DNA of 64,000 nt from contig NZ_CP070491.1 in the NCBI RefSeq assembly GCF_016925495.1, positions 62,001 to 126,000 on the forward strand, read 5' to 3'. The DNA comes from Methylococcus sp. EFPC2 (lineage in GTDB: Bacteria > Pseudomonadota > Gammaproteobacteria > Methylococcales > Methylococcaceae). Position 1 is the first letter of the stretch. The number at the start of each line of letters is the position of its first letter. This document shows, one piece after another, positions 1 through 64,000 of this stretch. The position numbers were made by a program, and so were the translations under genes. Below the pieces are notes generated by a model. That model ran no database searches. It saw only the letters and a program-made list of their open reading frames with translations, and had not been told where the DNA came from.

Positions 1-1812
1 GTCGAGTTGCTGGTCGGTGGCGGCCTGGTCGTCCAGGGTGAGCTGTACCAGGCGGCGGGTGTCGGGGTTCATGGTGGTTTCGCGAAGTTGGGATGGATTC
101 ATTTCGCCCAGGCCCTTGAAGCGCTGCACGTTGACCTTGCCCTTGATCTTCTCGGCCTCGATGCGGTCCAGCACACCTTTCTTCTCCGCTTCGTCCAGCG
201 CGTAGTAAACCTGCTTGCCGACGTCGATGCGGTAGAGCGGCGGCATGGCGACGAAGACGTGGCCGGCTTCGACCAGGGGGCGGAAATGGCGCACGAACAG
301 GGCGCACAGCAGGGTGGCGATGTGATTGCCGTCGGAATCGGCATCGGCCAGGATGCAGACCTTGCCGTAGCGCAACTGGCTCACGTCGGTGGAGCCGGGA
401 TCCACGCCCAAGGCCAGGGCGATGTCGTGCACTTCCTGCGAGGCCAGCACGCCGTCCGATTCCACTTCCCAGGTGTTCAGGATCTTGCCTCTCAACGGCA
501 TGATGGCCTGGAATTCACGCTCGCGCGCCTGCTTGGCCGAACCGCCGGCGGAATCGCCTTCCACCAGGAACAGCTCGGTGAGATTGGTGTCCTGCGAGCT
601 GCAATCGGCCAGCTTGCCGGGCAGGGCCGGACCCGAGGTGACTTTCTTGCGTACCACCTGCCGGCTGGCGCGCAAGCGCTTCTGGGCGCTTTCGATGATG
701 AGCGCGGCGATGCCTTCGCCCGCCGCCGGATGCTGGTTGAGCCAGAGGCTGAAGGCGTCCTTGGCCACGCCGGAGACGAAGGCCACGCATTCGCGTGAAC
801 TCAGGCGTTCCTTGGTCTGGCCGGAGAACTGCGGCTCCTGCATCTTCACTGACAGCACGTACTGGCAGCGTTCCCAGACGTCTTCCGGAGCGATCTTGAT
901 GCCACGCGGCAAGAGATTGCGGAAATCGCAGAATTCGCGCATCGCTTCGGTGAGTCCGGCGCGCAGGCCGTTGACGTGGGTGCCGCCCTGCGGTGTGGGC
1001 ACCAGGTTGACATAGCTCTCGGCCACCGCTTCGCGCACCTCGTTGGCCCAGACCACGGCCCAGTCGGCCGCCTCGCCGCTGGCTTCCATGTTGCCGACGA
1101 AAGGTTGCTCGGGCAGGCATTCCACGTCGCCGATCTGGTCCAGCAGATATTGCGGCAGGCCGTTCTCGTAATGCCAGACTTCCTGTTCGCCGCTGGCTTC
1201 GTCCAGCAGGGCGATGCGCAGGCCGGGACAGAGCACGGCCTTGGCGCGCAGCAAATGCTTGAGGCGGGGAACCGCGATGCGCGGCGTATCGAAATAGCGC
1301 GCCTCGGGCCAGAACCGCACCGTGGTGCCGGTCTCGCGCGCCTTGCAGGTACCGGTCTCCGCCAGTTCCGAAGTTTTCTCGCCCTGGGCGAAGCTCATCG
1401 CGTAAGTCTTGCCGCCGCGGCGGATTTCCACCTCCAGCCGGGCCGATAGGGCATTCACCACCGACACGCCCACGCCGTGCAAGCCGCCGGAATAGCGGTA
1501 GTTCTTGTGCGAGAACTTGCCGCCGGCATGCAGCTTGGTCAGGATCACCTCCACGCCGGACACGCCTTCCTCGGGGTGAATGTCCACCGGCATGCCGCGG
1601 CCGTCGTCGCGCACGTCCACCCCGCCGTCGGCCAGCAGTTTGACCTCGATGTTGCGGGCGAAACCGGCCAGGGCTTCGTCCACGCCGTTGTCGATGACTT
1701 CCTGGGCCAGATGGTTGGGGCGGGAGGTGTCGGTGTACATGCCCGGCCGCTTGCGCACGGGATCGAGGCCGCTCAGCACTTCGATGGCGGAGGCGTCGTA
1801 GCTATTGCTCAT
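1..1812 (-). CDS. parE: DNA topoisomerase IV subunit B (ParE), C-terminus cut by window edge
   Basis: ATP-driven subunit of topoisomerase IV, which decatenates daughter chromosomes together with ParC. 604 codons are visible; the roughly 630-residue length usual for the family implies that only about 25 C-terminal residues are missing. The N-terminus has the ParE-type sequence DPVRKRPGMYTDTSRPNH (GyrB differs here), followed by the GHKL motifs DDGRGMP and GGLHGVGVSVVNAL. The TOPRIM motif EGDSAGGSA and the acidic DADSDGNH stretch lie in the second half. The ATG at 1812 gives the standard family N-terminus (MSNSYDASAIEVLSGLDP). It lies downstream of hypE on the same strand but is separated from it by a REP-like repeat, so it is probably transcribed independently. 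ParE rather than GyrB is confident. Confidence 0.96.
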   Translation of the reverse strand, partial: MSNSYDASAIEVLSGLDPVRKRPGMYTDTSRPNHLAQEVIDNGVDEALAGFARNIEVKLLADGGVDVRDDGRGMPVDIHPEEGVSGVEVILTKLHAGGKFSHKNYRYSGGLHGVGVSVVNALSARLEVEIRRGGKTYAMSFAQGEKTSELAETGTCKARETGTTVRFWPEARYFDTPRIAVPRLKHLLRAKAVLCPGLRIALLDEASGEQEVWHYENGLPQYLLDQIGDVECLPEQPFVGNMEASGEAADWAVVWANEVREAVAESYVNLVPTPQGGTHVNGLRAGLTEAMREFCDFRNLLPRGIKIAPEDVWERCQYVLSVKMQEPQFSGQTKERLSSRECVAFVSGVAKDAFSLWLNQHPAAGEGIAALIIESAQKRLRASRQVVRKKVTSGPALPGKLADCSSQDTNLTELFLVEGDSAGGSAKQAREREFQAIMPLRGKILNTWEVESDGVLASQEVHDIALALGVDPGSTDVSQLRYGKVCILADADSDGNHIATLLCALFVRHFRPLVEAGHVFVAMPPLYRIDVGKQVYYALDEAEKKGVLDRIEAEKIKGKVNVQRFKGLGEMNPSQLRETTMNPDTRRLVQLTLDDQAATDQQLD

Positions 1813-1941
1813 TTCGTAGGGGTTCGAGAATTCTGTGGGTGAAGCGGAAGGGCGGGTCGCCCGCCCTAAACTGGCCGGCTAGCCTAGAGGCTCGGCCCTT
1901 GCAAATCAAGTGGATATCGCATTATCCGGTTCCCGGCGCAG

Positions 1942-2008
1942 GGTGGGTTAGACGCGCAACACACTGAAGTTGACGTCCAGGCGGCCTTACCGCGCGTCGT
2001 AACCCACC
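1942..2008. repeat. REP-like inverted repeat between hypE and parE
   Basis: The arms GGTGGGTTA (1942-1950) and TAACCCACC (2000-2008) are perfect inverted copies. A second inner match, CGCGC, follows near each arm. It belongs to the general class of GGGTTA-type extragenic palindromes that recurs elsewhere in the window, for example at 60142-60218. It may act as a transcript-end structure for hypE, but there is no T-run. Confidence 0.6.
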
Positions 2009-2029
2009 ATTAACCCCGGTAAAGCAGGG

Positions 2030-3085
2030 TCAGCATATCCTCGGCAACTGCTCCCCGCTCAGCAGGTCCAGCGGGCGGTTTATGCCGAACGCCGTTTGCA
2101 GGTTCACCGCGCCGGATGAAGACCCCGGCACCTGCCCGATGATGGCCGCATCCGCGCCGAGGGGATGCTGGCGCAGGGCGGCCAGTGCCCGCTCGGCCTG
2201 ATCGGCGGGGACGAAGGCGGCGAGGCGGCCTTCGTTGGCCACGTAGAGCGGATCGAAGCCGAGGATCTCGCAGGCGCCCTGCACGTCTTCGCGCACCGGA
2301 ATGTCGGCCTCGCGGACTTCGATGTTCACGCCCGCGGCCTGGGCGATCTCGATCAGCGCACTGGCCAGCCCGCCGCGGGTGAGGTCGCGCAGGCAGTGGA
2401 TTTCGATGCCGGCTTCCAGCAGCGCGCCCACCAGGCCTGACAGGTCGGCGCAGTCGCTCTCTATGGTGGTCTCGAAGGCCAGCCCCTCGCGCTGCGCCAT
2501 GATGGCGATGCCATGCCGGCCGATGTCGCCGTTGATCAGAACCGCATCGCCCGGCCGGACCGAGGCCGGGGCTATCGTGCCGCCGTGTTCGATCAGGCCT
2601 ATGCCGGCGGTGTTGATGTAGAGGCCGTCGCCCTTGCCGCGGTCGACCACCTTGGTGTCGCCGGTGACGATCAGGGCGCCCGCGGCCCGCGCCGTTTCCG
2701 CCATCGAGTTCAATATCCGCTGCAAATCGGCCAGCGGCAGGCCTTCCTCGATGATCAGGCCGGCGCTGAGAAACAGCGGTTTCGCTCCGGCCATCGCCAG
2801 GTCGTTGAGGGTGCCGCAGACCGCCAGTTTGCCGATGTCGCCGCCGGGGAAGAACATGGGCTTGACCACATAGGAGTCGGTGGTGAAGGCATAGCGTTGT
2901 CCGCCCTGCTCGAACACCGCGCTGTCGTGGCGCGCGGCCAGATAGGGATTGGCGAAGGCCGGCTGGACCAGCTTGTCCAGCAGCTGCTGCATCAGCCGGC
3001 CGCCGCCGCCGTGGGCCATGACCACGTGTTCGTAGATGCCGATGGGCGTTGGGCAGGCGAGCTGGAAGTCGGGGTTTTCGTTCAT
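2030..3085 (-). CDS. hypE: Hydrogenase maturation protein HypE
   Basis: HypE (351 aa) dehydrates a carbamoyl group, delivered by HypF onto its C-terminal cysteine, to a thiocyanate that becomes the cyanide ligands of the [NiFe] centre. The protein ends in the required PRIC-COOH tail. The PurM/AIR synthase-like fold is visible in HGGGGRLM near the N-terminus, [25 protein letters not shown] and the later DLTRGGLA. The start ATG at 3085 overlaps the hypD stop by one base (TGATG), which indicates translational coupling. It is the last gene of the hup/hyp cluster. Confidence 0.96.
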
Positions 3086-4197
3086 CAGGCGGTTTCGGCG
3101 GGAGTAGCGGTGGCCGTATGGCGATAGCGGTAATAGGCCGCGCAGGCGCCTTCCGAGGACACCATGGTGGCCCCCAGCGGATGTTCGGGCGTGCAGCGGC
3201 TGCCGAATGCCGGACAGCGGTCGGGCTTGAGGGCGCCTTGCAGCACCAGCCCGCTTAGACATTCGGCCGGTTCCGGTGTGGACAGGGCGTGCAGCTCGAA
3301 GCGGCTTTCCGCGTCCAGGCTGGCATAGTCTGCGCTCAAGCCCAGGCCGCTTTGCGCGATGCTGCCCAGTCCGCGCCATTGCCGGTCGACCACGCAGAAC
3401 ACTTGGCGCATCAGCGCTTGCGCGGGAACGTTGCCGTCGTGGGTCACGGCGCGCGCGTATTCGTTGCTCACCTCGTGGCGGCCTTGTTCCAGTTGCACGA
3501 GGCAATCGTGGATGCCGGCGAGGATGTCCAGCGGTTCGAAGCCGGTGACCACGATGGGCACTCGATAGCGCTCGGCGATGGGCTCGTATTCCGCATAGCC
3601 CATGACCGCGCAGACATGGCCGGCGGCCAGGAAGCCCTGCACGCGGTTGTTGGGTGAGGAAAGGATGGCTTCCATGGCCGGCGGCACGCGCACGTGGCAG
3701 ACCAGCAGCGAGAAATTGGCGATGGCATCTCGTTGGGCCTGGAAGGCCGCCATAGCCGTGCCGGGCGCGGTGGTTTCGAAGCCGACCGAGAAAAAAACCA
3801 CTTGCCTGTCCGGGTGCGCGCGGGCGATCTTGAGTGCGTCCAGCGGCGAGTATACCGCCCGCACGTCGCCGCCCGCGGCCTTCACCGACAGCAGGTCGCG
3901 GCCCGAGCCCGGCACCCGGAGCATGTCGCCGAAGGTGCACAGGATCGCGCCCGGCGTTTCGGCGATGGCGATGGCCTTGTCGATGTATTCCAAAGGCGTC
4001 ACGCAGACCGGGCAGCCGGGCCCGTGGATCAGTTCGACGCTTTCCGGCAGCAGCCGATCTATGCCGTATTTCATGATGGAATGGGTCTGGCCGCCGCAGA
4101 CTTCCATCAGCGTCCAGGGCCTCGTGACCGTGGCGGCGATGGCATCCGCCAATCTACGGGCGGCGGCCGGGTCGCGGAATTCGCTGAGGTATTTCAT
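3085..4197 (-). CDS. hypD: Hydrogenase maturation protein HypD
   Basis: HypD (370 aa) is the iron-sulfur scaffold on which, with HypC, the Fe(CN)2CO unit of the [NiFe] active site is assembled. Family motifs are visible: [14 protein letters not shown] and the [10 protein letters not shown] cysteines near residues 30-70, [10 protein letters not shown] in the middle, and the C-terminal cysteines in ECLSG, RCPAFG and RC that hold the [4Fe-4S] cluster. The ATG at 4197 ([10 protein letters not shown]) is the usual family start and overlaps hypC by 4 bases (ATGA). Length is normal. Confidence 0.97.
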
Positions 4198-4442
4198 GGC
4201 GCAGCGGCTTCGTCGGCTTCCATGGCCTCCAAGGCTTTGAATTCCGCCAGCGCGGCCTGGGCCTCTTCTTCGTCCAATTGGGAGATGGCGAATCCGGCAT
4301 GGACGATGACGTAATCGCCCACCTGGGCTTCCGGGGTGAAGGCCAGGCTGACTTCCTTGACCACGCCGCCGAAGCTGACGCGGCCCATGCCGTCGCCGGC
4401 TTCGGAAAGGCTGATGATTTGACCGGGTATGGCTAGGCACAT
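4194..4442 (-). CDS. hypC: Hydrogenase maturation chaperone HypC
   Basis: Small HypC/HupF-family chaperone (82 aa) that works with HypD and then delivers the iron-cyano-carbonyl unit to the large-subunit precursor. It starts MCLAIPGQI; the Cys right after the initiator Met is the essential residue of the family. The C-terminus is acidic and alanine-rich. A paralogue, HupF, is encoded at 12471-12773 in the same cluster, a pairing common in uptake-hydrogenase clusters, where HupF is thought to protect the large subunit in oxygen. It is coupled to hypD by a 4-base overlap. Confidence 0.96.
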
Positions 4443-4515
4443 GGGATAGTCTCGCTTTTAGGTCGCTGCTTGGGCATCACGGTGGCGGACCTGGGATCGG
4501 GTGTCAAGCGGCGAC

Positions 4516-7317
4516 TCAGTTCGAGGTGGGAGTGGGCTTCAGCCCACGACTCATCGCGGTCTGAAGACCGCTCCCACCAATGGACATCGCGGCCGCCCGC
4601 AGTTGACCCAGGGCTAGACCGCCATCGTTGGGCGGGATGAAACGATGGCGGTGTACTTCGAAACCGGACGATGCCAGGCGGGAGCCGACGAGTTCAGACA
4701 GCAGCCGGTTCTGGAACACGCCGCCGGTAAGCGCCACCCGCTCGAGGCCGACCCGCTCGGCGACGGCCAGGGCGGCTTCGGCCAGGGTGCGATGAAAACG
4801 CCCGGCCGAGGCCGTGATGTGGCCGGCCTTCGAGTCTTCCAGCAGGGGTGGGATCAGGGGCGTCCAGTCCACGGTCCAGCGAGGCTCGGCCTCATCCGCG
4901 CTTTCGATCAGCTCGTAAGGATAAGCTCCCTCGGATTCGTCCCGCTCGGCGGCGAATTCCAAAGCCATCGCCGCCTCGCCTTCGAAGCTGGTGGTCTGCT
5001 TGAGGCCGAGCAGGGCGGCGACGCCGTCGAACAGTCGGCCGACGCCGGAACTCAGGGGCGTGTTGATGCCGCGCTTGAGCATATGGGCCAGGGTTTTCAG
5101 GGCAGCCGGGCCGAAGTCGGCCACGGACGCGAGGTCGTCCCGCGCGAAGGCGGCTTCGCCCAGGGCGGCGTAAAGCAGTCCCAGGGCTGCCCGGCGCGGC
5201 TCGCGCACGGCTTGCTCGCCGCCGGGCAGGGGGAAGGGGCGGAAGCGGCCGATGCGGGTATAGCCGTCCGCCTCGATGCGCAGGAACTCCCCGCCCCACA
5301 GCGTGCCGTCCGGCCCCAGCCCCACGCCGTCCCAGGCGATGCCCAGCAGCGGCGGCTCCAGCCCGTGCTCGGCCATGCAGGACAGCACATGGGCGTAGTG
5401 GTGCTGCACCCGAACCAGGGGTATGCCCGTCGCTTCCGCCAAGCGGCTGGAGGCGTAATCCGGATGCAGATCGCAAGCGATGCGGTCCGGGTTGATGCCG
5501 AACAGGGTTTCCAGATCGGCCACGGTGCGCCGGTGGCTGTCGCGTGATTCGGCACTGTCCAGGTCACCCAGATGCTGGCTCAGCACGACACGCTCGTCCA
5601 ATGCGAGTGCCACGGTGTTCTTGAGGTGCCCTCCGACGGCGAGTACCGTGGCGTCGCCCCCCCTCCCCCTGGCAGGGGGAGGGCAGGGTGGGGGTGCCGT
5701 TTCCGAGGACAGACGCGAGTGGCAGGAGGTGTCAGGCGTATTGGGCGAGCTACCCCCATCCCAGCCTTCCCCCTGGGAGGGGGAAGGGGTGGAAAAGTGG
5801 GCTTCGGCGGCATGATCTGCTGTGGCTGGGTCGCTGAGATGCTGGCTCAGCACGATGCGCTCGTCCAATGTGAGCGCCACGGTGTTCTTGAGGTGGCCGC
5901 CGACGGCGAGCACCGTGGCGTCGGTCTCCCTCCCCCTGGCAGGGGGAGGGTAGGGTGGGGGTGCCGTTCCCGAGGACAAGCACGAGTTCCGGGAGGTGTC
6001 AGGCGTGTCGGGCGAGCTACCCCCATCCCATCCTTCCCCCTGGAAGGGGGAAGGGGTGGAGACGCGCGGGCGGGGCAGCTTGATGACAGGTTCGTAGCCC
6101 CGTGCGCAGCGCAGCAGCAGGGGCTCGCCGGCGATTTCCCGCGCCACGCTATCATCCAAGGCGCGCAGCACGGGGCGGTCGTGGTAGAGGAATGCGTCGG
6201 CGATGCCGCCCAGGCGGGCTTTGGCTTCCTCGAAGCTCGTGCAGATCGGTTCGCCGCTGCGGTTGCCGCTGGTGCAGACCAAGGGTGCGCCGAACTCCGC
6301 CAGCAGCAGATGATGCAGCGGCGTGTAGGCGACCATCACGCCCAGCCAAGGGTTGTCCGGGGCGACGGCTGCGGCGATAGTCCGGTTTTCCACGCGTCGC
6401 CTCAGCAGCACGATGGGGGCGGCGGCCGAGCTCAGCAGGCGGGATTCCACGTCCGAGATTTCGCAGATCGCACCGGCTTCCTCGAGTGACCCCACCATTA
6501 CGGCGAAAGGCTTGGCCGGGCGGGATTTGCGGCTGCGCAGTCTGGAAACGGCGGCCTCGTTGCCCGCATCCGCCAGTAATTGAAATCCGCCCAGGCCCTG
6601 CAAGGCGACGATGGCGCCGGATCGCAGAGCTTGCACCGTCAGTCCCAGGGCCTCTTCGCCGCCCGCCTGCAATCCCTCGGCGTCGTGTAAAGAAATCTGC
6701 GGCCCGCAGACCGGGCAGCACTGGGTCTGGGCATGGAAGCGCCGGTCGCCCGGGTCTTGGTATTCGGCGAGACAGGCCGGGCATAGCGGGAAGGCCTGCA
6801 TCACCGTGCGTTCGCGGTCGAAAGGCAGGCTCTGGGTGATGCTCCAGCGCGGTCCGCAGTCGGTGCAACTGATGAATGGATAGCGGTGGCGCCGGTTGGC
6901 CGGGTCGAACAACTCGGCGAGGCAGGCGGGGCAGGTCGCCGCATCCGGCGGCACGTAGACCGAAACCGGTCCTCGCGCCTCACTAAGCCGGACCCGGAAG
7001 CCTCGCTCGCCGGTGGCCGGCAGTTCGGCGGTCTGCAGGGATTCGATGCGCGCCAGCGGCGGCAGTTCCGCCGGCAGGCGGGCGAGGAAGGCCTGCAGGG
7101 CTGTGGCCGAGCCTTCCGCCTCGATGCTCACGCCGGTCGGCGTGTTGGCCACCCAGCCGGCGAGGCCCGCTTCGGTCGCCAGGCGGTAGACGTAAGGCCG
7201 GAAGCCCACGCCCTGAACCAGTCCGGTGATCTGCAAGGCGATCCGCCGGAGCACGACCGGTTCTGCCGCCGAGACGGCGGGAAAAGGGGGGCTCAAGCCG
7301 ATTTGACCGCCCGCCAT
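4516..7317 (-). CDS. hypF: Carbamoyltransferase HypF with in-frame REP-bearing tandem duplication
   Basis: HypF makes carbamoyl-AMP from carbamoyl phosphate and transfers the carbamoyl to HypE. The ATG at 7317 gives 933 aa, against about 750-780 for the family. Domains in order: acylphosphatase (GLVQGVGFRPYVYRLA), two zinc-finger pairs (CPACLAEL with CTDCGPR; CPACLAEY with CCPVCGP), a YrdC-like domain, and a Kae1-like domain (VQHHYAH, GIAWDGVGLGPDGTLWGGEF). The excess length comes from an insert at 5571-6060: two 89-residue units, each holding a Pro/Gly-rich stretch encoded by palindromic DNA plus a copy of the first Kae1-domain strand (LAVGGHLKNTVAL). The last residues (LKPTPTSN) are also encoded by a palindromic repeat. 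The start overlaps the nickel permease by 25 bases; a GTG at 7254 is an alternative. The reading frame is intact, but function with the insert is unproven. Confidence 0.9.
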   Translation of the reverse strand: MAGGQIGLSPPFPAVSAAEPVVLRRIALQITGLVQGVGFRPYVYRLATEAGLAGWVANTPTGVSIEAEGSATALQAFLARLPAELPPLARIESLQTAELPATGERGFRVRLSEARGPVSVYVPPDAATCPACLAELFDPANRRHRYPFISCTDCGPRWSITQSLPFDRERTVMQAFPLCPACLAEYQDPGDRRFHAQTQCCPVCGPQISLHDAEGLQAGGEEALGLTVQALRSGAIVALQGLGGFQLLADAGNEAAVSRLRSRKSRPAKPFAVMVGSLEEAGAICEISDVESRLLSSAAAPIVLLRRRVENRTIAAAVAPDNPWLGVMVAYTPLHHLLLAEFGAPLVCTSGNRSGEPICTSFEEAKARLGGIADAFLYHDRPVLRALDDSVAREIAGEPLLLRCARGYEPVIKLPRPRVSTPSPFQGEGWDGGSSPDTPDTSRNSCLSSGTAPPPYPPPARGRETDATVLAVGGHLKNTVALTLDERIVLSQHLSDPATADHAAEAHFSTPSPSQGEGWDGGSSPNTPDTSCHSRLSSETAPPPCPPPARGRGGDATVLAVGGHLKNTVALALDERVVLSQHLGDLDSAESRDSHRRTVADLETLFGINPDRIACDLHPDYASSRLAEATGIPLVRVQHHYAHVLSCMAEHGLEPPLLGIAWDGVGLGPDGTLWGGEFLRIEADGYTRIGRFRPFPLPGGEQAVREPRRAALGLLYAALGEAAFARDDLASVADFGPAALKTLAHMLKRGINTPLSSGVGRLFDGVAALLGLKQTTSFEGEAAMALEFAAERDESEGAYPYELIESADEAEPRWTVDWTPLIPPLLEDSKAGHITASAGRFHRTLAEAALAVAERVGLERVALTGGVFQNRLLSELVGSRLASSGFEVHRHRFIPPNDGGLALGQLRAAAMSIGGSGLQTAMSRGLKPTPTSN
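4525..4578. repeat. Palindromic repeat forming the 3' end of hypF
   Basis: Outer arms GGTGGGAG and CTCCCACC enclose two hairpins, TGGGCTTCAGCCCA and GCGGTCTGAAGACCGC. The hypF stop codon (4516-4518) lies just beyond it, so the repeat encodes the last residues of the HypF frame after the family's normal ending. Confidence 0.75.
5571..6060. repeat. 267-bp-period tandem duplication with REP-like palindromes inside hypF
   Basis: Two highly similar 223-bp copies lie at 5571-5793 and 5838-6060, offset by exactly 267 bp (89 codons), so the frame is kept. Each copy has about 90 bp of genuine hypF sequence plus two GC-rich palindromes, CCCTCCCCCTGGCAGGG-type and CCTTCCCCCTGG-type, about 80 bp apart. 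This looks like a REP-pair (BIME-like) insertion followed by duplication of element and flank. Confidence 0.85.
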
Positions 7318-8108
7318 TGCGCCAGTAGCAATGCGGCCAGGAATGCGGTGCAGGACACGGCGACCACGGCGAGGCCGGGCAGCAGTTCTTCCTTTTCCAG
7401 CAGGGCGTCGAGGTCCGGCAGCAGGGTCTTGGCGACGATGAGGGCCGCGATGGCCAGGCTGAGACCGGCCAGGGTCAGGCTCATCAAGCGGGAGGCGATG
7501 CGCGCCAGGCGGTCGGCGCGGCCTATCATCTGCGCGATGCAGTAACCGTTTAGCCCGTCGGCGGCCAGCATGCCGGCGGTGAACACCAGGGCCAGGCCCA
7601 GGGCCGGCTGCCAGCCGCCGTAATGCCGGGCGGTCAGGCCGAACAGCGCGGCCTGGCTCAGGGTATCGAAGGACAGGGCGAACAAAGCGCCGACCAGGAG
7701 TATCAGTCCCGGCCGGCCGGCGCGCTGCCAGCTTCCCAGGAATCGCCCCTTGACACCGACCAGGGCGACCGGCTGATCGGGATCGGCCCGCAGCACCGCA
7801 CGGAGGTTCAACACGCCCAACAGGGTGAGGAAGAAGACGGAGGTGCAGGTGCCGAAGGCTTCCAGCCATTCCGGCACGGCCCAGCGACCCGCGAGGAGGT
7901 TCACCGCAGCGGCGATGGCCAGCACCACCAGGCCGTGGCCCAGGGAGAACAGGGTCCCGCAGTAGCGGGCCAGGCGCGGCCGGTTGCGGGCGTTGTAGCG
8001 GGTGAGGCCGTCTATGGTGGCCAGGTGATCGGCGTCGAATCCGTGTTTGAGCCCTAAGGCGAAGATCAGCAGGGAAAGCGCGGACCAGTCTTGCGGCAGC
8101 GAGTCCAT
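7293..8108 (-). CDS. NiCoT-family nickel/cobalt permease
   Basis: Inner-membrane permease (271 aa) that most likely imports nickel for the hydrogenase. The signature of the NiCoT (HoxN/NixA) family is clear near residue 20: LGLKHGFDADHLATIDGLTR, holding the metal-selecting HxxxxDH core. A second signature, LFALSFDT, and about seven to eight hydrophobic segments follow. The gene lies between hypB and hypF, with a 13-base gap after its own start and a 25-base overlap into hypF, so co-transcription is likely. Nickel rather than cobalt is inferred from this context. Confidence 0.88.
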   Translation of the reverse strand: MDSLPQDWSALSLLIFALGLKHGFDADHLATIDGLTRYNARNRPRLARYCGTLFSLGHGLVVLAIAAAVNLLAGRWAVPEWLEAFGTCTSVFFLTLLGVLNLRAVLRADPDQPVALVGVKGRFLGSWQRAGRPGLILLVGALFALSFDTLSQAALFGLTARHYGGWQPALGLALVFTAGMLAADGLNGYCIAQMIGRADRLARIASRLMSLTLAGLSLAIAALIVAKTLLPDLDALLEKEELLPGLAVVAVSCTAFLAALLLAQWRAVKSA

Positions 8109-8121
8109 GGAAACCTCCGAT

Positions 8122-8958
8122 TCATCCGGCGATCTGACGGACCGCCCGTTCGGCTGCGCCGGCTTCCAGCCAGGCCAGCCATTCGTCCAGGCCTTCCCCG
8201 GTTTGCGCCGAGAGTTTGATGACTTTGATCGCGGGATTCACCCGGCGCGCGTTTTCCACGGCGAGCTCCACGTCGAAGCGCAGATAGGGCAGCAGATCGC
8301 ACTTGTTGAGCAGCATGAGATCGGCGGCGCGGAACATGTCCGGATATTTGAGCGGCTTGTCTTCGCCTTCCGTCACGGAAAGAATGGCCACCTTGTGCGC
8401 CTCGCCCAGGTCGAAAGCCGCTGGGCAGACCAGGTTGCCGACGTTCTCGATGAACAGGATGCCGTTTTCCTGCAGGTCCAGTTGGCCCAGGGCCTCGCCC
8501 ACCATGTGCGCGTCCAGGTGGCAGCCCTTGCCGGTGTTGATTTGGAGGGCCGGCACGCCGGTCGCGCGGATGCGCTCGGCGTCGTTGGAGGTCTGCTGGT
8601 CGCCTTCGATCACCGCCACGGGCACCCGGTCACGCAGCTCCGCGATGCTGCGCACTAGTAGGGTGGTCTTGCCCGAACCGGGGCTGGAGACCAGGTTAAG
8701 GGCGAAGATGCCGCGTTCCCGGAGAAAGCGACGGTTGCGATCGGCATAGCCGTCGTTCTTGGCCAGGATGTCCTGCTCGATCTTGACCATGCGCGCCTGG
8801 GACAGTCCCGGCGCGTGAGCGCCCGCGGGTCCGTGGCCAAAATGCAGGGGCGCGGGAGCTTTGTCCGTGACCGGCACGAAGCGCGGTTTGCCGCCCCGGT
8901 CGAGGGCCTGGCCTTCCAGTTTTGTTTCACCATGACCGCAACCGCATGTGCTACACAT
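8122..8958 (-). CDS. hypB: Hydrogenase nickel-incorporation GTPase HypB
   Basis: HypB (278 aa) is the GTPase that, with HypA, inserts nickel into the large subunit. It has the N-terminal high-affinity nickel motif CSTCGCG, then a short His-containing linker ([10 protein letters not shown]), the P-loop [11 protein letters not shown], the metal-site region [10 protein letters not shown], the [10 protein letters not shown] switch region and the NKCDL guanine-specificity motif. There is no long polyhistidine stretch, so storage capacity is modest. It is 12 bases downstream of hypA. Confidence 0.97.
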
Positions 8959-8970
8959 GTCTCACCTCAG

Positions 8971-9312
8971 CTATTCCACTTCCAGTTCTTTTACTCGCAT
9001 TTCGGTGCCGCCGGTAGCCTGCACCTTGTAGCCGCCGCAGAGCGGGCAGGGACCGTAAAGGGCGTCCAGCGTCACGGGCTCGCTGCATTCCATGCACCAG
9101 CCGCTGCCCGCCACGTCGACGATCTCCAGCCGCGCGCCTTCGGCGCATGTTCCGGCGACGACGGCATCGAAACAAAACCGCATGGCTTCAGGTTCGACCG
9201 CCGCCAGCCGGCCGATTTCCAGCCATACCGTTCTGACCTTGGTAAAGCCCTGGCGGCGGGCGTGGTCCTCGATGATCTCCACCACGCCTTCGGCTAGGGA
9301 CATTTCATGCAT
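8971..9312 (-). CDS. hypA: Hydrogenase nickel metallochaperone HypA
   Basis: Small zinc- and nickel-binding protein (113 aa). It begins MHEMSLAEGVV, in which His2 is the nickel ligand of the family, and has two Cys pairs (CMEC and CPLC) for structural zinc. It works with HypB, encoded immediately downstream. Between it and the upstream hupK lies a palindromic repeat at 9334-9403, which may separate hup and hyp transcripts. Confidence 0.97.
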   Translation of the reverse strand: MHEMSLAEGVVEIIEDHARRQGFTKVRTVWLEIGRLAAVEPEAMRFCFDAVVAGTCAEGARLEIVDVAGSGWCMECSEPVTLDALYGPCPLCGGYKVQATGGTEMRVKELEVE

Positions 9313-9333
9313 AGCGCCTCAATTCTCTAAACA

Positions 9334-9403
9334 GGTAGGATGGGCAAAGCCCCGCGTGCCCATCAGGAGTTTGATGGGCATGCTTCGCTTTGCCCATCCT
9401 ACC
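9334..9403. repeat. Palindromic repeat between hupK and hypA
   Basis: 17-bp arms GGTAGGATGGGCAAAGC (9334-9350) and their exact inverse (9387-9403) enclose a smaller hairpin around GCCCATCAGG and TTTGATGGGC. It is a typical REP-like extragenic palindrome, and its core GGATGGG recurs in the repeat at 26795-27037. Confidence 0.8.
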
Positions 9404-9441
9404 GCTACCGCCGAGGGAAGCTCCGCTACTTATATCCGGTT

Positions 9442-10494
9442 TCACTGCAACCTCACGTCGATGTCGTAGGGCACGCAGGGGTCCAGGGCCAGGGCCAACT
9501 GCCGGGCTTGCCGTTCGACCGTGTCGGAATCGGGCGCGGCCAGGCCGACCAGGCCGGCGCGAAAGGCTCCGGCCGGATGGAAGTTCCATTCGGTGGGCGC
9601 GACGATAAGATAATCGGCGATCCGGCCCTGTTCCAGCCTGGCCCAGTGTACCAGCAGACCCCGGGCGGTCTCGGCCACGGAAAACCCGCTGCCGGCTTCG
9701 GGCGAGTAAGCGTCGCACCGAGGCTGTGGCGGGATTTGTCCGGCCGCTTCCTGCACCACGGATGCCAGCTCGGCCAAGCGGGCCTGCAGTCGGCCGGCGA
9801 TCGGCGTGCTCCCGGCAACCGGTGGCGCCCGGTGCCAGCGTGCGTAAGGCCCGGTTTCCGCCGCGGCGCCGTTCCAGGTCGGGTAGCGGGCGTAACCGGT
9901 GTCCAGCTCCATGAACATGGCCCGGTAATAGTCCCGCGCCGTCAATCCGGCGGGTAAGAGCGAGGGATGGGTAAGCGCATGGGCCGGTTTTTCCCAACGG
10001 CTAGTCATTAGGGTATTCAGCACGGGGAAGCTGCTCGGCCCGTCGGTAGCCAACCAGGCGGCGGCATCCATGCCGAAGAAAGTCTGTTCGCAAAATTTTT
10101 TGAGATCCCATCCGGCGTCGCCCCAGTCGCCGCCTGTCGCCACTTCGCCCAGGCGCTTGTGCCAGTGGGCATAGGTGTTCAAATCGGGCTCGTAGCCCAG
10201 CACCTTGGGCCAGTCCAGCAGTAATCGCCAGAGATGTTCCTGGGCCGTTTCCACGGCCAGAGCGATACCCCTGGCGTGGTGTTCGCTCCCTTCCGCGCGC
10301 GCCAGGGCGCCGTGGGCGGCGGCGCTTTGGCCGTGGCGGCAGGCGCTGAACAGCAGGGGGATCAGGCTGCGGGCTTCGTCCGGCGTGCGTCCGTTCAGCA
10401 ATCGGGCGGATTGCGGCCGGGAGTTGCCGATTTCCACGCCGGTCACCCATTCGCCGTCCCAGAATACGCGCAGATGCAGACGGCCCGGATTCAT
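9442..10494 (-). CDS. hupK: Hydrogenase expression/formation protein HupK
   Basis: HupK/HoxV-type accessory protein (350 aa), a non-catalytic relative of the hydrogenase large subunit thought to act as a scaffold in metal-centre assembly for oxygen-tolerant hydrogenases. It keeps a large-subunit-like C-terminus, DPCVPYDIDVRLQ, in which only the first Cys of the DPCxxC motif remains. The N-terminal CxxC is absent (a lone Cys in FSACRHG). The start overlaps hupJ by 4 bases. The family call rests on the C-terminal mimic and on position. Confidence 0.85.
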   Translation of the reverse strand: MNPGRLHLRVFWDGEWVTGVEIGNSRPQSARLLNGRTPDEARSLIPLLFSACRHGQSAAAHGALARAEGSEHHARGIALAVETAQEHLWRLLLDWPKVLGYEPDLNTYAHWHKRLGEVATGGDWGDAGWDLKKFCEQTFFGMDAAAWLATDGPSSFPVLNTLMTSRWEKPAHALTHPSLLPAGLTARDYYRAMFMELDTGYARYPTWNGAAAETGPYARWHRAPPVAGSTPIAGRLQARLAELASVVQEAAGQIPPQPRCDAYSPEAGSGFSVAETARGLLVHWARLEQGRIADYLIVAPTEWNFHPAGAFRAGLVGLAAPDSDTVERQARQLALALDPCVPYDIDVRLQ

Positions 10495-10961
10495 GCGCTG
10501 TTCCGGAAGCTGGCCCGCAGGAAGTCGCGGCGGCTATGCGCGGCAGGGACGGCCTCGGCCAGCGGACGGAGCAGGGCGGCCATGACTTCTTCCGCGACGG
10601 CGCGGGCGGCGTCCTGGTCGGCGAATTCGGCGGGCGGGGAAAACAGGGAACAGGTCTGATAAGGCCCCAGCCCGGCCAGGCGTCCGCCGCGGAATTCGTA
10701 TACGCCGGATGGGAGGTGCCAGTCCTGCACCTGATCGCCGTCCAGGGCACGAAATGCCGGGTTGCCGGCGGGAAGCAGGATCAGACTGAGGGTCCAGGGG
10801 GTGACGAGCACACCGACCCAGACGCCCTGCCAGCGGCGGAAGCCCACGGTCTCCACGCGCAAGGCCGGGTTGTTGAGCGGCAGGCCGGCCATGGCACCGC
10901 GGCCGAGCGCGGCGTAAGCCGCAGCGACCCGGGCGCTGGGATCGTCGTCGTCAGGGCTCAT
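10491..10961 (-). CDS. hupJ: Hydrogenase chaperone HupJ (HybE family)
   Basis: HybE/HupJ/HoxT family chaperone (156 aa), known to bind the small-subunit precursor or its Tat signal region during assembly. The sequence has the family block [26 protein letters not shown]. It ends in [10 protein letters not shown], which resembles a twin-arginine motif but sits at the C-terminus. It overlaps the rubredoxin gene hupI by 11 bases upstream and hupK by 4 bases downstream. Confidence 0.88.
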
Positions 10962-11157
10962 CCCGCAGGACCAGGAATTTTTCCGGCGCGCCGTCGCATT
11001 GCGGGCAGCGCCAATCGGCCGGTAGCCCGCTGAAAGGGGTGCCGGGCGGCACTTGGGCCGCGGCGTCGCCTTCGGCGGGATCGTAGACCCACCAGCACAC
11101 GCCGCATTCGAGACGGGCGTCGTCGGGCAGATCTTGCGGCGAGAAATTCTCGAACAT
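10951..11157 (-). CDS. hupI: Rubredoxin HupI
   Basis: Rubredoxin (68 aa) with both iron-binding knuckles, [11 protein letters not shown] (Cys18, Cys21) and WRCPQCDG (Cys51, Cys54). Hydrogenase-linked rubredoxins are needed for activity in air in other bacteria, probably by supporting assembly of the iron-sulfur clusters of the small subunit. The ATG at 11157 shares one base with the hupH stop and matches the family start (MFENF...). The short length is normal. Confidence 0.95.
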
Positions 11158-11999
11158 CAGCCTTCCCTCAAGGCGGCCAGACATTCGGCCAGACGCTCGA
11201 CGCTGTCGGCGAGGTCTTCGGGGGCCGCCAGGGCGGCTTCGGGCAGGCCGGTAATCTCGAGGGTGTTGAGGATCAGCTTGTCGCTCGCGTTGAAGTATTG
11301 CACCCACCACACGCCGTCGACCGCCGTCGCGGTGATGCGGCAATTGCCGTAGCCGCGCGACAGCAGACTGACGCCGCCGCGTCCCAGCGTCGCATCCAGG
11401 TATTCCAGATCTTCCGGGGTGACCGGCAGCAGGGTCAGGTTGATGACGTGGCTGGTTCCGTCGACGCGGTATCGCGCGGAGCGCTCGGCGATTTCGGCGA
11501 TCAGGGCGGGGGCATTCATGAGCCCGGCCGTCGCCGGCGGGATGTCGATGCCGGCTTTGCCGCGCGCCGCCCTGCGGACGTCTTCGGGAATCGCGCAAGC
11601 TTCCAGGCGTTCGCTGCTCACTTCGCCCGCTGGCCCGAGTGTGCGCAGCCACCAGATGCCGGCGAAGGCGGTCTCCTGTGCCTCCGCGCGCGGACCCAGC
11701 CGCGCGCCGACCTCGCCTTCGCCCAGGGTTTCGTGCAGCACGCGCAGGCTGCCGGCGTCGAGGCCGTCCAGTTCCAGGCACGGATAGTCCGCCTCGCCGA
11801 ACTTCCAGGCGCCGAGGGCGCCGAGCAGACGTTCGATCACTTCGCACGCGGCCTGTTCGTGCGCCGGTTCTGTCGGAGTGTACCGGGCCGGCATGCGGAA
11901 CACCGCCATGTCGCCGGGGCTTTCCACGATCAGGCTGGGACCTTCCTCTTCAAGGGTAAAGGGCAGCTCGCCGACGACGGGGATGGGGAAAGGTTTCAT
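11157..11999 (-). CDS. hupH: Hydrogenase accessory protein HupH (HyaF family)
   Basis: HupH/HyaF/HoxQ family (280 aa), implicated in small-subunit maturation under oxygen. It begins [15 protein letters not shown] and has the family core near residues 170-250: [31 protein letters not shown], then [19 protein letters not shown]. It follows hupG after 13 bases and shares one base with hupI. No trace of fusion or truncation. Confidence 0.92.
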
Positions 12000-12012
12000 G
12001 GCTTTGCAAGCC

Positions 12013-12474
12013 TCAGTGGCAGGAGGAGGCGGCGCCTTCGACGCGGACTTCCACGCCCAGGCCGGGCGGGCGGCGCACGGGCCCGGACAGGATGGCGCGG
12101 GTTTCGGCGAGCAGGACCGGCCAGTCCTTCATGCCTTCGATGGCGCCCAGATAGCCGCCGTCGCGCAGGAATACCGCGGCCGGCCAGCGGGCGAAGCCGT
12201 AGCGCGCCCGCAGGCTCCGGCCGGTTGCCGGCGCAACGACGCCGGTCCGGCAGGGCTGTCCCAAGTCCTTCAACACTTCCGGCAGTACCACGCCGACGTC
12301 CCAGCTTTCCGGCACCGTACTCGGGTCCTCGACGAAGAGCAGCACGGCGGCGCCCGGAGCCGCCGCAAACGCGGCCTCTCCGGCCTCGTCCAGCAACAAA
12401 AAGGCGTCGCGCTCGGTCAGCTTGGCGATCAGGGCGGCCAGGCGGTCGGGAGGCGGGGAAGGCGTCGGCGTCAT
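12013..12474 (-). CDS. hupG: Hydrogenase accessory protein HupG (HyaE family)
   Basis: Thioredoxin-fold HupG/HyaE/HoxO family chaperone (153 aa) that binds the Tat signal peptide of the hydrogenase small subunit. The fold shows in the hydrophobic strand AAVLLFVEDP, the helix VLPEVLKDL, and RYGFARWPAAVFLRDGGYLG. The redox CxxC is lacking, as usual in this family. The start at 12474 overlaps hupF by 4 bases. The C-terminus SSCH is unusual but short. Confidence 0.88.
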   Translation of the reverse strand: MTPTPSPPPDRLAALIAKLTERDAFLLLDEAGEAAFAAAPGAAVLLFVEDPSTVPESWDVGVVLPEVLKDLGQPCRTGVVAPATGRSLRARYGFARWPAAVFLRDGGYLGAIEGMKDWPVLLAETRAILSGPVRRPPGLGVEVRVEGAASSCH

Positions 12475-12773
12475 GGGCGGGTCTTGAGAAAGTCGGGCAA
12501 CTGGGGTTCGCGGCCGGTGAGATCGGCGAAATAATCCGAGACGTCGTCGGCCCCGGCCAATACCGCCGCTAGGGCGTCCAGCGCCGCATTGCTGAGAGCC
12601 GCTTCCTCCTCGTTCAGCAAGGAACGGGCGGTGTCCATGAAGGTCATCAGCCATTGCCCGGGGATGACCTCGCCCACCAGGCCCAAGTCGACGAGCTTTT
12701 CCCCGTCGCGCCCCGCGCAACGGGCATAGCGGCCGTCCACGGCCAGCACCTGCATGGGTATGCCTAGGCACAT
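12471..12773 (-). CDS. hupF: HypC-like chaperone HupF
   Basis: Second HypC/HupF-family protein in the cluster (100 aa). It begins MCLGIPMQVLAVDG with the essential Cys2, and has the C-terminal extension that separates HupF from HypC. HupF is known to bind the large subunit HupL and stabilise it when oxygen is present. The ATG at 12773 overlaps hupD by 10 bases; the stop overlaps hupG by 4. Confidence 0.92.
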   Translation of the reverse strand: MCLGIPMQVLAVDGRYARCAGRDGEKLVDLGLVGEVIPGQWLMTFMDTARSLLNEEEAALSNAALDALAAVLAGADDVSDYFADLTGREPQLPDFLKTRP

Positions 12774-13393
12774 GGTGGGCTCCCGAACAATATGCGTTCG
12801 TCGCCGTAGCGGCAGGCTTCCTGTTCCGATGGCCGGCCGGATTCGTAGGCGTCGAGGGCCAGGCTGGCGTCGTTCAGGCTCGACGCTACGGCGGCGTCGC
12901 GCGTCGCCAGGTCGATACCCCAGTCGCGCAGGCGCGCCACGGCCAGTTCGACGGCCTCGCCGATCCGGTCGCGTATTTGCGGCCTGAGGCTGCCGCCGTA
13001 ATCGTCGAGTTCCACCGGCTGCGCGCCGATGAGCAGCAGGGATACCGGCAGCTTGCCGGTGAGGCTGGCGGCGGCCAGTACCTCTTGAAATCCGGTCTGA
13101 TGCAGACTCATCTTCTTCGCGCCCATGTAACGGGGCACCGCATCGTCCTCGACCTGTAGCAGGGTACCCGGTGTCAGGCCGAAATCCACCGCATCGAACA
13201 CCACCAGCCGGCGTGCGGCCTGCACATAGGGCAATAGATAAAGCCCCTGGGTGCCGCCGTCCATGGCCGTTACGCCTTCCGGCAAGCGATAGCGCCGGAC
13301 GAGTTCCTCCACGCAACGCACGCCGAAACCCTCGTCGGCCCAGAGGAGGTTGCCGATGCCTAGGATCAGAACTTCGTTCGGATAGTCATTCAT
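12764..13393 (-). CDS. hupD: Hydrogenase maturation protease HupD
   Basis: Nickel-sensing endopeptidase (209 aa) that trims the C-terminus of HupL after metal insertion. It has the family start EVLILGIGNLLWADEGFGVRC with the nickel-ligand Glu in DEG, the second ligand Asp in VFDAVDFG, and the His in KMSLHQTGF. The ATG at 13393 gives the usual short N-terminus; an upstream in-frame extension to 13489 runs into repeat DNA and is not likely. The expected target in HupL is the bond after DPCLACSTH. Confidence 0.94.
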   Translation of the reverse strand: MNDYPNEVLILGIGNLLWADEGFGVRCVEELVRRYRLPEGVTAMDGGTQGLYLLPYVQAARRLVVFDAVDFGLTPGTLLQVEDDAVPRYMGAKKMSLHQTGFQEVLAAASLTGKLPVSLLLIGAQPVELDDYGGSLRPQIRDRIGEAVELAVARLRDWGIDLATRDAAVASSLNDASLALDAYESGRPSEQEACRYGDERILFGSPPCA

Positions 13394-13466
13394 TGCCAGG
13401 CCAGGTTGCCGAAATTGGTTTCGCTGCGCGAGCCCATTTGAATCGGGGTTTCGCCCCCGAAGGCGA

Positions 13467-13714
13467 GTTACTTTTCTTTGCTTGGCCAAAGAAAAGTAAC
13501 CAAAAGAAAGGCCACCCGGCAGCCGCGAAAGCTCCTGCGCTTTTACGAAAGCCTTCCTGGCTTTCGCCCTTCGGGCCAGCCTTTCGGCTGTTCAAATTCG
13601 TTCCTGACGAATTTGTCGCTTGTCGGGCGGGAGGCGATCAAAGGGGCTTCCTGCCCCTTGATCGCCGCGACTCATCCCTGAGTCGCCCCTTCGGGTCATT
13701 TCCGCCCGACAAGC
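13467..13714. repeat. Hairpin-dense mosaic repeat between hupC and hupD
   Basis: At least seven inverted repeats stand in series: a 14-bp stem at 13467-13500 (GTTACTTTTCTTTG arm), GAAAGCC/GGCTTTC near 13548, GCCC/GGGC and AGCC/GGCT just after, CAAATTCGT/ACGAATTTG at 13593-13615, and a 13-bp outer stem GCTTGTCGGGCGG (13618-13630) with CCGCCCGACAAGC (13702-13714). The outer stem encloses GGCGATCAA/TTGATCGCC at 13633-13666 and GCGACTCA/TGAGTCGC at 13667-13686. There is no transposase or protein-like frame. It resembles a dispersed intergenic element of proteobacteria that often gives spurious frames. Confidence 0.8.
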
Positions 13715-13761
13715 TGCGATGCTCAGCGCGGCTGAACGGGATCCAAGACAAATACTCGGCC

Positions 13762-14442
13762 TTACCGGAATTCCCGCCATCCCGTGGCAATGGTCTTCAA
13801 CAGGCTTTGCCGGGACAAAATGTCCTCGCGGATCGCCACGTAGACGTGGATGATCACGAACCAGACGATCACCCAGGCCACCAGGTGGTGCCAGGTGTGA
13901 ACGTCCTGGCTTTGCCCGAATAAGGGGGTGAGCCAGCCGAACAGCGCGTCCTGCCAGGAGCCCTGGCCTTCGCCTTCGGCATAGAGCGCGAAGCCGGTGA
14001 AGATCATGAAGATCGTGCCGGGTACGAAGACCGTGAACATGGCGAGCTGGGCCAGCGGGTTGTGGCCGGCATGCTGCCCCGAGGATTTCTCCAGGAACAG
14101 ATACCAGCGTACCTCGTGCCACAGCCCGGCCCACCAGGTTTTATCCGTGACAGGCAGCACGAACAGCTCGCGCGCATAGCGGTTGCCGGCGAAGGCCCAG
14201 TAGATCCGGCCGAGGAAGGCCGCGGCGAACACATAGGCCGCGGCGAAATGGGCGAAACGGATGTAGCCCATGAGGAAGTTGGCGCTGGCTTCGCCTTCGG
14301 TCGTCCCCAAGGGATGGCTGATGAGATAGCCGGTCACCGCCAGCACCACGATGCTGAGGGCGTTGACGGCGTGCCACAGGCGTACCGGCAGTTCGTAGAC
14401 ATAGACCGGCGAGCCGGTTTCGATCTGGGGTTGTGCGGCCAT
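13762..14442 (-). CDS. hupC: Hydrogenase b-type cytochrome HupC
   Basis: Diheme membrane cytochrome b subunit (226 aa) that anchors HupSL and passes electrons from H2 to the quinone pool. Four hydrophobic segments and heme-ligand histidines are visible: RLWHAVNA near residue 24, FAHFAAAYVF near residue 65, and HTWHHLVAWVIVWFVIIHVYVAIRED near the C-terminus, the HyaC/HupC signature. It follows hupL by 10 bases. The structured repeat begins shortly downstream, so the stable hupSLC message may end there. Confidence 0.95.
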   Translation of the reverse strand: MAAQPQIETGSPVYVYELPVRLWHAVNALSIVVLAVTGYLISHPLGTTEGEASANFLMGYIRFAHFAAAYVFAAAFLGRIYWAFAGNRYARELFVLPVTDKTWWAGLWHEVRWYLFLEKSSGQHAGHNPLAQLAMFTVFVPGTIFMIFTGFALYAEGEGQGSWQDALFGWLTPLFGQSQDVHTWHHLVAWVIVWFVIIHVYVAIREDILSRQSLLKTIATGWREFR

Positions 14443-14452
14443 GGCGCCTCCT

Positions 14453-16243
14453 CTAACGGACCTTGATCCGCGCCAACTCCTCGCCGTCCGGGGACATGAC
14501 GTGGGTGGAGCAGGCCAGGCAGGGGTCGAAGCTGTGTATGGTGCGCAGGATCTCCAGGGGTTCGTCGGCCTTGGCCAGCGGGGTGTTCATCAGCGAGGCC
14601 TCGTAGGCGCCGATCTGGCCCTTGGGGTCGCGCGGACTGCCGTTCCAGGTGGTCGGCACCACGCACTGGTAGTTCTCGATCTTGCCGTCGGCGATGTGCA
14701 CCCAATGGCCCAAGGCGCCGCGCGGCGCTTCGGTGAAGCCCACACCCTTGGTCTGTTTCGGCCAGGTGGACGGCTCCCACTTCTGCACGTTGGCCGTGGC
14801 CAGGTCGCCGGCCTTGATGTTGGCCACCAGCTTGTCGAAGAAATAACGCATCTTGTGGCCCGCCCATTCGCACTCCAGCGCGCGCGCCGCGGTGCGGCCC
14901 AGGGTGGAGAACAGCGCCGGCAGCGGTAGACCCAGATCCGACAGTAGCTTGTCGACCGGCTCCTTGAATTCCGCCTTACCCTGCGCGTAGCCGACCACGT
15001 AGCGGGCCAGCGGGCCCACTTCCATGGCGTGGCCTTTCCAGCGCGGCGCCTTGATCCAGGAGTATTTGCCGGCTTCGTCCAGGGCTTCGATGTTGGTCTT
15101 GGTGCCCTTGAAGTTGGGGCCCAGTTCGAAGTTGGGTTCCGTGACGCCGTCCCAGGGGTGCAGGCCTTTTTGCTCGTCCGGATAGCGGTACCAGGAATGG
15201 GTGACGAACTCCTGGATCTCGTTCGGATCGCGCAGATCCACGGCATGCACCTTGCCCAGGTCGCCGTTGACGATGGCGCCGCGCGGCAGCAGCAAATTGC
15301 CGGCCGAGTAGTCGTTGGCCTTGTCCGGAATGTCGCCATAGGACAGCACGCAGGACGAGGACAGGCCGCCGCCGTACTGCCAGTCCTTGTAGAAGGAGCC
15401 GATGGCGCGCACGTCGGGCAGGTAAACCTGCTCGGTGAACTCGATCAGGCGGTCGATGATGCCGGAGACCAGGTTCAGCCGCTCCATGTTGATGGCGCCG
15501 ACCGCGCCCGTGCCGTCCAGGTTGATGGCGCAGGGCATGCCGCCCACCAGCCAGTTCGGGTGCGGATTCTTGCCGCCGAACACGGTGTGGATCTTGACGA
15601 TCTCCTTCTGGAAATCCAGGGCTTCCAGGTAATGGGCCACAGCCATCAGATTGGCTTCCGGCGGCAGCTTGTAGGCCGGGCTGCCCCAATAACCGTTGGT
15701 GAAGGGACCGAGCTGGCCGGATTCGACGAATTTTTTCAGCCGGCTCTGCAAGTCGCGGAAATAACCCGGCGACGACAGCGGCCAGGAGCTGATGCTCTGC
15801 GCCAGTTCGGAAGTCTTCTTCGGGTCGGCCGACAGCGCGCTGACCACGTCCACCCAGTCCAGGGCATGCAGGTGGTAGAAATGCACCAGGTGATCGTGCA
15901 CCTGTAGGCACAGCTGCATGAGGTTGCGGATGCTGTTGGCGTTTTCCGGGATGCTGATGCCCAAGGCATCTTCCACCGCCCGCACGCTGGTGAGCGCGTG
16001 CGTGCCGGTGCAGACGCCGCAGATCCTCTCGGTGAAGGCCCAGGCGTCGCGCGGGTCGCGGCCGCGCAGGATCACTTCCAGTCCGCGCCACATGGTGCCG
16101 GTGGAGACCGCGTTGCGGATCACGTTGTGTTCGTCGAGGTTGACCTCGACGCGCAGATGGCCTTCGATGCGGCAGACCGGATCGACCACGACCCGCTTGC
16201 CGCTGTTGTCCAGCTTGAAGCCCTGGGTTTCGTATGCGCCCAT
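14453..16243 (-). CDS. hupL: Uptake [NiFe]-hydrogenase large subunit HupL
   Basis: Catalytic subunit (596 aa) of a membrane-bound respiratory hydrogenase. The nickel-binding motifs are intact: [20 protein letters not shown] near residue 72 and DPCLACSTH near the C-terminus. The 15 residues after that His ([15 protein letters not shown]) form the peptide expected to be removed by Hup[15 protein letters not shown] near the N-terminus is the standard family start region. Three bases separate it from hupS. Sequence and neighbours fit group 1 uptake enzymes of the oxygen-tolerant type (1d in current schemes, inferred). Confidence 0.98.
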
Positions 16244-16246
16244 GGT

Positions 16247-17338
16247 TTAATTCCCCTCCCGGTTGTTCGCGCCGTCCGACGGTTTGTTCTGCGCCTTCTT
16301 CAGGGCGCTGACCGCGGCATGCGCGGCGACGGATGCGCCGATGCCGCCAGCCACCACGCCGCCCACGGTGTCGGCGTTGGATTCGATGCCGAACTGCTGG
16401 ATGCCGGTGACGCGGTCATAAAAGGAGCCCTTGTCCCAGAAGCCGTCTTCCGAGCAGCCGATGCAGCCGTGGCCGGACTGGATGGGGAAGGACACGCCGT
16501 CGTTCCAACGCACGGTGGAACAGGCGTTGTAGGTGGTCGGGCCCTTGCAGCCGACCTTGTACAGGCAATAGCCCTTGCGCGCGTATTCGTCGTCGAAGTC
16601 CTGGACGAACTGGCCGGCGTCGAAATGCGGGCGGCGGTAGCATTTGTCGTGGATGCGCTGGCCGTAGAACATTTTGGGCCGGCCCTGGCGGTCCAGCTCG
16701 GGGATCTTGTCGAAGGTCAGCATGTAGGTGACCACCGCGGTCATCACCTCGGCGATGGGCGGGCAGCCCGGCACCTTGACGATGGGCTTGTCGACGATGA
16801 CCTTGTGGATGGGCGTGGCCTGGGTGGGATTGGGCTTGGCCGCCTGCACGCAGCCCCAGGAAGCGCAGGAGCCCCAGGCGATCACCGCCTTGGCGTCCTT
16901 GGCGACGCGGCGTAGCACTTCGACGAAGGGCTTGCCGCCGTGGATGCAGAACATGCCGTCCTCGTTCAGGGGCGGATTGCCTTCCACCGCGAGGATGTAA
17001 TTGCCTTTGTACTTGGAAATGATCTGGTCGAAGATCGCCTCGGCCTGGTGGCCGGCGGCCGCCATCAGCGTGTCGTCGTAGTCCAGCGAGAGCATGGACA
17101 GCACCACGTCCTTGGCCAGCGGGTGCGCCGAGCGGATGAAGGATTCCGAACAGCAGGTGCATTCCAGCCCGTGCAGCCACAGCACCGGGGTACGCGGCTT
17201 GGTTTCCAGGGCCGATGCGATCCTGGGCACGAAGGCCGAGCCCAGGCCCAGCGTGGAAGCCGTGAGGCTGCAGAATTTCATGAAGCTGCGGCGGCTGATG
17301 CCTTGCCGCCTGAGCACGTCGTAGAACGTTTCGGTCAT
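16247..17338 (-). CDS. hupS: Uptake [NiFe]-hydrogenase small subunit HupS, oxygen-tolerant type
   Basis: Iron-sulfur subunit (363 aa) exported with HupL by the Tat pathway: [10 protein letters not shown] at residues 14-23 is the twin-arginine signal. The proximal-cluster region reads ECTCCSES (Cys60, 62, 63), and GSCASWGC and VPGCPP supply three more cysteines. This is the six-Cys pattern that carries a [4Fe-3S] cluster in oxygen-tolerant hydrogenases. The C-terminal region includes a hydrophobic stretch [16 protein letters not shown] for membrane anchoring next to HupC. The ATG at 17338 is preceded by a strong AGGGGGGAG ribosome site. Confidence 0.97.
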
Positions 17339-17500
17339 CGCTCCCCCCTGTTGCGCCGGGTGCGGCCGTTGAACCGGTCGCCCCTTTGATTTGTTGATGT
17401 TTTTTCGCGACGGAAAGCCCCCGGAGCCATCGATCAGGCGTATCACCCAACGGCGATACTCGGACCCCATCGGCAGGACTTTTCAGACAGCGTAGGGGCG

Positions 17501-17516
17501 GCATGCGGAGTGCCAA
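17501..17516 (-). promoter_or_regulatory. Candidate sigma-54 promoter for hupSLC
   Basis: Read on the minus strand this is TTGGCACTCCGCATGC: GG at 17514-17513 and GC at 17502-17501 with the required 10-base spacing, and a near-consensus TGGCAC. Transcription would begin near 17489, about 150 bases before hupS. AT-rich DNA upstream (17540-17600) could hold an IHF or activator site. Sigma-54 control of hup genes by NtrC-type HupR/HoxA regulators is known in other bacteria; no such regulator gene is in the window. Confidence 0.6.
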
Positions 17517-18050
17517 GCGGCCCAAACGGCGTCGGGCAGATTAATGACTTTATCCACCAAAAACCATGCTGGTTATAGGTAATAATTCATTTCGCCTTTG
17601 CATCCTCATGGTGGCCCGATTGTTTCTATTCCAGGCGGGCGCGGCGACGGCCTTGAGTGCGCGATCGTCGGGATACAAGGCGTGCTGCATGTATGAGGCC
17701 GGCAGCAAAGGTGCCGGGTGGGGTATGGTGCGCCGGCTTGGCCGGAAGCAGCGGGGGCTTTACGAATAGCGCGGCGGGCGGCGGCTCGACTGCGCTCAAG
17801 GATGCCGAGCAAGCGGTTCTTTTGGGACAGGACGGCTTGCCGGCGTCCGAATCCTTAGCGGTGCTCCGAATAATTCGATTCATGCCCTACTGCGGGCACA
17901 GGAGAACGCTCGACCAGCCTGTCCCGAGCGCAGTCGAAGGGCTCAGCACGGACGGAATCAATACCTTACCGTCCGCTCTGAGCCTGTTAAGTCAGCGCTT
18001 CCTCGATCATCGGGATGGCCCGTTCCGGGGCCCTCCCACCTTTTTTGCAG
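17517..18050. other. Intergenic region upstream of hupS
   Basis: About 530 bases without a convincing gene. Short open frames exist on both strands (for example 17566-17769 on plus) but lack ribosome sites and protein-like composition. The part near 17895-17960 contains a TGTCCCGAGCGCAGTCGAAG-type dispersed sequence that often occurs between genes in proteobacteria. Confidence 0.5.
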
Positions 18051-21041
18051 TCATTCCTTGGCTTCCGGAGTGATAGCGAACTCTTTGGCTTCGCCTTTGC
18101 GTAGCACCTTGATCTGGGTTTCCTTATTGGCCTTGAGCGTTTGCAGTGCGTAGACGTAGTCGTAGAGATTCTCGATCTTCAGGCCCGCGAGTTCGACGAT
18201 GACGTCGTTGCCTGCCAGCCCGGCCTTCTCTGCCGGCGAGTTCTTGGTGGTGCCGCTGAGCAACACGCCTTTTACGGCTTCCTGGGTGTAGTCGGGTATG
18301 GTGCCCAGATAGACCCGGAACGATCGGCCTTCCATTTGGCCGCGGCTGCTTTCCGCCTTGGCATAGGTGATGGGCAGGGGCTTGCCGCCGTGGCTGGCAC
18401 CCAGCTCGTCCAAAGTGCGGCGCACCAGATTGAGGACATCCGCCTCGCCCTGGGCGTTGATCAGGGAAGCGACGTCGCGAGGGGTATGATATTCGCCATG
18501 GGCGCCGGTGAAGAACATCACGGTTGGTATGTTCTCCAGATAGAAGGCCATGGAGTCCGAGGGCAGATAAGGATCGTCCTGCAAGATCAGGTTCACCGGC
18601 GTTTGCAGGGCGGCTTTCTCGAAGAGTCCTTTCCATTCCTTGGCACTGCCCAGACCTTGCACCTGCAGCTTGCCCTGGTAGCGGCCTATCATGTCGAGAT
18701 TGATGTTGGCGACGATTTTCTCCGCGTTTTTGCCGCCGTGGCTGGCGGCGAAGTTGCGCACCCAATGGGTGGAGCCGAGCAGGCCCAGTTCTTCACCGGA
18801 CCACAGCGCGAAAATGATGTTGCGTTGCGGATGTATCAAGCCCGCTTGGGTCTCTGCGGCAAGTTGGTGAGCCAGGGCCAGCACGCCGGCGACGCCCGAG
18901 GCATTGTCGTCCGCGCCAGGATGGATCTGTCCTTTTTCTTCGTCCTTTGCCAGCGAACTGCCGAATTCGCCGTGACCCAAATGGTCCAGATGCGCGCCTA
19001 TGACCACCGTCTCCTTGGCGCCTGGCACTTTCAACTCGCCCACCACGTTGTTGCCGGTGGAGCGGGTCCATATCAGGTCGATATTGGCGTCCACGAGGAC
19101 TTCCTTTTCCCGGGTCTTGATCTCGGCCGCCTGCGTCGTGCCGGTGTCCAGCACTTCGGTCCATTGCGCCAGGTTGCGGCCGGTGGACGCCAGCAGCTTG
19201 TCCGCCAGTTCCTTGCTGACGCCGATCACCGGCAGGGAAAGGGCGGTGCTGGCGCCCTCGAAATGCAGCGGAGCTATCTTGTCGGAGACTACCAGCACGC
19301 CGACGGCGCCTTTTTGCGCGGCGGTCTGCACCTTGTTTTGCAGCCGCGAGAAATACAGGAGTTCCACGCGTTTGTCCGCCGGAAGATTTTCCGGAATATC
19401 GCGGAGGATCAACGCCCATTTGCCCTTGACGTCGGTATGGGCGTAGGAATCGAAGGCCTCCAGTTTTTCGGTTGCAGGAGCCACCAGCCCGTAGCCGGCA
19501 AACACCACGCCGCCCTTGGCCGTACCCGTCCTGGAAAACGACAGCGGTACGAAGTCCTTGCCGGTTTCCAGCTCGGACCACGCGGGTTTGCCCGGTTCGC
19601 CGAACGACCAGGCGGCCCGGGTTTGCGGTCCCAGATCTACTTGCGAGGTGAACGGAAAGGACGCTAGATAGCCGCCGTTCTCGCCGACCGGGCTCAGGCC
19701 GATCTGCTGGAAAACGCTACTCAACTCCCGGGCAATCCGTGCTTCCTGCTCGCTTCCGGTCAAGCGCCCGGCAAACTCGGGCTGGGCCAGGTAGTCGACG
19801 GTTTGCTGCACGCTCTGGGGCGAAATTTCCAGCGGCTTGTTGACGCTGGAAAACTGGCCGACGCGTATCGCCGCGGCTTGCGCCGGAGGCAATGCCAGCA
19901 AGGCGCGTGCCTTGGCATCGTCCCAATCGGCGCGGAAGAGCTGGCCGTCGCCTTTTTCGGTCTTGTGGGTCCAGACGATTTCCCGGCCATTGGGATGAAA
20001 TACCGGCAAGCCATCGAATTCGGGTATGTGGCTGACCCGGACCGGTTCGTGTTTGCCTTCCGCATCGACGATGTAGAGTTCGAAATTGGCGTAACCCTGC
20101 GTATTGGTGGTGAAGATCAGGTAGTCGCCCGATGGATGGAAAAAAGGCGCCCAGGACATGGCTTTAATTTTGGTGAGCGCTTTTTGCTCGCTGCCGTCCA
20201 GGTTCATGGTGTAAATCTCGGCGGACTGGCCGTTGGGCGCGAAGCGTCGCCAGGTGATCTTCCGTCCGTCGGGACTGAAAAACGGTCCGCCGTCGTAGCC
20301 GCGCACGTCGGTGAGCTGCCGCACGTTGCTGCCGTCGGCGTTCATGATGTAGATGTCCATCATGTAGCTGGGGTCTTGCGAGAAGAGCTTTTGATCCTCG
20401 GCGGTCAATGTCTCGGGATGCGCGTAGGCGTTGCGGTTGGACGCGAAAGCGATCAGCCGGCCATCGGGCGAATAAGAGCCCTCCGCGTTGTAGCCGTGCT
20501 CGGGTGTGAGCAGCTTCAACTTCCCGGATTTGAGGTTTTTCTCGTAGATCTTGAATTCCTCGTCGAAGCTCCAGGAGTACCGGTTCTTCTGCGGGTTACG
20601 CCGCGCCTCGTATTCTTCTTTTACCTTTTCTTGTAGCCGCGGGTCCTGGTGGGTGGAGCTGAACAAGGCCCGTTCGCCGTCGGGATGAAACCAGGAGCAG
20701 GTCGTCTTGCCCTGGCCGGGCGACACCCGGTCGATCTTGCCCGACAACAGATTGAGGGTGTAAATCTGGTAGAACGGGTTTTTGTCTTCCCGTTCGCTCT
20801 GGTAGATCAACTGGGTGCCGTCCCGGTTGAAATAAGCCTCCCCGGCACGCAGCCCCGTATAGCTCAACTGCCGCACATTGCCGATCACTTGCGGATCCGT
20901 TTCGTCGGTTGCAGGCGCTTGGGCCGCCGACGGTTGCGGTGACACTGCCAAAGGAACATCGTCATGGACTGGTGCGCAAGCCGCCAATACCAATACTAGG
21001 GCCAAGACCGAGAAGCATGTCGGGACTGAATGGGTTCGCAT
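18051..21041 (-). CDS. TolB-propeller / M28 peptidase / PDZ lipoprotein
   Basis: Large predicted lipoprotein (996 aa). The signal VLALVLVLAACAP has a lipobox (LAAC). Residues about 55-390 hold TolB/WD40-like repeats (YFNRDGTQLIYQS, SYSPDGRLIAFASNR, FFSPDGRKITW, FFHPSGDYLIFTT, VFHPNGREIVW). Residues about 410-870 form an M28 aminopeptidase with a protease-associated insert; zinc and catalytic residues appear in GAHLDHLGHG, GADDNASGVAG, WSGEELGLLGS and HTPRDVASL. The last 100 residues are a PDZ-like domain (GVLLSGTTKNSPAEKAGLAGNDVIVEL). It probably degrades peptides at the cell envelope. It stands alone, between two long intergenic regions. Substrate unknown. Confidence 0.88.
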   Translation of the reverse strand: MRTHSVPTCFSVLALVLVLAACAPVHDDVPLAVSPQPSAAQAPATDETDPQVIGNVRQLSYTGLRAGEAYFNRDGTQLIYQSEREDKNPFYQIYTLNLLSGKIDRVSPGQGKTTCSWFHPDGERALFSSTHQDPRLQEKVKEEYEARRNPQKNRYSWSFDEEFKIYEKNLKSGKLKLLTPEHGYNAEGSYSPDGRLIAFASNRNAYAHPETLTAEDQKLFSQDPSYMMDIYIMNADGSNVRQLTDVRGYDGGPFFSPDGRKITWRRFAPNGQSAEIYTMNLDGSEQKALTKIKAMSWAPFFHPSGDYLIFTTNTQGYANFELYIVDAEGKHEPVRVSHIPEFDGLPVFHPNGREIVWTHKTEKGDGQLFRADWDDAKARALLALPPAQAAAIRVGQFSSVNKPLEISPQSVQQTVDYLAQPEFAGRLTGSEQEARIARELSSVFQQIGLSPVGENGGYLASFPFTSQVDLGPQTRAAWSFGEPGKPAWSELETGKDFVPLSFSRTGTAKGGVVFAGYGLVAPATEKLEAFDSYAHTDVKGKWALILRDIPENLPADKRVELLYFSRLQNKVQTAAQKGAVGVLVVSDKIAPLHFEGASTALSLPVIGVSKELADKLLASTGRNLAQWTEVLDTGTTQAAEIKTREKEVLVDANIDLIWTRSTGNNVVGELKVPGAKETVVIGAHLDHLGHGEFGSSLAKDEEKGQIHPGADDNASGVAGVLALAHQLAAETQAGLIHPQRNIIFALWSGEELGLLGSTHWVRNFAASHGGKNAEKIVANINLDMIGRYQGKLQVQGLGSAKEWKGLFEKAALQTPVNLILQDDPYLPSDSMAFYLENIPTVMFFTGAHGEYHTPRDVASLINAQGEADVLNLVRRTLDELGASHGGKPLPITYAKAESSRGQMEGRSFRVYLGTIPDYTQEAVKGVLLSGTTKNSPAEKAGLAGNDVIVELAGLKIENLYDYVYALQTLKANKETQIKVLRKGEAKEFAITPEAKE

Positions 21042-21651
21042 AAGCCTGCCGTGAAGAAAGTGGTTGGAAGCAAGGGTTTAGGGTCATAAAAAAGCCGCTG
21101 ATCATGCCCTTCGACAAGCGCGGAACGAACGGTAACGTATCGGTTCCCCCTGCGATCAGCTCACTCGAGCGCTTTCCCGATCCCGCCGAAGGGCGCGAGC
21201 GAGATCCACTTGCTCAGAGGCGCCCCGTCTCATGCAGTGGCCGCGGGAAACTCGCTTCCAAATACGTACCCGGCATTTTTCCGCCCGATCCTGGGCTCGG
21301 GCAATGGACATGCCAGCGCCAGCCGATAGGTGAAATCTGCTCAAAAAAATGTTTTTGAGTTTCATGTAAGATCATGAAAATAAATAAAATGTTTAAATTA
21401 ACGGGTGGGTTGCGTTGACCGGTTTGATGCTGCCCTCGGCCGATCAGGCCGACTAGCCTGTTGAACCGCGAACAGAGTTTGGTGAACGTCTGCTGCTGAA
21501 TTTGACACTGGCCCTGCTCGCGCCGGAGCCTCTGCCGCCTAACCGGTGTATGCCCGGTACGCTCGCTCAGTGGGAATACGGGATAGGGGGCTTTTTCATA
21601 AAGCGGGCCAAGTTATGGGATAATAGCCGGCCGTTGAACCCGGCCGCCGTC
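21042..21651. other. Intergenic region with AT-rich hairpin
   Basis: About 610 bases with no supportable gene. A perfect 8-bp stem, CTCAAAAA / TTTTTGAG at 21340-21359, lies in AT-rich DNA. A possible -10 element GATAAT occurs at 21619-21624, just upstream of xseB. The section near 21100 carries a CCTTCGACAAGCGCGGAACG-type dispersed sequence. Confidence 0.5.
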
Positions 21652-21885
21652 ATGGTCAAGAAAGTTCCCCGTTTCGAAGAATCCCTTGCCGAGCTCGAAC
21701 AATTGGTCGAGCGGATGGAGCAGGGCAATCTGCCGCTGGAAGAATCGCTCAAGCTGTTCGAGCGCGGCGTGCAGTTGTCCCGCGCGTGCCAGAGCGCGCT
21801 CAAGGATGCCGAACAGAAGGTGCAGATACTCCTGGAACAGAACGGCGAGCCGGTACTCAAGCCCTTCACCACCGATGAATCCTGA
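21652..21885 (+). CDS. xseB: Exodeoxyribonuclease VII small subunit
   Basis: XseB (77 aa) binds the C-terminal part of XseA to form exonuclease VII, which degrades single-stranded DNA. The helical core [20 protein letters not shown], then [16 protein letters not shown], is the family signature. The ATG at 21652 ([11 protein letters not shown]) fits the normal length; a longer open frame upstream to 21502 is not supported. It heads the common xseB-ispA-dxs operon; ispA begins at its stop. Confidence 0.96.
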
Positions 21886-21886
21886 A

Positions 21887-22777
21887 ATGACCCTGACCGA
21901 TTTCATGCAGTCTTGCCAGGCCCGAGCCGAATCCGCTCTGGACGCACGCCTGCCGCTCGCCACCAAGTTACCGGAGCGCCTGCATCAAGCCATGCGTTAT
22001 TCCACCCTGGGCGGCGGCAAGCGCTTGCGGCCCCTGCTCACCTACGCCACCGGCCATGCCCTGGGCGTGGCGCCGGAGGTCCTGGACGGCCCCGCCTGCG
22101 CGATGGAATTCATCCACGTGTATTCGCTGATCCACGATGACTTGCCGGCCATGGACGACGACGACCTGCGGCGCGGCAAGCCGACCTGCCACAAGGCCTA
22201 CGACGAGGCGACCGCCATCCTCGCAGGCGACGGCTTGCAGACGCTGGCCTTCCAGGTTCTGGCGACCGATCCGACGATCTCCGTGCCGGCGGCGAGCCGA
22301 TTGGCGATGATAGAAACCCTGGCGCTGGCGTCGGGTTCCTGCGGCATGGTGGGCGGCCAGGCCATAGACCTGGAGTCGGTCGGGCGCGAGCTCGATCTGC
22401 CGGGCCTGGAAGCCATGCACATCCGCAAGACCGGCGCGCTGATACGTGCCAGCGTCAGGCTGGCGGCTTTAGCCTCGCCCGATCTGCCGACGGAAACCGC
22501 GGAAAAGCTCGATCATTACGCCAAGTGCATAGGTCTGGCCTTCCAGATCCAGGACGACATCCTGGACGAGGAAAGCGACACCCAGACCCTGGGCAAGACC
22601 CAGGGCAAGGACCGCGACAACAACAAGCCGACCTACCCGGCCCTGCTGGGCCTGGCGGGCGCCAAGCAGAAGGCCGAAGAGTTGCACGAAGATGCATTGG
22701 CCAGCCTCGCCGGTTTCGACGAGCGGGCGGACTATCTGCGCCAGCTATCCGCTTTCATCGTCCAGCGGCGGAGCTGA
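21887..22777 (+). CDS. ispA: Farnesyl diphosphate synthase
   Basis: Short-chain trans-prenyltransferase (296 aa) that condenses IPP with DMAPP and GPP to give farnesyl diphosphate. The first aspartate-rich motif is in YSLIHDDLPAMDDDDLRRG; the second is in FQIQDDILDE. GGGKRLRPLL and the GQAIDLES region are also family features. The ATG at 21887 comes just after the xseB stop; another in-frame ATG at 21875 would overlap xseB by 11 bases. Together with dxs downstream it makes precursors for ubiquinone, undecaprenol and hopanoids. Confidence 0.96.
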   Translation: MTLTDFMQSCQARAESALDARLPLATKLPERLHQAMRYSTLGGGKRLRPLLTYATGHALGVAPEVLDGPACAMEFIHVYSLIHDDLPAMDDDDLRRGKPTCHKAYDEATAILAGDGLQTLAFQVLATDPTISVPAASRLAMIETLALASGSCGMVGGQAIDLESVGRELDLPGLEAMHIRKTGALIRASVRLAALASPDLPTETAEKLDHYAKCIGLAFQIQDDILDEESDTQTLGKTQGKDRDNNKPTYPALLGLAGAKQKAEELHEDALASLAGFDERADYLRQLSAFIVQRRS

Positions 22778-22912
22778 GCAACGGCGGGGCATCCAGCCCC
22801 TCCGGTTGAATCGCCCCCCCCGGCGCTTCATAATCGACCGAAATTTCTTATCGGAATGATCGGCTTTTGCGGACTTGCAGAAGCCGTCCCCCAGCCCCGG
22901 AATGCGTAATCC

Positions 22913-24817
22913 ATGAGTGAATCGACCACGACCCTACTGAACGGTATCAACAGCCCAGCGGACCTGCGCCAACTCAGCGAAGAGCAGTTGCCGCAAGTGG
23001 CCGAGGAGCTGAGGGCCTTTCTGCTCGACAGCGTCAGTCAGTCGGGCGGGCATCTGTCGGCCGGCCTGGGAACGGTGGAGCTGACCATCGCCCTGCATTA
23101 CGTGTTCAACACGCCGGAAGACCGCCTGGTGTGGGACGTGGGCCATCAGGCTTACCCGCACAAGATCCTGACGGGTCGGCGCGACCGCATGACCACCATA
23201 CGCAAGAAGGACGGCGTCTCGGCATTTCCCACCCGCGAGGAAAGCCCTTACGACACCTTTGGCGTGGGCCATTCCAGCACCTCGATCAGCGCGGCGCTCG
23301 GCATGGCCATCGCCTCGGCCCTGGATCACAGCGACCGTCATGCGGTCGCCATCATCGGCGACGGCGGCATGACCGGCGGCATGGCCTTCGAGGCGCTGAA
23401 CCACGCCGGCGTGCTGGATGCCAATCTGCTGGTCATCCTCAACGACAACGAGATGTCGATCTCGCCCAACGTCGGCGCGCTCAACAACTATCTGGCCAAG
23501 ATACTTTCCAGCAAGTTCTATTCGAGCGTGCGCGAGGGCAGCAAGCATCTGCTTAGTCGCAGCATGCCCAGCGTGTGGGAGCTGGCGCGGCGCGCCGAGG
23601 AGCATGTCAAGGGCATGGTGGCGCCGGGCACCCTGTTCGAGGAACTGGGCTTCAATTACATCGGCCCCATCGATGGCCACGACCTCGATGTCCTGGTCAC
23701 CACCCTGCGCAATCTGCGCGATCTGCCGCCGGGGCCGCGCTTCCTGCACGTGGTCACCAAGAAAGGCAAGGGCTATCTGCCGGCCGAGCTCGACCCGGTG
23801 GCCTATCACGGCGTCGGCACCTTCGACCTGAGCAAGGACCATCTGCCCAAGGCCAAGCCCAGCACGCCGAGCTATACGGAAGTGTTCGGCCGCTGGCTGT
23901 GCGATGCGGCGGCCAAGGAACCCAAGCTCCTGGGCATCACGCCCGCCATGCGCGAAGGTTCGGGGCTGTTGGAGTTTTCCGAGCGTTTCCCGGACCGCTA
24001 TTTCGACGTGGGCATCGCCGAGCAGCATGCCGTCACGCTGGCGGCCGGCCAGGCTTGCGAGGGCTATCACCCGGTCGTGGCCATCTATTCCACCTTTTTG
24101 CAGCGCGCTTACGACCAGTTGATCCACGACGTCGTATTGCAGAATCTGCCGGTGCTGTTCGCCCTGGATCGCGCCGGTCTGGTCGGCCCGGACGGTCCGA
24201 CCCATGCCGGCAGCTTCGACTTCAGCTACATGCGCTGCCTGCCCAACCTGGTCGTCATGGCGCCGGCCGACGAAAACGAATGCCGGCAGATGCTGTATAC
24301 CGGCTTCAAATATCCGGGGCCGGCCTCGGTCCGCTATCCGCGCGGCAAGGGACCCGGAGTGACGCCCGTCGCGGAGTTCACGCAATTGCCCATCGGCAAG
24401 GCAGAGATCAAGCGCCACGGCAAGGGTGTGGCCCTGCTTGCATTCGGCAGCATGGTGGCACCGGCCCTGACCGTCGGTGAGGAATTGGGCGCGACCGTGG
24501 TCAACATGCGTTTCGTCAAGCCGCTGGACGAAACCCTGGTGGCGGAATTGGCCGCTACCCACGACGTACTGGTGACGGTCGAGGAAAACGTCATACCGGG
24601 CGGTGCCGGCGCGGCGGTCAACGAATACCTGATCCGGCAGGGCGTTTTGCTGCCCATCCTCAACCTGGGCCTGCCCGACCGCTTCGTGGAGCAGGGCAGC
24701 CGCGAGGAGTGCCTGGCCGCCTGCGGGCTGGACGTCGCCGGCATCCGCGCGTCCGTACAGGGTTTTCTCGCGCGGCAAAACCCGGCTCACCCGGCCAAGG
24801 CCCGGAGCAAGCACTGA
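22913..24817 (+). CDS. dxs: 1-deoxy-D-xylulose-5-phosphate synthase
   Basis: Thiamine diphosphate enzyme (634 aa) that joins pyruvate and glyceraldehyde 3-phosphate, the first step of the MEP isoprenoid pathway. The sequence has [33 protein letters not shown], the ThDP motif [30 protein letters not shown], and the transketolase pyrimidine-binding part with [11 protein letters not shown]. Length is normal. It ends in a one-base overlap (TGATG) with apt. Confidence 0.98.
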
Positions 24818-25332
24818 TGGAGAGGTTGAAGGCGAAAATCCGCGACATCCCGGACTTTCCCCGGCCGGGCATACTGTTCAAGGACATCACGCCGCTGGTG
24901 CAGGATCCGGCGGCCTTGCGCCTGGCCGTGCACCAGCTCCTGCATCCCTTTCTTGGGCAGAACATCACTGCGGTCGCCGGCATGGAGGCGCGCGGTTTCA
25001 TCTTCGGCTCGCTGGTGGCCTGGGAGCTGGGCGTCGGTTTCGTGCCCCTGCGCAAGCCCGGCAAGCTCCCCTATGACGTCCAGAGCGTGGCCTACGATCT
25101 GGAATACGGCTCCGCAGCGCTGGAAGTGCATATCGATGCGCTGGGGCCGGGCGACCGCGTGCTGCTGATCGACGATCTGCTGGCCACCGGCGGCACCGCC
25201 AAGGCCAGCTGCGAGCTGATCGAAGGACTGGGCGCGGAAATCGTCGCCTGTGCCTTCGTGGTCGAACTGGATTTCCTGGCCGGCCGCGACAAGCTGGCTC
25301 CGCGACCGGTCCACGCATTGCTGCATTTCTGA
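24817..25332 (+). CDS. apt: Adenine phosphoribosyltransferase
   Basis: Salvages adenine to AMP with PRPP (171 aa). The PRPP-binding loop is LLIDDLLATGGTAKA; other family features are IPDFPRPGILFKDITPL, GMEARGFIFGS and RKPGKLPYD. The ATG at 24817 shares a base with the dxs stop; the frame extends upstream inside dxs, but that part is not family-like. Co-transcribed with xseB-ispA-dxs by position. Confidence 0.97.
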   Translation: MERLKAKIRDIPDFPRPGILFKDITPLVQDPAALRLAVHQLLHPFLGQNITAVAGMEARGFIFGSLVAWELGVGFVPLRKPGKLPYDVQSVAYDLEYGSAALEVHIDALGPGDRVLLIDDLLATGGTAKASCELIEGLGAEIVACAFVVELDFLAGRDKLAPRPVHALLHF

Positions 25333-25387
25333 GCAAGCATGCGCGCGAGCGGGCAGTTCCCAGGCCTAGTGCAGGCAGGCTAAGCGT

Positions 25388-26152
25388 ATGCCGGACTCCC
25401 ATCCGTCTGCCCAGTCAGGGGTTTACACGCTCACCGATCGGAGTGCGGTCCTCGACAAGCTGCGCCTTCTGGAAAGGCGGCAAGTGCTGCTGACCGCCAC
25501 TTGTGCGGGCGACGGTTCCGGGGTGCTTGTCAGCCTCGTGCGTATATTGCCGGAGCGCGGCCTGTTGGCGCTGGATGCCGGGACCGAGCGCCCGACCATA
25601 GAGCGTATGTTGCAGGCCGAGCCTCTCGTCCTCGACGGCTTACTGGACGGAATCCAGGCCCACTTTGAAGTCCGGGGTATACGCGAAGCCACGCTGGACG
25701 GTCAGGATCTCCTGGCCGCGCCTATCCCCGAATCCCTGTTCTGGCTGCAAAGGCGCAATTTCTTCCGGGCGTTCATACCCTACGGTACGGAGGTCAAATG
25801 CCGGGTCACCCTGCCGGACGGTGAGATCCACGATTTCGACGTCGTCAATTTGAGCATACGCGGCATCGCGTTGGTCGATAAGACCGGCCGCTTGCGTTAC
25901 TGGGGACGCCCCGGTCAGGTTTTCGAAGATTGCAGGCTGGATTTTCCGGGCTTCGAGAGCGAGCGGCTGGATCTGGAAATACGCGGCAAGCTCGAAACCT
26001 CCGATCAGGATGCCCGCCAGCCCACGGTGCGAGTGGGCTTCTCCTTCCGCAAAGTTGGTCCAGCCCTGGAGGCCAAGATCCAACGTCTGTTGCACGACCT
26101 CGAAACCCGCGCACGCAAGGAGCGCGTCCATCTCGATTTTCGCGGCTCATGA
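25388..26152 (+). CDS. PilZ-domain protein of the YcgR flagellar-brake type
   Basis: Predicted c-di-GMP receptor (254 aa). The N-terminal half (to about residue 115) matches the YcgR N-domain in layout. The PilZ domain follows, with the RxxxR motif in LQRRNFFRAFIP near residue 120 and the second binding motif NLSIRGIAL near residue 155. YcgR proteins slow flagellar rotation when c-di-GMP is high; no flagellar genes are in this window, so the target is open. It is coupled to the next gene by a 4-base overlap. Confidence 0.82.
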   Translation: MPDSHPSAQSGVYTLTDRSAVLDKLRLLERRQVLLTATCAGDGSGVLVSLVRILPERGLLALDAGTERPTIERMLQAEPLVLDGLLDGIQAHFEVRGIREATLDGQDLLAAPIPESLFWLQRRNFFRAFIPYGTEVKCRVTLPDGEIHDFDVVNLSIRGIALVDKTGRLRYWGRPGQVFEDCRLDFPGFESERLDLEIRGKLETSDQDARQPTVRVGFSFRKVGPALEAKIQRLLHDLETRARKERVHLDFRGS

Positions 26153-26796
26153 GCGGTTTACTCAAGTTCGTTTTTGGCCCGCTGTTGCCGGCCTGCGTAG
26201 TCCTGTGCCTGGTTGCCCTGCCCGTGCTAGCCGTCGAGCCCGAAGTGGGCGACGAAAACATCGGGGTGGAAACCGATAACGGCGACGCGGAGGCCGAGCC
26301 GCGCAATTACGAAGAACGCGTGCGGCAGATGCAGGAGTGGTTGCATCACCGCCGGGTGGAGCGTGAGAGCGGATGGGCGCAGGACGTCGTATCGGCGCCG
26401 TCTCCATCGGATGAAGACGAAGACGAGAGTGAAGACGGCGACGAAGAGGACGGATCCGACAGCCCTACGGATTATTTCTCCGGACAGGGCCTGGACGAAC
26501 GCGGGTTCCGCCGCCTCGAAGGCAATCTGCGCGTGCGTATCCGCGGCCTGCAGGGCGAACCCGCCCACGTCATCAGTCTGGGCAGGCATTCCACTCGGCG
26601 GGGCAAGAAGGGCAGGGTGATCGAACTCAAGGCCGGCCCAACCGTTGGTCATGAGAAAACCCATGCTCGCGCAGCCCGGGCGAATAAGCCCGTTGCAAAT
26701 GGACGGGCCAAACACGACGTCCCCGCCGCGTCTCCTAAGCCGGCGACGAAGCCGCAAAGCTCCAAGAAAAACGGTGCAAAAACCAAACGACGCTAG
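26149..26796 (+). CDS. Exported protein with acidic and basic low-complexity tracts
   Basis: Unrecognised protein (215 aa) starting at the ATG that overlaps the PilZ gene by 4 bases. The first 28 residues form a hydrophobic signal-like segment (FVFGPLLPACVVLCLVALPV). A helical charged region (YEERVRQMQEWLHHRRVERES) leads to an acidic run, SPSDEDEDESEDGDEEDG, then a short more ordered part (RGFRRLEGNLRVRIRGLQG). The tail is rich in Lys, Ala and Pro. Such a charge-segregated layout suggests an envelope or surface-interacting protein. Coupling to a PilZ gene suggests c-di-GMP-linked use, an inference only. Confidence 0.6.
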   Translation: MSGLLKFVFGPLLPACVVLCLVALPVLAVEPEVGDENIGVETDNGDAEAEPRNYEERVRQMQEWLHHRRVERESGWAQDVVSAPSPSDEDEDESEDGDEEDGSDSPTDYFSGQGLDERGFRRLEGNLRVRIRGLQGEPAHVISLGRHSTRRGKKGRVIELKAGPTVGHEKTHARAARANKPVANGRAKHDVPAASPKPATKPQSSKKNGAKTKRR

Positions 26797-27037
26797 GATG
26801 GGTCGAGCATAGCGAAACCTATCGCCTTATTTTCCCGTGGGATCGAAACCGGCATCTGGTTGCCTGCGTCATGACCCGGTGAAACATGCTGATGTGACGG
26901 GCGCCGCGGACGGGCCTCATTCTTTCTTCGACGGGTATGTCGAGTAAGGGATTTATCCGGCAAACCGGGCGACGACGAATTTCATCGACCTGCCGGAACT
27001 CGGCGAATGATGGGTTTCGCTACGCTTGACCCATCCT
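26795..27037. repeat. Pair of inverted 25-bp repeats flanking an empty stretch
   Basis: The left copy, 26795-26819 (begins AGGATGGGTCGAGC), and the right copy, 27013-27037 in inverse orientation, match at 23 of 25 positions. The approximately 190 bases between them hold no gene. The left copy overlaps the stop codon of the upstream gene. It could be a REP pair or a miniature element; no target-site duplication was evident. Confidence 0.65.
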
Positions 27038-27107
27038 GCGGGACTGGTTCCCCGACAGGCAACGATGTTAGGATTTTTTATTTATGAATTGGGTAGCGAG
27101 TAAAGAC

Positions 27108-27398
27108 ATGAGCAAACTCACGATAGAACACAATCCCAGCGAAGAGCGTCTGAAAGAACTCGGCGTGGCCGGTTGGGAAATTTGGGAAAAGGAAATCTCC
27201 AAGTTTCCGATCGATTTTGACGAAACCGAGACGGCCTATGTGCTGGAAGGCGAGATCATCGTGACGCCCGCCGGTGGCGAACCCGTGCGTATCGTCCCGG
27301 GCGACCTGGTCTCGTTTCACGCGGGCTTGGACAGTCAATGGGAAGTGGTCAAACCTTTGCGCAAGCACTATAGCTACGATTATCCGAACGGCGTCTGA
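27108..27398 (+). CDS. Small cupin-fold protein (DUF861/Cupin_3 type)
   Basis: Single-domain cupin of 96 aa. The sequence GWEIWEKEISKFPIDFDETE, then AYVLEGEIIVTPAGGEPVRI and PGDLVSFHAGLDSQWEV, is typical of the Cupin_3 family, small beta-barrel proteins whose substrates are mostly unknown. The ATG at 27108 (MSKLTIEHNPSEERL) was chosen because the cupin starts there; an in-frame ATG at 27084 would add 8 residues. A good terminator follows within 15 bases, so the gene is probably monocistronic. Confidence 0.85.
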   Translation: MSKLTIEHNPSEERLKELGVAGWEIWEKEISKFPIDFDETETAYVLEGEIIVTPAGGEPVRIVPGDLVSFHAGLDSQWEVVKPLRKHYSYDYPNGV

Positions 27399-27408
27399 TC
27401 ACCGGCGC

Positions 27409-27435
27409 AAAAGGGCATCTTAGGATGCCTTTTTT
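27409..27435 (+). terminator. Rho-independent terminator of the cupin gene
   Basis: Stem GGCATC (27414-27419) with GATGCC (27424-27429), loop TTAG, preceded by AAAAG and followed by six T residues. Confidence 0.88.
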
Positions 27436-27568
27436 GTGCCCGGCATACGGGTGGCGAGACCACCGCACGGCGCGGGAAAACCGGAATGTCTCTATCGGCT
27501 CAAGACGTCTCGCGCAAAATCTCGTCGACGCTTGAAGATGTTCTCGCTCCACGTCTTGAGGCTGGTCC

Positions 27569-27898
27569 ATGACCGACCCTGAGTCGATCAGCGACCTGAA
27601 GAGCCTCGGGCCAAAATCCCAAGAGATGCTCGCCCGTGCGGGCATCCGCTCGGTCGAGCAACTGCGCAAACTGGGCTCGGTGTCTGCGTATGTGTTGGCG
27701 AGGCGGGCCAACCCTAAGGCAAGCCTCAATCTCCTCTGGGCATTGGAATCTGCGCTGTCGGGCGAGCCCTGGCAGGAGGTGGCCCGCACTCACCGCAGCA
27801 GCTTGTTGCTTGCCCTCGAGGAGCGCGAGAGGGACGGCGCGCCGCCTGAATTCGGCGTCGCCGACGACGGCAATGTCCGCGTTCAGGCCGCCAGATAA
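27569..27898 (+). CDS. TfoX C-terminal-domain protein
   Basis: Protein of 109 aa with the TfoX_C helix-hairpin-helix-like domain: [19 protein letters not shown], then [19 protein letters not shown] and [12 protein letters not shown]. The N-terminal TfoX domain found in competence regulators is absent, so it is a stand-alone C-terminal domain; such short versions are common and their role is not established. Its 3' end overlaps the convergent ubiA gene by 16 bases. Confidence 0.82.
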
Positions 27899-28770
27899 TG
27901 AAGCGCCAGCCCCGCGAACACCGCCGCGCCGAACCAGTGGTTGTTGAGGAAGGCTTGGAAACAGCCTGAGCGTTCGCGATTCCGGATCAGATATTGCTGA
28001 TAGATGGAGAATCCGGCGGCGGCGACTAATCCGAGATAGTAATAATGGCTCAGGCCCAGATAGCGGCCTATGCCGGCCAATATCATCCACATGATCAGTT
28101 GCAGTAATCCGAGAATAAGCCGGTCGTGGCGGCCGAACAGGATGGCGGTGGATTTGACGCCGATTTTCAGATCGTCTTCCCGGTCGACCATGGCGTACAT
28201 GGTGTCGTAGATCAGCGCCCAGATGATGGTGGCGAGATACAGCGCCCAGGCCACGCCGGGCACGGTGCCGGTCTGCGCGGCGAAACTCATCGGCACGGCC
28301 CAGCCGAATGCCAGGCCCAGGTAGGCCTGCGGCAAATGGGTGTAGCGCTTCATGAAGGGATAGGACGACGCCAGCAAGGCGCCGACCACGGACATGGCAA
28401 TGGTCAGCCAGTTCAACAGCAAAACCAGGGCGAAGGCCGTCAGGCCCAGGGCCGCGAACAGTTTCAAGGCTTCGCCGGGGGACACCAGCCCGGCGGCGAT
28501 GGGACGCAGCTTGGTGCGTTCCACGTGCGGGTCGAAATCCCGGTCGGCGTAGTCGTTGATGACGCAGCCGGCCGCCCGCGTCAGCAGCACCCCTAAGACG
28601 ATGACGGCGAGCACCAGCGGGTCGGGCCATCCGTGTCCGGCGATCCACAAGGCCCACAGCGCGGGCCACAGTAACAGCAGGATGCCTATGGGTTTGTCGA
28701 AGCGGGTCAGCCGCCAGTAATGGCCCAGACGGATGCGCAATGCGGGTGTCAGCAAGATGTCGGTGAGCAT
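27883..28770 (-). CDS. ubiA: 4-hydroxybenzoate polyprenyltransferase
   Basis: Membrane prenyltransferase (295 aa) that attaches the polyprenyl tail to 4-hydroxybenzoate in ubiquinone synthesis. The first aspartate motif is in [19 protein letters not shown] and the second in [20 protein letters not shown]. About eight hydrophobic segments are visible. The ATG at 28770 gives the normal length; an ATG at 28812 would add 14 residues and overlap ubiC. It lies 2 bases after ubiC, forming a ubiCA unit. Confidence 0.95.
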
Positions 28771-28772
28771 GA

Positions 28773-29387
28773 TCAAGTGGGGGTGATCAGGGCAGGAAGG
28801 AAAAATTCGCAAACCAGGATTTGTCCGCTGGCGACGGCGTAAACGGAACGCCGCCCCCAGATTTCGCCTTGCGGAGCCAGCTCGCCCAGGCAGTCAGGGC
28901 GCCAATGGGACGGTTCGATGCGGCTCACTTCCAGGCTCAAGCGCGCCAGCCTGGGGTAGGCGAACAACAGTTCTCCCAGGGGACGGTTGCCCAGATGGGC
29001 TAGCCGGCATTGCATGCCGCGCAAGGCCTCGCGCGGGATGATGGACCGTGCGGCCACGAGCGCTTGTCCGCGATCCTGCAGCAGAACTTCGCGCACCAGG
29101 GTGTGGCGTTGCCAGGCCAGTCCCAGGATGCGGATCTCGTCGGGATAGGGCTTGTTCCAGCGCTGTCCCAGGACTTTCACGCCGAAACCGCCGCCGTAAA
29201 TCCGGCGCAATCTTGCGGTGAGAGAACCGGATTCCTCGATCCAGGAGCCGGCCGCGGTCGGGGCATAGGCGTGCTTCAGGACGTGTGCGGGCACCCACTG
29301 GGGTTCTCGCTGAAACAACAAGCTGCGGATGGGCAAGGCTGAGGGCGTGAGGTTGTAGGGATGGGAGGGAAGTCCGTATGCCTTCAT
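28773..29387 (-). CDS. ubiC: Chorismate pyruvate-lyase UbiC
   Basis: Converts chorismate to 4-hydroxybenzoate and pyruvate (204 aa), the substrate for UbiA encoded next. Family features include the LTARLRR segment, the arginine-bearing block [12 protein letters not shown], and near the C-terminus [20 protein letters not shown]. The call is supported by coupling to ubiA. The N-terminus is slightly longer than in Escherichia coli. Confidence 0.9.
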
Positions 29388-29537
29388 GATACCAGCAGAG
29401 CGCTTGCGCGCGCCTGTCGTTCCACAGTCGATGCGGGAGGAGGGGGCTGTTCCGGCTCCGTGATGGCGCGCTTTAGCCCGCCGAAACGGCGCTTGGGTTA
29501 AAATGCCCGTTCGCGTTGTCAGTGTCAGGAGTGCAGA

Positions 29538-30152
29538 GTGCTAGAAATCATCAAGGCCGGCGGTTGGATGATGTGGCCCATCATCGCGTGTTCCATCGTC
29601 GCATTGGCCATCATCGGCGAGCGATTCTGGACGCTGCGGCCCAGCCGGATCATGCCGCCGGAATTGGCGGCGCATGTCTGGAACCTGCACCGCAAGGGGC
29701 AGCTCGATAGCGCCAACATCCGCCAGCTACGCCTGGGGTCGCCTTTGGGCGCCATACTTGCCGCCGGGCTGGCCAATCACCGGCACGGCCGGGAAATCAT
29801 GAAGGAAAGCCTGGAGCAGGCCGGCCGCGCGGTCGTGCACGAACTCGGACGCTATCTCACGACACTCGGCACCATCGCCGCCATCTCGCCCTATCTGGGC
29901 CTGCTGGGCAGCGTGTTGGGCATGATCAAGGTGTTTTCCACTTTTTCCGCCGAACAGGGCATCGGCAACCCCGCGCATCTGGCCGGCGGCATCTCGGAAA
30001 TCCTGGTCGCCACCGCCTCCGGCCTGGCCATCGCCATACCCAGCCTGATGTTCCATCGTTACTTCAATGCCCGTATCGAGGACTTCACCGTGCGCATGGA
30101 AGAAGAGGCCGTGCGCCTGGTGGAAATCCTGCACGGCGAGCGCGAGGATTGA
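29538..30152 (+). CDS. exbB: ExbB/TolQ/MotA-family proton channel protein
   Basis: Inner-membrane protein (204 aa) of the energy-transducing ExbBD complex, which uses the proton gradient to drive TonB-dependent or related envelope processes. It begins at GTG (29538) after a clear AGGAG ribosome site. Three membrane segments are seen: MMWPIIACSIVALAIIGERF near the start, LGTIAAISPYLGLLGSVLGM in the middle, and SEILVATASGLAIAIPSLMF. It sits upstream of exbD and lpxK, an arrangement common in gammaproteobacteria. No tonB is present here. Confidence 0.9.
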   Translation: MLEIIKAGGWMMWPIIACSIVALAIIGERFWTLRPSRIMPPELAAHVWNLHRKGQLDSANIRQLRLGSPLGAILAAGLANHRHGREIMKESLEQAGRAVVHELGRYLTTLGTIAAISPYLGLLGSVLGMIKVFSTFSAEQGIGNPAHLAGGISEILVATASGLAIAIPSLMFHRYFNARIEDFTVRMEEEAVRLVEILHGERED

Positions 30153-30156
30153 GGCC

Positions 30157-30588
30157 ATGAACTTTCGCCCGCGCCGCGAGGACAAGCCCGAGCTGAATCT
30201 GATCCCGATGATAGACGTGCTCATCGTGCTGCTGATCTTCCTGGTGCTGACCACCACATTCAGCCGCGAAGCCAGCCTGCACATCAGTCTGCCGGAGGCC
30301 AGCGCGCAAGCTTCGGCCGAGGAGAAGGGCGTGGATATCGTTATCGACGCCGCCGGTCGCTACATCATCAACCGTCACCAGCTCATCAACAACGAGCCGG
30401 ACACGGTCAAGAAAGCCTTGCAGGAGGCGGCGGGCGAGGACAAGGACCCGCTCATCGTCATCAGCGCCGACCAGAAAACTCCGCACCAGGCCGTGATGAC
30501 CGCCCTGGATGCCGCCAGCCAGCTCGGCTACGTGCACATTACCTTCGCCGCCAAGACCGCTCCGGGTGAAGCGGCCGAGAAACCGTGA
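30157..30588 (+). CDS. exbD: ExbD/TolR-family protein
   Basis: Single-span membrane partner of ExbB (143 aa). The short cytoplasmic start is followed by ELNLIPMIDVLIVLLIFLVL, in which the Asp of PMIDV is the proton-carrying residue of the family. The rest is periplasmic. The ATG at 30157 follows exbB by 4 bases, and its stop overlaps the GTG of lpxK by 4 bases. Confidence 0.93.
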   Translation: MNFRPRREDKPELNLIPMIDVLIVLLIFLVLTTTFSREASLHISLPEASAQASAEEKGVDIVIDAAGRYIINRHQLINNEPDTVKKALQEAAGEDKDPLIVISADQKTPHQAVMTALDAASQLGYVHITFAAKTAPGEAAEKP

Positions 30589-31595
30589 AACTCCCGCTCG
30601 AACGCTATGCCCAAAAGCTTTGGTACGACCGGGAACGACCGGCCGCCTGGCTGAAACCCTTCGCCGGCCTGTTCGGCCGGGCCGTGGCCCTGCGCCGGCT
30701 GGCGTATTCGCAAGGCTGGAAAACCGCGGACCGGCTGCCGGTGCCGGTCGTCGTGGTCGGCAATCTGACCGTCGGCGGCGTCGGCAAGACCCCGCTGGTC
30801 ATCTGGCTGGCCGAATTTCTCGCCCGTGTGGGCTACAAGCCGGGCGTCATCAGCCGCGGGTACGGCGGTTTGCCTCTGAACGAGCCCTGCCGGGTCGATG
30901 CCGACAGCCTGCCGCGCTACTTCGGCGACGAGCCGGTGTTGATCGCCCGGCGCACCGGCGTACCGGTCTACGTCTTTCGGCAGCGGGCGGAGGCTGGCCG
31001 GCGTTTGCTGGCGGAGACCGATTGCGACTTGCTGATCGCCGATGACGGCCTGCAGCATTACGCCCTGGCCCGCGATGTGGAAATCGCCGTGGTCGACGGC
31101 GAACGACGCTTCGGCAACGGCGCCCTGCTGCCGGCCGGTCCGCTGCGCGAGCCGGCCGAGCGGCTGGACGAGGCGGATTTGGTCGTCGCCCGCGGCCGAC
31201 CGCAGGCGGGCGAATACGAAATGAAGCTGGCCGGCGGCGAGGCGGTGAACCTGCTAGACCCGACGCTGCGCAAACTCTTGACCGAGTTTGTCGGTGTGCC
31301 GGTGCATGCGGTCGCCGGTATCGGCCATCCCGGCCGGTTCTTCGACGATTTGCGCCGGGCCGGGCTGACCGTGGAAGGGCATGTTTATCCCGATCATCAC
31401 GCCTATGAGGCGGCCGACATCGATTTCGGCGACGAAAGTCCGGTGCTGATGACCGAAAAAGACGCCGTCAAATGTCCAGGACTGGCCGGCGAGCACCATT
31501 GGGTCGTGCCGGTTTCGGCCGAGCTGCCGGCGGAATTCGGCGAAAAACTCTTACAACTATTACAGGTGAAACGCGATGGACGGAAAACTGCTTGA
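30585..31595 (+). CDS. lpxK: Tetraacyldisaccharide 4'-kinase LpxK
   Basis: Phosphorylates the lipid A disaccharide precursor at the 4' position (336 aa, membrane-associated). The P-loop is [20 protein letters not shown] near residues 52-70; SRGYGG and DDGLQH are further family motifs, the latter carrying catalytic residues. It begins at GTG in a GTGA overlap with exbD. The gene usually found beside lpxK, msbA, is not here. Confidence 0.95.
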
Positions 31596-31788
31596 AATAC
31601 TCGTATGCCCGGTGTGCAAGGGCGATCTCATCTACCACAAGGAAGCCCAGGAACTGATCTGCAAGGCCGACCGTCTGGCCTATCCGATCCGCGACGACAT
31701 CCCCGTCATGCTGGAAAACGAGGCGCGCCGCATCGATCTGGAAGAATACGATGCCCTGTCCCGGCATAGCTCCCCCGTCGCCGAGTGA
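31576..31788 (+). CDS. ycaR: Trm112/YcaR-family small zinc-ribbon protein
   Basis: Protein of 70 aa with the CPVCKGDL pair and a CK near residue 31, typical of the UPF0434/Trm112 family. In eukaryotes Trm112 activates methyltransferases; the bacterial role is not established. Position between lpxK and kdsB is conserved in gammaproteobacteria. It overlaps lpxK by 20 bases. Confidence 0.9.
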
Positions 31789-32552
31789 TGGCCGGCTACA
31801 AGATCGTCATTCCGGCACGGCACGGTTCCAGCCGTCTGCCGGGCAAGCCGCTGCTGGACATCGCCGGTCGGCCCATGATCGTTCACGTCTGCGAACGCGC
31901 ACTGGAAGCGGGCGCCGGCGAGGTGGTGGTCGCCACGGATGACCCGCGCATCGTCGAGGCCGTGGTGGAACTGCCGGTGCGCGCCCAGCTCACCCATCCC
32001 CACCATAACAACGGCGCCGAACGCATCGCCGAGGTGGCCGAGATCCTGGGCTGGGACGATGACACGCTGATCGTCAACCTGCAGGGCGACGAACCCCTGG
32101 TGCAGCCGGCGCTGATCGGCCGTCTGGCGGAAGCCCTGGCCGGGCAGACTCGAGCCAAGGTTGCCACCCTCGCCGCGCCCATCGAACATCGAGCCGAGGC
32201 TTTCAACGCCAACGCCGTCAAGGTCGTTACCGACCGCGAAGGCTACGCGCTGTATTTCAGCCGAGCGCCCATACCCTGGCATAGAGCCAGCTTCGCCGAC
32301 GGCGATGCCGCCCACCTGCCGGCTCATTTCCCCTGGCTGCGCCACATCGGCATCTACGCCTATACCGCGGGCTTTCTCCGCCGCTACGTTAGCTGGCCAC
32401 CCTCCGACCTGGAAAACATCGAGGCGCTGGAACAGCTGCGCATCCTCTGGCAAGGCGAGCGCATCCTGGTCCTACCCGTCGAGCAGGCTCCGGAAGCGGG
32501 AGTGGATACCGAAGAGGATCTGGCGCGGGTGAGGGCGCGGCTGGGACATTGA
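31788..32552 (+). CDS. kdsB: 3-deoxy-manno-octulosonate cytidylyltransferase
   Basis: Activates KDO with CTP to CMP-KDO for the lipopolysaccharide core (254 aa). The nucleotidyltransferase signature [20 protein letters not shown] is at the N-terminus, with [14 protein letters not shown] and [11 protein letters not shown] further on. The ATG at 31788 shares a base with the ycaR stop; GTG one codon earlier is also possible. It ends the envelope operon that begins with exbB. Confidence 0.97.
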
Positions 32553-32767
32553 CAGCAATGTGTATGGGCTCGTTACAGTGGCGCTGGCTTAGGTCGGCAC
32601 TTACCAACTGACTATTCGTATGAGACTTGTCAGAAATCGCGTGTATCCCGTCAAATTGGACAAGCCTGTGAGAGGTGGGGTCTTAAAAATGTCAGGAAAT
32701 TTTACATACGATCTTCTTGTATCGATATTTGATGAGTAAAGCCAAGTGCTTTCAATAAGATAAGGAA

Positions 32768-32785
32768 TTTGGCACTAAGTCTGCT
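32768..32785 (+). promoter_or_regulatory. Candidate sigma-54 promoter of the PEP-CTERM gene
   Basis: TTTGGCACTAAGTCTGCT has the -24 GG at 32771-32772 and -12 GC at 32783-32784 with exact 10-base spacing. Transcription would start near 32796, about 100 bases before the ATG. PEP-CTERM protein genes are known in other bacteria to depend on RpoN with PrsK/PrsR, which fits. A loose inverted repeat (ATACGAT / ATCGATAT) lies near 32707. Confidence 0.6.
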
Positions 32786-32898
32786 TGCGCACTAGGTCGA
32801 TTCGCTCTTTACGTGTAAAGCTTAGCTATTTACATCTGCCGATAATAAGCGAATACATCAAGTGAGTTACCACGATCTCGACTTAGTGAGGTGAGGCG

Positions 32899-33819
32899 AT
32901 GAGCAATGATTTGATAAATGGTGGAAATTCCGCATCCTTGTTAAGGAGGAGTATTTGCTCGATTGCTACCATTTTACTCTCAGTATTAGGGGGGCTCGCA
33001 CCCTCTATCAGGGCAGACGCGGATACTCTGCATTACTGGCGGTTCGAAATCGCCCCTGGATTCACGGCAGACTCTGCGGGTTTTTCCGCACTCGTTGGTG
33101 GTGGCACACAAACCGCCGTTCCGGCGTCGGGGCCGGGTTCGGCGTTTCCTCATTATTTCTCAGTTCCAGGGGGCGGACCCAATACCTCTGCCGCCGCTTT
33201 CCACGGCAGCGAGGCTTTGAGCACAACCATCGCTCCGATTACCTCGAACTTTACCGTGGAGGCTTTCGTTCATCTCAACTCGGCTGAAGGGCCGTTTGGA
33301 AAATGCATCGTTTGCAGCACGACCAATTCGGCGTCTATTGCGGAAACTTCATTCGCTCTTGAAGTTCGTTTGGACCAAGTATACGGTTCACAGATTGGAG
33401 AACTCGTTTTGGCAACAAGTGATGGCGCCTCACTTGCTTTTGTGAATTCTGGCTTCGTTTTGGGCACCGGCACAGATTATTACGTTGCTTCTGCGTTTGA
33501 CCTAAGCGGAAACGCCTCTTTTTGGGTGCAAGATTTGACCAATGGCGGTGTCTTGCAAAGTACCAGCAAAGCCCATGGTGCAACTTCGTTGAATTCGATT
33601 GCATCATTGGCGATCGGCGGTGATGGCGCAGGTGCAAAATTTGGTTTCGAATTGGATGGGCTGATTGATGAAGTTAGGCTTTCCAATACTGTGTTAGACG
33701 AGAGTCAATTGCTGATTAACAATACTACACCAGTGCCTTTGCCTTCTGCTATTTGGTTTTTAGTCACTGGGATTGCGAGTATGCTCGGGTGTATGCGCCG
33801 CACTCGAAATAAGATGTAA
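32899..33819 (+). CDS. PEP-CTERM-type exported protein with LamG-like fold
   Basis: Predicted exosortase substrate (306 aa). It has an N-terminal signal region (SICSIATILLSVLGGLAPS), a long body resembling LamG/concanavalin-type beta-sandwich domains (LHYWRFE, FTVEAFVHL, IASLAIGGDG, LDGLIDEVRLSNTVLDESQL), and a C-terminal tripartite sorting tail: VPLPSAIWFLVTG, a hydrophobic span, then RRTRNKM. Exosortase cleaves such tails and the protein joins the exopolysaccharide-associated surface layer. No exosortase gene is nearby. The DNA is visibly more AT-rich than its neighbours. A GAGGTGAGG ribosome site precedes the ATG. Confidence 0.8.
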   Translation: MSNDLINGGNSASLLRRSICSIATILLSVLGGLAPSIRADADTLHYWRFEIAPGFTADSAGFSALVGGGTQTAVPASGPGSAFPHYFSVPGGGPNTSAAAFHGSEALSTTIAPITSNFTVEAFVHLNSAEGPFGKCIVCSTTNSASIAETSFALEVRLDQVYGSQIGELVLATSDGASLAFVNSGFVLGTGTDYYVASAFDLSGNASFWVQDLTNGGVLQSTSKAHGATSLNSIASLAIGGDGAGAKFGFELDGLIDEVRLSNTVLDESQLLINNTTPVPLPSAIWFLVTGIASMLGCMRRTRNKM

Positions 33820-34283
33820 TTTATAGGTTATAGCGCGCGTGGTGTGAGTTTGTCGGACATTGGATTAATAATGAGTGCGTAATCTTCCAAAAATATATTG
33901 GGCCAGTCTGGAAGCAATCCGCGCGTGGTGGGAAAATGCGCTCCATTGTCACGCCCAATGCCGAGCAAAAGACCGGTGTGGTTTCTTTATTAGGATTCGC
34001 ATCTGCCGGGCCGAAACTGAATACGGTTTCTAGTCCGTTCGGTTGATCGCATGCCGATCGGGATTTGCCAATTTTGGGTGTCTGTCATCACTGTGTCGGA
34101 CGACCTCCCGCTTAAGGCGCAATTATCGATAACCGTATTGCGCTGTTATGGATGCCTTATTCGGTGTGAATACGCGATAAAACCGCTCGCACCCGATGCG
34201 GGTTTGGTGGGTTACGGTGCGGATAAAGGGCGAGTCAGTCGACAAACAACTCGGTATGCGCACCTAGCCCACCCTGCGGTATT
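33820..34283. other. AT-richer intergenic region
   Basis: About 460 bases. A plus-strand open frame at 34051-34425 runs into the radical SAM gene on the other strand and has no ribosome site. GTGCGTAATC-like and GCGCGTGGTG sequences occur twice but form no clear array. A GCGCACCTAGCCCACCCTGC piece near 34258 resembles one arm of a REP sequence. Confidence 0.4.
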
Positions 34284-35363
34284 TCAAAAATCGAAGCTCA
34301 TCTGCCGGCCGTTGTTTCTCAAATCCGGTTTTAGAAACAAATCGGTCCGCAGGGAGCTGCCTTTCCGGTTCAGCCCCAACCGTCTGATCGCGAGGCGGAA
34401 GCGCTGGGCGATGAGGTCGGCGTAGGCGCCGGACCCGGTCATGCGCTGGTGGAAGGTGGCGTCGTAGGACTTGCCGTCCCGGCTTTGCTGGACGAGGCTC
34501 AGCACGTGGTCGGCCTTGAGGGGATAGTGGTGGCGCAGCCATTCCTCGAACAGGCCTGCGACCTCGTGGGGCAGGCGCAGCAGCACATAGCCGGCGCTTC
34601 GTGCGCCGGCGGCATGGGCCGCTTCCAAAATGGCTTCCAGTTCGTGGTCGTTCAACGCCGGAATGAGGGGAGCCGCGTTCACGCCGGTCGGTATGCCGGC
34701 TCGATTCAGTTTCTCCAGGGTTTCCAGTCGTCTTTGCGGGGCCGCGGCGCGCGGTTCCATCGTTCTCGCCAGCTTGCGGTCCAGTGTGGTGATGGAGAGG
34801 TAAACCTTGGCCAGCCCCTGTTCCGCCATGGGCGCCAACAGGTCGATGTCGCGCTCAACCAAGGCCGACTTGGTGACCAGGGTCACCGGATGGCGGCTCT
34901 CCGCCAGCACTTCCAGGATTTGTCGCGTGATCCGGTGGCTGCGCTCCAGTGGCTGGTAAGCGTCGGTATTGACGCCCAGGGCGATGGGCGCACAGTGGTA
35001 GGACGGTTTGCCCAGTTCCTTGCGGAGCAATTCGACGGCATTCGGCTTGGCCAGGATCCGGCTTTCAAAATCCAGCCCGGCGGAATAGCCCAGATAGGTA
35101 TGCGACGGCCGGGCGTAACAATAGATGCAGCCGTGTTCGCAGCCGCGGTAGGGATTGATCGAACGGTCGAACGGTATGTCGGGGGAGTCGTTGTAGGTAA
35201 TGACCGAGCGACTGCTGTCGACCAGGACTTCGGTGGCGAGCGGCTCCAGTTCCGCATCCAGGCCGCCCCAGCCGTCGTCGATTGCCTCGCGGTCGAGTTT
35301 CTCGAAGCGGCCCACGGCATTGCTGACGCTGCCCCGGCCCTTGTAAGCGAGCGGCTTTTTCAC
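34284..35363 (-). CDS. Radical SAM protein, SplB-like / PA0069 family
   Basis: Radical S-adenosylmethionine protein (359 aa). The [4Fe-4S] motif is YRGCEHGCIYCYARPSHTYLG near residue 75 (CxxxCxxC). The family, distantly like spore photoproduct lyase, is common in non-sporulating bacteria and its substrate is unknown. Supporting features are KPNAVELLRKEL, IALGVNTDAYQPLER and TLVTKSALVERD. It stands alone on the minus strand with long gaps on both sides. Confidence 0.85.
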   Translation of the reverse strand: MKKPLAYKGRGSVSNAVGRFEKLDREAIDDGWGGLDAELEPLATEVLVDSSRSVITYNDSPDIPFDRSINPYRGCEHGCIYCYARPSHTYLGYSAGLDFESRILAKPNAVELLRKELGKPSYHCAPIALGVNTDAYQPLERSHRITRQILEVLAESRHPVTLVTKSALVERDIDLLAPMAEQGLAKVYLSITTLDRKLARTMEPRAAAPQRRLETLEKLNRAGIPTGVNAAPLIPALNDHELEAILEAAHAAGARSAGYVLLRLPHEVAGLFEEWLRHHYPLKADHVLSLVQQSRDGKSYDATFHQRMTGSGAYADLIAQRFRLAIRRLGLNRKGSSLRTDLFLKPDLRNNGRQMSFDF

Positions 35364-35772
35364 GGCATCGTCTATGCCGGCTTATGGCGTTGCAACGGCG
35401 CCAAGGCGAGCTAGGGAGCATAGCCCGGCGAACCCGCTGGCCGGCTTTGTGGTCGACGGCCTGGGTAGACTATGGAAGCGGTGTTTGAGGTCGACTATCG
35501 TCGGCATGCGGCTCTTCAAGTGGGCGGGACTGGACGTTCAACGGTCGTATAAGTTAACCAGCGGGGTGAGCCGATTTCAACGGCATCGCTCGGAGAGCGC
35601 AAACCACTCAGGATAAGCCGCTAGGCATGATGTGTTTCGGTCCCGCCGGGTGAGCCCGTGGCAATCGCGCAAAGCCGGACCATGAGTCTGGGAGCGCTGC
35701 AGGGGGGCGGCTGTCGCCGCCCCGGCTTCCCGTCTCTCTATATGAAGCCCAACATCACAGCAACTCCACAGG
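35364..35772. other. Intergenic region between radical SAM gene and rplU
   Basis: About 410 bases. Nothing gene-like was recognised. Small open frames lack ribosome sites. The region holds divergent promoters by position. Confidence 0.4.
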
Positions 35773-35801
35773 TTGACTTTACCCCGCCGTATAAAGAGAA
35801 T
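35773..35801 (+). promoter_or_regulatory. Candidate sigma-70 promoter of rplU-rpmA
   Basis: -35 TTGACT at 35773-35778 and -10 GAGAAT at 35796-35801 with 17-base spacing, ending 43 bases before the rplU start. Confidence 0.5.
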
Positions 35802-35844
35802 ACCGGGTTTCTATAAAGAACTATCCTTCGTGGAGCCTTCCAAC

Positions 35845-36156
35845 ATGTATGCTGTAATTCAAACGGGCGGTAAGCAATACCGCGTCAAGCAGGGCGAAAC
35901 CTTGAAGGTGGAGACGCTGAATGCCGAAGCCGGCCAGCAGGTCGAGTTCGACCAGGTATTGCTGATCCAGTCCGATTCCGGCATCACGGTCGGCAAGCCC
36001 TACGTCGAAGGCGGCAAGGTCACCGCCACCGTCAAGAGCCACGGTCGCCACAAAAAGGTTCACATCATCAAGTTCAGACGCCGCAAGCACTACATGAGAA
36101 GGGCAGGGCATCGTCAGAACTATACCGAAGTCCAGATCACCGGCATCTCCGGTTAA
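35845..36156 (+). CDS. rplU: 50S ribosomal protein L21
   Basis: L21 (103 aa) binds 23S rRNA in the large subunit. The sequence [18 protein letters not shown] is the universal start; [18 protein letters not shown] near the C-terminus is the RNA-binding part. An in-frame ORF extends to 35773, but the ATG at 35845 is certain from the family. rpmA follows after 15 bases. Confidence 0.98.
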
Positions 36157-36171
36157 TCGAGGAAGATACTC

Positions 36172-36432
36172 ATGGCACATAAGAAAGCAGGCGGCAGTTC
36201 CCGCAACGGCCGCGATTCCGAGTCCAAACGCCTTGGCGTGAAGCGCTTCGGCGGTCAGGTGGTCGCTGCCGGCAACATCATCGTGCGTCAGCGCGGAACC
36301 CAGTTCCATCCTGGCGACAACGTCGGCATCGGCAAGGATCACACCTTGTTCGCGACGGCCGAAGGGCGGGTTTTGTTCCATGTGAAGGGACCGCAGAAGC
36401 GCAAATACGTCAGTATCGTTCCCACGGCCTGA
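36172..36432 (+). CDS. rpmA: 50S ribosomal protein L27
   Basis: L27 (86 aa) reaches the peptidyl-transferase centre with its N-terminus. [20 protein letters not shown] is the conserved start; [17 protein letters not shown] and [16 protein letters not shown] follow. Standard length. A terminator between this gene and obgE suggests partial separation of the ribosomal pair from the GTPase gene. Confidence 0.98.
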
Positions 36433-36472
36433 GCCGCGGCGCGCCTCTTCATTCTTACACGCACGAAACAGG

Positions 36473-36500
36473 AAGCCTCGTCCTTGACGGGGCTTTTTTG
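36473..36500 (+). terminator. Rho-independent terminator after rpmA
   Basis: AAGCCTCGTC pairs imperfectly with GACGGGGCTT around a CTT loop and is followed by a T-rich run. It lies 40 bases after rpmA and before obgE, so it probably attenuates transcription into obgE. Confidence 0.8.
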
Positions 36501-36507
36501 TCTTTAA

Positions 36508-38659
<2,152 letters not shown>

Positions 38660-38726
38660 CGGGGCTGGCGGAGAGGCCGCGGAGCGCGGCGACCGGATAG
38701 TCGCCCGCTCCGGCGAAGGCGTGAAC

Positions 38727-39005
38727 TTAGGCGGCGGCCTTGAGTGCGAGCGCCTTGACGCGTGCGTTCAAGCGGCTCTTGCTGCGGTCGGCCTTGTTCT
38801 TGTGGATCAGGCCCTTGTTGACCGAGGTATCGATCACGGGCACGGCTTCGCGAAATGCGGCCTGGGCCAGTTCGAGATTACCGGCTTCGACTGCGAGGAT
38901 GACTTTCTTGACGAAAGTGCGCAGGCGGCTGCGGGCCGATGCATTGTGAGCACGATGCTTCTCCGCCTGGACGGCGCGCTTTTTTGCGGATTTGATGTTA
39001 GCCAA
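38727..39005 (-). CDS. rpsT: 30S ribosomal protein S20
   Basis: S20 (92 aa), a helical 16S rRNA-binding protein. [20 protein letters not shown] is the standard start and the C-terminal [11 protein letters not shown] is typical. It is on the minus strand, convergent with proB and divergent from murJ, the common gammaproteobacterial arrangement. A good promoter lies at 39049-39078. Confidence 0.98.
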
Positions 39006-39048
39006 GGGACGACCTCAAACAAGGGGTTGGTCAAAAATTTAAAGGAGT

Positions 39049-39078
39049 ATTTTGGTTGATGCCCATGAGCGATGTCAA
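39049..39078 (-). promoter_or_regulatory. Sigma-70 promoter of rpsT
   Basis: On the minus strand: -35 TTGACA (39078-39073), 18-base spacer, -10 CAAAAT (39054-39049), about 45 bases before the rpsT start. A separate TATAAT at 39123-39128 faces murJ. Confidence 0.65.
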
Positions 39079-39182
39079 CCTTTCATCCCCGATATCAACT
39101 AGGCGGGGGAAGCGCATCACATTATAATCGCGCGCTTTTGGGCCAGCGGGTGCGAGAGGGCAATGCTCTGAGCGGGCAACTC

Positions 39183-40718
39183 ATGAAATCGACGGCGGTT
39201 GTGGGGCTCATGACCCTGGTTTCACGCGTGCTCGGCTTTTTGCGGGACATGGTCATCGCCCGGCTGTTCGGCGCCGATGCGGCCACGGATGCCTTTTTCG
39301 TGGCCTTCCGCATACCCAATTTCCTGCGCCGCTTGTTCGCCGAAGGTTCTTTCGCCCAGGCCTTCGTGCCCTTGCTCGCCGGTCACGGCGAGGATAGGGA
39401 CGGCTTTCGCCGCCTGATCGACCGGGCCACCGGCGCGCTGGCCTTGCTGTTTCTGTTGGCCACGCTGGCCGGTGTGGTGCTGGCTCCGGTATTGATCCTG
39501 GTATTCGCGCCCGGTTTCCTGGACCAGCCCGGCCAGCTCGATCTGGGCAGCCGGCTGCTGCAAATCACATTTCCCTATCTGTTCTTCGTGGTGCTGACGG
39601 CTTTTGCCGGAGCCATTTTGAATGCCGCGGGTCGCTTCGCCGTGCCCGCCTTCACGCCGGCCCTGCTCAATCTGAGCATGATCGCCGCCGCGATCTGGCT
39701 GGCGCCGCACCTGGCCGAGCCCGTGTCGGCCCTGGCCTGGGGCGTATTGCTGGCAGGCTTGGCGCAGCTGGTCTTGCAGATCCCGTTTCTGGCCGCCGCC
39801 GGCTTGCTGCCCAGGCCCAGGATCGATTTCCGCGATGCGGCGGTGCGCAGCCTGCTGAAGCGCATGGGGCCGGCCATCTTCGGCGTTTCGGTGACGCAGG
39901 TGAATCTGCTGGTCGATACCTTGCTGGCCTCTTTCCTGATGTCCGGCTCCGTGTCCTGGCTTTATTACTCCGACCGGCTGGTGGAGTTCCCTTTGGGCAT
40001 CTTCGGGGTCGCGCTGGGCTCGGCCATCCTGCCCCAATTGTCCAAGACCCATGTGCAGAAAGACCCGCGGCGTTTTTCCCATACCCTGGATTGGGGCCTG
40101 CGCTGGGTGTTGCTGATAGGTCTGCCGGCTACCGTCGGGCTGTTGGTATTGGCCGAACCTTTGATGGCTACCCTGTTCCGTTACGACGAATTCGGCGAGC
40201 GCGACGTTCTCATGGCGAGCCGCAGCCTGAAAACCTACGCGTCGGGGCTGGTCGGATTCATCGCCGTGAAGATCCTGGCGGCGGGTTACGGCGCCCGCCA
40301 CGATTTACGCACCCCCGTGCGCTACGGGATTTATGCGATGCTGGCCAACGCCTTGCTCGGTCTGGGGTTTACGCTGGCGCTCGCACCGCGGGGCTGGGGT
40401 CATGCCGGATTGGCACTGGCCACCGCGCTGGCGGCCTTGCTGAATGCCGGTTTGCTGCTGGGCGGGCTGATAAGGGCGAGGATCTATCGTCCACTGGACG
40501 GCTGGGGACTGTTCCTGTCGCGCGTGATACTCGGCAATGTCCTCATGGGATGGCTGCTGACGCAGGCCGCTGGGGGCCTGCCCTGGCTGGAATGGGGGGC
40601 GAGCGAACGGGTGCTGCAATTGGGGCTTTGGATCGGCGCCGGCGGGGGAGCCTATTTCCTGGCGCTGGCCGTACTGGGCTTGCGCCCCATCCACCTGCAA
40701 ACGCGCGAGGCGATATAG
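39183..40718 (+). CDS. murJ: Lipid II flippase MurJ
   Basis: Inner-membrane flippase (511 aa) that turns lipid II outward for peptidoglycan synthesis. [22 protein letters not shown], then [20 protein letters not shown] and [14 protein letters not shown], are MurJ hallmarks; about 14 hydrophobic segments are present. The ATG at 39183 is chosen by family; the frame extends upstream without homology-like sequence. A TATAAT lies 55 bases before the start. ribF follows by 2 bases. Confidence 0.96.
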
Positions 40719-40720
40719 GC

Positions 40721-41662
40721 ATGCGGCTCGCGCGCGGAATCCGCCATATCGATCTGCCGCCCGGCGGCTGCGTCGCCACCATAGGCAATTTCGACGGCGT
40801 ACATATCGGCCACAGGGCCGTGATCGAGAATCTGGCTGCGGAAGGCCGGCGTCTGGGCCTACCGGTCGTCGTCGTGCTGTTCGAACCCCAGCCGCGCGAA
40901 TTTTTCGAGCCCGCCACGGCGCCGGCCCGGCTCATGAATTTGCGGGAGAAGCTGATCGCGCTGGCCCAACTGCCGCTGGACTGGGTGCTGCTGCTGCGCT
41001 TCGATCATGCCCTGGCGAACATGAGTGCGGAGGGTTTCATCCAGCGCATTTTGATCGACACCTTGCGCGTCAAGCGCCTGGTGATCGGCGACGACTTCCG
41101 TTTCGGCCGCGGTCGCACCGGCGATTTCTCCGCCCTGGTGCGGGCCGGGGTGGAGGCCGGATTCGCCGTCGAGGATACCGAATCCGTCCTGCTGGACGGC
41201 GTGCGGGTCAGCAGCACCTGGATCCGCGAGGCCCTGGCGGCGGGCGACATGGCGCGCGCCGAACGCTTGCTGGGCCGGCCCTATGCCTTGTGCGGCCGGG
41301 TCGGACCGGGTGCGATGCTGGGCCGCCAACTAGGATTTCCCACCGCGAACATCCGCTTGGACCGCAAAAACTCTCCTGTGCGGGGCGTGTTTGCCGTTAC
41401 AATGACCGGTGCCGCCGACCGCACCCTGACCGGCGTCGCCAACGTCGGTGTGCGGCCCACCGTCGATCGGGGGCCTACCCTCTTGCTCGAAACCCATTTG
41501 TTCGACTTCGCCGGCGACTTGTACGGGCGCCGGGTGTATGTCCGTTTCCATCACAAACTGCGCGACGAGCGCCGCTTCGCCGACGTCCGCGCCCTGGCCG
41601 AGCAGATTGCCCGGGATGCCGAGGGCGCGCGGGCGTATTTCGCGACTCACACTATCAGATAA
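40721..41662 (+). CDS. ribF: Bifunctional riboflavin kinase / FAD synthetase
   Basis: Makes FMN and FAD (313 aa). The N-terminal FAD synthetase domain has [20 protein letters not shown], and the middle has [15 protein letters not shown] and [10 protein letters not shown]. The C-terminal flavokinase domain has [14 protein letters not shown] and [10 protein letters not shown]. The gene order murJ-ribF-ileS-lspA is conserved in gammaproteobacteria. Confidence 0.97.
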
Positions 41663-41679
41663 ACCGCCGGAACAGACCT

Positions 41680-44499
41680 ATGGACTACAAAGCCACGCTG
41701 AATCTACCCGCCACCGACTTCCCGATGAAGGGCAATCTGCCGCAACGCGAGCCGGAGCAGTTGGACATTTGGCGTGAGAAGGCGCTGTATTCCAAGATCC
41801 GCCAGGCGACCGAAGGGCGGACGAAGTTCATCCTGCACGACGGCCCGCCCTACGCCAACGGCGAGATCCACATCGGCCATGCGGTCAACAAGGTGCTCAA
41901 GGACATCATCGTCAAGAGCAAGACGCTGGCGGGATTCGACGCGCCCTATGTGCCGGGCTGGGATTGCCACGGTCTGCCGATCGAGCTGATGGTGGAGAAG
42001 AAGCTCGGCAAGGCCGGCGTGCAGATCGAGCCGGCAGAATTCCGCCGCGCCTGCCGGGCCTATGCGGAAGAGCAGGTCGGCCTGCAACGCGACGAGTTCG
42101 TCCGTCTCGGGGTGTTCGGCGATTGGGACAACCCTTATCTGACGATGAATTACGCCTTCGAGGCCGACATCATCCGCGCATTGGGCAAAATCTGTGCGAA
42201 CGGCCACCTGATCAAGGGCGCCAAGCCGGTGCACTGGTGTACCGATTGCGGTTCCGCCCTGGCCGAAGCCGAGGTGGAATATGAGAACAAGCGATCGCTG
42301 ACCATAGACGTGCGCTTCCGCGTGGTCGACGAGCATGCGGCGATCAAGCGCTTCCATCCTGCCGACGGGCAGGGCGGGCAAGGGCCCCTGTCCGTGGTGA
42401 TCTGGACCACCACGCCCTGGACCCTGCCGGCCAATCAGGCGGTGGCGCTCAATCCGGAACTCGATTATGCCGTCGTGCAACTGGAAGAATCCGGCGAACG
42501 CCTGATTCTGGCCGAAGCGCTGATCAAGGACGTGCTGGTGCGCTACGGCATCGAAAAATACCGCGTGGTCGCCTATTGCAAGGGCGCCGCGCTGGAAGGC
42601 CTGTTGCTGAAGCATCCTTTCCTCGACCGCGAGGTGCCCGTCATCCTGGGCGATCACGTGACGCTGGAAGCGGGTACCGGCGCGGTTCATACCGCACCCG
42701 GCCACGGCCAGGAAGACTATGCGGTCGGCCTCAAATACAAGCTGGCCGTGGAAAACCCGGTGGGCGACGACGGCAAGTTCCTGCCCGGCACGCCTTTTTT
42801 CGCCGGCCAGCACGTGATGACCGCCAATCCCCAGGTGGTCGAGGTGCTCAAGGATCATGGCGCGCTCCTGCACACCACCAGCATCGAGCACAGCTATCCG
42901 CATTGCTGGCGCCACAAGACGCCGGTGATTTTCCGCGCCACCCCGCAATGGTTCATCGCCATGGACGAGAACGGCCTGCGCGCCCAGGCGCTGGAAGAGA
43001 TCGCCCGGGTGCAGTGGCTGCCGGACTGGGGCCAGGCCCGCATCGAAGGCATGGTGGGCAACCGGCCGGACTGGTGCGTCTCGCGCCAGCGCAATTGGGG
43101 CGTGCCCATCGCCTTGTTCGTGCACAAGCAGACCGGCGAGCTGCATCCCGACACGCTGGCCTTGATCGAGCAGGTCGCGCAGCGCGTGGAACAGAGCGGC
43201 ATCGAAGCCTGGTTCCAGCTCGATCCCGCCGAGTTGCTGGGCGCGGACGCGGAAAACTACAGCAAGGCGAGCGATACGCTGGACGTCTGGTTCGATTCCG
43301 GCGTCACGCACCATGCGGTGCTGGCGCGCCGGCCCGAACTGCAATTCCCGGCCGATCTCTACCTGGAAGGCTCCGACCAGCACCGCGGCTGGTTCCAGTC
43401 CTCGCTGCTGGCTTCCGTGGCGATCAGCGGCCAGGCGCCTTACAAGCAGGTATTGACCCACGGTTTCACGGTCGACGCCCAGGGCAAGAAGATGTCCAAG
43501 TCCAAAGGCAACGTGGTCGCACCGCAGAAAGTGGTCAAAACCCTGGGCGCGGACGTGCTGCGCCTGTGGGTGGCGGCCACCGACTACCGCGCCGAGATGA
43601 GCGTCTCGGACGAGATCCTCAAGCGCACTTCCGACGTCTATCGCCGTTTGCGCAATACCGCGCGCTATCTGCTTTCCAATCTGAACGGCTTCGATCCCGC
43701 TACGGATCTCGTTTCCGCCGAGAGGCTGCTGCCGTTGGACCGCTGGGCGGTCGACCGCGCCTGGCAGTTGCAGCAGGACGTGATTGCCGCCTACGAAACC
43801 TACCAGTTCCATCTGGTTTATCAGAAGGTCCACCACTTCTGTTCGGTGGATCTCGGCAGCTTCTATCTCGACGTCACCAAGGACCGGCAATACACCGCCA
43901 AGGGCGACAGCCTGGCGCGGCGTTCCACCCAGACCGCCATGTACCATCTGGCGGAAGCCCTGACCCGCTGGCTGGCACCCATCACGCCGTTCACCGCGGA
44001 CGAAATCTGGCGCTTTCTGCCGGGCGCGCGCGCCGAATCCGTGTTCCTGAGCGGCTGGTACGAAGGACTCTATGCCCTGGATGACGCCGCGGCATTGAAC
44101 CGGGCCTATTGGGACGTCGTGCTGGCGGTGCGCGAAGCGGTGAGCAAGGAACTGGAAGTCTTGCGCGTGCGTGGCGAAATCGGCTCCTCCCTGGATGCCG
44201 AGGTCGAGCTCTTTGCAGCCCCGGCGCTCCACGAGCAACTGGCCAAGTTGGAAGACGAGCTCCGCTTCGTGTTCATCACCTCATATGCCAAGGTCTCGCC
44301 GGCCGCCGAAGCGCCGGCCGACGCCTTGCCGACCGAGGTCGAGGGGCTGCAATTGAAGCTCAAGGCGAGCGCACACACCAAGTGCGTGCGTTGCTGGCAC
44401 CATAGGCACGACGTGGGCGCGAACGCCGAGCATCCGGAACTGTGCGGCCGCTGCGTGGAAAACGTCGCCGGTGCGGGCGAAAGCCGCCGCTACGCCTGA
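41680..44499 (+). CDS. ileS: Isoleucyl-tRNA synthetase
   Basis: Class I synthetase (939 aa). The ATP-binding motif is [20 protein letters not shown] and the KMSKS loop is in [13 protein letters not shown]. The CP1 editing domain lies between ([17 protein letters not shown], with the [11 protein letters not shown] region). The C-terminal zinc site is [12 protein letters not shown] with CGRC. The ATG at 41680 is 17 bases after ribF. Full length. Confidence 0.98.
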
Positions 44500-44508
44500 G
44501 GCCCGCCC

Positions 44509-44982
44509 ATGCTCAAATGGCTATGGCTGTCGGTGCTGGTGATCGCGCTCGATCAGGCGACCAAGTTGCTGGTCGATCACTCGCTGGCACTTTACGACAG
44601 CATCCCGCTGGTTCCGTCCTTCCAACTCACCTATTTGCGCAACACGGGGGCGGCATTCAGCTTTCTGAGGGATGCCGGGGGCTGGCAGCGTTGGTTCTTC
44701 ATCACGCTGGCCGGTGTCGCCAGCGTGGGCATCTCCGTCTGGCTCAAGCGTCTGCCTAGCGATCGTCGTTGGGAAGCCGGCGCCTGGGCCTTGGTGCTGG
44801 GCGGCGCCTTGGGCAATCTGATCGACCGCGTGGCCTACGGCTACGTCATCGATTTCCTGGACGTCTATTACGGCGAGTGGCACTTCCCGGCATTCAACGT
44901 CGCCGACTCGGCCATCACCGTGGGCGTCGGTATGTTGCTGATCGATGCCTATCTGACGGCCCGGAAAGATCAGGTCGGCTAA
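44509..44982 (+). CDS. lspA: Lipoprotein signal peptidase II
   Basis: Membrane aspartic protease (157 aa) that removes lipoprotein signal peptides. Four hydrophobic segments. The catalytic aspartates are in NLIDRVAYGYVIDFLD and FNVADSAIT; NTGAAFSFLRD is another family block. It follows ileS by 9 bases, ending the operon. Confidence 0.98.
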   Translation: MLKWLWLSVLVIALDQATKLLVDHSLALYDSIPLVPSFQLTYLRNTGAAFSFLRDAGGWQRWFFITLAGVASVGISVWLKRLPSDRRWEAGAWALVLGGALGNLIDRVAYGYVIDFLDVYYGEWHFPAFNVADSAITVGVGMLLIDAYLTARKDQVG

Positions 44983-45374
44983 GGTAATAGAAGTGTGGAA
45001 CGGAGGGGGGGTGAGGATATGTCCGCTACGGCCGTAATTTCCCCGCTTCCCGCTTCGCAGATGAATTCAGCGAACATCTTTGCGCTGGCGGGAAGTCTGA
45101 ACAGCTGGGCCGCTTCCGCAAGCATGGAAGATTCGGCGGTCAACCGCCAGCCCTATGGCTTGGTGCGTGCCTTAGGGCGGCTCGCCACGACTTCGGCCCA
45201 AGGCGTCAGCACGCACGCCGGGCCATCGAGACGGCCGGTATGGCGATTGGCTACCCTGGCTTCGAGCCAGTCGATGCCGAGCAGGTGGCTTGAATGAAAG
45301 TCGGGTTACGGCTGTGATCGATCTACTGGGCTAGTCCTGACCGAAGTGGGGATTAGAGAATAGGAGAATTAGCC
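44983..45374. other. Intergenic region with unassigned open frames
   Basis: About 390 bases before the two-component genes. A plus-strand frame covers 44995-45297 and the minus strand also stays open over parts of it, with text such as WLEARVANRHTGRLDGPACV before an in-frame stop. It has protein-like composition on minus but no start or ribosome site, so it may be a gene remnant or a dispersed repeat. Confidence 0.35.
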
Positions 45375-46040
45375 ATTCGCCTGCTATTGATCGAAGATGA
45401 CCCCGTGTTGAGCGCTTCGCTGCAGACCGACCTCGAGCGCTCCGGTTTCGTCGTGGATATGGCCGCCGACGGTGAAACGGGCGAATTCCTCGGCGCGACC
45501 GAAAGCTACGATGCCGCCATACTGGACTTGGGCCTGCCCAAACTGCCGGGGCTGGAAGTCTTGCGCCGCTGGCGCGCGGCCGACAATGCCCTGCCGGTTA
45601 TTATTCTGACCGCCCGGGATGCTTGGTATGAAAAAGTGGACGGGCTTAAGGCCGGTGCCGACGATTATCTCGGCAAGCCTTTCCACATCGAGGAACTGAT
45701 CGCGCGTCTGCAGGCCATGCTGAAACGTCGGGCCGGCCTGGTTCATCCCCAACTCGAAATGTACGGGATCAAGCTGGATGAGGAGCGGCAGACCGTCACC
45801 ATCGACGGCACGAAGATCATGCAGCTAACCGCCCTCGAATTCCGTTTGCTGCGTTATTTCATGCTGCATCCGCGCAAGGTGCTGTCAAAGGCGCATCTGG
45901 TGGAGCACGTCTACGGGCGCGAAATCGATCCCGACAGCAACGTCCTGGAGGTCTACATCAACCGGCTCCGGCGCATGCTCGACAAGGATCTCATCACCAC
46001 CCGCCGAGGCCAGGGCTACGTGTTCGGACACGAACCATGA
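45375..46040 (+). CDS. OmpR/PhoP-family response regulator with probable ATT start
   Basis: Two-domain regulator of about 221 aa. The receiver has IRLLLIEDDPVLSASLQ with the acidic pair, the phospho-acceptor Asp in AAILDLGLPKLPG, the Thr in PVIILTARD and the Lys in DDYLGKPF. The OmpR-type winged helix follows (LTALEFRLLRYFMLHPRKVL, SNVLEVYINRLRRML, TTRRGQGYVF). No ATG, GTG or TTG precedes the receiver's first strand; the ATT at 45375 is 7 bases after a good AGGAGA ribosome site, and the next alternative (TTG at 45387) would lose the strand. It overlaps the kinase gene by 4 bases. Its targets are unknown; the secreted block downstream is a candidate. Confidence 0.88.
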   Translation: MRLLLIEDDPVLSASLQTDLERSGFVVDMAADGETGEFLGATESYDAAILDLGLPKLPGLEVLRRWRAADNALPVIILTARDAWYEKVDGLKAGADDYLGKPFHIEELIARLQAMLKRRAGLVHPQLEMYGIKLDEERQTVTIDGTKIMQLTALEFRLLRYFMLHPRKVLSKAHLVEHVYGREIDPDSNVLEVYINRLRRMLDKDLITTRRGQGYVFGHEP

Positions 46041-47371
46041 GGTCGTTGCGAGGCCGGCTTAACCGCGGACTCGTTGCCATCCTCGTGATCGTGTTCGCTT
46101 CGCAATGGCTATTAGGAAGCTATGCCACGCGCCTCGTGGTCGAGCATGAAATGCTCACCCGCCTCGAACACGACGGCGACTCCCTGCTGTCATCCTTCGA
46201 AGTGGGACAAGACGGAGCGATCCGATTCGACACCCACCGGCTGGGACTGATCTACGAACAAACCTATTCCGGCCATTACTTGGACATCCATGCCGATGGC
46301 CAGGTGTTCCATTCGAGGTCATTGGCGGATGAACACATGGCGGTCGAGCCTTTGGCGCCGGGGCAGCGGCGCCAATACCATTGCGTAGGCCCAGAAGGCC
46401 AGCCCCTGCTGGTACTTGCCCGTGGGCTCGCCCTGCAGGGCCAAAACATCACCCTCACGGTGGCGGAGGAACTGACGGCCATCGACCACGAGATCGCCAG
46501 CCTGAGTCTCGGATACCTGGTGCTCAGCACAAGCCTGCTTCTCGTCGCCATCATCTGGCAGCGCCTGGATGTGCGGCGTGCCCTGCGACCGTTGTCCGAG
46601 CTACGGCGAGACCTCTTGGCCATCGCCCGCGGCGAGAGTTCGCGTATCGCTTCCGACGCTCCGGCGGAAATCCGGCCGCTGGTGGATGAAATCAACCGCT
46701 TGCTGGTTCTGACGGCACGCCGCCTCCAGCAATCGCGCACCGCAGTTGGCAACCTGGCCCACGCCCTCAAAACCCCCCTCGCCATCCTGTTCCGGATTGC
46801 TGCCGATTCGAGGTTAGAAGCAACGCCTGATCTTGCCCGACATTTACTGGAGCAATCCACCACCATACACCGGCGGATCGAACGGGAACTGAAACGGGCT
46901 CGCTTGGCAGGCGCCGGTAGTTCCGGTGCCCTGTTCAATCCGGGGGAGGAACTCCCCGTCCTGGTCCAAGTTCTGGAAAATGTCTACCTGGAAAAAAATC
47001 TGGCCGTCGAAGTGGTCGCGCCGTGCCAATTGTTTCCCTATGATCGCGAAGACCTGCTTGAACTGATCGGCAATCTGGCCGACAACGCCTGCAAATGGGC
47101 GGAGGGGAAAGTTCACATCCATGTTGCCTGCCAAGACGGCTTCACGGTCAACGTGGAGGACGACGGGCCCGGCTGTACGCCCGACAAGATCGCACAGCTG
47201 AGTCAACGGGGTCTCCGCCTGGATGAATCGAAACCCGGCCACGGGCTCGGCCTGGCCATTGCTCGCGACATCGCCGAATTCTACGGTGGTGATCTCGAAT
47301 TCGGCCGGTCGGAGTCCTTGGGTGGTCTTTCAGTTCGGGTTTTCTTGCCGATGCCACCCGCGATCGCCTAG
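46037..47371 (+). CDS. Membrane sensor histidine kinase
   Basis: Kinase partner (444 aa) of the preceding regulator. Two membrane segments (LVAILVIVFASQWLLGSYA; LGYLVLSTSLLLVAIIW) flank a periplasmic domain of about 130 residues. A HAMP-like linker leads to the H-box VGNLAHALKTPLAIL, the N-box ELIGNLADNACKWAEG, and the G1/G2 boxes VEDDGPGC and GHGLGLAIARDIAEFYGG. The PhoQ-like H-box (HALKTPLA) places it near the PhoQ subfamily. The signal is unknown. Confidence 0.9.
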   Translation: MRSLRGRLNRGLVAILVIVFASQWLLGSYATRLVVEHEMLTRLEHDGDSLLSSFEVGQDGAIRFDTHRLGLIYEQTYSGHYLDIHADGQVFHSRSLADEHMAVEPLAPGQRRQYHCVGPEGQPLLVLARGLALQGQNITLTVAEELTAIDHEIASLSLGYLVLSTSLLLVAIIWQRLDVRRALRPLSELRRDLLAIARGESSRIASDAPAEIRPLVDEINRLLVLTARRLQQSRTAVGNLAHALKTPLAILFRIAADSRLEATPDLARHLLEQSTTIHRRIERELKRARLAGAGSSGALFNPGEELPVLVQVLENVYLEKNLAVEVVAPCQLFPYDREDLLELIGNLADNACKWAEGKVHIHVACQDGFTVNVEDDGPGCTPDKIAQLSQRGLRLDESKPGHGLGLAIARDIAEFYGGDLEFGRSESLGGLSVRVFLPMPPAIA

Positions 47372-47649
47372 AAACCGTCACTCTTGAAACAGACGGCCGG
47401 TCAAACAAGCCGATAAAAGCGCTTCGGGAAGCCTTGGGATACAAGCGGCAGGTCGAAACGGAGGCCAACAGTCGCGGGCGCGACTTCAGCGATCTCGCAG
47501 CCGAACCCGGTCTCAGGTTCTTAAGGCGTGTGCAATTTACACGGGTGCACGGTAACGCCGTTTGGAGCCGGACGGGCCGAAGGCCTACCTATCTTCTTCC
47601 CTCATCGTTCATCATCTTCGGTTGCGCAGAACAGCCCGCTACTCCCCGT

Positions 47650-47672
47650 TTTTAAGCTTGAATTTAACTTCA
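47650..47672. repeat. 23-bp motif, left copy
   Basis: Begins TTTTAAGCTTGAATTTAACT and is identical over 23 bases to 51429-51451. Both copies sit roughly 90-115 bases before a small or secreted coding frame (47764 and 51539) and after a CCCCGTTT string. It may be a shared promoter or operator, or the edge of duplicated DNA. Confidence 0.7.
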
Positions 47673-47763
47673 TGTGGTAAATCGTACGTCCCATAGGGAG
47701 TAACTAGGATCTGTTCCGCCACGGTTTCATGGCATCCCGCTCTACATAGAAAGTTAAGACGCC

Positions 47764-47916
47764 ATGAACATGTTCTTCGCTACGTTTGCACAAATCGCCG
47801 CTTCTTCTGCCGCGTCCGCGGTACACGCATTGACCCTGCAGTTCGCTCCGCCCCTCCTGTCCGCCCTTACAGCCTCATGGTTCTGGCCGTATCGGTCCGG
47901 AGATGACCCGCTCTAA
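47764..47916 (+). CDS. Possible 50-residue membrane or exported peptide
   Basis: An ATG frame, MNMFFATFAQIAASSAASAV then HALTLQFAPPLLSALTASWF and a short charged end, is compatible with a signal-like or single-membrane peptide. The ribosome site (AAGTTAAGA) is weak. No family recognised. It is listed because it lies at the same distance after the 23-bp motif as the 51539 gene does after the other copy. Confidence 0.25.
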   Translation: MNMFFATFAQIAASSAASAVHALTLQFAPPLLSALTASWFWPYRSGDDPL

Positions 47917-48080
47917 TTTCCGTAAGGGCAAAACCTCATCGGAGCCACCCCGATCGAGATCGGGGACACGTCCGATCCAGTGGCACAGCCTCAGCCAAGG
48001 AACCGCCTGCATCACGGGTTGCAGCGGATGTGTCGTTCCGAATGGAGACAAGGTAAGCATCGTCCCGCATAGCCGCCAAC

Positions 48081-49598
48081 ATGGTGAATAAAGAAATTAT
48101 GCAAAGCTCAGTTCCCGTTTTAGTACTAGCTCGGTTGCGCGCGACCTCAATGGCTTGCTTATGCGTCGCAGCACTGACAATCGGTATCGACATCCAGGCT
48201 GCGCCGGCAGCCGGTTGGTCGGGCACCTCGACGATCTCCCCGGCCCTACAGCCGGACCCGACGCGCGGTTCCCAGTTGAACGATGTTGCGGTCAACGCCA
48301 GCGGCCTCACGGTGGCGGCATGGGATCAGAACAACTTTTACGCCCCTGTTTCCGCCAGTATCGGCGTTGCCATCCAATCCGGGGGACGATGGGGCGCTCC
48401 CTGCACATTCTCCGGCACTTCGATCCCCGATCGAAATCCCGATGGAAGCAGTCCGGGAAGAGCCGACAACCTGACATGCGCGCCTAGCATGTCAGGCGTC
48501 ACGAACTTTTCCATGACTCCGAAAGTCGCCGTAGGCGCCGACGGCACCCTGGCGGTCTCCTGGACCTACCAAAACGCCAACTTGACAGGCCAGAAGGTCC
48601 AGGTTGCGGTACGACCGGCGGGTTCAACGAGCTGGACAGGCTACACGCTTGCGACGTTTACGCCCGGCGGTGTCGCGATCACGCGCTCGGTTCCGGTCGC
48701 TGTCGATGACAACGGCAACGTGACCGCGGTATGGAACGTGTGGAACGGGACCGGCAACGAGGTGCAAACCGCCACATTGCCGGCCGGCAGTAACACCTGG
48801 TCGAGACCGACCACGATCTCTGCTTCGGGCCACGACGGGCTTTATTTCAGCCTGGCGGTAAACGCGCGGGGCGACGCGGGAGTTGTATATACGCTTTCAC
48901 CTTACACCACCTATTCGACGGGAACCGCGGCGTACTATGTGTCCCGCACGGGCCCGTATGGGCTCTGGAGCAATAGTCCGGTACAGGTCTCTGAGACCAT
49001 CATGTCCTGGGTGGGCTACGTGACGAACCCGCAGGTGGCGGTTGATGCCTACGGCTTGGCTACCGTGATCTATATGGGCAACGGTCTGGAGGCAACGCGC
49101 GAAGTCTCGGCAAATTCTTGGACTGCCCATCGCCCCATCATCCAGACCAACATCAGCGGGGCGAGCTACATGAGCCCTGATCTGGCCGTGGACAACAACG
49201 GTAATGCCGTCGTCGCTCTCTCGATTTTCGATCCGACCGTCGGCGTGGATCGGGCCTCCGTCTGGGTTAGCCAAGGCGATGCCGGCGGCAACTGGACGCA
49301 GGCGCAACGCATCACCGACCCGACGGTGCCGGTGGACGCCTACGCCACGCGTGTCGCGGTGTCGCCGAACGGCGCACAGCAGTTAGTGGGCTGGATAGAC
49401 CACTACCACGGCAGCGCCCAAGTCGCTCAATGGACCGCCAACGGCTGGAACACGACCACGCTGGGTCGCGGGACGGCGTTTGCTTCCTTCCAGGAGGTGT
49501 TAGGCCTGGATGCCGGTTCCGGAGCCGTGGCGCGTGCCATCTGGAAGAGTTCGAGTTCGAAGGGCGGTACCAGGATCGTGGCTACCAACTATCGCTGA
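48081..49598 (+). CDS. Secreted protein with eight propeller-like repeats
   Basis: Unassigned exported protein (up to 505 aa). The start is uncertain: ATG at 48081, or later ATGs at 48099 and 48150. A signal-like segment (MACLCVAALTIGIDIQAAPA) ends near residue 43. The rest contains about eight repeats with the pattern hydrophobic-AV-x-x-x-G-x-hydrophobic-W, such as DVAVNASGLTVAAWDQ, KVAVGADGTLAVSWTY, PVAVDDNGNVTAVWNV, LAVNARGDAGVVYTL, QVAVDAYGLATVIYM, DLAVDNNGNAVVALSI and RVAVSPNGAQQLVGWI. This looks like a sialidase-type beta-propeller without visible catalytic signature. First of a run of secreted genes. Confidence 0.7.
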   Translation: MVNKEIMQSSVPVLVLARLRATSMACLCVAALTIGIDIQAAPAAGWSGTSTISPALQPDPTRGSQLNDVAVNASGLTVAAWDQNNFYAPVSASIGVAIQSGGRWGAPCTFSGTSIPDRNPDGSSPGRADNLTCAPSMSGVTNFSMTPKVAVGADGTLAVSWTYQNANLTGQKVQVAVRPAGSTSWTGYTLATFTPGGVAITRSVPVAVDDNGNVTAVWNVWNGTGNEVQTATLPAGSNTWSRPTTISASGHDGLYFSLAVNARGDAGVVYTLSPYTTYSTGTAAYYVSRTGPYGLWSNSPVQVSETIMSWVGYVTNPQVAVDAYGLATVIYMGNGLEATREVSANSWTAHRPIIQTNISGASYMSPDLAVDNNGNAVVALSIFDPTVGVDRASVWVSQGDAGGNWTQAQRITDPTVPVDAYATRVAVSPNGAQQLVGWIDHYHGSAQVAQWTANGWNTTTLGRGTAFASFQEVLGLDAGSGAVARAIWKSSSSKGGTRIVATNYR

Positions 49599-49689
49599 GT
49601 AATCGCGAACGCCGCTCGGCACGCCTTTAATGATCGCTGAACCGGGCTCCCGGCTTGGGCCTGGGCCAGCACTCCATGAGACAAGAAAG

Positions 49690-50772
49690 ATGGTTATGAC
49701 CGCTAATTCGATCGAAACGATTCATTCCGCCAAGTTCGCCCTGCTGTCAGGTGCGCTGTGCGCCCTCGCTGCGCCCGCCGCTTCGGCCGTCGGGGTCAGC
49801 GTCCAGGAGATCGGTTCTCCGGGGCCGGCGATGCGCATGAGCAGCAACGGCAGAGTGGCCGGTTTTTATGTTGCCAAATGCACGACACTCAGCTCGCAGC
49901 CCAAGCGAACCATTTGTTACAACGCGCCTTGGTTGTTCGACGGTCAACGCGTGAGCAAGCTCAGCGGTCTATGGCCTAGTAATGCAAACGCCATGGCGGT
50001 TGCGGTCAATGACGCGGGTGAGCTGGTTGGCGCAGATCTCACGGGCGCTTGGTTCTATTCAAACGGTAACGTCGACTATGCCGACAGCTCGACCAGCGGT
50101 ACGAGTAGCACCCGATTGGCCGCGCTTAACAATAACGGCGTCGCGGTCGGGATGTCTTACGTTTCCGGCGTCTACCGGCCCGTCACCTATCAGTTTAACG
50201 GGGTCGCTTCGCCTGTCCTAGCCTCCGGATACGCCACCGTCGACATCAACGACGTGGGCATGATCACCGGTTGGTTCAAGAACGGCAATGTCGAGCAAAG
50301 CTTCGTGGCCGATGCCTTAGGCAACATCACCCCGATTCCCAATCTGGACCCCCTCATCAACTGCCGTCCTGCGCGCATCAGTCAGGCCAATAACGGCAAT
50401 GTCTGGGTGGTGGGCAACTGCGCGGGCAATCGGCCTTTCCGCTACGAGCTAACCAGCGGCACCTTGACCGAGTTGAGCTTCGCAGGCAGCAGCAACCTGA
50501 GCGCAGCATCCATCAATAGCCGGGGCGAGGCGGTCGGCAGCGCGGTCAAGCCCGGCGCCTTCGCGCCAGACGGCTACACCGCTCTGGTCTGGTTGAGCGA
50601 TCCGGCCAGTCCAACCGATCTGAACGCAAACCAGGCTTTCGCCCCCGCATCGGCAAAGGGAGTCGCCTGGAACGTTCACGCCACCGACATCAATGAAGCC
50701 GGTACCGTGCTGACCGGCTACAACGATATGAGCGGAAATTTCTACACGTTCCTGTTAACGCTTATTCCTTGA
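49690..50772 (+). CDS. Secreted HAF-repeat-like protein
   Basis: Exported protein (360 aa from the ATG at 49690). The signal is FALLSGALCALAAPAASA. The body has at least six repeats of the HAF extracellular-repeat type, hydrophobic-N-x-x-G-x-hydrophobic-x-G: AVNDAGELVGAD, ALNNNGVAVGMSY, DINDVGMITGWF, NGNVWVVGNC, SINSRGEAVGSAV, DINEAGTVLTGYND. Such proteins are probable surface or secreted beta-propellers of unknown function. It follows the previous gene by 91 bases and precedes a third secreted gene by 22 bases. Confidence 0.72.
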   Translation: MVMTANSIETIHSAKFALLSGALCALAAPAASAVGVSVQEIGSPGPAMRMSSNGRVAGFYVAKCTTLSSQPKRTICYNAPWLFDGQRVSKLSGLWPSNANAMAVAVNDAGELVGADLTGAWFYSNGNVDYADSSTSGTSSTRLAALNNNGVAVGMSYVSGVYRPVTYQFNGVASPVLASGYATVDINDVGMITGWFKNGNVEQSFVADALGNITPIPNLDPLINCRPARISQANNGNVWVVGNCAGNRPFRYELTSGTLTELSFAGSSNLSAASINSRGEAVGSAVKPGAFAPDGYTALVWLSDPASPTDLNANQAFAPASAKGVAWNVHATDINEAGTVLTGYNDMSGNFYTFLLTLIP

Positions 50773-50794
50773 TTAGACAGAGGAAATCAGTGCC

Positions 50795-51262
50795 ATGACT
50801 AACGTCCGCGTCCGTTCCTTTATCCGCGCAGCCGGTGCCGCAATGCTGGTGGTGGCCGCAGCCTCGCCCGGCGCGTCTTACGCCGACGGCTTCCACTTCT
50901 ATAGCATTTGTCGCGCCGATCCAACGGCAAACAAGAACACCGTCACCGTGACCTTGCGTGGCCCGGATGTCCTCAACCCCGACGGCACGACGGTCTCTCA
51001 GACCTTCGCGGACTTGGCAGGCGTAACGGTCAATGCACTGTGGACCTATGTCGACTACCGACAAAACCACGCCGTTTTCAAGTACCGGCAAGACTCCTGC
51101 GTCACTCAAAGTGACGGTTCTTGTACTTTCAACGGCGGAAGTGGACGTGCCCGCTGGCAGCTATCCGAAGTCGTCGGTTACAACCTGAGTTCGCCGGCGT
51201 TCGAAACGGATCCGGCTCAAGCCCCCAACTGCCCGAATACCCTCATGATCGATTTCTGGTGA
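50795..51262 (+). CDS. Small secreted protein, family not recognised
   Basis: Protein of 155 aa with a signal peptide (FIRAAGAAMLVVAAASPGASYA, cleaved near residue 30). The mature part has four Cys (ICRAD, DSCV, SCTF, APNCPN), likely two disulfides, and many Thr, Val and Asp residues, suggesting beta structure. It begins 22 bases after the HAF-repeat gene, so the two are probably co-transcribed. Confidence 0.65.
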   Translation: MTNVRVRSFIRAAGAAMLVVAAASPGASYADGFHFYSICRADPTANKNTVTVTLRGPDVLNPDGTTVSQTFADLAGVTVNALWTYVDYRQNHAVFKYRQDSCVTQSDGSCTFNGGSGRARWQLSEVVGYNLSSPAFETDPAQAPNCPNTLMIDFW

Positions 51263-51428
51263 GCATTCTTGCATCCCGTCGGCGGCGAGACGCGTCAAAC
51301 GGTCCCTATCCTGTCAAGGCATCTATTCCGTCCGCAGCCAGTATGCGCAGGTATTTCTTTTTCTCCAGATCAGGAGCCGGAACCAAAGCCGCGGATTTCC
51401 CCGTTTAGCAAAGAATAGGGGTTTCGTC

Positions 51429-51451
51429 TTTTAAGCTTGAATTTAACTTCA
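51429..51451. repeat. 23-bp motif, right copy
   Basis: Exact match to 47650-47672, same orientation. It lies 88 bases before the ATG at 51539. Confidence 0.7.
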
Positions 51452-51538
51452 GGTTTTATATTACGGACCAGGGAAACAGATCTTCAACCAAGGCTTATAG
51501 GTTCCAGTAACATTTTTCCATAAAGCGAGTTAACAAAT

Positions 51539-52246
51539 ATGAAAAGCACCAACCTTTTATCCGTAGGCGTTGCTGGATTTTTGGCTGTGGCAGTGCAAGG
51601 TGCGCCGGTTTGGGCGGCTACTGGCGTGCAAGTCGGAGCCAGCGGAAAAACCTACGCATCGAGCGGAGTGCAATGTGCCCTCCATCCGACTATAGGCATG
51701 GCGCCCTTGGCAAAGGCTGGGCTATATAACCCGAAACAAAGTTCGACTGCCCTCGTGTCGCTCAATGGCAGCGGTGTAGCCAACGTTACATTCTTTGCTC
51801 CGGACGCCGATGTTTGGCTCGCGAATGGTGCCAACACGGTAGTCGTGGCACTCAATAGGCGCACGGCGGATACTTATGCATTCGACGCTTCATTATCGTA
51901 TCCCGGCCAACCGAATATGTGCATCCCGGATACCTCTGGCAATACCGTGAGTGCTGACCTGGAAACCGCCTTCAGCGGTCGTTCATCCGCCACCGTGACA
52001 CCGGGTTGCGCATGGAATCCACTCACCGGTGGGCCGCAGCCCTATATAAACCTTTTTGACAACGGTGCTTACCTACTGAATGTTTCCGTCAATAACGTGC
52101 CGCTGACGCAGCTTAACGGCACAACCCGCCGGCATACCCCCGTTTTTCTTAGCGCTGGTCTGAACGTCATCTCAGCCGCCTATGGCGCCCTATCTACCGA
52201 CTATTACGTACGCGACGGTGGCGATGGCACCTGTGTATTACCGTAG
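51539..52246 (+). CDS. Secreted protein, family not recognised
   Basis: Protein of 235 aa with a signal peptide (LLSVGVAGFLAVAVQGAPVWA, cleaved near residue 27). Four Cys in the mature part (VQCAL, NMCIP, PGCAW, GTCVL). The composition is rich in Ala, Val, Asn and Thr with alternating hydrophobics, suggesting a beta-rich fold (SSTALVSLNGSGVANVTFFA). Codon use is less GC-rich than that of the flanking housekeeping genes. Last member of the secreted block. Confidence 0.65.
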   Translation: MKSTNLLSVGVAGFLAVAVQGAPVWAATGVQVGASGKTYASSGVQCALHPTIGMAPLAKAGLYNPKQSSTALVSLNGSGVANVTFFAPDADVWLANGANTVVVALNRRTADTYAFDASLSYPGQPNMCIPDTSGNTVSADLETAFSGRSSATVTPGCAWNPLTGGPQPYINLFDNGAYLLNVSVNNVPLTQLNGTTRRHTPVFLSAGLNVISAAYGALSTDYYVRDGGDGTCVLP

Positions 52247-52591
52247 GCAGCGGGTAGCGTAACCTGTAAGAGCAAGGCATCCCCCCTGTAATGATTTGGA
52301 TGCGGGTGCCTTGCTGCCCTGATTTCCTGGGTTTGTGCAAGGTCGCTTCGGGGCGGTTTGGCTCAACTGCGCATCCTGTGCCATCGCCATGTCCGGTTTC
52401 TTTCTCGCCGCTATGTCGCACGATGACCTTGCCTTCGGCATAGCGGCCTTGCGGCGTTAGTACCTCTCCACCCAGGCTTTGAACCCGGGTTTGATTTCCG
52501 TTTGCTTTCCTCCCTGGGCATCTCGTTGCCCAGGGCCTAATCCCCCGGCCGAATTTGGGCGCCGATTCAGCTTATCTACGAAACCACGAAA
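52247..52591. other. Intergenic region with two hairpins
   Basis: About 345 bases. A 9-bp stem AGCAAGGCA / TGCCTTGCT near 52272-52313 may end the secreted-gene transcript, though no T-run follows. A second stem CCCTGGGCA / TGCCCAGGG lies near 52515-52538, close to the 3' end of plsY on the other strand. No gene seen. Confidence 0.45.
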
Positions 52592-53185
52592 TCAGGACTT
52601 CTTCTGACCTATGCGGCTTTCCTCGCCCTTGAGGATGCGGCGGATGTTGTCCTGGTGGCGCCAGATCAGCAGCACGCTCATGACTACCGTCACGCCGACC
52701 AGCGCGGGTGAACCCACCAGCGCCCATACATAGGCCGGCGCCAGGGCCGCGGCGACCAGGGCCGCGAGCGAAGATATGCGGCTGAGCCAGGCTACCACCA
52801 GCCAGGTCCCCAGGACGGCCAAGCCTATGGTCCAGGAAAAGCCGCCCAGCACGCCCAGCGCGGTCGCCACGCCCTTGCCGCCCTTGAAGCCGAAAAAGAC
52901 CGGATAGAGATGGCCGAGGAAGGCCGCCAGCCCCACCGCCGCCAGGATTTCTGCGGAAACACCCAAACTCACCGCGATCAATACCGGGATCAGGCCTTTC
53001 AGCGCGTCGCCCAGCAGGGTGATGATGGCCGCCTTCTTGCCGCCCAGACGCAGGACATTGGTCGCCCCCGGATTCTTCGAGCCCTGCTCTCGCGGGTCGG
53101 GCAGGCCCATCAGCCGGCTGACGATGACCGCGCTGGAGACGGAACCCAACAGATAGGCGGCAGGAACGAGCAGCCATAGCGACAT
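52592..53185 (-). CDS. plsY: Glycerol-3-phosphate acyltransferase PlsY
   Basis: Membrane enzyme (197 aa) that acylates glycerol 3-phosphate with acyl phosphate, the first step of phospholipid synthesis. Family motifs: [39 protein letters not shown] and [13 protein letters not shown]. Five to seven hydrophobic segments. Divergent from folB, a common gammaproteobacterial arrangement. Confidence 0.96.
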
Positions 53186-53281
53186 GAATTTCTCCGGATG
53201 GTTTAAGAGTGGGCGCGCGGCTTGTCCCGCCGCGGGGGTTTGTGATAACTATGCCGCCCACTTTGACTCTGTGAACGAACG

Positions 53282-53647
53282 ATGGACATTATATTTCTGC
53301 GCGGCCTGCATATCGATACGATCATAGGCATCTATGACTGGGAGCGGGTGACCCGCCAGACCGTGGTGCTCGACCTGGAAATGGGTACGGACATCCGCAA
53401 GGCCGCGGCCAGCGATGCCATCGAAGACACCCTGGATTACAAGGCGGTGTCCAAGCGCGTCATTTCCTTCGTCGAGGAGTCCGGTTTCTTCCTGGTTGAA
53501 ACCCTGGCCGAGCGCATCACCGATATCATCCGCCAGGAGTTTGGCGTACCCTGGGTCAGGCTGACCCTGAACAAGAAAGGCGCGATCAGCGGCGCCAGCG
53601 ACGTGGGCATCATCATCGAACGCGGAGATAAATCCGGCCATGCCTGA
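53282..53647 (+). CDS. folB: Dihydroneopterin aldolase
   Basis: Folate pathway enzyme (121 aa) that cleaves dihydroneopterin to the hydroxymethyl pterin used by FolK. MDIIFLRGLHIDTIIGIYDWE, then TLDYKAVSKRV and VETLAERI, are the family blocks; the Glu in VETLAE and the C-terminal Lys in LNKKGAI are the active-site positions. It overlaps folK by 8 bases. Confidence 0.95.
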   Translation: MDIIFLRGLHIDTIIGIYDWERVTRQTVVLDLEMGTDIRKAAASDAIEDTLDYKAVSKRVISFVEESGFFLVETLAERITDIIRQEFGVPWVRLTLNKKGAISGASDVGIIIERGDKSGHA

Positions 53648-54152
53648 AGTCTTTGTGAGTCTGGGCAGCAACGTGGAACGCGACCGGCACGTCCCGGCCG
53701 TCCTGCGCGAGTTGGGCAGCCTGTTCGGCCCCCTGACCCTGTCGAGCGTATATGAAAGCGAGGCCGTGGGTTTCCAGGGCGATCCTTTCTACAACCTGGT
53801 GCTGGCGTTTCATACCGAACGGCCGCCGCAGGATGTCGCTCGCGCGCTTTCCGAACTGGAAACGCTGCACGGCCGCACCCGCGACAGCCAGAAGTTCGCC
53901 CCGCGTCCCCTGGATCTGGATTTGATCCTCTACGGCGACGAAATCATCAGCGAAGGGAAGCTGCGCGTTCCGCGCGCGGATCTGACCGAATACGCCTTCA
54001 TGCTGGAGCCCATGGCCGAGATCGCGCCGGACCGCGTGCATCCGGTGCTAGGCAAGACCTATCGTGATCTCTGGGCCGCCTATGACAAGGGCAAGGCCAA
54101 ACAACAGCGCATCGTTCCACCCTGGCAGACCGAGCCGCAGGAGGCCCCGTGA
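53640..54152 (+). CDS. folK: HPPK, 2-amino-4-hydroxy-6-hydroxymethyldihydropteridine pyrophosphokinase
   Basis: Transfers pyrophosphate from ATP to the pterin made by FolB (170 aa). VFVSLGSNVERDRH, SSVYESEAVGFQGDPFYNLV and FAPRPLDLDLILYGDEII are standard; the two Asp of LDLDL bind magnesium. It lies between folB and gpx, overlapping both (8 and 4 bases). Confidence 0.96.
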   Translation: MPEVFVSLGSNVERDRHVPAVLRELGSLFGPLTLSSVYESEAVGFQGDPFYNLVLAFHTERPPQDVARALSELETLHGRTRDSQKFAPRPLDLDLILYGDEIISEGKLRVPRADLTEYAFMLEPMAEIAPDRVHPVLGKTYRDLWAAYDKGKAKQQRIVPPWQTEPQEAP

Positions 54153-54634
54153 GCAAACCGATATACGCGTTCAAGATTCCCGGCCTAACCGGCGGAGAGC
54201 TGAATTTCGCCGATTTCCGGGGCAAGGTGCTGCTGCTGGTCAACACCGCCAGCCAGTGCGGATTCACGCCGCAATACGCGGGACTGGAAGCGCTGCACAA
54301 GAAATACCGGGACCGAGGCCTGGTCGTCATCGGCTTTCCCTGCAACCAGTTCGGCGCCCAGGAGCCGGGCGATGCGCAAGCCATCGCCGCATTCTGCGAG
54401 AGCCACTATGGCGTGACTTTTCCCTTGACCGAAAAGATCGACGTCAACGGACCCAACGCCCACCCGATCTATCAATACCTCACCGGCGCGAAACCCGGCG
54501 TGCTGGGCACCGAGGCGATCAAATGGAACTTCACCAAGTTCCTCGTCGACCGCGAAGGTGAAGTGGTCGAACGCTACGCCTCCACCACCTCGCCGGAATC
54601 CATCGAAGCCGACATCGAGCGCAGTCTCGGCTGA
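54149..54634 (+). CDS. Glutathione peroxidase-family peroxidase
   Basis: Thiol peroxidase (161 aa) beginning at GTG in a GTGA overlap with folK. The active site is LLVNTASQCGFTPQYAGLEAL with Cys in place of selenocysteine. FPCNQFGAQEPG holds the Gln and the second Cys of the thioredoxin-dependent kind, and IKWNFTKFLVDREG the Trp. It probably reduces lipid or hydrogen peroxides, recycled by thioredoxin rather than glutathione (family inference). Downstream of folate genes by position only. Confidence 0.92.
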   Translation: MSKPIYAFKIPGLTGGELNFADFRGKVLLLVNTASQCGFTPQYAGLEALHKKYRDRGLVVIGFPCNQFGAQEPGDAQAIAAFCESHYGVTFPLTEKIDVNGPNAHPIYQYLTGAKPGVLGTEAIKWNFTKFLVDREGEVVERYASTTSPESIEADIERSLG

Positions 54635-54661
54635 CTATGGGGCAAAACCGCCGAGGGTAGG

Positions 54662-54688
54662 GGCGGATGCCCGCCAGGGCGATCCGCC
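54662..54688. repeat. REP-like element, shared with 61975-62001
   Basis: GGCGGATGCCCGCCAGGGCG and seven following bases. The reverse complement is found exactly at 61975-62001. Ends GGCGGAT and ATCCGCC pair. It lies downstream of gpx, as the other copy lies downstream of mxaI. The 54635-54914 gap otherwise holds no gene. Confidence 0.8.
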
Positions 54689-54914
54689 AATCAGGCAGCG
54701 AATAATAACCGTCTGAATGGCTTTCGCACCGGTCCTAGTCAAGCCATGGATGGGGTATCTTGTCCCGCTCCCATACGGCGGAATCTGATAGAGCCGGTTC
54801 CGTGTTACGGCCTTGCAAAATTGGAGGAGTCCGTATACGCCTTACGGCATTAGCAAGCGCGAATTTTTGCCGACCGACAATGTTGCTGATTTCCCCGGGT
54901 CTATCGTGGCCTAC

Positions 54915-56099
54915 CTATGGATTCAGTGTGGGCATGATCCGCTTCATAAAGCCATCAAAAAGGGGAACCGTGAATGCCGTATCGCCATGGGACGGGCTAT
55001 AGACCATGCCTTTTTCGATCAGCCGGCTACGGACGGGCGCGACGGCAGTGATCTTCTTGCCGAGAATTTCAGCAATATCGCCAGACCGATGCGGACCGGG
55101 GCCGAGTTCCGCCATGGCGCGCATATAGCGCTTCTCGGCGGGCGTTAGTCGATCGAAGCGGACACGAAAAAAGCTCGCGTCTAACTCGGCCAGTGCCACT
55201 TCAGTCGCTCGAACGGCGTCCCTCTGAGTGATGGGTGAAGTGTCGGCCTCTTCCCAGGCATGCTTACCCCACTCCTGCAGGAAGTAAGGGTAGCCTTCTG
55301 TGCGGAAAAGAATTTCCTCAATGGCATCGTCAGCGAACTCGACCTCTTCACTTTCGGCCGGCACACAGAGGGCGCGCCTCGCCGCGTCGCGTTCGAGGGG
55401 GCCAATCGGTACGAATTCAAAAAGGCGTTCCGCGTAGGATTTCGCCCGCCCCATTTGTGCCAGGAGCTGAGGCAAACCGGCTGCTACCATGGTGATAGGT
55501 AGCTGATTTTGATTGGCTCGGTGTAAAGCGCTGATGAGTGCGGCCAGTTGTTCTTCGGGGATATATTGCAGCTCGTCAATGAACATGACGACGGCCGTTT
55601 TGTCCTCTGCAGCGGCTTCGCCGACTGTAAGTAGAAGATCGGTTAGATCAGTTTCCAGATCACCGCTGTCGGCAAGCCCTGGCAGGGATTCGAAGTCGAC
55701 GCTGAATTCGACATCCTCGTATTTCAGTTTCGCCGCCTTGGTAAACCCAGCCAGGGCTCGGAGTGCTTTCTGTAACGCGGTCTTGGCGGCGGCGCCGCGG
55801 CTCAGGCGGATGAGCGTCGTGCGCAACGCCGGCCCGAGTACGGAGGGTAATGAGCGGTCTTCAGGTGCCTCGAAACCCACGGGCACAAAGCCCTCCCGTT
55901 CCGAGGCTTGACGAATACGTTGCAGAAGGACAGTTTTACCGACCCCGCGTAGCCCGTATAAGACGACACTGCGTGCAGCACGACCCGCTCGTATTCGGTC
56001 GAGTGCGATCGACGCACGTTCGATGATCTCGTCTCGACCGGCCAGTTCGGGCGGTGGCGTGCCGGCGCCCGGTGCGTATGGGTTGCGTCTTGGGTCCAT
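54915..56099 (-). CDS. Orphan AAA+ ATPase with winged-helix-like C-terminus
   Basis: P-loop ATPase (394 aa) of the ORC/Cdc6- or STAND-like AAA+ group. Walker A is YGLRGVGKT near residues 48-56 and Walker B is VVMFIDELQYIPEE near residue 170; a sensor-type ITMVAAGLPQLL follows. The C-terminal 90 residues (FDRLTPAEKRYMRAMAELG, RSGDIAEILGKKITAVAPVRS) look like a winged helix. The N-terminus PRRNPYAPGAG..PELAGRDE is typical of this family in bacteria. No partner gene is adjacent. The AT-rich start region suggests acquired DNA. Function unknown; a role in mobile-DNA or stress biology is possible. Confidence 0.75.
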   Translation of the reverse strand: MDPRRNPYAPGAGTPPPELAGRDEIIERASIALDRIRAGRAARSVVLYGLRGVGKTVLLQRIRQASEREGFVPVGFEAPEDRSLPSVLGPALRTTLIRLSRGAAAKTALQKALRALAGFTKAAKLKYEDVEFSVDFESLPGLADSGDLETDLTDLLLTVGEAAAEDKTAVVMFIDELQYIPEEQLAALISALHRANQNQLPITMVAAGLPQLLAQMGRAKSYAERLFEFVPIGPLERDAARRALCVPAESEEVEFADDAIEEILFRTEGYPYFLQEWGKHAWEEADTSPITQRDAVRATEVALAELDASFFRVRFDRLTPAEKRYMRAMAELGPGPHRSGDIAEILGKKITAVAPVRSRLIEKGMVYSPSHGDTAFTVPLFDGFMKRIMPTLNP

Positions 56100-56312
56100 G
56101 TTTATATGGAAGTAAACAGATTTTAGCGTTTATTGATAATACTAGATAACTTCATTATAAACTGCTGTCAAGCCTGTCCGATGCGACCTGCCTGTAAAGG
56201 GCGGACTGTGTTTCCATCGAGAGGCGAGCCCGGATGCTGTATTGATGGGACAGATCGCTGGGCCTCAAGCCGCAATGCCGATATCTGAACGTGTGGGCGG
56301 AATGGCGCTCAC

Positions 56313-56665
56313 TCAATGCTTGATGAGCCCTATCTGATAAGCCAGCCTGACCATCTCGGCGCTGGTGTTCACGGCGAGTTTGCCCTTGATCAGAGTCGCG
56401 TAGGTGGACACGGTCTTGAGCCCCAGGCGCAGTTCTTCGGCGACTTCGCGGGTGGTGTAGCCGCGCGCCAGCAGGCAGAAGATGTCGAATTCGCGCGCCG
56501 ACAGGCTGTTGAGCACGCTCATGGCGTCGTTGCCGGTGGCCTTGGACAGCGCCCGGCGCTGGGCGATCTCCGGCTCTATGTAGCGCTGGCCGACCGGCTT
56601 CCACCAGGATGTTTGGCACGCACCACGGCATGGTCATAGACCAGCAATATCCGGGTGGTCTTCAT
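56313..56665 (-). pseudogene. Broken NarL/LuxR-family response regulator
   Basis: Reading from 56665 on the minus strand gives MKTTRILLVYDHAVVRA, the start of a NarL-type receiver, but the usual acidic pair is YD and the frame ends at a stop within 30 codons. About 90 residues of the receiver (including the phospho-acceptor Asp) are missing; a fragment NILVEA and then, in another frame, GQRYIEPEIAQ follow. The helix-turn-helix domain is intact from the ATG at 56522 (LSAREFDIFCLLARGYTTRE, VSTYATLIKGKL) to the stop at 56313. A free 69-residue HTH could still be translated. Methanotroph MxaB regulators belong to this family, so this may be a decayed mxaB, by inference from location. Confidence 0.78.
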
Positions 56666-56803
56666 TGCAATTTTCCTCTCGGGGAATATTTCAGGGCATC
56701 CCTAAGGAATCCTGCCCGTCTCGTCGTCTTGTTCGGGGCGTTGCATCGGCTTACGTTGATGATGCCGCCGCTGGGGCGGTTTAGTCGTCTACCGAGGTAA
56801 GCC

Positions 56804-56878
56804 ATGAAATGGGAAACCCCCGCCTACATCGATCTGCGCTTCGGCTTCGAAGTCACGATGTATATCCATAACCGCTGA
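56804..56878 (+). CDS. pqqA: PQQ precursor peptide PqqA
   Basis: Ribosomal precursor of pyrroloquinoline quinone, 24 aa. It starts MKWETPAYIDLR and contains the obligatory FEVTMY core, in which Glu16 and Tyr20 are cross-linked by PqqE and become the cofactor. A CCGAGGTAA ribosome site lies 4 bases before the ATG. No pqqB-E genes follow; two strong hairpins and then a PQQ-associated propeller gene do. It is the cofactor source for the methanol dehydrogenase downstream. The gene is easily missed because it is so short. Confidence 0.93.
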   Translation: MKWETPAYIDLRFGFEVTMYIHNR

Positions 56879-56895
56879 GCGATCGGCGTTTCCGG

Positions 56896-56952
56896 AACCG
56901 CTGCCACAGCGGTTTCTCTGCGTGTTCGCGGAGCGGCGGGCGTTCCCGCCGC
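56896..56952 (+). other. Two hairpins downstream of pqqA
   Basis: First stem AACCGCTG / CAGCGGTT (56896-56914, 3-base loop); second stem GCGGCGGG / CCCGCCGC (56933-56952, CGTT loop). Neither is followed by a T-run, so they could stabilise a short abundant pqqA message or act as weak terminators. Stem-loops after pqqA are known in other PQQ producers. Confidence 0.65.
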
Positions 56953-57042
56953 CGCGATTTCCCTGTCCTTCGGTCCAATGCCGCCACTTCCGCGCCGCCC
57001 TTTCAGGCGGACGGCGGTAGCGCCTGCCTGTCAATACGCCTT

Positions 57043-58029
57043 ATGAAAAGAAACCTGTTGTTCCTAAGCCTGATTTCCTTGATCGGCGCGGCCCGTGCCG
57101 ATGTCGTTTATGTCAGCCTCGAGAAAGACGACGCGATCGCCGTTCTCGATGGTCTCAGCGGCGAACTCAAACGCACCGTCAAGCTCGGCAAGCGCCCGCA
57201 TGGCCTCGCGCTGAGTCCCGACTATTCCCGTCTGTATGTGGCCAATGCGGGAGAAAATGCCATCGGCGTCCTGGACGCCGCGAGTCTGAAGCCCATAGGC
57301 GCTTTACCCGCGCTCAAAGACCCCAAGGTCTTCGCTCTAACGCCCGACGGCAAACGGCTGTTCGTCAGCAACGACGACGAGCAAAAGCTCGCGGTCATAG
57401 ATATCGCGCAAAACAGCATCGTCAAGCAGATACCCGTCGCCATCGAGCCCGAAGGCGTTACCGCCAGCCCCGACGGCCGCTGGATCATCAATACCAGCGA
57501 GAGCGGCAACGTGGCGCAGTGGATCGATACGCAAAGCCTGGAGATCGTCGACCGCACGCCGGCAGACGGCCGTCCCCGTTCGTCCAGGTTTACCGATGAC
57601 GGCCTGCAGCTTTGGGTCAGCTCGGAGACCGGCGGCACCGTGAGCGTCATCGACACGGCCAGCCGCAGTCTGGTGAAGAAACTGGAGTTCAAGTTGCCTG
57701 GCGTCGCTCCCGGCCTGGTCAAGCCGGTGGGCATACGCATTGACAAACAGCGGCGCTACGCCTACGTGGCCTTGGGCCGGGCCGATAGGGTGGCGGTGGT
57801 GGACGCGCAGAAGCTGGAGGTGCTGAGCTACATCGAGGTAGGCAAGCGGGTCTGGTTCCTGGAGTTTTCCCCGGACCAGAAGCGCCTTTACGCCGTCAAC
57901 GGCCTGAGCGACGACCTGTCCATCATCGACCTTGATCAGCGCAGGACGGTCAAGACCGTCGCCGTCGGCCACGCTCCCTGGGGTATCGCCGTCAGGCCGG
58001 AAAGTATGGGACAGGCTAAGGCCGAATAG
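57043..58029 (+). CDS. PQQ-associated YVTN beta-propeller protein
   Basis: Exported protein (328 aa) with a signal peptide (LLFLSLISLIGAARA) and seven YVTN-type propeller repeats: DDAIAVLDGLSGELKRTVKLG, RLYVANAGENAIGVLDAASL, RLFVSNDDEQKLAVIDIAQN, WIINTSESGNVAQWIDTQSL, and so on. It matches the family annotated as PQQ-dependent catabolism-associated beta-propeller proteins. These occur beside PQQ dehydrogenases; the exact role is not known. It lies between pqqA and mxaF, with its own terminator. Confidence 0.85.
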   Translation: MKRNLLFLSLISLIGAARADVVYVSLEKDDAIAVLDGLSGELKRTVKLGKRPHGLALSPDYSRLYVANAGENAIGVLDAASLKPIGALPALKDPKVFALTPDGKRLFVSNDDEQKLAVIDIAQNSIVKQIPVAIEPEGVTASPDGRWIINTSESGNVAQWIDTQSLEIVDRTPADGRPRSSRFTDDGLQLWVSSETGGTVSVIDTASRSLVKKLEFKLPGVAPGLVKPVGIRIDKQRRYAYVALGRADRVAVVDAQKLEVLSYIEVGKRVWFLEFSPDQKRLYAVNGLSDDLSIIDLDQRRTVKTVAVGHAPWGIAVRPESMGQAKAE

Positions 58030-58057
58030 CGTACGGCCAACCTTCAAAGCCGACACG

Positions 58058-58090
58058 AACGCCGGGCGTATCAGTCCGGCGTTTTTTTTT
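58058..58090 (+). terminator. Rho-independent terminator after the propeller gene
   Basis: Stem AACGCCGG (58058-58065) / CCGGCGTT (58076-58083), followed by nine T residues through 58090. The T-run is followed by eight G residues. Confidence 0.92.
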
Positions 58091-58327
58091 GGGGGGGGCG
58101 GACGGGGAGCCTGACTCAGTTTCCACCGCACTCCCATGGGGGCGTGGGTAGTTTTCCCAATAGCATGATGCCCGTTTTCCCGACTCATGATGGAAGCTTT
58201 CCAGGACGCTGGGGGGTGTAATTCCGTATCCCGTCGGGAGGGCTACTGCCGAAAATGCCGGCCTCGTGATCGACACGATCCCAGGCGCTCCCGAAAGGGG
58301 CCGGTATAACCAAGACAGGAGGAAACT
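58091..58327 (+). promoter_or_regulatory. mxaF upstream region
   Basis: The methanol dehydrogenase promoter must lie here, since a strong terminator precedes it. Two direct GTTTTCCC repeats occur at 58151-58158 and 58174-58181 (23 bases apart, near two helical turns), a possible regulator site. No confident -10/-35 pair was recognised. CAGGAGGAAACT just before the ATG is a near-perfect ribosome site. Confidence 0.4.
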
Positions 58328-60130
58328 ATGCACATTGCAAGACGGGCGCCCGCGTCTCTGACCGCCATTGCTACCGCTCTACTGGCCTTGATGGGCCAGG
58401 CACAGGCCAATCAAGACCTCGACAAATTGTCCCACGAAGACAAGAACTGGGTCATGCAGACCAAGGATTACGGTGCCACCCATTTTTCCCGGCTGAAGGA
58501 AATCAACGCCGACACCGTGAAGGATTTGAAGGTCGCCTGGACTTTCTCGACCGGCGTGCTGAACGGTCATGAAGGTGCGCCGCTGGTGGTCGACGGCATC
58601 ATGTACATCCACACGCCGTTCCCCAACAACGTTTACGCCGTCGATCTCAACGACACCCGCAAGATACTCTGGCAATACAAGCCCAAGCAGAATCCGGCCG
58701 CTCGCGCCGTGGCCTGCTGCGACGTGGTGAACCGCGGTCTGGCCTATGCACCGGCTGGCGATCATGGCCCGGCCAAGATATTCCTGAATCAGCTCGATGG
58801 CCACGTGGTGGCGCTGAATGCCAAAACCGGCGAGGAGATCTGGAAGCTGGAGAACTCCGACATCACCGTGGGTTCCACCCTGACCGGTGCGCCCTTCGTG
58901 GTGAAGGACAAGGTGCTGGTCGGTTCCGCCGGCGCCGAGCTGGGCGTGCGCGGCTACGTCACCGCCTACAACATCAAGGACGGCAAGCAGGAATGGCGTG
59001 CTTACGCGACCGGCCCGGACGAGGATTTGCTGCTCGACCCCAAATTCAACGAACACAACCCGCACTATGGGCAGTTCGGCCTCGGCACCCAAACCTGGGA
59101 AGGCGACGCCTGGAAGATAGGCGGCGGCACCAACTGGGGCTGGTATGCCTACGATCCCAAGCTAGACATGATTTATTACGGTTCCGGCAACCCGGCGCCG
59201 TGGAACGAAACCATGCGTCCCGGCGACAACAAATGGACCATGACCATTTGGGGCCGCGACGCCGATACCGGCCGGGCCAAGTTCGGTTACCAGAAGACGC
59301 CGCACGACGAATGGGATTACGCCGGCGTCAACTACATGGGCCTGTCCGAGCAGGAAGTCAACGGCAAGCTGACTCCGCTGCTCACCCATCCGGACCGCAA
59401 CGGCATCGTGTATACGCTCAACCGCGAAAACGGCGATCTGGTCAACGCGTTCAAGATCGACGATACCGTCAACTGGGTCAAGAAAGTGGATCTGAAGACC
59501 GGCCTTCCCATCCGCGATCCGGAATACAGCACTCGCATGGATCACGAAGCCAAGGGCATCTGCCCCTCGGCCATGGGTTATCACAACCAGGGACTCGAAT
59601 CCTACGACCCGGACAAGAAGCTGTTCTTCATGGGCACCAACCATATCTGCATGGACTGGGAGCCCTTCATGCTGCCCTACCGCGCCGGTCAATTTTTCGT
59701 AGGCGCGACCTTGAACATGTATCCGGGACCCAAGGGCACCCTGGGCCAGGTCAAGGCACTTAACTCCGTCAGCGGCAAGATCGAATGGGAGATACCGGAG
59801 AAGTTCGCGGTCTGGGGCGGCACGCTGGCGACTGCGGGCAACCTGGTCTTCTACGGCACGCTGGACGGCTACATCAAGGCGCGCGACACCCGTACCGGCG
59901 AACTCAAGTGGCAGTTCCAGCTTCCGTCGGGCTCCATCGGCCATCCCATCACCTATGCGCATAACGGCAAGCAGTACGTCGCCATCTACAGCGGCGTGGG
60001 CGGTTGGCCGGGCGTCGGCCTGGTGTTCGACCTGAAGGACCCGACCGCGGGTCTGGGCGCGGTGGGCGCGTTCAAGGAGCTCGCCCACTTCACCCAGCAG
60101 GGCGGTTCGGTCTTCGTGTTCTCGCTGTAA
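58328..60130 (+). CDS. mxaF: Methanol dehydrogenase large subunit MxaF (calcium type)
   Basis: Periplasmic PQQ enzyme subunit (600 aa) oxidising methanol to formaldehyde. The signal peptide ends AQA-NQ after residue 27. In mature numbering the ring-disulfide Cys103-Cys104 (AVACCDVV), Glu177 and Asn261 (calcium ligands) and the catalytic Asp303 (EWDYAG) fall at the positions known for the Methylobacterium enzyme. Residue 305 is Ala, which marks the calcium-dependent MxaF type; lanthanide XoxF has Asp there. PQQ-propeller tryptophan-docking blocks such as GEEIWKLE repeat throughout. A perfect AGGAGG ribosome site fits its expected high expression. Confidence 0.99.
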
Positions 60131-60141
60131 GGCGTATTAAC

Positions 60142-60218
60142 GGTAGGTCGGGTTAGGCATTAGCCGTAACCCGACATCGCCGATACGTCGGGTTACGCTG
60201 GCGCTAACCCGATCTACC
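60142..60218. repeat. Palindromic repeat between mxaF and mxaJ
   Basis: Arms GGTAGGTCGGGTTAGG (60142-60157) and GCTAACCCGATCTACC (60203-60218) pair with one or two mismatches, with an inner GTAACCCGAC / GTCGGGTTAC stem. It lies 12 bases after mxaF. A 3' stem-loop here could make the mxaF message more stable than the rest of the operon. Confidence 0.8.
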
Positions 60219-60250
60219 CCTTCCGCATCGATTTACGAGGATAAGAACCC

Positions 60251-61120
60251 ATGCGTCTGAAACGCATCGCTATTTTGGCCTTGGCGCTGCCCGTTATCGC
60301 GGGCGGTGCGCAGGCCGCCGCGCCGCTCAAGGTGTGCGCAGGGGAAAACGACCTGCCTTATTCGGACAAGAACAAGGCGGGCTTCGAAAACAAGCTGGCC
60401 GAGCTGATCGGCCAGGATTTGGGGCGGACGGTGGAATACGTTTGGTGGAGCGATCCGCGGCTTTTCATCCGCGATCAACTCGATCGGGGGCTCTGCGACG
60501 TAGTCATCGGCGTCGACGCGGGCGATCCCCGTTTGCTCACCACGTCGCCCTACTATCGGTCCGGCTACGTCTTCGTCGTCCGCAAGGACAAGGGGCTGAA
60601 GCTGGCAGATTGGGACGACGCCTACCTGAAAAAGGCAAACCGTATCGCCTTCGTGCCGGACACCCCGGCGGAAGCGATGATCCGCAAGATCGGACGTTAC
60701 AACGATTTGTTCAATTACCAGCAGTCGCTGGTCGGCTTCAAGTCCAAACGCAACCAGTACATCCGCTTCGATCCGGAAAAGCTGGTGCAGGAAGTCGCCG
60801 GCGGAAATGCCGACCTGGCGGTGATCTGGGGCCCCCAGGCCGGCCGCTACGTCAAGCAGGCGGACAAGACCCTGGAATTGCGCGTGATACCGGATCATCA
60901 GGTACGCGCCGACGGCCAGAAGGTACCGCATCACTATTCCTCCGCCATCGGAGTGAGGAAGGGTGAAAAAGCCCTGGCGGCCGATATCGACCGCGTGTTG
61001 AAGAAGCGCAACGAGGAGATTCAAACCCTGCTCAAGGAAGAAGGCATCCCGTTGCTGCCGCTGGACGAGCCCGGCGCCAGAGCGGAAGGCAGCGGCGTCG
61101 ACAAACAGAAAGCGGGCTAG
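60251..61120 (+). CDS. mxaJ: Methanol dehydrogenase accessory protein MxaJ
   Basis: Periplasmic solute-binding-like protein (289 aa) required for active methanol dehydrogenase; thought to assist folding or PQQ/subunit assembly. Signal ILALALPVIAGGAQA, then LKVCAGENDLPYSDKNKAGFEN, the typical MxaJ start. LCDVVIGVDAGDPRLLTTSPYYRSGYVF matches the amino-acid-binding protein fold. The ribosome site ACGAGGAT precedes the ATG. Confidence 0.96.
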   Translation: MRLKRIAILALALPVIAGGAQAAAPLKVCAGENDLPYSDKNKAGFENKLAELIGQDLGRTVEYVWWSDPRLFIRDQLDRGLCDVVIGVDAGDPRLLTTSPYYRSGYVFVVRKDKGLKLADWDDAYLKKANRIAFVPDTPAEAMIRKIGRYNDLFNYQQSLVGFKSKRNQYIRFDPEKLVQEVAGGNADLAVIWGPQAGRYVKQADKTLELRVIPDHQVRADGQKVPHHYSSAIGVRKGEKALAADIDRVLKKRNEEIQTLLKEEGIPLLPLDEPGARAEGSGVDKQKAG

Positions 61121-61153
61121 GCGCCCCAAGCAGACATCGAGGAAAAATCATTC

Positions 61154-61624
61154 ATGAAACGCAGAACGCTGACCGCACTCGCCTTGGGTGCGGCGCTGGC
61201 CGCCACGGCGGCATCCGCCGAGATCACCTTCCGCCATGCCATCACCGGCGAAACCCTGGATTTCGAATACGGCAAGAAGGGGGGCGATACCGAGGCTTTC
61301 AAGAAGTTCAAGCAAAGCGGCAAGAACCCTTACAACACCGACAAGGCCGCCATCGACAAAGGCCACAGTTTGTATCTGACGGCCTGTTCCGGCTGCCACG
61401 GCCACGAGGCCGAGGGCAAGCTGGGACCGGGGCTGGCGGACGACTACTGGACCTATCCGCGCGGCGCCACCGACGTGGGCTTGTTCGAAATCCTCTGGGG
61501 CGGCGCCCAGGGCATGATGGGCCCGCAATACACCAATCTGAACGCCGACGAGTTGCTGCAAATCATGAGCTTCCTGCGCAGCATCTACAAAGGCGATCCC
61601 GCCAAGGCCGAATGGCTCAAATAA
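61154..61624 (+). CDS. mxaG: Cytochrome cL, MxaG
   Basis: Periplasmic c-type cytochrome (156 aa), the direct electron acceptor of methanol dehydrogenase. Signal ALALGAALAATAASA; the heme site is LTACSGCHGHEAEGKLGPG near residue 75, and the later Met-bearing GGAQGMMGPQYTNLNADELLQ and SFLRSIY segments are typical. It passes electrons on to cytochrome cH or an oxidase, not encoded in the window. Confidence 0.97.
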   Translation: MKRRTLTALALGAALAATAASAEITFRHAITGETLDFEYGKKGGDTEAFKKFKQSGKNPYNTDKAAIDKGHSLYLTACSGCHGHEAEGKLGPGLADDYWTYPRGATDVGLFEILWGGAQGMMGPQYTNLNADELLQIMSFLRSIYKGDPAKAEWLK

Positions 61625-61646
61625 CCGACCACGACAGGAGCACGTC

Positions 61647-61925
61647 ATGAAGGCAACGCTGAAAATTGTTTTACCCGCCCTGGTTCTCGCCGTATTGGCC
61701 GCATCCGCGCAGGCCTACGACGGTACCGTCTGCAAATCGGCCGGCAACTGCTGGCAGCCCAAGCCCGGCTTCCCGGAAAAGGTGGCCGGCAGCCAGTACG
61801 ATCCCAAGCACGATCCCGCCGAGCTTAACAAGCAGCAGGAAGCGATCAAGGCGATGGAAGCGCGCAACGCCAAGCGGGTGGAGCAATACAACGCGACCGG
61901 CAAATTCAACTACAAGGTCGAATAA
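61647..61925 (+). CDS. mxaI: Methanol dehydrogenase small subunit MxaI
   Basis: Small lysine-rich beta subunit (92 aa) that wraps around MxaF in the a2b2 enzyme. Signal LVLAVLAASAQA, then YDGTVCKSAGNCWQPKPGFP with the structural disulfide, and a long charged helix (DPAELNKQQEAIKAMEARNA). MxaI occurs only with calcium-type MxaF, which confirms the type of operon. It has a good AGGAG ribosome site. Confidence 0.98.
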   Translation: MKATLKIVLPALVLAVLAASAQAYDGTVCKSAGNCWQPKPGFPEKVAGSQYDPKHDPAELNKQQEAIKAMEARNAKRVEQYNATGKFNYKVE

Positions 61926-61974
61926 GCAGGCATGGGGCGGTGCCGGCTTTGCCGGGTTCCGCCGGATGGAGTTT

Positions 61975-62001
61975 GGCGGATCGCCCTGGCGGGCATCCGC
62001 C
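61975..62001. repeat. REP-like element, inverse copy of 54662-54688
   Basis: 27 bases starting GGCGGATCGCCCTGGCGGGC are the exact reverse complement of the copy after gpx. It sits between mxaI and mxaR in a 128-base gap. Confidence 0.8.
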
Positions 62002-62053
62002 CTCCGATAGCCTGGACTTTCATCGTTAAGGCGAAGACGCCGGCCAATTTCTC

Positions 62054-63073
62054 ATGACTCAAGACACACAGCTCGCCCAGGCGCGGGAGACAGCCCTACG
62101 CCTCGAAGAAAACCTGAACGCCATCGTGCTCGGACAAGCGCGCGCGGTGCGCTTGTTGCTGATTGCCGTGCACGCACGCGGCCATGCCTTGCTGGAAGGC
62201 GACGTGGGCATCGGCAAGACCACCTTGCTTCGCGGCCTGACCCGGGGGCTGGGGGGAGAAAGCGGCCGCATCGAAGGCAGCATGGACATGATGCCGACCG
62301 ATTTGATCTATCACACCCAGCTAGACAGCCAGGGAAAACCCCGTGTCGAGCCCGGCCCCCTGCTGCGCCACGGCGAATCCCTGGCGACGTTCTTTTTCAA
62401 CGAAATCAACCGCGCCCGTCCGCAGGTGCACGCCCAGTTGCTGCGCGTGATGGCCGAGCGCGCGGTCGGCGCATTCAACCGCGAATTCCGTTTTCCCCAT
62501 TTGCTGGTGTTCGCCGACCGCAACCGGGTGGAAAAGGAGGAAACCTTCGAGCTGCCTGCGGCCGCCCGCGACCGCTTCATGATGGAGATACCGCTCGAAT
62601 ATCCCGCCGACGATACCAGTCTGGAAGCCGTCATGTTCGATCCCCGCTTTCACGATACCGACGCGCTGGTCGCCGAGGTTACGCCGGGCATCCTGCCCTA
62701 TGCGGGCCTCAACGCGCTCGGCGCCCGATTGCAGCAGGCGGTGAACGCCAGCCCCAGGCTGCGCGCCTATGTGCTGGACCTGTGGAAGGCCAGCCACCAT
62801 CCCGCCGATTACGGGGTGCAATTGCCCGACGCCGACGGCATCCCGCCGGTACAAGTGGGTGCCAGCCCGCGCGGCATGAGTTTGCTGATACGCGCCGCCC
62901 GCGTGCATGCCTGGCTGGCTGGCCGCACCTCCGTGCTGCCGGAGGACGTGCAGGCCGTTTTCCCTTCGGTGATAGGGCACCGTTTGACATTGGACCCGAT
63001 GCTGGAATATCGCCGGGCCGCGCTGGTACCGGTGCTGGTCAACAAACTGCTGAATGCCGTCGCTGCTCCGTGA
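62054..63073 (+). CDS. mxaR: MoxR-type AAA+ ATPase MxaR
   Basis: Cytoplasmic ATPase (339 aa) of the MoxR family, needed for methanol dehydrogenase activation, probably with MxaS and other Mxa proteins in calcium insertion or assembly. Walker A is LLEGDVGIGKTTLLRGL near residue 50, Walker B FFFNEINRARPQVHAQLL; the arginine-finger region RDRFMMEIPLEYP follows. It overlaps mxaS by one base (TGATG). Confidence 0.95.
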   Translation: MTQDTQLAQARETALRLEENLNAIVLGQARAVRLLLIAVHARGHALLEGDVGIGKTTLLRGLTRGLGGESGRIEGSMDMMPTDLIYHTQLDSQGKPRVEPGPLLRHGESLATFFFNEINRARPQVHAQLLRVMAERAVGAFNREFRFPHLLVFADRNRVEKEETFELPAAARDRFMMEIPLEYPADDTSLEAVMFDPRFHDTDALVAEVTPGILPYAGLNALGARLQQAVNASPRLRAYVLDLWKASHHPADYGVQLPDADGIPPVQVGASPRGMSLLIRAARVHAWLAGRTSVLPEDVQAVFPSVIGHRLTLDPMLEYRRAALVPVLVNKLLNAVAAP

Positions 63074-63924
63074 TGCCCGTGCCTGAAATCGATTACCGCC
63101 TCAAGGATCGCGCACGCGGCCTACGCGCCGGCGCGCATCGCGGCGCGCACAGCGGATCGGGCTGGATATTCCAGGATTGGGCGCCTTTTCTCGCCCATCC
63201 CGACGGCCGTCGCCTGGATTTGCGGCGCAGTCTGGTCGATCCGCTGGAGACCTGCTGGGTGCGCCGATATCGGCAGCCTACCCGGATTCCGGTCTGGGTG
63301 GTGGCCGACTTGTCGGGCTCCATGGGTTATCGGGGCAACATCCGCAAGCTCGGTTTCCTGGCCGATTTGGTGGAATCCCTGGCTTATTCCAGCTATCGCC
63401 TCGGCGACCGGTTCGGCTTCGTCGGCTGCGCCGAACGCCCATTGAGCGCGCTTCATGTTCCCGCCCATCGCGGCCTGGCCGCGGCTTTGACGCTGGCCGC
63501 GCGTCTGCGCGACTGGGTGCCGTCCGGCAGCCACGCGCGAGGCTTGGCGGAATGCGCGCCGTATTTGTCGCAACATCGAGGGCTGGTATTTCTGATCTCC
63601 GACTTCCACCTGCCGGTAGGGACGATACGGCTGGTGTTCGAGCGTTTGCATCATCACGATCTGGTGCCGGTGGTGCTATGGGATGAGGCCGAACAGGGCC
63701 GGCAGTCCAGCGGAACCGGGCCGCGGCGGGTGGTCGACCTGGAAGGCGGCGGCGAACGTGTGTTATGGCTCCGCGGCGAACTGCGCCGGCGCCTGGAGTC
63801 GGCTTTCGAAGACCGCCGGCAGCGCCTGCAGGCTCTGGCCCGTGCACGCGGCTGTCAGCCCTTGTTCGTCGAAGGCGCGTTCTCGGCGGATGCGTTCAAC
63901 CGCTATTTTGCGTGGCGTTCATGA
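63073..63924 (+). CDS. mxaS: MxaS, DUF58/von Willebrand-like protein
   Basis: Cytoplasmic protein (283 aa) of the DUF58 group that pairs with MoxR-type ATPases. The MIDAS-like motif is VVADLSGSMGYRGN near residue 78, and FLISDFHLPVG lies further on. The ATG at 63073 shares one base with the mxaR stop; the longer frame upstream is the wrong reading of mxaR. It overlaps mxaA by 4 bases. Confidence 0.93.
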   Translation: MPVPEIDYRLKDRARGLRAGAHRGAHSGSGWIFQDWAPFLAHPDGRRLDLRRSLVDPLETCWVRRYRQPTRIPVWVVADLSGSMGYRGNIRKLGFLADLVESLAYSSYRLGDRFGFVGCAERPLSALHVPAHRGLAAALTLAARLRDWVPSGSHARGLAECAPYLSQHRGLVFLISDFHLPVGTIRLVFERLHHHDLVPVVLWDEAEQGRQSSGTGPRRVVDLEGGGERVLWLRGELRRRLESAFEDRRQRLQALARARGCQPLFVEGAFSADAFNRYFAWRS

Positions 63925-64000
63925 AGCGGCGTGGCTTAGCGGTATTCGTCCTGGGGTGCGCGTCGGCTCTGCCGTACCGCGCGGATGCACGCGATCCGCT
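63921..64000 (+). CDS. mxaA: Start of mxaA, cut by window edge
   Basis: The ATG at 63921 overlaps the mxaS stop (ATGA). The visible 26 codons read MKRRGLAVFVLGCASALPYR and beyond, a signal-peptide-like beginning. MxaA is the expected next gene of the mxaFJGIRSACKL order; it is a membrane-linked protein needed for calcium insertion. The assignment rests on gene order because so little is seen. Confidence 0.7.
   Translation, partial: MKRRGLAVFVLGCASALPYRADARDP

Follow-up and report, generated by a model that had tools for sequence, protein, structure and literature searches.

A tandemly duplicated pair of REP-like palindromes in the domain linker of HypF from Methylococcus sp. EFPC2, probably forming a near-neutral loop

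The window, by which we mean the whole 64,000-nucleotide stretch that was analysed, carries a hydrogenase gene cluster with a long hypF. At a threshold of E <= 1e-30, the 4.56-Mb genome has no HypF match other than this 933-aa protein. All five Pfam families of HypF were found above their cut-offs and in the domain order of HypF carbamoyltransferases, and the protein reaches 791 bits with the hypF equivalog model TIGR00143 (cut-off 466). The HypF_C match is split into two stretches, as would be expected for a partial duplicate. An earlier note on this DNA had suggested that the protein would have normal family length without the extra material, and this is nearly so: 933 minus about 139 aa compares with the 755–780 aa often seen in the ORFs of relatives that lack the insert. 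The features of the gene are as follows.

4516–7317, reverse strand: hypF, 933 aa, with Acylphosphatase, zf-HYPF, YrdC, HypF_C and HypF_C_2 (Pfam)
5571–5793, reverse strand: repeat copy lying downstream in the direction of the gene, 201/223 identical to 5838–6060
5794–5837, reverse strand: junction between the copies, 44 bp
5838–6060, reverse strand: repeat copy lying upstream in the direction of the gene, 201/223 identical to 5571–5793
5661–5787, no strand assigned: REP-like inverted pair 2, with type a at 5661–5683 (tail GCAGGGTGGGGGT) and a facing type b at 5765–5787, 104 nt from start to start
5928–6054, no strand assigned: REP-like inverted pair 1, with type a at 5928–5950 and type b at 6032–6054, 104 nt from start to start
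5659–6069, reverse strand: predicted disordered stretch in the YrdC-like/Kae1-like linker, aa 417–553, pLDDT below 50
5836–5913, reverse strand: upstream (extra) copy of the first hairpin of the Kae1 domain, aa 469–494, predicted disordered
5569–5646, reverse strand: downstream copy of the same hairpin, aa 558–583, predicted folded and read as the working copy

The genes adjoining hypF encode the hydrogenase small subunit, a cytochrome b, the HupD protease, HypA, HypB, HypD and HypE. All seven are open, and each exceeds at least one NCBIfam cut-off. The large subunit is full-length; its nearest model matches over residues 3–596 with 974 bits, which is below the cut-off of that model (1101). 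Its C-terminus reads DPCLACSTH followed by a tail, which we take to be of the kind that is cleaved at maturation. Given this tail and the open hydrogenase genes, selection for hydrogenase maturation probably persists.

A repeat search of positions 5300–6400 revealed one family of direct repeats with a start-to-start spacing of 267 bp. The earlier note had reported two 223-bp copies at exactly this offset. The offset is correct, but the copies are not identical: an ungapped comparison of 5571–5793 with 5838–6060 leaves 22 of the 223 bases different. Each copy combines two REP-like palindromes in inverted orientation (~127 bp together) with the hairpin that opens the Kae1-like domain. Identity varies along the copy, amounting to 75/82 in the strand-coding part, 35/36 in palindrome a with its tail, 45/54 in the spacer and 41/43 in palindrome b with its tail. 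The ORF is uninterrupted across both copies, with no stop codon and no frameshift, in agreement with the in-frame duplication that had been proposed. The site was also placed correctly at the boundary of the YrdC and Kae1 domains, where the first strands of the Kae1 domain occur twice (with VLAVGGHLKNTVAL...LSQHL beginning at both aa 469 and aa 558). Comparison of the flanks with 1000 shuffles fixed no sharp duplication breakpoints: the last 34 bases of the junction weakly resemble the left flank (20/1000 shuffles as good), and its first 24 bases show no clear likeness to the right flank (149/1000). With 10% divergence between the copies, neither a recent event nor an assembly error is likely, and the insert does not seem to be young.

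The palindromes themselves are CCCTCCCCCTGGCAGGGGGAGGG at 5661 and 5928 and CCTTCCCCCTGGGAGGGGGAAGG / CCTTCCCCCTGGAAGGGGGAAGG at 5765 and 6032. With up to 3 mismatches, both patterns match only the hypF sites within the window and never in 100 shuffles; the REP-like pairs that had been claimed for this gene are supported. Read from the sequence, each stem-loop has a 10-bp stem and a 3-nt loop. Type a, with covarying arms, has the form CCTCCCCCT-NNN-AGGGGGAGG followed mostly by G(C/T)AGGGTGGGGGT; type b, likewise covarying, has the form CTTCCCCCT-NNN-AGGGGGAAG followed by GNTGGGATGGGGGT. A genome-wide search with the two patterns (up to 2 mismatches, matches merged by hand) yielded 41 places in 4.56 Mb, four of them in hypF, and none with reversed patterns as a control. 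The majority (28 of 41) lie in one 24.5-kb block at C1:2189966-2214515 (2.190–2.2145 Mb) together with an exosortase gene. Seven facing a/b pairs outside hypF, picked by hand from the list, have start-to-start distances of 100–106 nt, so that nine inverted pairs including the two in hypF are regularly spaced, as in a REPIN or BIME. In view of this near-constant spacing, the inverted pair looks like a unit that spread. The stretches spanning the facing pairs elsewhere are 72–74% identical to those in hypF. As RNA, a single pair (5655–5800) folds at -81.5 kcal/mol (z -4.1, with 1/200 shuffles as good), and the whole repeat region has a z of -4.4. Within hypF the palindromes are read in several frames, giving peptides such as TPSPFQGEGW and PPARGR.

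Further in-frame palindromes were noticed in the same genome. A ClpB/ClpV-type AAA+ ATPase (L046:1149-3899, reverse strand) contains one palindrome of the hypF family (L046 2278–2300, which is C1:3332278-3332300 of the genome), translated as IPSPSQGEGQGGG between two AAA modules. An exosortase with DUF3485, the latter matched in two stretches (L043:5278-6942, reverse strand), has an in-frame palindrome of another type at 5744–5764 with the peptide SPHPGPLPEGEG. The 24.5-kb block (L043, L044) is partly organized in arrays with periods of about 154 bp and 292 bp.

AlphaFold2 modelled the protein with a mean pLDDT of 83.9 from an alignment of 59 HypF sequences (58 taken from 107 references, plus that of the window; duplicates or rows with inserts, 11 loci, had been left out of the references). 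Residues 417–553 are predicted to be disordered, a prediction that is favoured by the lack of an alignment partner for most of the insert. The upstream strand copy falls inside this stretch. The downstream copy is confidently folded in the native place, with strands at 558–560, 570–573 and 576–579 and mean pLDDT values of 95, 89 and 94 for residues 561–570, 571–580 and 581–590. Outside the loop, the predicted model matches HypF crystal structures. The full-length HypF 3vth_A was found by Foldseek with a TMt of 0.96; the matched stretches on either side of the linker run from 391 to 400 in 3vth (8 residues between) and from 412 to 556 in the HypF of the window (143 residues between).

The differences between the copies give a hint as to which of them is in use. 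The strand part contains seven codon differences, of which two are non-synonymous (A/T and V/I) and five synonymous, and the palindrome part contains eleven, of which nine are non-synonymous and two synonymous. With these small numbers the contrast is borderline (Fisher p 0.049), and it is equally compatible with one constrained copy or with two. At the A/T and V/I sites it is the upstream copy and not the downstream one that departs from the relatives (in an alignment of six relatives or in the 59 rows). A glycine right after the strand part, invariant at aa 584 among the 59 HypF rows, is replaced by serine in the upstream copy. Although the counts are small, this pattern suits a downstream copy under constraint and an upstream one that is freer to vary.

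To place the insert in its family context, as the earlier note had proposed, we aligned the HypF proteins of relatives. Of the 38 genomes of the family, 34 had a match; another 10 genomes of the order brought the total to 44. After removal of five partial or split proteins (G010, G020, G033, G046, G051), 39 full-length HypF remained; the relatives compared belong to other genera. An insert of at least 15 aa in the linker between YrdC and Kae1 occurs among these 39 only in the HypF of the window. The insert comparison as a whole covered 128 loci including duplicates from the same genome, 118 of them with a coverage of more than 650 residues. Among the best 80 of 374 named loci, some of them partial, the largest insert at the linker site is 17 aa long (L134, L137).

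We consider it probable that an inverted REP-like pair was inserted into the linker, that a 267-bp duplication followed, and that HypF still works, with a loop that is most likely near-neutral. The pair, consisting of two ~23-nt stem-loops with facing G-rich tails over about 127 bp, would have entered in frame between the YrdC-like and Kae1-like domains. A later tandem duplication of 267 bp would have taken in the pair together with the first Kae1-like hairpin, presumably through slipped replication or through unequal recombination at the palindromic hairpins. This order of events is suggested by the fact that each copy holds the complete pair, spaced alike, which implies that the pair was inserted before the duplication. 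Both steps would have preserved the frame without creating a stop codon. The product would be a HypF whose loop, about 137 residues long, is disordered; its Kae1 domain would be completed by the strand copy downstream, leaving the upstream one as a spare. Such an enzyme would still serve the hydrogenase encoded beside hypF, and judged from its sequence it has probably retained its activity in hydrogenase maturation.

The earlier note had left open whether the insert is a tolerated linker at the domain boundary or an early step to the loss of hydrogenase maturation. The insert is indeed large (about 139 aa), adjoins the strand with which the Kae1-like domain starts and was found in none of the other full-length HypF examined; all of this would suit an enzyme that is harmed by it and decaying. 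However, HypF retains all 67 columns that are invariant across 58 other HypF and deviates at 3 of the 138 columns with at least 90% conservation. The gene is free of stops and frameshifts, its product scores above the cut-offs of the five Pfam families and of TIGR00143, the adjoining hydrogenase genes are open, and the copies have diverged by 10% without a disabling change. Decay of hypF therefore seems unlikely, and the step towards loss that had been suggested finds no backing in these data. With the invariant residues kept, the hydrogenase genes open and the loop predicted to be disordered, the tolerated linker fits better.

The opposite idea, that the loop has become functional, appears quite improbable to us. 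Hairpins in the mRNA might slow ribosomes at the domain boundary, or a long linker might alter the transfer of the intermediate between YrdC and Kae1. The strong RNA fold of the pair and of the whole region would be consistent with this, as would the fact that the palindromes with their tails are better kept than the spacer and the strand part, and the palindromic inserts found in three other HypF of the order. Those three inserts are located at three other sites, however, and 35 of the 39 HypF do not have a palindromic insert. In addition, the differences in the palindrome part look unconstrained at the amino acid level, and the loop is predicted to be disordered. A gained function, implied when the pair was called domesticated, is not supported. 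Finally, the second copy might be absent from the chromosome. Assemblies often go wrong at tandem repeats with strong hairpins, but the copies differ at a tenth of their bases and both keep the frame, and the assembly consists of 3 contigs (completeness 100, main contig 4.44 Mb). We regard such an artefact as highly improbable.

In-frame REP dimers in genes are already known, and hypF adds another case. In the available part of a 2013 survey (PMC3733652), intragenic in-frame REPs, single, as dimers or grouped, are described in known enzymes of several species; over half of them are dimers or groups, some genes such as uvrA were entered twice, and the authors suggest that they form flexible linkers or loops. 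To call the hypF pair unusual was too strong in the light of this survey and of the palindromic inserts elsewhere in three other HypF of the order. As in the part of the survey available, the hypF palindromes are small and sit as a dimer inside a known enzyme. Unlike the REPs described there, they do not seem to have a fixed GTAG or CGTC end tag, and the pair was tandemly duplicated along with host coding sequence. In the accessible text hypF is not named, and Thauera REP arrays are reported to adjoin exopolysaccharide genes.

The 10-bp stem and 3-nt loop fall within the range given for the GTAG REP superfamily (stems of 5–13 bp, loops of 2–20 nt). Among 32 stem-loops with tail from six stretches of the genome, GTAG abuts the stem in 5 and ends the far side of the G-rich tail in 12 (both in 4), the rest being without it. 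Assignment to the CGTC superfamily was rejected, as none of the 32 tails has CGTC in its first 18 bases (tail end counted).

According to the part of PMC3733652 available, REPINs and BIMEs feature a RAYT (Y1) transposase with copies of the same REP at its flanks. As in BIMEs and REPINs (PMC2817692, PMC3116915, as far as the texts were available), the repeated unit here consists of two inverted REP-like stem-loops at near-constant spacing. It differs from those with a RAYT in its low copy number (41 places) and in the lack of a linked transposase: of six Y1_Tnp matches in the genome, five of them over the cut-off, none has a palindrome of the hypF family within 1.5 kb, and a RAYT source among these six was rejected. 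One Y1_Tnp match lies about 20 kb from the 24.5-kb palindrome block. Another, under the cut-off (L101, C1:1333533-1333901), has in its vicinity palindromes of a CCCTCTCCC type, which is not the type seen in hypF.

An older case than the 2013 survey is that of the palindromic elements of Rickettsia (RPE), described in the available part of PMC10969869 as palindromic elements of about 150 bp that lie in frame in unrelated genes and are thought to be compatible with the protein fold. A palindromic repeat in frame inside a conserved gene is also what we see in hypF, although the sequence family and the host are different. RPEs are said there to encode a conserved peptide, whereas the hypF-family palindromes are read in several frames. 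In the listed titles and beginnings of abstracts of open-access literature, we found no report of palindromes in hypF or of in-frame palindromes in Methylococcaceae. Nor did we meet, in the literature parts available, a duplication carrying host coding sequence or an hypF entered several times within one order.

The three other palindromic inserts bring the number to 4 of 39 full-length HypF, at four sites. In G012 (L080:2146-2274), an in-frame pair of another palindrome type (arms of 44 nt, 82% complementary) is located within the YrdC domain, at the position that corresponds to aa 311. In G047 (L102:1194-1316), a large insert lies in frame near aa 210 and contains types a and b with facing tails, plus other repeats. 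In G039 (L066:262-555), the Kae1 part contains a 294-bp insert in which inverted repeats of 23 nt span 202 bp. The repeat lists showed no strong palindrome in the inserts of G004 (L057, about 30 aa) and G009 (L079, 25–45 aa). In the HypF tree, which has long branches, also near the row of the window, the HypF of the window and that of G047 belong to two groups with 100/100 support each. Their insertions are thus best read as independent.

It is tempting to regard hypF as a repeated landing place for in-frame palindromes in this order, given four genera, four sites and two inserts of the same family in distant lineages, yet we think this rather doubtful. The type-a motif with its tail (up to 2 mismatches) was found in 4 of the 38 family genomes, 15 times in that of the window (G000), 5 times in G047, twice in G049 and once in G003. 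The latter two carry the motif without an insert in HypF, which speaks against a hot spot. As a control we used IleS, with 39 matches among 41 genomes and 35 full-length rows after removal of four partial or split ones (G008, G010, G022, G025); its net gain is at most 15 codons. Compared with it, palindromic inserts in HypF (4/39) give a p of 0.12 and any inserts of at least 20 aa (6/39) a p of 0.026, but IleS is a weak control, being essential, covering a smaller genome set and giving net length only. If hypF were indeed entered repeatedly, long loops might be tolerated there unusually well or even be favoured.

The gene can be looked upon as a natural linker-insertion experiment, in which a mobile-looking palindrome pair became coding at a domain boundary and then took host sequence along. 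Together with the palindromic HypF inserts of the three other genomes, it offers a set of cases in which to test how enzymes accommodate small repeats.

The genomes nearest to that of the window are not the same for all genes. By IleS (41692–44496), they are g12 with 81–83% identity and g4 with 80%; by the N-terminal part of HypF (4516–7317), they are g15, g13 and g6 with 58–60%, and g12 has 46–49%. The hydrogenase locus may have a history different from that of the rest of the genome.
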